From an uncultured Lachnospiraceae bacterium (lineage in GTDB: Bacteria; Bacillota; Clostridia; Lachnospirales; Lachnospiraceae), in the NCBI GenBank assembly GCA_947627365.1, contig CANQVT010000025.1, positions 1-33,521 of the forward strand: a stretch of DNA of 33,521 bases, in the 5' to 3' direction. Each line of letters starts with the position of its first letter. The first letter of the stretch is position 1. Of the stretch, positions 1 to 33,521 are shown in pieces. A program made the position numbers and the translations under genes. The notes under the pieces are model-generated. The model was given only the letters and a program-made list of their open reading frames with translations. It did no database searches and was not told the DNA's origin.

Positions 1-1115
1 AGGACGTAGCGTTCGTTTGATTCGACCACAATCTTAATCCCATCCTCACCGGTGTAACGCGAATTTGCCCGAATGGTGTCGCGGCTCTCGACAATGCAGT
101 TCTCGAGATACACATTATCGCCGAGATAAACATCATTCAATACAATTGAATTCTTGATGACACATCCTTCTCCTACGAATACCTTCTTGAAGATCACTGA
201 GTTCTCCACATATCCGTTAATGATGGATCCGTTCGCGACCAGGCTGTTCTTTACCACACTGCCCGGATTGTACTTTGCAGGCGGATTGTCATCAACCTTC
301 GAATGTACGTCCGGATACTCACGGAAGAAGTAATCCCGCACCTCCTTCTTGAGAAAGTCCATATTCGTCTGGTAGTAAGACTCTACCGAGGCGATGTTGC
401 TCCAATACTCCTTCATCTTGTATCCGAAGATCCGCTTCACATCCTTGTAGCGAATCAGTACATCCTTGACAAAATCATGTCTTCCTTCCTCGACGGACTT
501 CTCGATCAGCTCGATCAGCTGGCGTCTGCGGATCACGTAGATGCCGCAGGAAACGGTGTGCGACGCGGCTGCCATCGGCTTCTCGTCGAACTGGACGATC
601 CGGCTCTCCTCGTTCATCTGCAGGATACCGAACCTTGTGACATCCTCTGAAGCGGGGACGTCCTTGCACACGACCGTGATGTCCGCCTTTTTCGCGATAT
701 GGTACTCGAGCACCTTCGCGTAATCCAGCTTGTAAATTCCGTCGCCCGAGGCGATCACCACATACGGCTCATGGCATTCCTTGAGGAAGTCGAGGTTCTG
801 GTGGATTGCGTCGGCCGTGCCCCTGTACCAAAAGTCATTGTCTGAGGTCACCATCGGCGGAAATACGAAAAGCCCGCCCTGCTTTCTGCCGAAATCCCAC
901 CATTTGGAGGAGCTTAAGTGCTGGTTGAGCGATCTGGAATTGTACTGCGTCAGCACCGCAACCTTCTGAATGTTCGAGTTCGACATGCTGCTCAGCGCAA
1001 AGTCGATGCTCCGGAAGCTGCCAGCGACCGGCATCGCCGCGATCGCTCTCTTGTTCGTCAATTCTCTCATCCGAAAGCTGTTGCCCCCGGCCAAAATCAT
1101 ACCTACTGCTCTCAT
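1..1115 (-). CDS. glgD: GlgD, glucose-1-phosphate adenylyltransferase subunit (3' end off the window)
   Basis: Partner subunit of ADP-glucose pyrophosphorylase, which makes ADP-glucose for glycogen synthesis in the cytosol. Reading leftward from ATG at 1115 gives 371 complete codons and no stop before the window edge. Since the family is about 340-375 residues, almost the whole protein is present. The N-terminus [20 protein letters not shown] is the nucleotidyltransferase start with the catalytic G-x-G-x-R loop altered, as in GlgD rather than GlgC. It continues with [14 protein letters not shown], a [12 protein letters not shown] motif, [10 protein letters not shown] and a C-terminal left-handed beta-helix-type hexapeptide region ([18 protein letters not shown]). 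The ATG overlaps the glgC stop by 4 nt (ATGA), so the two are translationally coupled. In Bacillus-type enzymes GlgD is the modulatory, poorly catalytic subunit, and the altered loop fits that. Confidence 0.95.
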
Positions 1116-2386
1116 TGGACATCACCTGCCTTATCTAATGTTTCCCCGCTCTCCAGAACTCCATTCGGATAATCCTCCGGCACGGTGACGCCTGTGACAG
1201 CGGTATTCTTCCCTATTCTGACGCCATCCGGGATCACAGCGTTCTCTCCGATCACCGCCAGACCAAACGCATAGACCGACGGCTTCACCTTGTTCGGAAG
1301 CTCCTCGCCGATACCGACCTGCGCGCCCTGGCCGATCTCCGCATTCTCCGCGATGATGCCCTTCTCCACGACCGCGCCTTCCTTGATCACTGCGTTCTGC
1401 ATGATAATCGAATCCCGGACGACCGCGCCCTTCCCGACAACCACGCCGCAGCCGATGATCGAATTGTACACCTCGCCGTAGATCTCCGATCCGTCGCCGA
1501 TCAGGCTGCGCTCGATCACGGAATCCGCAGAGACAAACTGCGGCGGAAGGATGTCGTTCGTCGTATAGATCTTCCAGAACTCCTCATAGAGATTGAACTC
1601 CGGAATGATGTCAATGAGCTCCATGTTCGCCTCCCAGTAGGAGCCGAGCGTCCCGACGTCCTTCCAGTAGCCATTGTACTCGTAGGCCACGAGCGTCTCA
1701 CCCTTCTCATGGCAGTACGGGATGACATGCTTGCCGAAGTCGCAATTGCTCTGCTCGGAGAGAGAAATCAGCGCCTCCTTGAGAGCCGGCCACGAGAAAA
1801 TGTAAATACCCATGGAGGCAAGGTTACTCTTCGGCTCCTTCGGCTTCTCCTGGAACTCTGTGATCCTGCCGTCCGCGTCCGCGACCACGATACCGAAACG
1901 GCTCGCTTCCTCCTGCGGCACCGGCATTACCGCGATGCTGACGTCCGCATTGTGTGCCTTGTGGAAATCCAACATCACTTCATAATCCATCTTGTAGATA
2001 TGGTCGCCGGAAAGAATCAGCACATAATCCGGATTGTAGGACTCCATGTAAGCCAGGTTCTGGTAGATCGCGTTGGCCGTGCCCGTGTACCACTCGGTCT
2101 TCCCTACCTTCTCATACGGCGGAAGCACCGTCACACCGCCCACGTTGCGGTCTAAGTCCCACGGGATGCCGATACCGATATGCGTATTCAGGCGCAGCGG
2201 CTGATACTGGGTCAGGACGCCGACCGTGTCGATACCGGAATTGATACAGTTGCTCAGCGGAAAGTCAATGATGCGGTATTTCCCGCCGAACGCGACTGCC
2301 GGCTTGGCCACCTTTGATGTGAGCACGCCGAGACGACTGCCCTGTCCGCCCGCCAGAAGCATAGCTATCATTTCTTTTTTAATCAC
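1112..2386 (-). CDS. glgC: GlgC, glucose-1-phosphate adenylyltransferase catalytic subunit
   Basis: Makes ADP-glucose from ATP and glucose-1-phosphate, the committed step of bacterial glycogen synthesis. The 424-residue protein has the full set of motifs: [18 protein letters not shown] at the N-terminus (nucleotide-binding loop), [53 protein letters not shown] and [16 protein letters not shown] for sugar-phosphate binding, then a C-terminal beta-helix of imperfect hexapeptides ([15 protein letters not shown]). The chosen start is GTG at 2386, preceded by GAGGTGATAACAG. An ATG five codons in (2371) is possible, with a second purine stretch before it. It is first in a two-gene operon with glgD and is read from a good promoter at 2420-2448. 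Confidence 0.96.
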
Positions 2387-2419
2387 CTGTTATCACCTCT
2401 TGCTGTATTAATTTAAATC

Positions 2420-2448
2420 ATTATAGCACAGCTTTTCCAATTAGTGAA
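2420..2448 (-). promoter_or_regulatory. Predicted sigma-A promoter of glgCD
   Basis: On the minus strand, TTCACT (2443-2448) and TATAAT (2420-2425) are separated by exactly 17 bp. A TGC just before the -10 gives an extended -10. It lies about 35 bp upstream of the glgC start. The match is by eye. Confidence 0.7.
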
Positions 2449-2706
2449 CATTTTTTACAATTATTTCTTTTATTTTTCAAGTTTTTTTATTATAAATACC
2501 ACATTTATCTTTTTGTCCTTATATCTTGTATCATTATAATTTGATTAATTTGATGTGTCTATTCGATTATTTTTGTTAATTTTCACTGTTTCCTGACCTT
2601 TCTTGACCGTTTTCCCGGAAATTTGCAACAATTCCAGATATTGTCTCACAGTTTAGAATAACTCGAAAGGACTGCCCCTGCAAAGCAAAGCGGTTTACAA
2701 AAAGTC
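2426..2706. other. AT-rich gene-free stretch between glgC and murC
   Basis: No credible ORF is present. The stretch is strongly T-rich on the plus strand (2450-2585) and separates the divergent glg and murC promoters. A second plus-strand promoter-like pair, TTGTCC (2513-2518) N16 TATAAT (2535-2540), is about 300 bp before murC. In DNA this AT-rich such a match has little weight. No riboswitch-like fold was recognised. Confidence 0.6.
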
Positions 2707-2735
2707 TTGGAATTTTTCAGCGAAGAGCGTATACT
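2707..2735 (+). promoter_or_regulatory. Predicted sigma-A promoter of murC
   Basis: TTGGAA (2707-2712), a 17-bp spacer, and TATACT (2730-2735). This places the transcript start about 100 nt before the murC ATG, leaving a leader that contains two small hairpins (2775-2787 and 2796-2808). Confidence 0.75.
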
Positions 2736-2775
2736 GTAATAGAAGAAAAAAATACGGAGTTTTTTACATAGGTTA

Positions 2776-2807
2776 CAGCCGGGCTGTCTGCCTGAGCAGC
2801 TGGGCTG
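2776..2807 (+). repeat. Two near-identical 11-bp hairpin repeats in the murC leader
   Basis: CAGCCGGGCTG (2776-2786) and CAGCTGGGCTG (2797-2807) differ by one base and are 21 bp apart, two helical turns. Each can fold into a 4-5 bp stem with a three-base loop. They could be RNA hairpins in the leader or paired protein-binding sites. No known element was recognised. Confidence 0.5.
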
Positions 2808-2844
2808 CGGACGTACATATTAATCAGATAAAGGAGATTTTCAA

Positions 2845-4224
2845 ATGTATCAGATAGATTATAACCAGCCGGCGCATGTACATTTTATCGGGATTGGAGG
2901 AATCAGCATGAGCGGGCTGGCGGCTGTGCTGCTGAATCGGGGCTTCACCATAAGCGGCTCCGATTCCCACGAAAGCCCTCTGACCGCCTGGCTTTGCGGA
3001 CTCGGGGCATCCGTCTCATATCCGCAGAGCGCCGCCAACATCACCGATGATATCAGTGTGGTCGTGTACACGGCCGCGATCCACCCGGACAATCCGGAGT
3101 ATCAGGCAGCAAAGACAAAAGAAATCCCCATGCTGACACGGGCGGAGCTGCTCGGCCAGCTCATGAGCAATTACGATACCTCTCTGGCCGTATCCGGCAC
3201 GCACGGGAAGACGACGACCACCTCCATGCTCTCGCATATCATGATGCGCTGCAGCCTGGACCCGACGATCTCAGTCGGGGGGATTCTCCCGTCCATCGGC
3301 GGCAACGTCCGCATCGGCGCCTCGGAATATTTTCTGACCGAGGCCTGCGAATACACAAACAGCTTTTTAAGCCTGTTCCCGACACTCGGGATCATTCTCA
3401 ACATCGACGCCGACCATCTCGACTTTTTCAAAGGCCTCGATGATATCCGCCACTCCTTCCGGCGCTTCGCCGAGCAGATCCCGGAGGGCGGCGCGCTCGT
3501 CATCAATGCGGAGATCCCGCGGCTTAATGAGCTCACGGCCGGCCTTTGCTGCCGTGTCGTCACCTACGGCGTCGGCTGCGGCGACTACCAGGCTGCCAAT
3601 GTCAGTTATGGCGAGCTGGGACAGGGCAGTTTCGACTTAGAGAAGGACGGGCAAACCCTCGGTCACTTCACGCTCTCCGTCCCCGGCAGGCACAACGTCT
3701 CGAACGCGTGCGCCGCGCTTGCAGCCGGTTTTCTGCTCGGGCTTCCCGCCAGTCAGATGGCCGAAGGCCTCGCAGAATTCAAAGGGACAGACCGGCGCTT
3801 CCAGAAAAAGGGCGAGATCGGCGGCGTGACGATCATCGACGACTACGCGCATCATCCGACGGAGATTCGCGTCACACTCGAAGCCGCGAAAAAGCTGCCG
3901 TACCGCCAGGTATGGTGCGTATTTCAGCCGCATACCTACACCCGCACAAAGGCGCTGATGGACGATTTCGCAAAAGCACTCTCCATCGCCGACAAGATCG
4001 TGCTCGCCGATATCTACGCGGCGCGAGAGACCGACACGCTCGGGATAAACTCCGATCTTCTGCGGCAGAAGCTCTGTGACATGGGTAAGGACGCATGGTA
4101 CTTCCCGACCTTCGACGAGATCGAGACTTTCCTGCTGGAGCACTGCGAATCCGGCGACCTGCTGCTCACGATGGGCGCGGGAGACGTCGTGAAGATCGGC
4201 GAGAAGCTGCTGGGACTTTCATAA
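2845..4224 (+). CDS. murC: MurC, UDP-N-acetylmuramate--L-alanine ligase
   Basis: Cytosolic ATP-dependent ligase adding L-Ala to UDP-MurNAc, the first amino-acid step of peptidoglycan precursor synthesis. At 459 residues it is typical. The UDP-binding N-terminal domain starts HFIGIGGISMSGLAAVL (about 11-27). The ATP loop GTHGKTTTTSM is near residues 117-127, then TEACEYTNSFL, IDADHLDFFK, PGRHNVSNACAALA and the C-terminal-domain motifs DDYAHHPTEI and VFQPHTYTR. ATG 2845 follows AAGGAG (2831-2836) at 8 nt. No other mur gene is adjacent and glgC diverges, so it is probably monocistronic. No clear terminator hairpin follows; the next bases are the DnaA-box region. Confidence 0.97.
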   Translation: MYQIDYNQPAHVHFIGIGGISMSGLAAVLLNRGFTISGSDSHESPLTAWLCGLGASVSYPQSAANITDDISVVVYTAAIHPDNPEYQAAKTKEIPMLTRAELLGQLMSNYDTSLAVSGTHGKTTTTSMLSHIMMRCSLDPTISVGGILPSIGGNVRIGASEYFLTEACEYTNSFLSLFPTLGIILNIDADHLDFFKGLDDIRHSFRRFAEQIPEGGALVINAEIPRLNELTAGLCCRVVTYGVGCGDYQAANVSYGELGQGSFDLEKDGQTLGHFTLSVPGRHNVSNACAALAAGFLLGLPASQMAEGLAEFKGTDRRFQKKGEIGGVTIIDDYAHHPTEIRVTLEAAKKLPYRQVWCVFQPHTYTRTKALMDDFAKALSIADKIVLADIYAARETDTLGINSDLLRQKLCDMGKDAWYFPTFDEIETFLLEHCESGDLLLTMGAGDVVKIGEKLLGLS

Positions 4225-4545
4225 ATCCGGCAGCAGCAGCCACAGACACGTTGGCACACCCCGCCCCTCTCAAAAAATTTTTATAAACAAATTTATCCAC
4301 ACCGAAAGCTGTTGCCTCTGCGCAAGGTTTTCGGTGTTTTCCACATTATCCACAGGTTTATGCACAATTCGCTCGCATATTCCCTCCCCATTTTCTGTGG
4401 ACACTACCGTTGACATAACATTTCGACAAAATTCTCGCCGCTTCTGCAATTTTTCTTTTCGCCCTGTATTATTGTCAACTTTTTATCCACATTATCCACA
4501 CAGTCCACACGCCCTCCCGCATGGATAGCCCTCTCAAAATGGATG
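4225..4545. other. Gene-free AT-rich region holding a DnaA-box cluster
   Basis: No ORF is supported. The region starts with an AT-rich run (4271-4296) and contains the DnaA boxes listed separately. A near-inverted pair, GTTGACATAA near 4410 and TTATTGTCAAC near 4470, flanks the space between the two box groups. A murC terminator was looked for and not seen. Confidence 0.6.
4293..4500 (+). promoter_or_regulatory. DnaA-box cluster (four perfect, two relaxed boxes)
   Basis: The bacterial DnaA-box consensus TTATCCACA occurs perfectly at 4293-4301, 4346-4354, 4483-4491 and 4492-4500. Relaxed TTWTNCACA matches are at 4337-4345 (TTTTCCACA) and 4358-4366 (TTATGCACA). All six are in the same orientation. 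4337-4345/4346-4354 and 4483-4491/4492-4500 are exactly back to back. A given 9-mer is expected about 0.26 times on both strands of a random 33.5-kb window, so this is not chance. Binding by DnaA follows from the known consensus. The role (control of the downstream replication genes, or titration of DnaA) is inferred. Confidence 0.85.
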
Positions 4546-4574
4546 TTCTCATTTCCGGCAAGTTATGGTATACT
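4546..4574 (+). promoter_or_regulatory. Predicted promoter of the DnaD/helicase-loader operon
   Basis: TGGTATACT gives an extended -10 (TATACT 4569-4574), with a weak -35 TTCTCA (4546-4551) at 17 bp. It begins 45 bp after the last DnaA box and implies a leader of about 575 nt before the ATG at 5155. That leader would contain the dispersed repeat. Confidence 0.6.
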
Positions 4575-4603
4575 GTTCGTGTTCAATTCATATAAAATGT
4601 AAT

Positions 4604-4760
4604 CCGGACGCCCTGCAAGGGCTTGCAATGTCAGGGCCGTGCGGAAGCGCCCCCTCACGTTCGTTCAGCGGCATATCGTCGGAAAGCATTTGAGAACGCT
4701 TCGCGTTGCTTTCCGACTCCCGCTCGCGCTTAATCGGGCACGCAGCGGTGCATAAGCTCG
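4604..4760 (+). repeat. 157-bp dispersed non-coding repeat, copy 1
   Basis: Matches 33291-33447 over 157 bp with two substitutions (4618 A/C and 4659 G/A) and no gaps. It contains a perfect 11-bp inverted repeat, GTCGGAAAGCA (4678-4688) and TGCTTTCCGAC (4707-4717), whose loop holds a second small stem (AACGC 4695-4699, GCGTT 4703-4707). TGTCAGGG at 4629-4636 can also pair with CCCTGACA at 4799-4806, outside the shared part, so this copy may be the longer form. No ORF, transposase or target-site duplication is visible. Confidence 0.93.
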
Positions 4761-5154
4761 CTTACGCTCACCAAGCACCGGTGGCCCTCAATGATCTGCC
4801 CTGACACAGCAAGTCCCTTTTGCCGGGCTGTGCTTGGCATGCGGCAAAGCATTTATACTTATGCATTTTTGCAGAATAGATCAGCGAATTATGCGTCTGT
4901 CACAAACAGCCGCAGGAATGCCGGATGTTGCCTGTCCGCACGCAAACGATAGGCAGTTCGACGCAGGATTCGCGAGCATAGCGACAGATGTCGGAGCATG
5001 TCTGAGCGAAGCGAGTTTGCGGAGACAGCTGTCCATAGGCGGCGCAGCGAATCAAGGAGAACAACGTGTTTGCGGTGGACAGGCACATCGACTCCTGCGG
5101 CGTCCGGATAGCCAACATAAGCAAAACGCGAAGTTCATTCTGGAGGGAGAGACC
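4761..5154 (+). other. Structured leader before the DnaD-domain gene
   Basis: Continues from the repeat to the ATG at 5155 and is rich in inverted repeats. TTTGCCG (4819-4825) pairs with CGGCAAA (4842-4848), and further on there are CGACA/TGTCG near 4981-4992, TGTCT/AGACA near 4999-5027 and the 10-bp palindrome GACAGCTGTC. The frame of the downstream gene stays open back to 4834, but the composition and hairpins look non-coding. No known riboswitch was recognised. Confidence 0.5.
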
Positions 5155-6219
5155 ATGAAGATCTTCACAGACGCCCCGGAGGGCATGACGGTCGTGCAGA
5201 ACGCTTTCATCGACCGCTTCATGCCGCACGCGAACGGGGAATTTGTCAAAGTATATTTGTATCTGCTCAGATGCGCCGACTCGGGGCAGGAGCTTTCGCT
5301 CGCCTCGATCGCGGATGTCTTCGATCACACGGAAAAGGACGTGCGCCGCGCGCTCGCCTACTGGGAAAAGCAGCAGCTTTTGAAGCTGAAGCTGTCATCG
5401 GATGGGACGATCTCCTCCGCGACCTTTCTGACTCCGCCTGCGGAGGAACGCGCAGTATCTGTCTCTTCCGCTGCTGCCGGACGAGATCAGGACTCCGGCG
5501 CTGCGGCGTCCTCTGAGAATGCCACGGACAAGCCGTCTCTCTCGATCAAGGCGCAGGACATGCCCAGCCGGGCACGCGTCAAGGCACTCTCCGGGCAGAA
5601 AGAGATCCGGGAGCTGTTCTTTATCGCGGAGCAATACCTGCAGCGTCCGCTGGCCTCGGCAGAGCAGGACGACCTCATCTACTATTACGATACGCTTCAG
5701 TTCTCTCCGGATCTGATCGAGTATCTGCTGGAATACTGCATCTCGAAAGGTTCCCCGAGCCGGCACTATATGCGCAAGGTGGCGCTCGGCTGGGCGGAGG
5801 CCGGCATCACTACCGTGACGCAGGCCAAGCAGGACACGAACCTTTACAACAAAAATTACTACGCTGTCCTCAACACCTTCGGCATCAAAGGGCGTGCGCC
5901 GGCCATCCCGGAGCAGGAAATGATGGCGCGCTGGTTTGGCGAATTCGGCTTCTCCATGGATCTCGTCCTGGAAGCGTGCAAGCGCACAATCCGCCAGACC
6001 CATCAGCCTCGCTTTGAATATGCGGACAGCATTCTCAAAAAATGGCACAAAAGCGGCGTATCCTCGATGGCCGATGTGGAGCGTCTCGACGCACAGCGCA
6101 GACAGGAGCAGGAAAAGCCGACACAGAAGCAGTCGGCTTCTGCCCCCAACCGTTTCAACAACTTCTCGCAGAGGAAATACGACTACAGCCAGCTTGAGAA
6201 GAAGCTGCTGAACCAATGA
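5155..6219 (+). CDS. DnaD/DnaB-domain replication initiation protein
   Basis: Firmicute primosome protein that remodels DNA and helps deliver the helicase loader and helicase during initiation or restart. The 354 residues read as an N-terminal winged-helix DnaD domain (about 8-85, with NGEFVKVYLYLLRCADSGQE and YWEKQQLLKL), an acidic/Ser-rich linker, then two tandem DDBH2 (DnaB_2) helical domains. Each ends with the family Y-x3-[IV]-x3-W motif: YMRKVALGW in the first, YADSILKKW in the second. The C-terminal tail is basic and Gln-rich. ATG 5155 was chosen because GGAGGG (5142-5147) precedes it and the protein family starts here. The helicase loader starts 36 nt downstream, so this is an operon. 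The double DDBH2 layout resembles B. subtilis DnaB more than DnaD. Confidence 0.9.
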   Translation: MKIFTDAPEGMTVVQNAFIDRFMPHANGEFVKVYLYLLRCADSGQELSLASIADVFDHTEKDVRRALAYWEKQQLLKLKLSSDGTISSATFLTPPAEERAVSVSSAAAGRDQDSGAAASSENATDKPSLSIKAQDMPSRARVKALSGQKEIRELFFIAEQYLQRPLASAEQDDLIYYYDTLQFSPDLIEYLLEYCISKGSPSRHYMRKVALGWAEAGITTVTQAKQDTNLYNKNYYAVLNTFGIKGRAPAIPEQEMMARWFGEFGFSMDLVLEACKRTIRQTHQPRFEYADSILKKWHKSGVSSMADVERLDAQRRQEQEKPTQKQSASAPNRFNNFSQRKYDYSQLEKKLLNQ

Positions 6220-6255
6220 ACGTTGCCGCCCGGCATGATATATGGAGAAAATGTT

Positions 6256-7254
6256 ATGGGACTTACAAATACACAGTACAACACGATCATGAGGGACTAT
6301 CAAAGGCAACAGGCCAGGAATCAGCGTGAGCTCGACGAGCGTACAAGGGAAGTCTACGGGCGTTTTCCGGAATTGTCCGAGCTCGACGGGCGCATCGCGT
6401 CCGCCAGTACCACGTGTGCCCGACGGCTTCTGTCCGACGACTCCGCGTCTCTGAGCGAGCTGCGCTCCGAGATTGCCCGATACTCTGCCCGGAAGGACGA
6501 GATCCTCCATGAGGCGGGCTATCCGGCCGACTATCTGTCGCCGAGATATCGCTGCGCCGACTGTCAGGACACCGGCTATATCGGCTCCAAACGCTGTCAC
6601 TGCTTCGATCAGGCGGCAATCGATCTGCTGTACACGCAGTCCAGGCTGCGCGAAGTGCTGGCGGAGGAAAATTTCTCTACCTTTTCAATGGAATATTACT
6701 CCAAAGAGATCATCGATCCGCTCACCGGTCTCTCCTCCTACGAGATAGCCAGGCGCGCGCTTGAGGAATGTCAGCGCTTTGCGCAGGATTTTGATCAGAA
6801 ATTTGAGAATATTTTTCTCTATGGAGATACCGGCCTGGGCAAGACCTTTCTCGCGCACTGCATCGCGAAGGAGCTGCTGGAGAGCGCCCATTCCGTGGTC
6901 TATTTTTCTTCGTTCGGCCTGTTCGAGCTCTTTGCGGACTCTGCGTTCCGACGAAAGGAAGCCTACGAACAGCCGATCATGGAAGAGCATATTTTCGACT
7001 GTGATCTGCTCATCATCGACGATCTGGGCACGGAGCTTGTGAATTCCTTCGTCTGCTCCGAGCTTTTCCATGTGCTCAACGAGCGAATCCAGCAAAAAAA
7101 AAGCACGCTGATCTCGACGAACCTCCCGCTCGAAACCTTTGCCGACACCTATTCGGAGCGTGTTTTTTCGCGTATTTCCAGCAATTATATCATGCTTCGG
7201 ATGGTCGGCGACGACATCCGCCTGAAGAAGAAATTTTCGTCGGGAAGGACTTGA
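6256..7254 (+). CDS. DnaC/DnaI-type helicase loader ATPase
   Basis: AAA+ ATPase expected to load the replicative helicase. The 332-residue protein has a helical N-terminal part, a Cys cluster beginning at residue 100 (CADCQDTGYIGSKRCHCF, C-x2-C...C-x-C, like the DnaI zinc-binding region), Walker A GDTGLGKT near 191-198, Walker B LLIIDDLGTE, sensor-1 STNLP and the arginine-finger segment ERVFSRI. ATG 6256 was preferred to TTG 6223 or ATG 6235 because GGAG (6244-6247) sits 8 nt before it. It follows the DnaD-domain gene closely, and the pair probably forms the initiation loader. IstB-type transposon helpers share the ATPase core, but no transposase is nearby. Confidence 0.92.
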   Translation: MGLTNTQYNTIMRDYQRQQARNQRELDERTREVYGRFPELSELDGRIASASTTCARRLLSDDSASLSELRSEIARYSARKDEILHEAGYPADYLSPRYRCADCQDTGYIGSKRCHCFDQAAIDLLYTQSRLREVLAEENFSTFSMEYYSKEIIDPLTGLSSYEIARRALEECQRFAQDFDQKFENIFLYGDTGLGKTFLAHCIAKELLESAHSVVYFSSFGLFELFADSAFRRKEAYEQPIMEEHIFDCDLLIIDDLGTELVNSFVCSELFHVLNERIQQKKSTLISTNLPLETFADTYSERVFSRISSNYIMLRMVGDDIRLKKKFSSGRT

Positions 7255-7278
7255 CCGGCGTCCCGAAACTGGTATATA
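7251..7278 (+). promoter_or_regulatory. Predicted promoter of prs, overlapping the helicase-loader stop
   Basis: TTGACC (7251-7256) overlaps the preceding stop codon, then 16 bp and an extended -10, TGG-TATATA (7273-7278). A small stem, CGGCAG (7289-7294) with CTGCCG (7301-7306), lies in the leader. It suggests prs is also transcribed independently. Confidence 0.65.
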
Positions 7279-7366
7279 TTACAAGCGTCGGCAGGCGGCT
7301 CTGCCGCAGGTCTGACCCAGAGCATTTTTCATCATATGATAACCATATCCTGAGAGGAGCACAGCG

Positions 7367-8545
7367 ATGGAATTTCAATCCGCTAACGAAAGAAACCTCG
7401 AAACAATCCCGGTCGGTGAGCTTGGCATTATCGCGCTGAAGAGCTGCGAGACACTCGGGAAAAAGATTAACGATTATATCGTACAATGGCGCAGGGAACG
7501 TGAGCATGAGCATTTGGGAAGCCCGCTTCTGCAGACCTACTCCAGGGATTCTTATCTTGTCGAAACCAGCGTCCCCCGCTTTGGTTCCGGGGAGGCAAAG
7601 GGCATCATCAATGACTCCGTCCGCGGCGACGACCTCTATATCCTCGTGGACGTCTGCAATTATAGCCTGACCTACTCGCTGTGCGGGCACACGAACCACA
7701 TGTCCCCGGACGATCACTTTCAGGATCTGAAGCGCATTATTGCCGCCGTCGGCGGAAAGGCGCGCCGCATCAACGTCATCATGCCGTTTCTCTATGAGAG
7801 CCGCCAGCACCGGCGCACCGGCCGCGAATCGCTCGACTGTGCGCTTGCGCTGCAGGAGCTCGTCAAGATGGGCGTGGACAATATCATCACCTTCGACGCG
7901 CACGATCCGCGCGTACAGAACGCGATCCCGCTGCACGGTTTCGAGACAGTGCAGCCGATTTATCAGTTCATCAAGGGATTGTACAAGGCCGCCCCGGATC
8001 TCAAGGTCGACCCGGATCACCTGATGATCATCAGCCCGGACGAGGGCGCCGCGGGCCGCGCGATCTACATGGCCAACCTGCTCGGCGTGGACATGGGAAT
8101 GTTCTACAAGAGGCGCGACTACGCGCATATCGTGGACGGGCGCAATCCGATCGTGGCGCACGAATTTCTCGGCTCTGACGTAAGCGGCAAGGACGTCGTG
8201 ATCCTCGACGATATGATCTCCTCGGGCGACAGCATGATCGACGTCGCCACAGAGCTGAAGAAGCGCAACGCGTCCCGTATCTTCATCTGCTCGACCTTCG
8301 GCCTGTTCACGAACGGTCTCGAAAAATTCGACCGCGCGCATGAGCAGGGCCTGTTCTACGCGATGCTGACGACCAACCTGGTCTACCAGACGCCGGAGCT
8401 TCTGCAGAAGCCGTACTACACCGGCTGCGACCTGAGCAAATACATCGCGCTGCTGATCGACACGCTGAACCACGACGGCTCGGTGAGCGATCTGCTCAAC
8501 CCGGTCGACCGCATCAACGCGTTCCTCGCGAAGCACAGGGATTAG
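7367..8545 (+). CDS. prs: Ribose-phosphate pyrophosphokinase (PRPP synthetase), long form
   Basis: Makes PRPP from ribose-5-phosphate and ATP for nucleotide, His and Trp synthesis. The 392 residues contain MPFLYESRQHRR, the divalent-cation/ATP signature region FDAHDPRVQNAIP (equivalent to the DLH signature), the flexible-loop KRR (MFYKRRDYAH), and the PRPP loop VVILDDMISSGDSM (about 275-289). Classical enzymes are about 310-320 residues. This one is longer by roughly 70, with an N-terminal extension and an elongated C-terminus, and its loops diverge from the classical class I sequence. ATG 7367 follows GAGGAG. It follows the replication genes but has its own promoter. Confidence 0.9.
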   Translation: MEFQSANERNLETIPVGELGIIALKSCETLGKKINDYIVQWRREREHEHLGSPLLQTYSRDSYLVETSVPRFGSGEAKGIINDSVRGDDLYILVDVCNYSLTYSLCGHTNHMSPDDHFQDLKRIIAAVGGKARRINVIMPFLYESRQHRRTGRESLDCALALQELVKMGVDNIITFDAHDPRVQNAIPLHGFETVQPIYQFIKGLYKAAPDLKVDPDHLMIISPDEGAAGRAIYMANLLGVDMGMFYKRRDYAHIVDGRNPIVAHEFLGSDVSGKDVVILDDMISSGDSMIDVATELKKRNASRIFICSTFGLFTNGLEKFDRAHEQGLFYAMLTTNLVYQTPELLQKPYYTGCDLSKYIALLIDTLNHDGSVSDLLNPVDRINAFLAKHRD

Positions 8546-8619
8546 AGAAAAGCAGACATCCGGCAGTACCCTTTCGAGTATTTCCCTCGGAAACCAGCAA
8601 AAGATACGGCTTTTGGATT

Positions 8620-10500
8620 TTATCTTTCCGTGTAGTACTGCGCCTGCGCATGCCAGAGCTCATAATATTTTCCGCTCTCGTCGGCGGCCAGCTCGTCGTG
8701 CGTCCCCATCTGGACGATACGCCCCTCGTGAAACACGGCGATCTCATCGCAGAACTTGCAGGAGGACAGGCGGTGCGAGATGTAGATCGCAGTCTTGTCG
8801 CCGGTGATCTCATCAAACTTGCCGTAGATCTCCGCCTCCGCGATCGGGTCGAGCGCCGCGGTCGGCTCGTCCAGAATGATAAACGGGGCGTCCTTATAAA
8901 GCGCCCGGGCGATCGCGATCTTCTGCGCCTCTCCGCCCGAAATCTCTACTCCATCTTCCGTAAAATCCTTATACAACTGGGTATCCAGCCCGTCGGGCAG
9001 GGTCTCCAGGCGCTCCCCGAAGCCCGCGTCGAGCAGGGCTTTTTTTACTTTCGCCCCATCGTAATCCACGCAACCCGCCACGTTGCTGCCCAGCGGCTGG
9101 GAGAGTAGCTGGAAATCCTGGAACACGATGGAGAAGATGTCCATGTAGTCCCGGTAATTGTACTTGCGGATGTCGATGCCGTTTAAGAGAATCTGACCCT
9201 CCTGCGGATCGTACAGGCGGCACAGCAGCTTGATAAAGGTCGTCTTGCCGCTGCCGTTCTCTCCCACGATCGCCAGTCGTCTCCCGACTTTGAACTTCAT
9301 ACTGACGTTTTTCAGCGCCCAAATCTGCGAGCCGGGATAACGGAACGAGACATTGCGAAACTCCACCTCATACTGTCGGTCGGAGCGTTTCTCCGTGGTC
9401 AGGCTTCCCTGATACATCGCGTTGGGAATATCCAGAAATCTGAAGGTCGTATCCAGATATCCGGCGTTTGTCCTGAGAAAGCCGAACAGGTTCGTCAGCT
9501 CATAGACACTGCCCGCCATCGCCGTCACAGCTCCCACATACCGGGTAACGCTGCCCACATCGAAAGCTCCGGCCCAGGCCTTCAGGCAGGTGAACACATA
9601 GATAAAGCCGGTGATGACCGCAGTAATACCCGTCCCAAGGCCCTGAAAGATCCCCAGCGGTCCTCTCGCTTTTTTTGCGATGGAGCCGTCCGCACCAAAC
9701 GCCAGGTTTTTATCCCAGTAAGCGCTGACGAGGTTTTGCTGATCGTACATCCGAATATCCGTTCCGCGCCCTTTCTTCAAGCCGATGAAGCCAAAGAAGC
9801 TGAACAGACGGTTCCCAAAGGTAGCCTCTCCGGCCGCGCTGCCCCAGTAGGCGATCACCCGGACATTGCAGGCGCCGGCAAACAGACTGACAAGTACCAG
9901 AACGGCCGCCAGCGCCAGAATAAACAGCGGGCTGTTCAGGATCACAAGCCTGCCCGCGGTCTGAGGAACAGGCGAGGTAAACAGGCTCACCGTCAGGGCG
10001 ACGCCGCTCAAGATTCCAATCATACTTTGCAAACCGTTTTCATACAGATCCGGAGCGCGCATCAGTCCCCAGTCGGCCCAGTTTTCGTTCTGCATGATCT
10101 GCGTGCGAAGGTCATGGATTTCCTGCCTGTCCATATCGGCGTAATCCATGGAAAACATTTTCTGCGCGAACAGAATTTCCTTGCGGCCGTACAGATCGTC
10201 GGTCAGGGTCTCCTTCCGCTGAAAAAGAAGGGCTTTTAAGACCGCAAACGCCCCGGTACACAGCACTCCGGCGGCGACCCATTTCCACAAGATCTCCGCG
10301 CGGCGCGCAAGCGCCAGCTCTTTCAGGATCTGCGCCGAGAAGAATACCGCAATATATGGCGTCAGGGCCCCGACCACAGCAGAAAGCGTCACGACCGCAA
10401 AAAACCTCGGACTTACCTTTCCAAGCAGCTTCGCCGCGCGCAGATGCACGGAGAGGGCATGGCTTATCGCAACTTTCTTTTCTACCTCTTTCTCTTCCAT
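8620..10500 (-). CDS. ABC transporter, fused membrane and ATPase half-transporter (second of pair)
   Basis: Exporter-type half-transporter in the membrane. In 626 residues an N-terminal six-helix region (about 30-330) is followed by an ATPase with Walker A GENGSGKTT, Q-loop FQDF, signature ISGGEAQKIAIARAL, Walker B FIILDEPTAALDP and switch His in YISHRLSS. All catalytic residues are present. ATG 10500 follows AGGAG; the TTG two codons earlier is too close to it. It lies 64 nt downstream of a related half-transporter, so the two probably form a heterodimer. Substrate is unknown; peptide or antimicrobial efflux is plausible because a LytTR/GHKL pair lies upstream. Confidence 0.93.
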   Translation of the reverse strand: MEEKEVEKKVAISHALSVHLRAAKLLGKVSPRFFAVVTLSAVVGALTPYIAVFFSAQILKELALARRAEILWKWVAAGVLCTGAFAVLKALLFQRKETLTDDLYGRKEILFAQKMFSMDYADMDRQEIHDLRTQIMQNENWADWGLMRAPDLYENGLQSMIGILSGVALTVSLFTSPVPQTAGRLVILNSPLFILALAAVLVLVSLFAGACNVRVIAYWGSAAGEATFGNRLFSFFGFIGLKKGRGTDIRMYDQQNLVSAYWDKNLAFGADGSIAKKARGPLGIFQGLGTGITAVITGFIYVFTCLKAWAGAFDVGSVTRYVGAVTAMAGSVYELTNLFGFLRTNAGYLDTTFRFLDIPNAMYQGSLTTEKRSDRQYEVEFRNVSFRYPGSQIWALKNVSMKFKVGRRLAIVGENGSGKTTFIKLLCRLYDPQEGQILLNGIDIRKYNYRDYMDIFSIVFQDFQLLSQPLGSNVAGCVDYDGAKVKKALLDAGFGERLETLPDGLDTQLYKDFTEDGVEISGGEAQKIAIARALYKDAPFIILDEPTAALDPIAEAEIYGKFDEITGDKTAIYISHRLSSCKFCDEIAVFHEGRIVQMGTHDELAADESGKYYELWHAQAQYYTER

Positions 10501-10564
10501 TGTCAAAACTCCTTTCCTTTCCGAGCTATACCGCGCTTATCTGAAAATTCGTTCCTATCCATCA

Positions 10565-12373
10565 TCAGAACTCCTTTCCCTCCTGATAGTAGCGGCTCTG
10601 CACCTCGAAGAGCTTCGCGTACTCGCCGCCCGCCGCCAGCAAGCTCTCATGAGTGCCCTCCTCCGCAACGCGGCCGTCCGCCAGGAAAATGATACGGTCG
10701 CAGAATCTGGTCGAGGCAAGGCGATGGGAAATAAACACCGCGGTCTTCCCTGCCGTCATATCGCTGTATTTCAGATAGATATCGTTCTCCGCGATGGGAT
10801 CGAGAGCGGCGGTCGGTTCGTCCAGCATGAGGATGGGGGCATTCTTGTACAATGCCCGCGCCAGCATCAGGCGCTGCGTCTGCCCTCCGGAAAACAGCAC
10901 GCCATCCAGATAGACCTCCCGGCCGACATGCGTGTCAAGGCCATCCGGCAATTCGGCAATTGTTTTCGAAAGCCCTGCTTTTTGAACACATTTCTGAACT
11001 CTGTCCATATCGATCTGACGGTTTGTCTGGGCAATATTCTCGGCGACCGTCACATCCAGAATGGAAAACTCCTGAAACACCGCGCTGAAAAGCCCATAGT
11101 ATTCCCTGCGGTTAAAGTCCCGGATGTCCCTGCCGTTCAAAAGCACGCGCCCTTTCGTGGGATCAAACAGTCCGCAGAGCAGCCTGACCAGCGTGGTCTT
11201 TCCGGCGCCGTTCAGTCCGACAACCGCCAGCTTTTCGCCCGGATGAATGGTCAGATCCAGCTCGTGGATCGTGTCTTTCTCGGCTCCCGGATAGCGGAAG
11301 GACACGTTTTCCAGTCTCAACTCGTAGCTCTCCGCGGCCGGAACCGCCTCCCCCTCCTCGAACTTAAAGGGCTCCGGATATTCCAGATATTCCCGGACGC
11401 AGGAGATGTCCAGACTCTGCTTGTGCAGCTTCGCGGTCTGCTGCAGAATCCCCATAATCCACTCGGTAAATCCCGTGACCGCCGTGAAGTACAGCAGGAA
11501 TTCCGGCACGCCCAGGCCCTCCTCCAGCGCCCTGTGGATCAGATAGACATAGGCGATCCCGTTGCGGGCCGCCGTCAGCACGGCCTCCGTGATATCCGCC
11601 AGAAGCCGCATGCGCTCCACCTTCAGCCGGAAGTCCAGATAGACGTCATGGACATTCTTCAGCAGCTCGTTCAGCCAATCCTGCAGTCCGAAAATGCGGA
11701 TGTCCTTCGCCAGTTCCACCGATTCTGCCTTCTCCCGGATGTAACGTTTCTTCGCATAATAGACGTCCTCCGCTTCCCGGTGGGCGAATATCCAGTTGCT
11801 GCTGTAGCGGGACGCCAGAAAACCGATCAGGCAGGTGACGATGACCACGGCGAGCAGCACCCGGTCAAGACCTGACAGGATCGTCAGGTAAACCAGGAAG
11901 CCGCCGGTGTTCCGGAGCAGCAGAGTGAGCGTCTGCCAGATCAGCTCCGCCGCCTCCCGGTTGTCCTGACAGGCCATATACGCCTTTTCGCGGAGCTTGA
12001 TAAAATCCGCATCCAGCGTATTGGGGAAAGACGTCGTGTTGCTCTTCAAGCCGACCATGCCGATGATCACACTGCGCACATCCACCCGCGGGAACATGGT
12101 GTTCGTCACGATATAATCCTTCACGCTCAGTATCAGAAACAGAACGACGGTAAAGAAAAGGATCGTCCCCAGCAGAGAGCTGATCGCGGCGTGGCTCTCC
12201 ACGCGGCGCAGAATCTCCGGTGCGATGTAGAGCTGTGCCAGATTGTACAGAACTTCCAGCGCCGCGGTCAACACGCAGATTACCAGCACCCGTTTTCTCG
12301 TATTCCAGGCGATCTTCACCATCCAGCCCACATTCCGGGCGACGCCGTATTTCGGTTTTTTCTTTTCTTCCAT
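10565..12373 (-). CDS. ABC transporter, fused membrane and ATPase half-transporter (first of pair)
   Basis: A 602-residue exporter-type half-transporter: membrane helices at about 20-330, then Walker A GLNGAGKTT, FQEF Q-loop, signature FSGGQTQRLMLARAL, Walker B ILMLDEPTAALDP and switch His FISHRLAS. The ATG at 12373 (MEEKKKPKYGV) was preferred because AGGTG precedes it at 6 nt; the frame is open for 46 more codons upstream without a ribosome site. It is first of the two-gene exporter unit. A terminator (12547-12574) separates it from the upstream kinase gene, so it probably has its own promoter between 12380 and 12540. Confidence 0.93.
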   Translation of the reverse strand: MEEKKKPKYGVARNVGWMVKIAWNTRKRVLVICVLTAALEVLYNLAQLYIAPEILRRVESHAAISSLLGTILFFTVVLFLILSVKDYIVTNTMFPRVDVRSVIIGMVGLKSNTTSFPNTLDADFIKLREKAYMACQDNREAAELIWQTLTLLLRNTGGFLVYLTILSGLDRVLLAVVIVTCLIGFLASRYSSNWIFAHREAEDVYYAKKRYIREKAESVELAKDIRIFGLQDWLNELLKNVHDVYLDFRLKVERMRLLADITEAVLTAARNGIAYVYLIHRALEEGLGVPEFLLYFTAVTGFTEWIMGILQQTAKLHKQSLDISCVREYLEYPEPFKFEEGEAVPAAESYELRLENVSFRYPGAEKDTIHELDLTIHPGEKLAVVGLNGAGKTTLVRLLCGLFDPTKGRVLLNGRDIRDFNRREYYGLFSAVFQEFSILDVTVAENIAQTNRQIDMDRVQKCVQKAGLSKTIAELPDGLDTHVGREVYLDGVLFSGGQTQRLMLARALYKNAPILMLDEPTAALDPIAENDIYLKYSDMTAGKTAVFISHRLASTRFCDRIIFLADGRVAEEGTHESLLAAGGEYAKLFEVQSRYYQEGKEF

Positions 12374-12707
12374 TTGTCTCACCTCACTGCGCACGACATT
12401 GCTTATGAGCCGTGCCAGCACATTCGCCGTGCTAATATTCGCCGTGCCAACCTTGAAAGCCTGCGGCCTTTCCACCATGACGCGCTTTGTCGCCAGGCTC
12501 AAACTTTGCACAGCTCATTGCTTTCGTGAACATCCTACCATGAAAATTCGCCCCCGGGGCATTCCGGGGACGAATCGTTGTTCTCGGGTGATGAATTGCA
12601 GCCGATTGCTTCCGGCGGCGCCAAGCTTACAGCCTCAAAAAAACGAAGGCCACCTCAAAGAACAGGAAGCCGCGCCGCAATTATGAATAGGAAAGAATTA
12701 CATATCC
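12374..12707. other. Gene-free stretch between the ABC genes and the GHKL kinase gene
   Basis: Contains a minus-strand terminator (12547-12574) and, nearer the ABC gene, short direct repeats. ATTCGCCGTGC occurs at 12422-12432 and 12437-12447 (15-bp period), and its core GCCGTGC also at 12409-12415. No peptide-pheromone ORF with a ribosome site was found on either strand. The repeats could be a regulator site. Confidence 0.5.
12543..12574 (-). terminator. Rho-independent terminator after the regulator/kinase operon
   Basis: On the minus strand an 11-bp stem with one G-T pair (12547-12574, TTCGTCCCCGG pairing with a CCCCGGGG-CGAA arm) is followed by TTTT. It would end the transcript that includes the GHKL kinase before the ABC genes. 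Confidence 0.75.
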
Positions 12708-13379
12708 TTACGCCTGCGGGAGCAGGATTTCGGTCGTGAACGCCCCGTCCTCACTGTTGCGGCTGATATATCCGTCCAGCCGCTCCACGATCGAGTCGAT
12801 GCGGACAAGGCCGAAGCCGTGCCCCTCTCCCTTGGTGCTGCGGAAGCGCTTGCCCTCCTTTTTCAGCTTCTTCCCCGCGGTAAAGTTGGTGAAGGAAATG
12901 TAGAGCTGCGTGTTCCGCATATCCATATAGACGCGGATCCTGCGCTCTCCCTCCGGCAACTTCACGCTCGCCTCGATCGCGTTGTCAAAAAGATTGCCGA
13001 TGATGCAGCACAGATCGATCTCTGAGGATTTCAGCCGGACGGGAATGTGCGCGTCCGCCACGACCTCGATCCCTTTCGCCTTCGCGAGCGAAATCTTGGA
13101 ATTTAAGATGGCGTCGGTCATGGGATTGCCGGTCTTCACGACCGTGTCGACCGTCGTCAGATCCTCGTCGAGGAGATCCAGATAACGCCGGATGGCGGCC
13201 CAGTCCTCCGCGGCCGCGTATGCCTTCATCGTCTGAATATGGTTGCGGTAGTCGTGCCGCCAGCCCCGGATCTGCCGGTACATGTTGTCGACCTCCCGGT
13301 AATGTGTTTCGATCAGCTCATGCTGATAGGAAGCGATCTGCTTCTCGATTCTCTTCGAAAACAATCCCATTCGTTTCAC
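12708..13379 (-). CDS. Soluble GHKL-type sensor histidine kinase without a membrane domain
   Basis: 223 residues: a short N-terminal helix (about 8-40), the AgrC-type phosphoacceptor motif RHDYRNH (His42), N-box CCIIGNLFDNAIEA (about 123-136), and the glycine motif GHGFGLVRI of the HATPase_c domain. Usual AgrC-type kinases carry 6-7 N-terminal helices, all missing here. The start is supported by the 4-nt ATGA overlap with the upstream regulator's stop, so this is not an obvious truncation of a longer frame. It would act in the cytosol, either with another membrane sensor or on an internal signal. Its substrate is presumably the LytTR regulator encoded just before it. Confidence 0.88.
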   Translation of the reverse strand: MKRMGLFSKRIEKQIASYQHELIETHYREVDNMYRQIRGWRHDYRNHIQTMKAYAAAEDWAAIRRYLDLLDEDLTTVDTVVKTGNPMTDAILNSKISLAKAKGIEVVADAHIPVRLKSSEIDLCCIIGNLFDNAIEASVKLPEGERRIRVYMDMRNTQLYISFTNFTAGKKLKKEGKRFRSTKGEGHGFGLVRIDSIVERLDGYISRNSEDGAFTTEILLPQA

Positions 13380-14074
13380 CTCATGTTGATGATCGCCCGG
13401 TTAACCCCGTCGTACGCGCCCCGAGGCAGCGGGATCACACTCCCGTCGCTTAAGTATATGTCCGTCTTCGTCACACGGCTGATCTGTGTCAGATTGACGA
13501 TGGCGGAACGCCCCACCCGGTAAAAACGCTCGTCGAGCTGTCTGGCGAGCTCGCCCAGAGTCATTTTCACGGTGACGTCCAGGCCGGCATGTACCGTAAC
13601 ATAATTGCCAAACACATCCGCGTACCGAATCTGGTAGACCGGTACGCGCAGCATCTCGCCTCCGCTTTCAAAATGTAAGACTTTCTCGTTTCGGGAAAGT
13701 CTCTGTGCCGCACGGTCAAGTACAGAGCAGAGCTTCTCCTCCCGGACCGGCTTCATCAGATAATGAAGAGCCGCAACCTCGTACCCCTCGGAAATATAGT
13801 CGGAATACCCGGTGATAAAAATGATCTGCACGCTCTCGTTTTCCTGCCGGAGCTTTTTTGCCATCGTCACGCCGTCCATCGCGCCCATCTCAATATCCAG
13901 AAGCAGAATGTCGTAATCATTTTCCTCAGCGTAATGAAACAGGAAACTCTCGGCAGAAGCAAAAGACGCGATCTGTACCGCGTGGCCCGCGCGCGCCGCC
14001 CAACCCGCCGCCAGATTGGCAATGTACCGCCGGTCTGCCTCCGAATCGTCGCAAACCGCTATCTTGTAACTCAT
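13376..14074 (-). CDS. LytTR-family response regulator
   Basis: Two-component DNA-binding regulator of 232 residues. The receiver domain has acidic residues D9/D10, phosphoacceptor D60 (LLLDIEMGAMDG), T88 and K108 (LMKPV). The C-terminal LytTR domain (about 130-232) includes YADVFGNYVTVH, FYRVGRSAIVNLTQI and the YLSDGSVIPLPRGAY end. It is cotranscribed with the YhaN-like ATPase gene (26 nt upstream) and overlaps the kinase gene by 4 nt. The start region is odd. The sequence ATGATGAAAAG is duplicated directly before the ATG, and the only AAGG is about 22 nt away. Its targets may include the ABC exporter genes downstream. Confidence 0.93.
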   Translation of the reverse strand: MSYKIAVCDDSEADRRYIANLAAGWAARAGHAVQIASFASAESFLFHYAEENDYDILLLDIEMGAMDGVTMAKKLRQENESVQIIFITGYSDYISEGYEVAALHYLMKPVREEKLCSVLDRAAQRLSRNEKVLHFESGGEMLRVPVYQIRYADVFGNYVTVHAGLDVTVKMTLGELARQLDERFYRVGRSAIVNLTQISRVTKTDIYLSDGSVIPLPRGAYDGVNRAIINMR

Positions 14075-14100
14075 CTTTTCATCATCTTTTCATCATCCTT

Positions 14101-15816
14101 TTATACTTGTTGAATCCTCTGCAGAATCTCTCGCTCGCGCTTCTGACAGGTAAAGAGGATCACCTGACGGCCGCAGCCCTTCAGCCAGCGAAGAGCCGCC
14201 TCGAGGCGCTCGTCGTCGTACAGGGCAAACGGCTCGTCCAGAAGAACCGGAAGGCGGTTCTCCCCGCAGAGCAGCTCGGCAGCGGCCATGCGCAGGGCGA
14301 AATAAATCTGCTGCATCGTCCCGCCGCTGACCTGGTACAGCCCAAGCACACGGGACGGCGTGTGGATCCGCACCTCCGCGGTCTCGTCCAGCAGGATACG
14401 GTTGTAGCGTCCCCCGGTAAGCTCGGAAAGAATCTCCGAGGCACGCTCGTTCACCTGCCGCCCCGACTGCGCGTAGATACCCGAGGACAGATCACAGATC
14501 CGGTCAATCGCCAGCGTCAGCGCCGCGATCTCCGTGTCCGCGTCCTCCGGCCTGACATGACTCTGATACAAGGTCTCCAGCTCATCCTGAAGCTTCTGGT
14601 ACGCTTCCTCGCGCCTGCGGATCTCCTCCGCGAGATAACGGTCCCGCGGATCCGGCCGCACCGAGCCGCCCGCATAGCTTCCCGGCGCTCCCTGTCTGTC
14701 GCCGCTCCTGCGCCATCCCGATCCCAGCGTTCTCTCATCGTAGGCAAATTGACCTGGCTGCCCGCCGTTCTCTGGGTATGTAGGCTCTTCTTTCTCCTCT
14801 GGCCGGAACATCAGCTTTACCGGGACGATCAGCGCCAGAAAAAGGACGCCGCAAATCCCCAGGAAGATCCGTGTCTTCAGATCCTTCAGCAGATACGCTG
14901 CCGCAAGGCAGAGGGCACCTATGAGAAGAAGCAGCAGCCGGATCACCAGACGGCTCTTGCGGTAGAAGGTCTCGTCGTCCTCCCCGAGGTCGGGCAAAGC
15001 CTCCTGTCCCCGGCGGTCTGCATATCCCGGATCCTGTGCGCCGTATCCGAAGCCTTCTCTGCCATAGCCGGACATCCGGCCGTCTGCGCGGCCTCGTCCG
15101 GACGGCCTGCCGTCCTCGTATCCACGCCCTTGCCCGACGCGCCTCTGTGCCGGATTTCCGTACTGCTCCCTCATCAGATCGATCTCGACCCGCAGCTGCT
15201 CAGCCTTCGCCTGCCGGTCCGCGATCCGGGCTTCCATCGCCTCGTCGTCCCGCTTTTTCTGCTGCTCCATCTGCTTTTTTCTCCTGCGCAGATTCTGCAG
15301 CGCCTGCGAGACGTCCGTCTGTCCGCCGGGAGCGCCGTCACTGTTGACCATATAACGCCGAAGCTCCTGCGCGAGCGCCTCCGTCGTCTCCGCCCCGGAC
15401 TGAGGGATGCACAGCGTATTGGCAAAGGCCGCCTCCCCGACGCCTCCGAGCAGCACATCCATCGCCTGCTCCGGCTGCGGCGATTCCCAGAGCGTTGTCT
15501 CACAGGTCACCGCAAGCGGCTTTGTACTCCGGTCGAAGCAGCGGTCGATCCGGTAGATCTGACCTTTGCTCTCGATCTTCATGCTCCCCAGAAACGCGCC
15601 CGGCGCGTCCCACGGCTGGCGGAGCTGATATTCGTCATTTCTGGCCGCCTTTCCGCGCGCGCGGGAAAGCCCGAACAGCATCGCGGTAATGAACGAATGG
15701 ATCGTCGTCTTCCCGGTCTCGTTGCCTCCGTAGATAATGTTCAGTCCGGGCTTGAGCGCAATCCTGTGGTTTTCAAATTTTCCGTAGTGCTGCAGAAACA
15801 GCTCGCGTATTTCCAT
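14101..15816 (-). CDS. Short membrane-anchored Rad50/SbcC (YhaN)-like ATPase
   Basis: Likely ATPase partner of the nuclease encoded just upstream. In 571 residues it has an AAA_23-type N-terminus with Walker A GGNETGKT (30-37), a brief coiled-coil (about 180-225), a Gly/Arg/Tyr-rich low-complexity stretch (about 225-275), two adjacent membrane helices (about 290-312 and 317-338), a second Gly/Ser/Arg-rich linker, another short helix, then the ABC signature VSGGTMQQ (about 495) and Walker B LPVLLDEPFALYDD (about 522). No CxxC zinc hook is present. B. subtilis YhaN also has a central hydrophobic segment but is about 960 residues. The ATG at 15816 overlaps the nuclease stop (TAATG), with GGAGGAG before it. 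Confidence 0.85.
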   Translation of the reverse strand: MEIRELFLQHYGKFENHRIALKPGLNIIYGGNETGKTTIHSFITAMLFGLSRARGKAARNDEYQLRQPWDAPGAFLGSMKIESKGQIYRIDRCFDRSTKPLAVTCETTLWESPQPEQAMDVLLGGVGEAAFANTLCIPQSGAETTEALAQELRRYMVNSDGAPGGQTDVSQALQNLRRRKKQMEQQKKRDDEAMEARIADRQAKAEQLRVEIDLMREQYGNPAQRRVGQGRGYEDGRPSGRGRADGRMSGYGREGFGYGAQDPGYADRRGQEALPDLGEDDETFYRKSRLVIRLLLLLIGALCLAAAYLLKDLKTRIFLGICGVLFLALIVPVKLMFRPEEKEEPTYPENGGQPGQFAYDERTLGSGWRRSGDRQGAPGSYAGGSVRPDPRDRYLAEEIRRREEAYQKLQDELETLYQSHVRPEDADTEIAALTLAIDRICDLSSGIYAQSGRQVNERASEILSELTGGRYNRILLDETAEVRIHTPSRVLGLYQVSGGTMQQIYFALRMAAAELLCGENRLPVLLDEPFALYDDERLEAALRWLKGCGRQVILFTCQKREREILQRIQQV

Positions 15817-16871
15817 TATCTCTCCTCCGCGTACAGCAGCGCCTCCAGCCCATAGCACAGCGCCTTTTCCTCAATCAGTCCCTTCGGTCCGTCCCCAAAG
15901 CTCTCGATATAGTTTCCGACAAGCTGTCCACGATACCGGCGGCGCAGCTCGTCCACATGAAATGCAGGAACCGTCTTGTCCGTGATCTCCAGGATCCTCC
16001 CGCACTTCATATACTCGCGGATGTCGGGACGAAATTGCGGATGATGCTCGCCAACCAGCGTGATCCGGTACATGTGCTGCGTCCCGCAGCGCCGGATCAG
16101 CTCCGCGAGTCTCTCCCTCACCGAGTAGGTCGTGTCTGCCTCCGTGACCTCAAGCTCTTCCTGACGGTACTGGCGTCCGGCGCTCTCCACGAAGGAAAGG
16201 TGCAGGCTGTGCTTATGCGTTTCCCCGATCACATAGCCGTGCGGTCCCGGGTCGTTGCAGTCAATCGGCTCGAGCGCGCCTGCGTACATCGCAAGATTCC
16301 GTATGTACACCTGAGGTCTGTGGATATGGCCCAGCGCGATGTAGTCGAACCCGGCCGCGGCGAGCCGTTCCTTCCGCATCGGAATATGCTCCGCGTCGCC
16401 GCCATGCGCCAGCAGGATCTTGAAATAGTCGCCCTCCTCCGCGCGCAGCGTGTCGTACTTCGGCTCCTGAATCTCCCGGGCGTGATAGCTCAACCCGTAA
16501 ATCTCCGTGCGCAGCGCCGGAAGACGGACGCGCTCGCACTCCGGCGAAAACAGCCCGATGACATTCTCATTCCACGGAAAAGTAAGATAGGGGGAGTCCG
16601 GCTTCAGATAGTCATGGTTCCCCGCGATCAACACCACCACCGTCTGCTGCAACGTCGAAAACAGATAGTTCACCTCCCGAAGCTCGGAAAGCTCCGGCTG
16701 CCGGTGGAACAGATCCCCCGCGATCAACAGCAGATCAACCTTTTTTTCGTTCGCGTCCGAGATGCAGCGCCGGAAGCTCTCCCACAGCTCCCGGCCGCGG
16801 TCTTTCGCCCACAGAAAGCCCTGATCCGGCGCGGCGCCCAGATGCACGTCCGCAATGTGCATAAAACGCAT
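15816..16871 (-). CDS. Mre11/SbcD (YhaO)-like metallophosphoesterase
   Basis: Calcineurin-like DNA nuclease subunit, 351 residues. All metal-binding motifs are present in order: HIADVHLG (Asp8, His10), LLIAGDLFHR, VLIAGNHDY, LLAHGG and ALGHIHRPQ. The C-terminal half is the capping and ATPase-binding region. ATG 16871 follows GGGGGAG at about 8 nt; the frame runs 28 codons further upstream but without a ribosome site. It overlaps the ATPase gene by one base, the standard SbcD/SbcC arrangement. By family knowledge such pairs process DNA ends or hairpins. The membrane helices in the partner suggest the complex sits at the membrane. Confidence 0.92.
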   Translation of the reverse strand: MRFMHIADVHLGAAPDQGFLWAKDRGRELWESFRRCISDANEKKVDLLLIAGDLFHRQPELSELREVNYLFSTLQQTVVVLIAGNHDYLKPDSPYLTFPWNENVIGLFSPECERVRLPALRTEIYGLSYHAREIQEPKYDTLRAEEGDYFKILLAHGGDAEHIPMRKERLAAAGFDYIALGHIHRPQVYIRNLAMYAGALEPIDCNDPGPHGYVIGETHKHSLHLSFVESAGRQYRQEELEVTEADTTYSVRERLAELIRRCGTQHMYRITLVGEHHPQFRPDIREYMKCGRILEITDKTVPAFHVDELRRRYRGQLVGNYIESFGDGPKGLIEEKALCYGLEALLYAEER

Positions 16872-16931
16872 GGCATTCTCCCCCGATTCCATTATTTTTT
16901 TAAGTATATCATAGATTTTTATATACAACCA

Positions 16932-16940
16932 TGTTATAAT
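16932..16940 (+). promoter_or_regulatory. Extended -10 promoter of mscL
   Basis: TGT followed by a perfect TATAAT (16935-16940), about 39 bp before the mscL ATG. The -35 position is weak, as often seen with extended -10 promoters. The same AT-rich gap must also drive the divergent nuclease gene. Confidence 0.65.
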
Positions 16941-16978
16941 TACGAATATTAACACAATATTGCTAAAAGGAGGTACTT

Positions 16979-17422
16979 ATGAGCAAAATTCTTCAGGAAT
17001 TCAAAGCGTTCGTGATGCGCGGAAATGTCATCGACATGGCGGTCGGCGTCGTGGTCGGCGGGGCGTTCAGCAATATCGTCAACTCTCTGGTGAACGATAT
17101 CGTGATGCCCGTCGTCTCCCTCGTCACCGGCAAGATCAATTTCGCGGACATGATGATCTCGCTCGACGGCAACAAGTACGCGTCTCTGGCGGCGGCGCAG
17201 GAGGCCGGCGCGCCGGTGATCGCGTACGGCAACTTCATTCAGATCATCGTGCAGTTTCTTCTGACCGCCTTCGTGATCTTCATGGTTATCAAGGGAATCA
17301 ACAGGCTGCACAAGCCGGAGCCGGAGGCGGCACCCACAACGAAGATCTGCCCCTTCTGCAAATCTGAGATACACATCGAGGCAGTCAAGTGCCCGCACTG
17401 CGCGTCTGAGCAGCCGGAGTGA
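16979..17422 (+). CDS. mscL: Large-conductance mechanosensitive channel MscL with C-terminal zinc ribbon
   Basis: Membrane tension-gated emergency release channel. The 147 residues start with the MscL amphipathic helix and TM1 (FKAFVMRGNVIDMAVGVVVG, glycine-rich pore lining), a periplasmic-side loop, and TM2 (about 85-108). Instead of the plain cytoplasmic helix it ends in a rubredoxin-like zinc ribbon with C124-x2-C127 and C138-x2-C141. ATG 16979 is preceded by AAGGAGG. It is monocistronic, diverges from the nuclease gene and is followed by a terminator at 17497-17543. Confidence 0.95.
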   Translation: MSKILQEFKAFVMRGNVIDMAVGVVVGGAFSNIVNSLVNDIVMPVVSLVTGKINFADMMISLDGNKYASLAAAQEAGAPVIAYGNFIQIIVQFLLTAFVIFMVIKGINRLHKPEPEAAPTTKICPFCKSEIHIEAVKCPHCASEQPE

Positions 17423-17496
17423 CGCGCCGGGCAGAGGCGGACGATACATCACAGTGTATCCCGCTACATAGTCTGCGGCCTCGTCCAAGGCTCAGA

Positions 17497-17543
17497 AAAA
17501 GCGCGTCCCGAGAGGTCCCACCGATCTCCCGGAGCGCGCTTTT
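17497..17543. terminator. Bidirectional terminator between mscL and the HD-GYP gene
   Basis: AAAAGCGCG (17497-17505) pairs perfectly with CGCGCTTTT (17535-17543). With A-tracts on one side and T-tracts on the other it can serve both convergent transcripts. Confidence 0.7.
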
Positions 17544-17626
17544 CGCTGCGTGGTATATCCTGCTCTCTTTCCCTTTCGCGAGCTTTCCTTCTGCCCTTCC
17601 TTCTCCCTCGTTTCCCCGTACTTTCT

Positions 17627-20227
17627 TTAGCCTTCCTTCCCTTCCGGGCTCTGCTTTGCCCCTGCGATCTTCATGTCGGCCACCTCATAGGAGGCCTCCA
17701 TCATATCGCCGTGATAATGCTTCAGATAATTCTCTACGATACGGTTCATCACTGTCTTGATATTATTCTCCCCGATGCTTGCAAACACCACGAGGAACTG
17801 CAGCCCGCTGTAGCGCGAGCAGATATCCGTGCTCCGGATTGTCGAGCGGATCGCCTGCTCCATGCAGGACATCGCCCGCTCCTGCTCGTCCACCGTCACC
17901 GTCGTGCGCGACTCCAACGTGATGAGCGCGAGATTAAACTCATATCCGTAACGTTTCTCCAGATTTTTTATGTACTTGTACAGCTTCGTGAATACAGGAT
18001 AACCCACATCGAAAGCGCCCTGATAGTTTCCGCTGTTTCTGAGCTGCTGGATCAGGCGGTTCATATCCACATTGGTATTCTCGCCCATGCGCTCGCTCTT
18101 TCGGTGATAAATGTAGTACCCGGACTTTCCGTTCTGTTTGACATAGTAAAGCGCTTTATCCGCCTTTCTCAGGACGCTGGCGTAATCATCCTGTTTTCTG
18201 CATGCGCAGATACCGACAGACAGGGATACGGCCCGCAACAGCTCATCTGTCTCTTTCTTCTTCTCAAAGGCTCCCATCAGCTCGTTCACGATCTCGACCG
18301 AGCGCTCCTTATCCACATCCGGGATGAACATGTGAAACTCATCTCCGCCGGATCTGCACAGAATGCTCTGATCCTCATACTTTTTCAGGATATCCCCGGT
18401 TTCCTTCAGCACATGATCCCCGGCCAGATAACCTTTCGCGTCGTTGAGCTTTTTCAGGTTGTCAATGTCGATGACACACAGGCAGCCGTTCTTGTCGCTG
18501 ATCGCCTCCTTGATCTTCTGCTCTCCCTCATAGCGCAGCATCAACCCCGTCAGCGCATCCTGCTCCTTTGTCCCCTCCCGCTTCACAGTCTCCATGACCT
18601 GCTTCAGGATCTGATTTGCCCGCTCAGCGTCAATCCGCTCAATCTTGCTGTCCTCCTCGCGAAGCTTCCCCTCATCGAACAGACGCAGAAACACCTCCGT
18701 GAAATCCGGGTCGAACTGTGTCCCCTTTCCGTTCACAAGCTCCTGGCGGATCTTTTCCTCCGGAAGACTGTCACGGTACACTCTCTTGGAACTCATCGCG
18801 TCATAGGCGTCCGCGATGCAGACGATACGCGCGATCTCCGGGATCTCCTTGCCCTTCAGACCGTCCGGATATCCCCTGCCGTCATAGCGCTCATGGTGCG
18901 ACCGCGCCGCCTCCCGGATCCCCGGAAGCACGGCAATATTGGCCAGGATATCTCCGCCCACCGCCGCATGCGACTTGATGATCTCATACTCAATATCCGT
19001 AAGCTTGTCCGGCTTGTTCAGGACAGAGTCCGGAATGCTGATCTTTCCGATATCATGCAGCAGAGCAACGTGACGCAGATTGTTCAGCTCCTCCTCGGAA
19101 TAGCCCAGCTCCTGCGCGAGACGCACCGCGTACCGGGCCACGCGCGTGGAATGCCCCTTCGTATATCTGTCCTTCGCGTCAATCGTGTCCGCCAGCGCGC
19201 GCACGATCTGGATGGACATCTGCTCCACCTTCCTGCTGCGCTCCTCCGCTTTGCTCGTCTGGATCGCCACCTCGTGCTCGAGATGCTCCTCATAGTGATA
19301 GCTGTCCGTGACGTCCTTGAACAGGCACAGATAAATCTTTCTGCCCTTTTTCGGCTGCATCTCCTGACGCACCGGCTTGTACACCCTGTCGTCCTTGAAC
19401 AGGTACTCCTGCGCAAACACATCCTTCTTCACCTCGGGCACAAGCTCAGTCCCCAGCTTATTCCGGTAGAGTACCTGATATTCCTGATCGAGGATGATCA
19501 GACCCTCGCTCAGCTGGTTCATGGAATACTCTTTCGCCTCGACGACAAGATCCAGGAAATCGTAGCGCGACATGCCCCAGAGGAGCAGAAGCGAAGCAAT
19601 CGCGTAGGCCAGCGCCGTCGTATCATACCCTCTCGTAAAGCCGGACAGGACAAGCCCCAGCCCCGCCGAAGCGATCAGCAGCGTCACGAGCAGCGCAAGA
19701 ATCTGATGCTTCCTGCGCCTGCTGCTCTCGCTGTGGTATCTTCGTAGCAGACATACCCCGGCAACGACAAAATATACTCCGGCGGCCCCGATGAACGCAT
19801 AGTACACCGGCCCATGCGCCATCACAAGATGCGGAAATATGCCCTCATCCGTAAAATCAATGCTGGTATAAAACAGTCCGTGGTGTTCGCAGGACAGGAC
19901 AAGTCCCCATATCGCAAAATGGAGAAACGCCAGGATCGCATAGACGATATTTGAAAGAAAAACCCCGCTGTAGTTCAGGGCGAACATCATAATCAAGAGC
20001 GGCATAAACGATTTCCCGAGATAGGAAACCTTCGTCCCGATGATGGCCGCCTCTTTCGTGGAAGAAACGATCTCGACAAAATAACCGACGTTGTTCACCC
20101 ACGCCGCAAGCGTCAGCAGCATCAGAATCATCCGATGCCGCGAATATGCGCGGTTGAAAATATAGAGAAACTCCACAAAGACGATGATCGTCGTCAGTGC
20201 CTGCAGCCCCAGAAGAAAATAATACAT
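17627..20227 (-). CDS. Membrane HD-GYP / GGDEF cyclic-di-GMP signalling protein
   Basis: 866 residues. An N-terminal block of about seven membrane helices (1-225, histidine-kinase 7TM-like) is followed by a PAS-like segment (about 235-310), a short coiled coil, and an HD-GYP phosphodiesterase domain with HD at 391-392 (LLHDIGKIS) and HHERYDGRGYP near 450. Next come a complete GGDEF diguanylate cyclase motif at 627-631 (RSGGDEFHMF) and a C-terminal domain resembling a second cyclase fold, with the motif replaced by YSGLQF. No RxxD inhibitory site is seen just before GGDEF. So one protein may both make and degrade c-di-GMP. ATG 20227 follows GGAGG at 8 nt; a TTG six codons upstream overlaps that site. 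Confidence 0.9.
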   Translation of the reverse strand: MYYFLLGLQALTTIIVFVEFLYIFNRAYSRHRMILMLLTLAAWVNNVGYFVEIVSSTKEAAIIGTKVSYLGKSFMPLLIMMFALNYSGVFLSNIVYAILAFLHFAIWGLVLSCEHHGLFYTSIDFTDEGIFPHLVMAHGPVYYAFIGAAGVYFVVAGVCLLRRYHSESSRRRKHQILALLVTLLIASAGLGLVLSGFTRGYDTTALAYAIASLLLLWGMSRYDFLDLVVEAKEYSMNQLSEGLIILDQEYQVLYRNKLGTELVPEVKKDVFAQEYLFKDDRVYKPVRQEMQPKKGRKIYLCLFKDVTDSYHYEEHLEHEVAIQTSKAEERSRKVEQMSIQIVRALADTIDAKDRYTKGHSTRVARYAVRLAQELGYSEEELNNLRHVALLHDIGKISIPDSVLNKPDKLTDIEYEIIKSHAAVGGDILANIAVLPGIREAARSHHERYDGRGYPDGLKGKEIPEIARIVCIADAYDAMSSKRVYRDSLPEEKIRQELVNGKGTQFDPDFTEVFLRLFDEGKLREEDSKIERIDAERANQILKQVMETVKREGTKEQDALTGLMLRYEGEQKIKEAISDKNGCLCVIDIDNLKKLNDAKGYLAGDHVLKETGDILKKYEDQSILCRSGGDEFHMFIPDVDKERSVEIVNELMGAFEKKKETDELLRAVSLSVGICACRKQDDYASVLRKADKALYYVKQNGKSGYYIYHRKSERMGENTNVDMNRLIQQLRNSGNYQGAFDVGYPVFTKLYKYIKNLEKRYGYEFNLALITLESRTTVTVDEQERAMSCMEQAIRSTIRSTDICSRYSGLQFLVVFASIGENNIKTVMNRIVENYLKHYHGDMMEASYEVADMKIAGAKQSPEGKEG

Positions 20228-20296
20228 ACACGAATCCTCCGCCAAAAATGTGGCCTCGCCTTTTGTTGAATTAATTGGATAATATTATATTGGAAT

Positions 20297-20325
20297 ATTA
20301 TACTTTATTTCCAGAATATAGGCAA
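20297..20325 (-). promoter_or_regulatory. Predicted promoter of the HD-GYP/GGDEF gene
   Basis: Minus-strand TTGCCT (20320-20325), a 17-bp spacer, and a perfect TATAAT (20297-20302), about 70 bp upstream of the ATG. Confidence 0.75.
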
Positions 20326-20353
20326 GATAATTCAATAAATTCACTCGTTTTTA

Positions 20354-20382
20354 TAAAAAAACAGGCGGCTTGCACCACCCGT
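20354..20382 (-). terminator. Terminator after the Ala/Glu-rich secreted protein gene
   Basis: Minus-strand ACGGGTGG and CCGCCTGT form an 8-bp stem with two wobble pairs (20361-20382), followed by seven T residues (20354-20360). Confidence 0.75.
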
Positions 20383-20459
20383 TCTATTTTTTATCTCATC
20401 TTCTCTATCTTCCGGCGCCCTTTCTTCTCATGTGGTCCGCTGTCTGTCCCGGCCGGAAA

Positions 20460-21131
20460 TTACATTGCAAAGTTCACGGAGCTCATGTTGCTGCCTTCCT
20501 CTGTCTCTGCCGTCACGTTGTTCGCGCCCGTCTCATCGATGTGGAAGATTTCCTGTGTCTGCTCGCTGCTGATCTGTACCGTCTTGAACTCTACCTGTAC
20601 GTATACGCTGCCGTCTGCAAGCTCTACTTCGTTTCCGTCTACCGTGAAGGTCACATCGTAGAAGCTGTACTGCGCGTCCTCGCCTGCCTCGCTGTTCGCT
20701 GCCGCCGCTGCCTTCGCTGCCTCGTACTCCTCGCTGCCTTCCTCGAGCTTTCTTACCTGCATCTCGATGTTCTCCGGAAGCTCTGCCGCTGCCTGTGCGC
20801 TGATGATCACTTCGTCGTTCTCGAAGATGAAGCTCTGTGCCTCAGCCGCCTCGGTCTCTTCGGTCTCTTCGATCTCCTCTGCTACTGCGTTCGCCTCGGT
20901 CTCGGCTGCCTCTGCTGCCTGCGCTACCTCTTCCGGAACCTCTGCCGTCGCGATCGTCTCAAGTCCGAGAACCTCGATCTCGATTGCCTGTGCTTCTTCT
21001 ACTGCTGTCTCTTCTACTGCCTCAAAGGACTCCTCGATGATGAGGTCTTCTTCTGCCATCGCCGATGCGCTTACCATGAATGCTGCCATCGCTGCTGTAA
21101 GGATCATCTTCTTTACGGTCGCCTTCATCAT
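20460..21131 (-). CDS. Small secreted Ala/Glu-rich protein, function unknown
   Basis: 223 residues. A signal peptide of about 26 residues (basic MMKATVKK, hydrophobic core, ASAMA cleavage site) is followed by a very acidic, Glu/Ala/Val-rich region with few aromatic residues (27-150). The C-terminal beta-rich segment (about 150-223: YDVTFTVDGNEVELADG, VYVQVEFKT, EIFHIDETG) resembles the small repeated domains of large Firmicute surface proteins, usually ending VxFxxxSFS. Here it stops at VNFAM, so the last strand may be missing. No LPXTG motif or membrane anchor is present. GGAGG precedes the ATG at 8 nt. It has its own promoter and terminator, so it is a single-gene unit. I do not recognise a named family. 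Confidence 0.85.
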   Translation of the reverse strand: MMKATVKKMILTAAMAAFMVSASAMAEEDLIIEESFEAVEETAVEEAQAIEIEVLGLETIATAEVPEEVAQAAEAAETEANAVAEEIEETEETEAAEAQSFIFENDEVIISAQAAAELPENIEMQVRKLEEGSEEYEAAKAAAAANSEAGEDAQYSFYDVTFTVDGNEVELADGSVYVQVEFKTVQISSEQTQEIFHIDETGANNVTAETEEGSNMSSVNFAM

Positions 21132-21199
21132 TTTGTTGTCCTCCTCTTTTCTTTCTATCTATCTATGTTTTCGAAATCGTTTTCCCTTTTGTTGATTTG

Positions 21200-21208
21200 A
21201 GTATAGCA
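21200..21208 (-). promoter_or_regulatory. Extended -10 promoter of the secreted protein gene
   Basis: Minus-strand TGC-TATACT (TATACT 21200-21205), about 70 bp before the ATG. No good -35 at 17 bp. Confidence 0.5.
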
Positions 21209-21287
21209 TGGGAACTCTTTCGCAAATTATTTCGTCAAGAACTTTTTCTGCTTTTTTTCAAAAAAAGTGAAAGAATTTTCCGGACAC

Positions 21288-21313
21288 AAAAAATGCGGCG
21301 CATAAGCGCCGCA
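21288..21313 (-). terminator. Terminator after the sulfhydrylase gene
   Basis: Perfect 8-bp stem, TGCGGCGC (21294-21301) and GCGCCGCA (21306-21313), with a four-base loop, then six T on the minus strand. It starts 15 bp after the stop codon. Confidence 0.9.
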
Positions 21314-21328
21314 CTGCAAATTCATTTT

Positions 21329-22741
21329 TCAAAAAAACTCCTCAGGTGGCTTAACGTCATAAAACTGCTTGCCTGCATGATGAAGACAGCCTGCGGAAAC
21401 TTCTTTCAGATCGACATCGGAAAGCTCTCCCGCCACGCCGTTTGGACACTTCTGCGGCTCCTCCGCCTGCGCAAGCGCCTGCTCCAGATCGGCGATGATG
21501 TCCTTCACGTTCTCGATACCGACGGAGAGCCGAATGAGTCCCGGCGAGATCCCGGCCTCGTCGAGCTGCTGATCCGTCATCTGGCGGTGCGTGTGGCTCG
21601 CCGGATGCAGGACGCAGGTCTTCGCGTCAGCGACGTGCGTCACAATCGACGCGAGCTTCAGAGAATCCATGAAGCGCACCGCCGGCTCCCTGCCGCCCTT
21701 GAGCTCGAACGAGATGACGCCGCAGGTGCCCTTCGGCATATATTTCTGCGCGAGCGCATGGTACTTGTCTCCCGGAAGCCCGGCGAAATTCACCTTTGCA
21801 ACCTTCTCGTGCGCATTCAGATACTCCGCGACCTTCTGCGCGTTGTAGCAGTGGCGCTCTACACGCAGCGGCAGCGTCTCAAGCCCATTGTTCAACAGGA
21901 AACAGTTCATCGGGGACGGGATCGCACCGAGATCGCGCATGAGCTGGGAGGTCGCCTTCGTGATGTAGGCCGCCTTCCCGAACTTCTTCGTATAGATGAT
22001 CCCGTGGTAGGACTCGTCCGGCGTCGTGAGCCCCGGATACTTATCCGCGTGCGCGTCCCAGTCGAAATTGCCGCTGTCCACGATCGCTCCGCCGACCTGC
22101 AGCGCGTGACCGTCCATGTACTTCGTCGTCGAGTGCGTCACAATGTCCGCGCCCCACTCGAACGGGCGGCAATTCACAGGAGTCGCGAAGGTGTTGTCCA
22201 CGATCAGCGGAACGCCGTGCGCGTGCGCCAGCCGCGCCATCTTCTCGATATCCAGAACGACGAGGGCCGGATTCGAGATGCTCTCCGCGAACACCGCCTT
22301 CGTGTTCGGCCGGAACGCCTTCTCCAGAGTCTCCTCGTCTGCGTCTACATCGACGAAGGTGCACTCGATACCAAGCTTCTTCAGCGTGACGCCCAGCAGG
22401 TTGAACGTCCCGCCGTAGATCGCGGAGCCGCAGATCACATGATCTCCCGCCTCGCAGATATTGAACACCGCATAGAACGTGGCCGCCTGCCCCGACGCTG
22501 TGAGCATCGCCGCGACGCCGCCCTCCAGATCTGCGATCTTCGCCGCAACCGCATCGTTCGTCGGGTTCTGCAGCCTTGTATAGAAATAGCCGTCAGCCTC
22601 CAAATCAAACAGCTTGCCCATCTGGTCGGTCGTGTCATACTTGAATGTCGTGCTCTGGTAGATCGGGAGCTGCCTCGGCTCCCCGGTCTTCGGCTGCCAG
22701 CCCGACTGGATACACTTTGTCTCAATCTCGTAGTTGCTCAT
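21329..22741 (-). CDS. metY: O-acetylhomoserine sulfhydrylase (PLP enzyme)
   Basis: Cytosolic Cys/Met-metabolism PLP-dependent enzyme that converts O-acetylhomoserine and sulfide to homocysteine. Motifs: YQSTTFKYDT, FYTRLQNPTND, LTASGQAA, VDNTFATPV, the PLP lysine K207 in HSTTKYMDGH, and HPASHTHRQMT near the C-terminus. The family usually ends close to the helix at DLEQALAQA. This 470-residue protein carries about 43 extra residues with two cysteines (KCP and GCLHH). GGGAGG precedes the ATG. The J-domain gene ends 30 nt upstream, leaving no room for a SAM-binding riboswitch. Cystathionine-type lyases are relatives, but the length and motifs favour the sulfhydrylase. Confidence 0.93.
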   Translation of the reverse strand: MSNYEIETKCIQSGWQPKTGEPRQLPIYQSTTFKYDTTDQMGKLFDLEADGYFYTRLQNPTNDAVAAKIADLEGGVAAMLTASGQAATFYAVFNICEAGDHVICGSAIYGGTFNLLGVTLKKLGIECTFVDVDADEETLEKAFRPNTKAVFAESISNPALVVLDIEKMARLAHAHGVPLIVDNTFATPVNCRPFEWGADIVTHSTTKYMDGHALQVGGAIVDSGNFDWDAHADKYPGLTTPDESYHGIIYTKKFGKAAYITKATSQLMRDLGAIPSPMNCFLLNNGLETLPLRVERHCYNAQKVAEYLNAHEKVAKVNFAGLPGDKYHALAQKYMPKGTCGVISFELKGGREPAVRFMDSLKLASIVTHVADAKTCVLHPASHTHRQMTDQQLDEAGISPGLIRLSVGIENVKDIIADLEQALAQAEEPQKCPNGVAGELSDVDLKEVSAGCLHHAGKQFYDVKPPEEFF

Positions 22742-22771
22742 TGTAAAGTCCTCCCTCTGCCCTCTTGTTCG

Positions 22772-23482
22772 TCAGCAGCACAGCACCGGCCGACCGCAGC
22801 AGCACCCACAGAACGCGTTCAGCATACACAACCGCATACACCAGTCTCCCTGCCCGGCCATCGGACTGCCGTAAGTCTCGCCCATCGTGCGATACCACTG
22901 GCCGCCATTTTCAAGCTGCGTCAAAAACTGCTGATACAACGCGTTGTCCGGCTCCATCGAGACGGCTCTCTGCGCATGCTCCTTCGCGAGCACATTGTTG
23001 CCCTGCCCGGCGTTCGCCATCGCGCTCAGGTAAAACCAACGCGCGTTGTGCAGGTTGATCTCAGAGAGCACATGCAGCGCCTCCGCAAAGTGGCGGCTCC
23101 GGATATAGTTCTCAGCCGCCTGCATGCGGACGTCCTCCTCGGACCAGTTCGCGTCCTGCCTGGCGTTTCCGCCGAAGCCTCCGAAACCTCCGAAACCGCC
23201 AAAGCCACCAAAGCCGCCGAAATCTCCAGCGCCACCGTAACCGCCGTAACCCCGGGAGCTGCCCGGACCGTAGCCGCCGTAGCTGCCGCCGCCCTCGCGC
23301 TCCTGCATGATCTGCTGGTACGCCTGCTGGATCTCCTTGAACTTCTCCTCGGCCTGCGCCTTGTTTGGGTTGTTGATATTTGCATCCGGGTGATATTTTC
23401 TGCTGAGCGCACGGTAGGCCTTCTTGATCTCCTCCTCCGACGCGCTCTCCGGCACACCCAGTACCGTATACGGATTTTTCAT
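22772..23482 (-). CDS. J-domain (DnaJ-like) protein with Gly/Phe repeats, TPR-like part and Cys-rich tail
   Basis: Hsp70 co-chaperone-type protein of 236 residues. J domain at 1-65 with the HPD motif at 31-33. Next comes a Gly/Tyr/Phe-rich linker with six or so FGG units, then a helical TPR-like region (about 110-190: [35 protein letters not shown]). The tail has eight Cys in about 22 residues (WCMRLCML...CGCCCG...CC). It lacks the zinc-finger and C-terminal peptide-binding domains of true DnaJ, so its role differs from the housekeeping chaperone. Neighbours are the DUF5685 gene 127 nt upstream and the sulfhydrylase 30 nt downstream. The Cys tail could bind metal; this is inferred. Confidence 0.9.
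23169..23222 (-). repeat. Six tandem 9-bp repeats coding FGG units in the J-domain gene
   Basis: Six consecutive 9-bp units (plus-strand consensus CCNCCRAAR) inside the Gly/Phe linker. Copies vary mainly at third codon positions. Their number may vary between strains by slippage without breaking the frame. Confidence 0.85.
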
Positions 23483-23609
23483 GATTTTCTGTTTTCTCCT
23501 GCCGCTTTACCGTCTCCGGCAGACCTTTCCTCGCTCTTCACTTATCCGACTTTTGCGTTCATCCGCAGTCGGAACACTTTCCTGTTCTTTTCCCCGGCAG
23601 ACACTCTTT
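23483..23609. other. Short intergenic region with hairpins before the J-domain gene
   Basis: On the minus strand a stem formed by CCGAC/GTCGG and TGCG/CGCA (about 23539-23565) is followed by CTGCCG/CGGCAG just before the ribosome site. The 9-mer GTCTGCCGG occurs twice. Neither hairpin has a T-tract, so they may affect translation or mRNA processing rather than termination. Confidence 0.4.
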
Positions 23610-24491
23610 CTACCCTTTCACTACGGTTTCCCCGCTCTCCGACTTCCTGTCTGGCTCGTTCTTGCGCTGTGCCTGCGCCCGCAGCGCCGCGTACTTGCAC
23701 CAGACGCCGGAATACAGGATATTGCGGATGATCTCCGCGTGCTCGATCACCGGCAGCCGCTCGAACGCGTGCGCCGCGTCCGCCATCATATCGGTCAGGA
23801 TTGCCTCAATCTCCTTCTCCCGATCGGTTCCCCAGATGAAGCCGCCTTCCGAAAACAAATTGTAGTTTCCACGCTTCGCGTCCTTCTCCCGATCTTCGAG
23901 CGCATCCATCAGGTAGATGAATTTCCCGAGGTAAAAGCCCATCGTCCGGAGATCTTCCGCCCAGATATCCTCTTTCCAGACGAAAATCTCGGCAAGAAAC
24001 TTCCCGGTCAGCCCAGCCACCGCGTCGATGTCGCGCAGGCCGTCCCGCTCCGCCTCATGAAGCGCCCGGATATTCTCCTCCAGCGCCTTCGTCTGCCGCG
24101 GATAGGACTCTGCCAGCTTCCGATACGCCGGGTGCAGCCGCGCCGCAGCCGCGCGCCGGAGGGGTCTGCGCTCATCCTCCCAGTCGTCCCGCAGCTTCTG
24201 CCACGAGAGAAGGACGCACATATCCGCCGCGTAATCGACCGCTGCGTTCGACAACATCTGATGCCTGTGCGCCGGGTGTGGCACGCAGCGATGCATCTCC
24301 TGCTCCGTCTGAGGCTCGTACAGACCCGTCAGCAGCAGAGCCAGAAATGTCAGGTCATAGTTTAACATCATCTGGGCGGTACGTCCATACCTCAGATGCA
24401 AATTACGGCATAATCCGCAGTAAAAGCTGCGGTATGCCGTATATTCCTTCAATTTGAGCTCCTGCTCATTCACATAAATATATCCGAACAT
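23610..24491 (-). CDS. DUF5685 family protein
   Basis: 293-residue, mostly helical protein of unknown function. Features of the family: N-terminal MFGYIYVNEQELKLKEY, a YCGLCR motif (C25-x2-C28), LNYDLTFLALLLTG, an acidic DDWEDERR and a late FIYLMDALEDREKDAKRGNYN. The two acidic helices recall the metal-binding Asp motifs of isoprenoid-synthase folds, but the match is loose and no activity is claimed. There is no signal peptide. It lies between a zinc-ribbon membrane protein gene (51 nt upstream) and the J-domain gene, all on one strand. This suggests a common unit with a chaperone-linked role. Confidence 0.85.
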   Translation of the reverse strand: MFGYIYVNEQELKLKEYTAYRSFYCGLCRNLHLRYGRTAQMMLNYDLTFLALLLTGLYEPQTEQEMHRCVPHPAHRHQMLSNAAVDYAADMCVLLSWQKLRDDWEDERRPLRRAAAARLHPAYRKLAESYPRQTKALEENIRALHEAERDGLRDIDAVAGLTGKFLAEIFVWKEDIWAEDLRTMGFYLGKFIYLMDALEDREKDAKRGNYNLFSEGGFIWGTDREKEIEAILTDMMADAAHAFERLPVIEHAEIIRNILYSGVWCKYAALRAQAQRKNEPDRKSESGETVVKG

Positions 24492-24542
24492 CTGTCTCAG
24501 CTCTTCTTCCCGGGCGCATGCCTGTATCCCGACACGGGATAT

Positions 24543-24938
24543 TTAACTCTTCTTCTCAAACTCATGCCTGCACTTCGGACAGGTAATGCAGATCTTGCCC
24601 TTGCCACGCGGAATGCGAATTTTCTGCCCGCAGGACGGACATTTGTAAATATGATAATCCTTGCTCTGCTCAATGCGATATTTCCGCTTTGTGAACCAGC
24701 CGCGCAGCTTCTGTGTCGCCTCGAGATAACGCCGGTTCTCCTCGCTGCGCTTCGCGTAATTTCGCGAGAACATGCGAAAATAGCAGATGCCCAAGATCAC
24801 CAGCGAGAGTAGATACAAGGGCTGCCACCGCGTGAAAATGTTCAAAATCAGGCAAACGATCACGGCTCCCAGCATGAATTTGGAAAGCTGATCGGCGCCG
24901 TATCTCCCGGCCATAAACTCCGCAAACCATCTCTTCAT
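24543..24938 (-). CDS. Small membrane protein with C-terminal zinc ribbon
   Basis: 131 residues. Two membrane helices (about 18-38 and 40-58), a basic helical linker, then a zinc ribbon with CPSCGQ and CPKCRH pairs near the C-terminus (MJ0042/FmdB-like pattern). No enzyme motif. It is first of the group with the DUF5685 and J-domain genes and is preceded by a reasonable promoter. The ribosome site (GGGGCG) is weak. A 7-bp hairpin (24525-24541) lies between it and the DUF5685 gene. Function unknown. Confidence 0.82.
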   Translation of the reverse strand: MKRWFAEFMAGRYGADQLSKFMLGAVIVCLILNIFTRWQPLYLLSLVILGICYFRMFSRNYAKRSEENRRYLEATQKLRGWFTKRKYRIEQSKDYHIYKCPSCGQKIRIPRGKGKICITCPKCRHEFEKKS

Positions 24939-24968
24939 AAAAATCGCCCCGCAAATTATAATGATTCA

Positions 24969-24997
24969 AATTTACTGCGAACCGGGACAAAAGTCAA
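24969..24997 (-). promoter_or_regulatory. Predicted promoter of the zinc-ribbon/DUF5685/J-domain group
   Basis: Minus-strand TTGACT (24992-24997), 17 bp, TAAATT (24969-24974). A perfect TATAAT also occurs nearer the gene but lacks a -35. Confidence 0.55.
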
Positions 24998-25052
24998 TGT
25001 CTGGGGCTTCAAATTCAGAAAATTTTTATATTAGTTCAGCTTTGGATCATTT

Positions 25053-27389
25053 TTATTGTTCAGCCGCGACCGGAAAGCCCATCGTCACGCGGAACAGATC
25101 ATAATCCGCCGTGATCTCAAAGCTTCCTCCGTGCAGCTCGACCAGGCTCTGCGCAATCGAGAGTCCCAGACCGCTGCCCTCCGTGCTTCTGCTCTTGTCG
25201 CCGCGCACAAAACGCCCGGCAAGCTCCTGCGCCTCCATAGTCAGCTTCTCCCGTGAGGTATTCTGCAGCGAGAGTACTGCCTTTCCGTCCTCCGTGTACA
25301 GGTCAATGTAGATACGGGTTCCGTCCGCCGCGTATTTATAGATATTGCCAAATAAATTCTCCAGGATCCTCCACAGCTGTCTGCCATCGGCCATGATGCA
25401 GACCGGCTCCTTCGGAAGATCCCACAACGGAGTCAGACCGCGCTCCTCGAAACGGTCCTGAAATTCTCCATATGCCTGCTGCAGCATGCTCTGCAGCTGC
25501 ATCCGAACCACCTGCAGCTCGATGTTTCCGGAGCTGATCTTGCTCGCCTCCACCAGGTCCTCGGTCAGCTGACGAAGCCGCTGGGATTTCTGATCCAGCA
25601 CCTCGATGTAGCGCTGCACGCGCTCTCCCGGCAGATTCTCCCGCTTAAGCAGATCGACGTAATTCACGATCGATGTGAGCGGCGTCTTGATATCGTGGGA
25701 CACGTTCGTGATCAGCTCCGCCTTCAGCCGCTCGTTGCGCACAATCGCGTCAACCGCCTTCTGCAGCCCGTCCCCCATCTCGTTGACCGCTTTCGCCATC
25801 TCATAGGTCTCGCCCTGCAGCGCGGCCGTATCGATCTTGTACGTGAGATCTCCCTTCGAAATCTGGTGTATTCCGTCGTAGACACTCTGCTTGCCCGCCA
25901 TATCGCGCAGCAAATAGAGAAGCACCGCCATATCCAGCACAAACACCATGAAAATTCCTACTTTTCCAAACAGAAGAAGCGTAAAATTCAGGATGAAAAA
26001 GATCACATAAAAGAACAGGAGCTGTCCGGAGGCCGCGCGGGCCGCCGTGACCTTCTTCCAGGTACGCACCAGAAGAAACACAACGCTGTCCTTCCAGATC
26101 ACCCGCGCCCTGGCCCTGCGAACCAGACTGAGCACGCCCCCAAGGAAGGTCAGATAACCGCACACGGCTGCCGCAGACGCCAAAAGCCTGCCCTTTCCCG
26201 TCAGTTCATCGAGCCGTGTCGATACCCGCACAAACAAAAGCGCGTACAGCACTGCGAGCACCACAAGGACACCGGCCGCCAGCTCAATCGGAAGGGAATC
26301 CGGCTTTATCAGTTCCACAGGACCGCCCTCCTGCCTTCTGCCTGTGCCAAGTATGGAGAGAATAAAACAGGCAGCCAGAAGCAGCACGCTCAGGATAACT
26401 CCGGTCATGGAAACGGCAATAATATTTTCCCTGTGTGTAAAAACATCCGCGTATGTGCGCAGCTCATCCCGCACAGGATAATCAGTGTTCACCGCGAAAT
26501 ATACCTTCTCATTTGAGCCGACAAAGCGCTCTGCCATGAACCAGTCCGACGCCTCGTCATTCAGCAGATTTTCCGGATTGGTCGTCATGATGTTGAAGCT
26601 CCGCTCACCCTCGTACAGACTGACAAAATCCTCATCCTTCTGTATGCTTCTCATTGCTGCCTCGTAGCTGTCCGCCCCCGTGTTCGTGTACAGATCGCCC
26701 GTCGCAGTATTCTCCACGCAGTAGCGCAGATTGCTCGGGGCCCCCTGCGACCAGTCCTCTTTCTGCACGGTCGTATACTCTGCATAGCGCGCGTACAGTT
26801 CCGCGCACACCTCATCCAGGCGAATATACATATTCAGCACAAAATTTGCAGAATCCGAGTACCATCTGGAGCACTCGGAGAGAGAAATACCCGTGACCGG
26901 CAGGATCGTCTCCAGCTCTGCCGACTGTTCATCCAGGCGCTCCCCTGCGTCCCATCCGTTCTCGCCCTGATGCTCTACCGCATCCTCAATCGCCTTGTGA
27001 AGCCGTTCCCGATCTCCGCTCTCCGCAAAATCCAACAGATCTCCCATACGGTAAGTCGTATTCATATCCTGCACGGAGCTCGTGTCCACTCCGTAAGACT
27101 GAATATCAACCCCTTTCCCCAGATCAGTCACTCCGTCCTGCTCAAACAGCTCGTCATTCTGCTGCCCGCGAATCTTGTTCGTGATGATCTGGTCTACCTG
27201 TCGGAAAAACAAGTCCGTCTCCTCGTAATTTCTGGACATTTCACGGATACTGTAATTGCCCTCCGTCCAGAAACCGATATTCAGCAGACTATAAGCCAGA
27301 ATGCCGGAGAAAATCACCTGAAGAACGATCAGGATAAGCTTTATTCTTCTGTCATATATGAGATTTCTCACGTTCTCTTTTATCTGCAT
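25053..27389 (-). CDS. Large multi-helix sensor histidine kinase
   Basis: 778-residue membrane kinase. TM1 is at about 17-38, followed by an extracytoplasmic domain of nearly 290 residues. A cluster of about five more helices (325-495) comes next, then a HAMP-like segment, DHp with VSHDIKTPLTSIVNYVDLL (His565) and a HATPase domain with N-box ILENLFGNIYKYA and G-boxes EGSGLGLSIAQSL. The extra helices between sensor and HAMP set it apart from two-helix kinases. It pairs with the OmpR-type regulator encoded 68 nt upstream. This layout is seen in Firmicute kinases that respond to cell-envelope stress, but the signal is unknown. Confidence 0.93.
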   Translation of the reverse strand: MQIKENVRNLIYDRRIKLILIVLQVIFSGILAYSLLNIGFWTEGNYSIREMSRNYEETDLFFRQVDQIITNKIRGQQNDELFEQDGVTDLGKGVDIQSYGVDTSSVQDMNTTYRMGDLLDFAESGDRERLHKAIEDAVEHQGENGWDAGERLDEQSAELETILPVTGISLSECSRWYSDSANFVLNMYIRLDEVCAELYARYAEYTTVQKEDWSQGAPSNLRYCVENTATGDLYTNTGADSYEAAMRSIQKDEDFVSLYEGERSFNIMTTNPENLLNDEASDWFMAERFVGSNEKVYFAVNTDYPVRDELRTYADVFTHRENIIAVSMTGVILSVLLLAACFILSILGTGRRQEGGPVELIKPDSLPIELAAGVLVVLAVLYALLFVRVSTRLDELTGKGRLLASAAAVCGYLTFLGGVLSLVRRARARVIWKDSVVFLLVRTWKKVTAARAASGQLLFFYVIFFILNFTLLLFGKVGIFMVFVLDMAVLLYLLRDMAGKQSVYDGIHQISKGDLTYKIDTAALQGETYEMAKAVNEMGDGLQKAVDAIVRNERLKAELITNVSHDIKTPLTSIVNYVDLLKRENLPGERVQRYIEVLDQKSQRLRQLTEDLVEASKISSGNIELQVVRMQLQSMLQQAYGEFQDRFEERGLTPLWDLPKEPVCIMADGRQLWRILENLFGNIYKYAADGTRIYIDLYTEDGKAVLSLQNTSREKLTMEAQELAGRFVRGDKSRSTEGSGLGLSIAQSLVELHGGSFEITADYDLFRVTMGFPVAAEQ

Positions 27390-27457
27390 ATGCTTTCATC
27401 CTATTATCCGGCGGACAGCGGACTTATCACAGCCAACGCCGCCATGATACATAAAGC

Positions 27458-28156
27458 TCAGAGGTTCTCCACCTTGTATCCAATCCCCCATATTACCTTC
27501 AGGTAGCGCGGGTTCTTCGGATCGATCTCGATCTTCTCGCGAATGTGGCGGATGTGCACCGTCACCGTATTGTCCGCGCCATACGCATCCTCCTGCCAGA
27601 TCTGTTCGTAAATCTGGTCAATCGAAAACACCTTGCCTTTGTTCTGCACGAGAAACAGCAGGATGTTGTACTCGATTCTTGTCAGCTTCACGCGTTCGCC
27701 GTCCACCGTGACCTCCTTGCGGTCATCGTTGATCACCAAGCCGCCCGTGCTGTAGATCCTCTCGGACTGCGGAGTCTCAGACGCTGAGCCAAGGCTTGTA
27801 TAGCGCCGGATCTGCGACTTTACACGCGCAATCAGCTCGAGCGGATTGAAGGGCTTCGCGACATAATCATCCGCGCCAAGATTTAATCCGAGAATCTTGT
27901 CCGTGTCCTGTGTCTTCGCCGAGAGCACAATAATCGGGATGCTGCTGTCCTCACGAATTTTCATGATCGCATGAATCCCGTCCAGCTTCGGCATCATAAT
28001 ATCCAGAATCAGCAAATGCACCTGCTCATTCTTCAATATCTCCAGCGCCTGCTCTCCGTCATACGCCTTGAGCACCTCAAAGCCCTCCTGAACAAGGTAG
28101 ATCTCAATCGCATCCACGATCTCCTTCTCGTCATCACAAACCAGAATTCTGTACAT
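27458..28156 (-). CDS. OmpR/PhoB-family response regulator
   Basis: 232 residues. Receiver with D8/D9, phosphoacceptor D52 (LLILDIMMPKLDG), S79 and K101 (VAKPF); C-terminal winged helix (about 135-232) with LTRIEYNILLFLVQNKGKVFS, the recognition helix NTVTVHIRHIREKIE and IWGIGYKVE. VanR-like in sequence. GGGAGAG precedes the ATG. It is first in a two-gene unit with the large histidine kinase. Confidence 0.95.
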   Translation of the reverse strand: MYRILVCDDEKEIVDAIEIYLVQEGFEVLKAYDGEQALEILKNEQVHLLILDIMMPKLDGIHAIMKIREDSSIPIIVLSAKTQDTDKILGLNLGADDYVAKPFNPLELIARVKSQIRRYTSLGSASETPQSERIYSTGGLVINDDRKEVTVDGERVKLTRIEYNILLFLVQNKGKVFSIDQIYEQIWQEDAYGADNTVTVHIRHIREKIEIDPKNPRYLKVIWGIGYKVENL

Positions 28157-28186
28157 ATCCGCTCTCCCTTATACTTTATATTATGA

Positions 28187-28220
28187 AAACAGCTCCCGTT
28201 CAGTATAACAGAAGCTGTTT
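28187..28220 (-). terminator. Terminator-like hairpin after pyk
   Basis: AAACAGCT and AGCTGTTT form a perfect 8-bp stem, followed on the minus strand by TTTTCAT. The 18-base loop contains the likely -10 of the next gene. The stem is AT-rich, so termination may be partial. Confidence 0.55.
28202..28210 (-). promoter_or_regulatory. Extended -10 promoter of the OmpR-type regulator gene
   Basis: Minus-strand TGT-TATACT (TATACT 28202-28207), 46 bp before the regulator ATG and within the loop of the pyk terminator hairpin. The nearest -35-like TTGGCA is at a poor 20-bp spacing. Confidence 0.5.
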
Positions 28221-28251
28221 AAATTCCTGCCAAAATATTATTAAATTTTTC

Positions 28252-29688
28252 TTATTTTGCCTGGATCACATGCATCATATTCGTCATAGCGCCCTTTCCT
28301 CTGACGATATTTGTGGCCGGGTCGCCCGCCGTAAAGACCACAAGATCGCCGCTCTCTACGTAGCCCTCCCTGCGCACCACATACATCGCATGGGAGATGA
28401 TGTGCTCTGTCGTATCCTCCGTGTATCCCTTGAGCGGAACCACACCCCAGTAGATCTGCATCTTGCGCTGTGCCCAGTCGTTCGGCGTCACGGCGTAAAC
28501 CGGGATCTTCGGGCGGAAATTCGACATCAGGCGCGCCGTCTGTCCGGACATCGTCGGAGTAACGATGCACTTCGCCTGCACATTCGTCGCCGTGCGCACC
28601 GCCGCCACACCGACGGCACTCGACACGTTCGCATCCCCGCGCAGAGAGCGGTAATCCGGCATCGTCTCATAGTCCAGATAGCTCTCCGTGGACTCCGCGA
28701 TCTGTACCATCATCTGCAGCGTCTCCACAGGATACTTGCCCATCGCGGTCTCTCCGGAGAGCATGATCGCGTCGGCGCCCTCTCGGATCGCGTTCGCGAC
28801 GTCCGTCACCTCGGCCCGCGTCGGCCGCGGATTGCGGATCATCGAATCGAGCATCTGCGTCGCGATGATGACCGGCTTGTATTTGCGGTTGCACTTCCGA
28901 ACAATCATCTTCTGCACATGCGGCACCTCGTACGCCGGGATTTCCACGCCCATGTCGCCCCTGGCAACCATGATGCCGTCCGCCGCGCTGATGATGCGGT
29001 CGATGTTTTCAATACCCTCGCCGTTCTCGATCTTTGCGATGACGTCAATGTGCTCTGCGTTGAAATCCTTCAAAATATTCTTGATCTCTTTGATCGCGTC
29101 TGCATCGCGGACAAAGGACGCCGCGATGAAGTCAATCCCCTGCTGGATGCCGAAGATAATATCCTCCCGATCCTTCTCGGTGATCGCCGGGAGATTGACC
29201 TTCACATTCGGGACATTGATACCCTTGCGCTGCCCAAGCTCGCCGCCGTTTAAAACCGTGCAGACAATCTCCGTCCCGCGGATCTCCTTCACCTCAAGTC
29301 CGATCAGGCCGTCGTCAATCAGAATGTGGTCGCCCGGCTTCACGTCCTGCGCAAGCTGCGGATACGTCTGGCTGACCCGACACTCATCGCCTTCGATTGA
29401 CTCCGAGGTCAGGATGAACTCCGCACCCTCCTTGAGCATCACCTTGCTGCCATTCGCAAGCAGGCCCGTGCGGATCTCCGGCCCCTTCGTGTCGAGCAGG
29501 ATTGCGACCGGCTTTTTGAGCTCCTCGCGCACGCTCTTGAGCTGGTCGAAACGCTCCTTCTGCTCTTCGTGCGTCCCGTGTGAAAAGTTGAAACGCGCGA
29601 TATCCATTCCGTTCTCCACGAGCGCCTTCAACACCTCGCGGTCGTCCGCGTTCGGCCCCATCGTGCAAATGATTTTCGTCTTTTTCAT
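28252..29688 (-). CDS. pyk: Pyruvate kinase
   Basis: Last glycolytic step: phosphoenolpyruvate plus ADP to pyruvate plus ATP. The 478 residues contain ICTMGPNADD, RFNFSHG, LLDTKGPEIRTG, the active-site segment IIAKIENGEGIEN (catalytic Lys), MVARGDMGVEIP and ATQMLDSMIRNPRPTRAEVTDVANAI, then the regulatory C-terminal domain. The length matches enzymes without the extra PEP-utiliser domain of Bacillus. ATG 29688 follows GGAGGG. It is last in the regulator, protease, sigma-like, pyk series, 72 nt after the sigma-like gene. Confidence 0.97.
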   Translation of the reverse strand: MKKTKIICTMGPNADDREVLKALVENGMDIARFNFSHGTHEEQKERFDQLKSVREELKKPVAILLDTKGPEIRTGLLANGSKVMLKEGAEFILTSESIEGDECRVSQTYPQLAQDVKPGDHILIDDGLIGLEVKEIRGTEIVCTVLNGGELGQRKGINVPNVKVNLPAITEKDREDIIFGIQQGIDFIAASFVRDADAIKEIKNILKDFNAEHIDVIAKIENGEGIENIDRIISAADGIMVARGDMGVEIPAYEVPHVQKMIVRKCNRKYKPVIIATQMLDSMIRNPRPTRAEVTDVANAIREGADAIMLSGETAMGKYPVETLQMMVQIAESTESYLDYETMPDYRSLRGDANVSSAVGVAAVRTATNVQAKCIVTPTMSGQTARLMSNFRPKIPVYAVTPNDWAQRKMQIYWGVVPLKGYTEDTTEHIISHAMYVVRREGYVESGDLVVFTAGDPATNIVRGKGAMTNMMHVIQAK

Positions 29689-29760
29689 GCTCTCCCTCCG
29701 AATTCTTTTTCCGTATCCAGTCTCCGCAGGTCCACGGCAAATATCCGTCTCTGCCGAAGC

Positions 29761-30513
29761 TTACTTGTTTTCCCCTTCCAGCTCGATCTGGTCGCCGGAC
29801 ATCCGCAGGATGTCGCGGATCTCCTGCAGCGGCATCTCGAGGTACGCGGACAGCTCCTCCGCGGACACCTTGTGCTCCAAGTCGCGCTCCAGATTCTTTA
29901 CCGCCTCGTTCAGATGGTTCACCCGGCTGACAATATTGCCGTCCGCCTCCCGTTTCTCGCGGCTGCTCGCGACCATCCGCGCCATCGCCTCATTGATCGT
30001 GTTGAGGATGTGCGCGCTGCACGCCGCCGGACTGTCAAACTGCCCAAGCGAATCCAGCGCCTCCAGCAGTCCGAGATTGCCCTCCTGGATCAGATCCTCG
30101 AGCAAAACCTCCTCGCTCTCAAAATTCCCGGCCGCCTCGCAGATCAGCGGCAGATAGCTCTCGATCAGGCGCGCCTTCGCCGCCTCATCTCCGCGCATCA
30201 AGCGTCCGAGCAGCTCATGCTCGTCCTCGAACGATTCCTCCGCCAGCTCAAGCAGCCGATGCAGATAACCCTCCAGACCGCCGGAGCTGCCGTCCGATGC
30301 GACGCTTTCCGCTTCTTCCTGCCCAATCCGTTCCTCCGTCACGCGGATGTTCTGCCCGGACAAATATTCATAGATCAGTCCAAAATGCTCCTCTGTAAGC
30401 GGCATCCCGGAGAGAATCTCCCTGATCTCTTCTTTTGAGATCTGACCGTCATACACATCGGCCGCCGCCTTGATCTCGCTCAACATTTCCCGGAAAATAA
30501 TTTTATTCTCCAT
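29761..30513 (-). CDS. Sigma-70-like protein with regions 1.1, 2 and 3 but no region 4
   Basis: 250 residues. The N-terminus (about 15-60, ISKEEIREILSGMPLTEEHFGLIYEYL) resembles sigma region 1.1. The middle (about 120-195) matches region 2: RLIESYLPLICEAAGNF, then LLEDLIQEGNLGLLEALDSLGQFDS. The end (LNEAVKNLERDLEHKVSAEELSAYLEMPLQEIRDIL) matches region 3. There is no region 4, so no -35 recognition, and the region 2.3/2.4 aromatics that melt the -10 are absent (SAHILNTINEAMARM replaces the YATWWIRQAI pattern). It probably binds core RNA polymerase, or mimics sigma, without being a full factor. ATG 30513 follows AGGAG; the frame is open 17 codons further upstream. Confidence 0.8.
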   Translation of the reverse strand: MENKIIFREMLSEIKAAADVYDGQISKEEIREILSGMPLTEEHFGLIYEYLSGQNIRVTEERIGQEEAESVASDGSSGGLEGYLHRLLELAEESFEDEHELLGRLMRGDEAAKARLIESYLPLICEAAGNFESEEVLLEDLIQEGNLGLLEALDSLGQFDSPAACSAHILNTINEAMARMVASSREKREADGNIVSRVNHLNEAVKNLERDLEHKVSAEELSAYLEMPLQEIRDILRMSGDQIELEGENK

Positions 30514-30588
30514 ACCTGCTCCTGTCTGTCGTCTGCCATTTATTCGACCGCAATCGTCGCACAAAATAGTGGAAGCAATGAGCGACTG

Positions 30589-31980
30589 TCAATCTTGCTT
30601 CTCCAACGTCTCCAGCGCTTTCGCAAGCACCGGATCATCCGGCTTTTTCGAAGCTTCCGCCCCAGCGGAATCCGCAGCCTCACTCTCGTCGTCCGTGTCC
30701 TGTGTCCCGGAATCCACGGCCGACCCGTACCCGTCCTGTGTCTCATCCACGCTCTCAGGCCCGTCCTCGACAACAATATCCGGCGTAATCCCGTCTCCGT
30801 CGATGTTCCGGCCCTTCGGCGTGAAATATTCCTTCGTCGTCATCTTGAACGCGGAACCGTCGGACAAGGTATACGTATCCTGCACAACGCCCTTGCCGTA
30901 TGTCTGTGTACCGATAACCGGCCCCAGCTCATAATCCTGCACCGCACCTGCGAAAATCTCAGAAGCGCTCGCCGAGCCGCCGTTTACCAGCACCGCGATC
31001 CCGCACGTCACCAATTGTTCCGCGTCAGAAGAAAACTCCTCTCTCTCACCGCTCTTGTTCTCCGTGTAGACGATCAACCCCTCCGGAAGAATCTCGTCAA
31101 GCATGGCGTTCACGGAATCCAGCAGGCCGCCCGGATTGTTCCGCAGGTCAATGATCAGCTTCTCCATCCCCTGATCGCTCAGCTCCTTCAACGCCTCCCG
31201 GAACTGATCGACCGCACTGCCCGTGAAGTCTGTGATCTGAATGTATCCGATCTGACTCTCCAGCATCTCAAACTCGACATAGGATGGCTTTACCGTATCG
31301 CATTTTAGCTCGACCGATACCTCACCGGCTCCTTCACGCGAAACCTTCATCGAAAAGGAATCCTCCTGGGCTTTGATCAGATCCGTCAGCTCAGACAGAT
31401 CCAGTTCCTCTATCAGAGTCCCGTTCACCTCGAGGATCTTGTCCCCTACCTCAAGCCCGGCCTCATCCGCAGGGCTTCCGCTGTACACCTCAATGATTGA
31501 TACCTCATGCGCCTGCTCGTCTTCCTCGATCGTGATCCCAATCCCAAAATATACGCCCCGAGTCTCCTCCAGGACAGTATTCAGCTCAGGCGGCGAATAG
31601 TAATTGGAATACTTGTCGCCGAGCCCGTAGGCAATCCCCTTAAAAAGATAGTCGGACAGCGTCGCACTGTCCACATCCCACAGATAATCCTTCTCGATCA
31701 GACTTTGAATCTCATCCAGCTTGGCAAGCGTACGATAATCCGTCAGCACCTCAGCGCCGACGCTTTCTGTCTCCTCGCTCTGCTCCTCATCCTGCCGCAT
31801 CATCCTTTCGCGCTGCGCCGTTCTCCATCCCAACAGAAAAAGGCAGACGCCGATCAGGGCCGCGAGAACACCCGCAAGGAATCCCATCCCGAATCCTCTG
31901 CCTACATATCCTTCCTCCGTCTCCGGGGTCGCCTCGCCAGCTGTATTTTCTTCCTCGCCATTCTCCGGAAGATTCTCCAT
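30589..31980 (-). CDS. S41-family carboxy-terminal processing protease (CtpA-like)
   Basis: Membrane-anchored serine protease, 463 residues. A cytoplasmic acidic N-terminus leads to one TM helix (about 29-50), then the extracytoplasmic part: a peptidase cap region, a PDZ domain (about 140-215; GIGITIEED, SPADEAGLEVGDKI) and the S41 catalytic core with NNPGGLLDSV, GGSASASEIFAGA and GTQTYGKGVVQ. Aligning with the Prc/CtpA pattern gives Ser338, Lys363 and Gln367 as the active-site residues. The C-terminal tail is acidic and low-complexity. GAGGAGG precedes the ATG. It begins 24 nt after the PucR-type regulator gene, so the two are cotranscribed. Confidence 0.95.
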   Translation of the reverse strand: MENLPENGEEENTAGEATPETEEGYVGRGFGMGFLAGVLAALIGVCLFLLGWRTAQRERMMRQDEEQSEETESVGAEVLTDYRTLAKLDEIQSLIEKDYLWDVDSATLSDYLFKGIAYGLGDKYSNYYSPPELNTVLEETRGVYFGIGITIEEDEQAHEVSIIEVYSGSPADEAGLEVGDKILEVNGTLIEELDLSELTDLIKAQEDSFSMKVSREGAGEVSVELKCDTVKPSYVEFEMLESQIGYIQITDFTGSAVDQFREALKELSDQGMEKLIIDLRNNPGGLLDSVNAMLDEILPEGLIVYTENKSGEREEFSSDAEQLVTCGIAVLVNGGSASASEIFAGAVQDYELGPVIGTQTYGKGVVQDTYTLSDGSAFKMTTKEYFTPKGRNIDGDGITPDIVVEDGPESVDETQDGYGSAVDSGTQDTDDESEAADSAGAEASKKPDDPVLAKALETLEKQD

Positions 31981-32004
31981 TCAAATGCCTCCTCATACAG
32001 AAAT

Positions 32005-33090
32005 TCAGTATTCCGTATTCTCCATGTACTTCATATATTTTACGACCATGAGCGAAATTTTAAACGTAATCGCATCCTCAAACACGCGCAGATCCAGACC
32101 TGTGGACTTCTGCAGCTTATCCAGACGGTAGACCAGCGTGTTCCTGTGGATGTAGAGCTGGCGCGACGTCTCGGACACATTCAGACTGTTCTCGAAAAAT
32201 TTGTTGATCGTAGTCAGCGTCTCCTCGTCAAAGTCGTCCGGCGATTTCCCCTCGAACACCTCGCGGATAAACATCTTGCACAGCGGGATCGGAAGCTGAT
32301 AGATCAGGCGTCCGATGCCGAGCGAGCTGTACGCGATTACCGAGCGATCTGCGAAGAAAATCTTTCCGACATTGAGCGCCATGCGCGCCTCCTTGTACGA
32401 GCGCGACACCTCCTTGATCTCCCCGACGATCGTGCCGTAAGCGATCAGAGCATCCCCCTTCTCCTCGCCGAGCGAATCCAGAATCATCTCGGCGGTCTTA
32501 TCCATCTCGGCATAGCCCTCCTGCGGGGCAAGCTCCTTCACGACAATGATGCTCTTCTCATCGACCGCCGTGATAAAGTCGGCTGAGCGGGAGCCAAACA
32601 GAGCACGCACGCTCTCAAGCGAGCTGCTTTCCTTCTCATTGTCTACCTCCAGGATAAATACGACTCGCCGCGCCTCCGCATCAATGTGAAGCTTCTTCGC
32701 GCGATTGTAGATATCCACTAAAAGCAGATTATCCAAAAGCAGGTTCTTGATAAAATTATCCTTGTCGAACCGTTCCTTATACGCCACAAGAAGGTTCTGA
32801 ATCTGGAAAGCAGCCATGCGTCCTACCATGTGAACGTCGTCGCTGCTCCCATTCGCGAGCAAAACATACTCAAGCTGGTGCTCATCAAACACCTTGAAAA
32901 ACTGACAGCTCGAAACCACCTGGCTGTCTGCGGGCGAATCAGCGAAGCTCAGAGCCGAACTGCGGAATCCCTCCGCCTCCGGAAATGTCGTCGCCAGTAT
33001 AATCCCTTCCGTATCGAGCACGCATAAGTCCACCCTGCTAATCGTCTTCAATCCATCCAATGTCGTCTGTAAAACCTGATTCGATATCAC
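32005..33090 (-). CDS. PucR/CdaR-type transcriptional regulator
   Basis: 361-residue regulator. The N-terminal sensory part (about 1-105) is CdaR-like (VDLCVLDTEGIILATT). A GGDEF-like helical/beta middle domain follows (about 135-275, SYKEARMALNVG), then the C-terminal PucR helix-turn-helix (NSLNVSETSRQLYIHRNTLVYRLDKLQ). The start is GTG at 33090, preceded by AAGGAGG. CdaR proteins sense sugar acids, but no sugar-acid gene is near. It is first in a unit with the S41 protease and may control that operon or itself. Confidence 0.9.
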   Translation of the reverse strand: MISNQVLQTTLDGLKTISRVDLCVLDTEGIILATTFPEAEGFRSSALSFADSPADSQVVSSCQFFKVFDEHQLEYVLLANGSSDDVHMVGRMAAFQIQNLLVAYKERFDKDNFIKNLLLDNLLLVDIYNRAKKLHIDAEARRVVFILEVDNEKESSSLESVRALFGSRSADFITAVDEKSIIVVKELAPQEGYAEMDKTAEMILDSLGEEKGDALIAYGTIVGEIKEVSRSYKEARMALNVGKIFFADRSVIAYSSLGIGRLIYQLPIPLCKMFIREVFEGKSPDDFDEETLTTINKFFENSLNVSETSRQLYIHRNTLVYRLDKLQKSTGLDLRVFEDAITFKISLMVVKYMKYMENTEY

Positions 33091-33193
33091 TTGTGCATCC
33101 TCCTTTTACCTTCTCGATCGATTCAAAGTTCCCGGAGCAGTCCCGGGACAGTCAAAAATACACAAATTCCCAACGTTTTTGCGACTTGTGTCT

Positions 33194-33222
33194 ATTTTAA
33201 TATATATGCATAAAAAAATCAA
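33194..33222 (-). promoter_or_regulatory. Predicted promoter of the PucR-type regulator operon
   Basis: Minus-strand TTGATT (33217-33222), 17 bp, TAAAAT (33194-33199), about 104 bp before the GTG start. Confidence 0.65.
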
Positions 33223-33240
33223 TCATAATTGTGAAAAGTG

Positions 33241-33272
33241 CACGAAACGGAATTCGTGTTTAGTGCACTAAA
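33241..33272. promoter_or_regulatory. Adjacent palindromes upstream of the regulator promoter
   Basis: CACGAA-N6-TTCGTG (33241-33258) abuts the perfect 14-bp palindrome TTTAGTGCACTAAA (33259-33272). AGTGCAC also occurs at 33237-33243, 25 bp from its second copy. They sit just upstream of the regulator's -35, as an operator would, and could bind the PucR-type protein. Confidence 0.5.
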
Positions 33273-33290
33273 GTTTTTCATAATGGATAC

Positions 33291-33447
33291 CCGGACGCCC
33301 TGCACGGGCTTGCAATGTCAGGGCCGTGCGGAAGCGCCCCCTCACATTCGTTCAGCGGCATATCGTCGGAAAGCATTTGAGAACGCTTCGCGTTGCTTTC
33401 CGACTCCCGCTCGCGCTTAATCGGGCACGCAGCGGTGCATAAGCTCG
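33291..33447 (+). repeat. 157-bp dispersed non-coding repeat, copy 2
   Basis: Second copy of the element at 4604-4760 (two substitutions, no gaps), with the same 11-bp inverted repeat (33365-33375 and 33394-33404). Homology ends abruptly after AAGCTCG at 33447, where copy 1 continues with further structured sequence. Same orientation as copy 1. Confidence 0.93.
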
Positions 33448-33481
33448 GGAGTTTGACAGTTGAATAAAAGAAAAAGTACTC

Positions 33482-33521
33482 GCAGGCCGCATAAGACCTG
33501 CTTTCTTTTTGTCAAATTTTT
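33482..33521 (+). terminator. Terminator-like hairpin after repeat copy 2
   Basis: GCAGG (33482-33486) pairs with CCTGC (33497-33501), followed by TTTCTTTTT. A larger dyad, TTTGACA (33452-33458) and TGTCAAA (33510-33516), encloses it. It would end a plus-strand transcript running through the repeat. The window stops here. Confidence 0.5.

Follow-up and report, generated by a model that had tools for sequence, protein, structure and literature searches.

The intergenic region between murC and the gene for a DnaD-domain protein (dnaD) in an uncultured Lachnospiraceae bacterium carries a dense cluster of DnaA boxes, which raises the question of whether the region is a replication origin, a site that titrates DnaA, or a control region for the genes of helicase loading that follow. 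The window analysed here is a stretch of 33,521 nucleotides, and it makes up one entire contig of an assembly of 2.82 Mb (104 contigs; 84.5% complete). An earlier note on this DNA had described four perfect and two one-mismatch boxes at positions 4293-4500, all on the plus strand and including two exactly back-to-back pairs. All six boxes and both pairs (4337/4346 and 4483/4492) were found (Table 1), and their abundance is well above chance. In total, 14 boxes with no more than one mismatch were identified in the window, six of them inside 208 bp, whereas dinucleotide shuffles of the window (n = 100) contained 3.9 boxes on average and 9 at most. The whole assembly contains 25 perfect boxes, including the four inside the 208-bp cluster. 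A second cluster was also found in this genome (locus L046, 5283-5354; G000:C2:63282-63353), consisting of three perfect boxes on the minus strand, of which two are back to back; it is flanked by the 3' ends of two convergent reading frames and is a candidate titration site.

Table 1. Features of the murC-dnaD region and its surroundings in the window.
Feature	Position	Strand	Description
murC	2845..4224	+	Upstream neighbour; Pfam Mur ligase domains
DnaA box, perfect	4293..4301	+	TTATCCACA; 44 bp before first pair
Terminator-like hairpin after murC	4300..4340	+	Arms 4300-4309 and 4327-4336; T run 4337-4340
Group A, back-to-back boxes	4337..4354	+	4337 TTTTCCACA (one mismatch) and 4346 TTATCCACA (perfect)
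Group A, third box	4358..4366	+	TTATGCACA (one mismatch)
Group B, back-to-back boxes	4483..4500	+	TTATCCACA at 4483 and 4492 (both perfect)
Promoter	4546..4574	+	-35 TTCTCA 4546-4551; 17-bp spacer; TG 4566-4567; -10 TATACT 4569-4574
Inserted repeat element, ~500 bp	4602..5107		In dnaD leader; GA-cis RNA match RF02987 on minus strand (4639-4721)
DnaD-domain protein gene (dnaD)	5155..6219	+	PF07261, TIGR01446
DnaC/DnaI-like AAA+ ATPase gene (dnaC), probable helicase loader	6256..7254	+	Assigned by similarity
Ribose-phosphate pyrophosphokinase gene (prs)	7367..8545	+	

The gene order dnaD-dnaC-prs is kept in all 14 named relatives, 11 of which are labelled Lachnospiraceae. The second gene had been taken for a DnaC/DnaI loader gene, and the similarity stands; its product passes the NCBIfam model PRK06835 ('ATP-binding protein') but does not reach the cut-off of either the DnaI or the DnaC model, and the name of loader is thus given by similarity. 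The promoter adjoins the cluster, as the earlier note had proposed, but dnaD does not follow it directly: the start codon lies ~650 bp beyond the last box because the repeat element intervenes. The resulting leader of ~570 nt, which includes this element, counts against control of dnaD by the cluster. The element has terminal inverted repeats when inspected by eye and a partial copy at positions 33291-33447 of the window, and its bulk is flipped in the closest relative (L002, 2242-2670; 95% identity). GA-cis matches number eight in the assembly.

Conservation of the boxes was surveyed in 150 genomes of the family, as the earlier note had suggested. Of these, 146 were read (four were not fetched), and in three of the 146 the end of murC was not readable, leaving 143 genomes. 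A lack of conservation in relatives, which the note had given as a refutation, was not observed: of the 143 genomes, 119 have at least three boxes in the murC-dnaD interval, 129 have at least two, and eight have none. The mean number per interval is 4.45, compared with 0.14 in shuffles. Their arrangement is also conserved, with the first box starting no more than 3 nt from the extrapolated end of murC in 106 genomes and two boxes standing back to back in 111 intervals. Scanning the 150 family genomes for the group A pattern yielded nine matches in nine genomes (including the genome of the window), all directly after murC. Among the 14 named relatives, 11 have a cluster of three or more boxes upstream of dnaD; in two of the others the contig ends too near, and the third (L011) carries an insertion.

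The cluster extends beyond the family but was not found in the loci examined outside the order. In other families of the order, at least three boxes were found at this place in 7 of 14 readable cases (f2, f4, f6, f7, f8, f14, and f16; in f4 the murC end lies ~1 kb ahead of the boxes) and fewer than three in the other seven (f5, f9, f10, f11, f13, f15, and f17); one further stretch was too short and one further genome had no dnaD match, both outside the 14. At the class level, for which the best 30 loci per search of 118 genomes were used, 25 of the best 30 dnaD loci lie outside the order, and none of these 25 has three boxes upstream of dnaD, two having one. None of the 30 best-scoring murC loci outside the order has an adjacent dnaD or more than one box.

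Rearrangements of the locus bear on the question of which gene the boxes belong to. In six congeners (G001, G008, G010, G013, G014, and G015), murC lies in the opposite orientation on the same contig. Five of them (G008, G010, G013, G014, and G015) retain the cluster upstream of dnaD, and dnaD of the sixth, G001, retains one box. No cluster follows the inverted murC in any of the six: G001, G013, G014, and G015 have no boxes at all there, and single one-mismatch boxes occur at +324 in G008 and at +66, +619, and +832 in G010. These congeners weaken the case for murC as the owner of the cluster. At locus L008, ~1 kb separates murC from the box pair, and the boxes lie near dnaD. Contrary to these examples, an insertion of ~3 kb in G024 (locus L011) separates dnaD from the boxes, which lie at murC. 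A trace of a different kind was seen at locus L075 (G133), where the 62 nt before the box pair, 61-123 nt past the murC stop, match the murC 3' end of L083 at 36 of 62 positions (2000 shuffles: mean 16, largest 27). It looks as if murC had been replaced or shifted and an old end of the gene had remained next to the boxes.

In much of the family, group A also overlaps a terminator-like hairpin that follows murC. An anchor box was found in 123 of the 143 loci (99 of which have group B), and in 92 of these 123 the 5' arm of a hairpin followed by a T run covers group A; this arm starts 8-12 nt after the start of the first box in 76 of the 92, and the box within the hairpin is usually the second. 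The same test on group B identified 4 loci. Group A might thus be kept mainly as a murC terminator, its likeness to DnaA boxes being secondary, but we regard this as very improbable: the hairpin includes neither group B nor the pair's first box, five of the six congeners with an inverted murC retain the boxes at dnaD, and a hairpin of the family type over group A was not found in the window, where the boxes are present nonetheless. The hairpin listed in Table 1, which overlaps the first box and box 4337, came from a dedicated search; a simple terminator scan of the window listed none. Termination may constrain group A, without explaining group B. Boxes in the reverse orientation were also noted. 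One located 62-63 bp before the pair in 92 of the 123 loci falls mostly within murC codons where inspected and was set aside, and those near +38, +48, and +60 carry little weight because they partly coincide with the 3' arm of the hairpin.

The spacing between the boxes and the dnaD promoter provides a further line of evidence. Exactly one TGNTATAMT was found between murC and dnaD in 104 of the 143 family loci, and the promoter profile leaves out the other 39. The -35 consensus is TTYTCW. Of the 104 loci, two have G at position 3 and four have A at position 4, although the element still resembles TTGACA beyond random positions (on average 3.3 vs 2.5 of 6). A box is present at -110 to -40 in 95 of the 104 loci. 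Five scrambled 9-mers gave 0-5 matches, compared with 216 for the DnaA box. Measured from the -10 element, the start of the nearest forward box falls for the most part at about -58, -68, -78, or -88, and a compact class lacking group B has it at about -61; in the window, the second box of group B starts 77 bp before the -10 element. In loci with two groups, the phase concentration R is 0.70 at 10.2 bp (n = 84; a figure for which no null was run). For the mixed promoter set, a period of 9.3 bp fits best (R = 0.53, reached by 0 of 3000 nulls; R = 0.40 at 10.5 bp), and tiling of the 9-bp box therefore contributes.

Parsimony on a murC tree of 94 of these genomes requires a minimum of 53 changes of spacing class (fine bins). 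Among 34 sister pairs, 12 differ in spacing by 0-3 bp and 22 by 4 bp or more; of the latter, 15 differ by 8-12 bp and 4 by 19-23 bp (19 of 22; binomial P = 2e-4, with windows picked after the data were seen). Eleven of the 22 differ by 10-12 or 20-22 bp, steps not accounted for by gaining or losing a single 9-bp box. Changes by whole helical turns would be expected from selection on a face-dependent contact with RNA polymerase. The distance from group A to group B also shows a periodicity of 11.1 bp (99 loci; R = 0.53, reached by 0 of 2000 smoothed nulls), but this falls to R = 0.38 (P ~0.01) when each distance is counted once, and the sister pairs are not clean, so that helical phasing between the two groups is suggestive only. 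The boxes are not always needed, because at least three loci whose murC-dnaD interval has no boxes (L091, L096, and L102) retain TGNTATAMT there.

Back-to-back boxes look like the arrays of replication origins, and dnaA was not found in the assembly (84.5% complete), in which the sole DnaA-family match is the loader-like ATPase; the organism's own oriC was not seen because its dnaA is absent from the assembly. The cluster could in principle be the main oriC or a second origin, but the probability of this is negligible. The dnaA gene was found in 26 of 32 relatives searched (not found in six), with boxes nearby in all 26. In G155, the one relative in which GC skew was sampled, a complete genome covered by twenty 15-kb stretches, the skew changes sign (negative to positive) between 715 and 727 kb, with dnaA at 721 kb, and no switch was found around dnaD at 1.0 Mb. 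The skew is negative across the whole window. The cluster is thus probably not oriC, and the earlier note, which had argued against the main origin, was right in outcome, the grounds being the separate boxes flanking dnaA and the skew of G155. A second origin was rejected on the basis of the same boxes in the relatives together with the GC skew in this one complete relative.

The distance to dnaA matters for the other role that had been suggested, that of a datA-like titration site. Among 12 selected relatives, dnaA and dnaD share a contig in 10, and in 8 of these 10 they lie ~100-300 kb apart. The distance is ~99 kb in G079, 153 kb in G116, 239 kb in G057, 278 kb in G155, and 287 kb in G064; for the other three it was counted to the sequence end, assuming closure at dnaA, with dnaD at least 222 kb (G159) and at least 249 kb (G185) from the sequence end and, in G096, 256 kb from the contig end with dnaA at base 1. 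The remaining two distances are 0.67 Mb (G124) and 1.0 Mb (G148). As judged in relatives only, the cluster therefore lies outside oriC but fairly near it in 8 of 10 cases, as a titration cluster would.

The cluster might accordingly bind DnaA near oriC in the manner of the B. subtilis clusters, or of E. coli datA as it was first viewed, with the promoter being incidental. It holds four of the 25 perfect boxes of the assembly, and in the parts of the literature available, six DnaA-box clusters that lie outside oriC in B. subtilis restrain initiation while they are present (PMC13220808, PMC5295017, PMC11019786), although one of these sources gives the early-initiation phenotype yet states, in its accessible portion, that no cluster of significant role is known (PMC5295017). 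Titration alone predicts neither the stepped spacing to a conserved promoter nor the persistence of the cluster at dnaD after inversion of murC, and we consider it unlikely as the principal function. The suggestion of a datA-like site thus keeps its support from distance but leaves the spacing unexplained; titration may add to the control of dnaD-dnaC.

We consider it slightly better than an even chance (probability ~0.52) that the cluster is an upstream control region to which DnaA binds and through which it controls the promoter of the dnaD-dnaC operon, probably as a face-dependent activator. Several boxes lie near the promoter, and both the boxes (119 of 143 genomes) and their placement, in the form of the stepped spacing, are conserved in relatives. 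DnaA control of the loading genes, as put forward in the earlier note, is thus partly supported, by the conservation in the family, the retention of the cluster at dnaD in most rearranged congeners, and the stepped spacing, while the action of DnaA is one that we infer from sequence. In the mechanism proposed, DnaA would occupy both groups, A on the murC side and B on the promoter side. On group B, it would act on RNA polymerase at the promoter, whose extended -10 element is strong and whose -35 element is poor, most likely as an activator required on one face of the DNA, and group A may assist by filament growth or looping. Synthesis of the putative loading proteins would then track free DnaA. 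A feedback loop on initiation could result, because DnaD is described in the material available on B. subtilis as an inhibitor of cooperative DnaA binding.

Activation would be likelier than repression because the boxes lie upstream of a poor -35 element. Repression of the operon from the boxes, by which high DnaA would lower loader synthesis, has precedents in the excerpts at hand: apart from sda, most direct targets of DnaA in B. subtilis appear to be repressed by it (PMC4447404), and E. coli nrdAB is activated or repressed depending on the DnaA level (PMC8203912). Two box groups could also make a repressing loop. Nevertheless, the nearest box mostly starts 58-88 bp before the -10 element, upstream of the polymerase site and not over it, and together with the poor -35 element this makes repression decidedly unlikely. 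A broader form of the activation model, which we put forward tentatively and regard as rather doubtful, is an order-wide circuit in which DnaA on one face of the DNA activates its own helicase-loading partners, DnaD limits DnaA cooperativity, and a box doubles as an arm of the murC terminator.

DnaA is already known as a transcription factor, and several known systems resemble the cluster in part. The sda promoter of B. subtilis likewise has DnaA boxes in its promoter region and, according to the available text of one source, is directly activated by DnaA (PMC4447404). However, sda is a sporulation checkpoint gene, whereas the boxes in the window precede a DnaD/loader operon, fall into two groups, and keep a stepped spacing to the -10 element that is conserved in relatives. 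The B. subtilis clusters outside oriC (Okumura 2012, as cited in portions of reviews) are likewise box arrays away from oriC, several of them near it; unlike for the cluster in the window, no spacing constraint is described for them in those portions, and the direct B. subtilis DnaA targets given in the accessible part of one review include no helicase-loading gene (PMC8203912). In E. coli, datA and DARS are likewise chromosomal box clusters outside oriC that affect DnaA, but they work via the DnaA-bound nucleotide (PMC13220808 and PMC5835720, in the parts available), and B. subtilis is said in the former to be without datA and DARS (PMC13220808). Predicted boxes likewise occur upstream of a helicase-side replication gene, dnaB of the Caulobacter DnaA regulon (PMC8203912, in the part available), but this gene encodes the helicase and not a loader, and the lineage is distant. 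For Clostridioides difficile, the available text of one study names CD3654 as a helicase loader and CD3653 as the closest DnaD homologue (PMC7561715). No report of this cluster, of this target of DnaA, or of this spacing geometry was found in the titles and opening lines of abstracts of the open-licence literature, and an earlier mention is possible.

Outside E. coli and B. subtilis, little is known of how the initiator and the helicase-loading machinery are balanced. With a conserved DnaA array at a constrained distance from the promoter of the loading genes, a direct line of control becomes testable in a large group of gut anaerobes, and the spacing that varies naturally between genera provides a ready mutational series. 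If the order-wide circuit exists, binding of the initiator at the box in the terminator arm may also alter read-through from murC.
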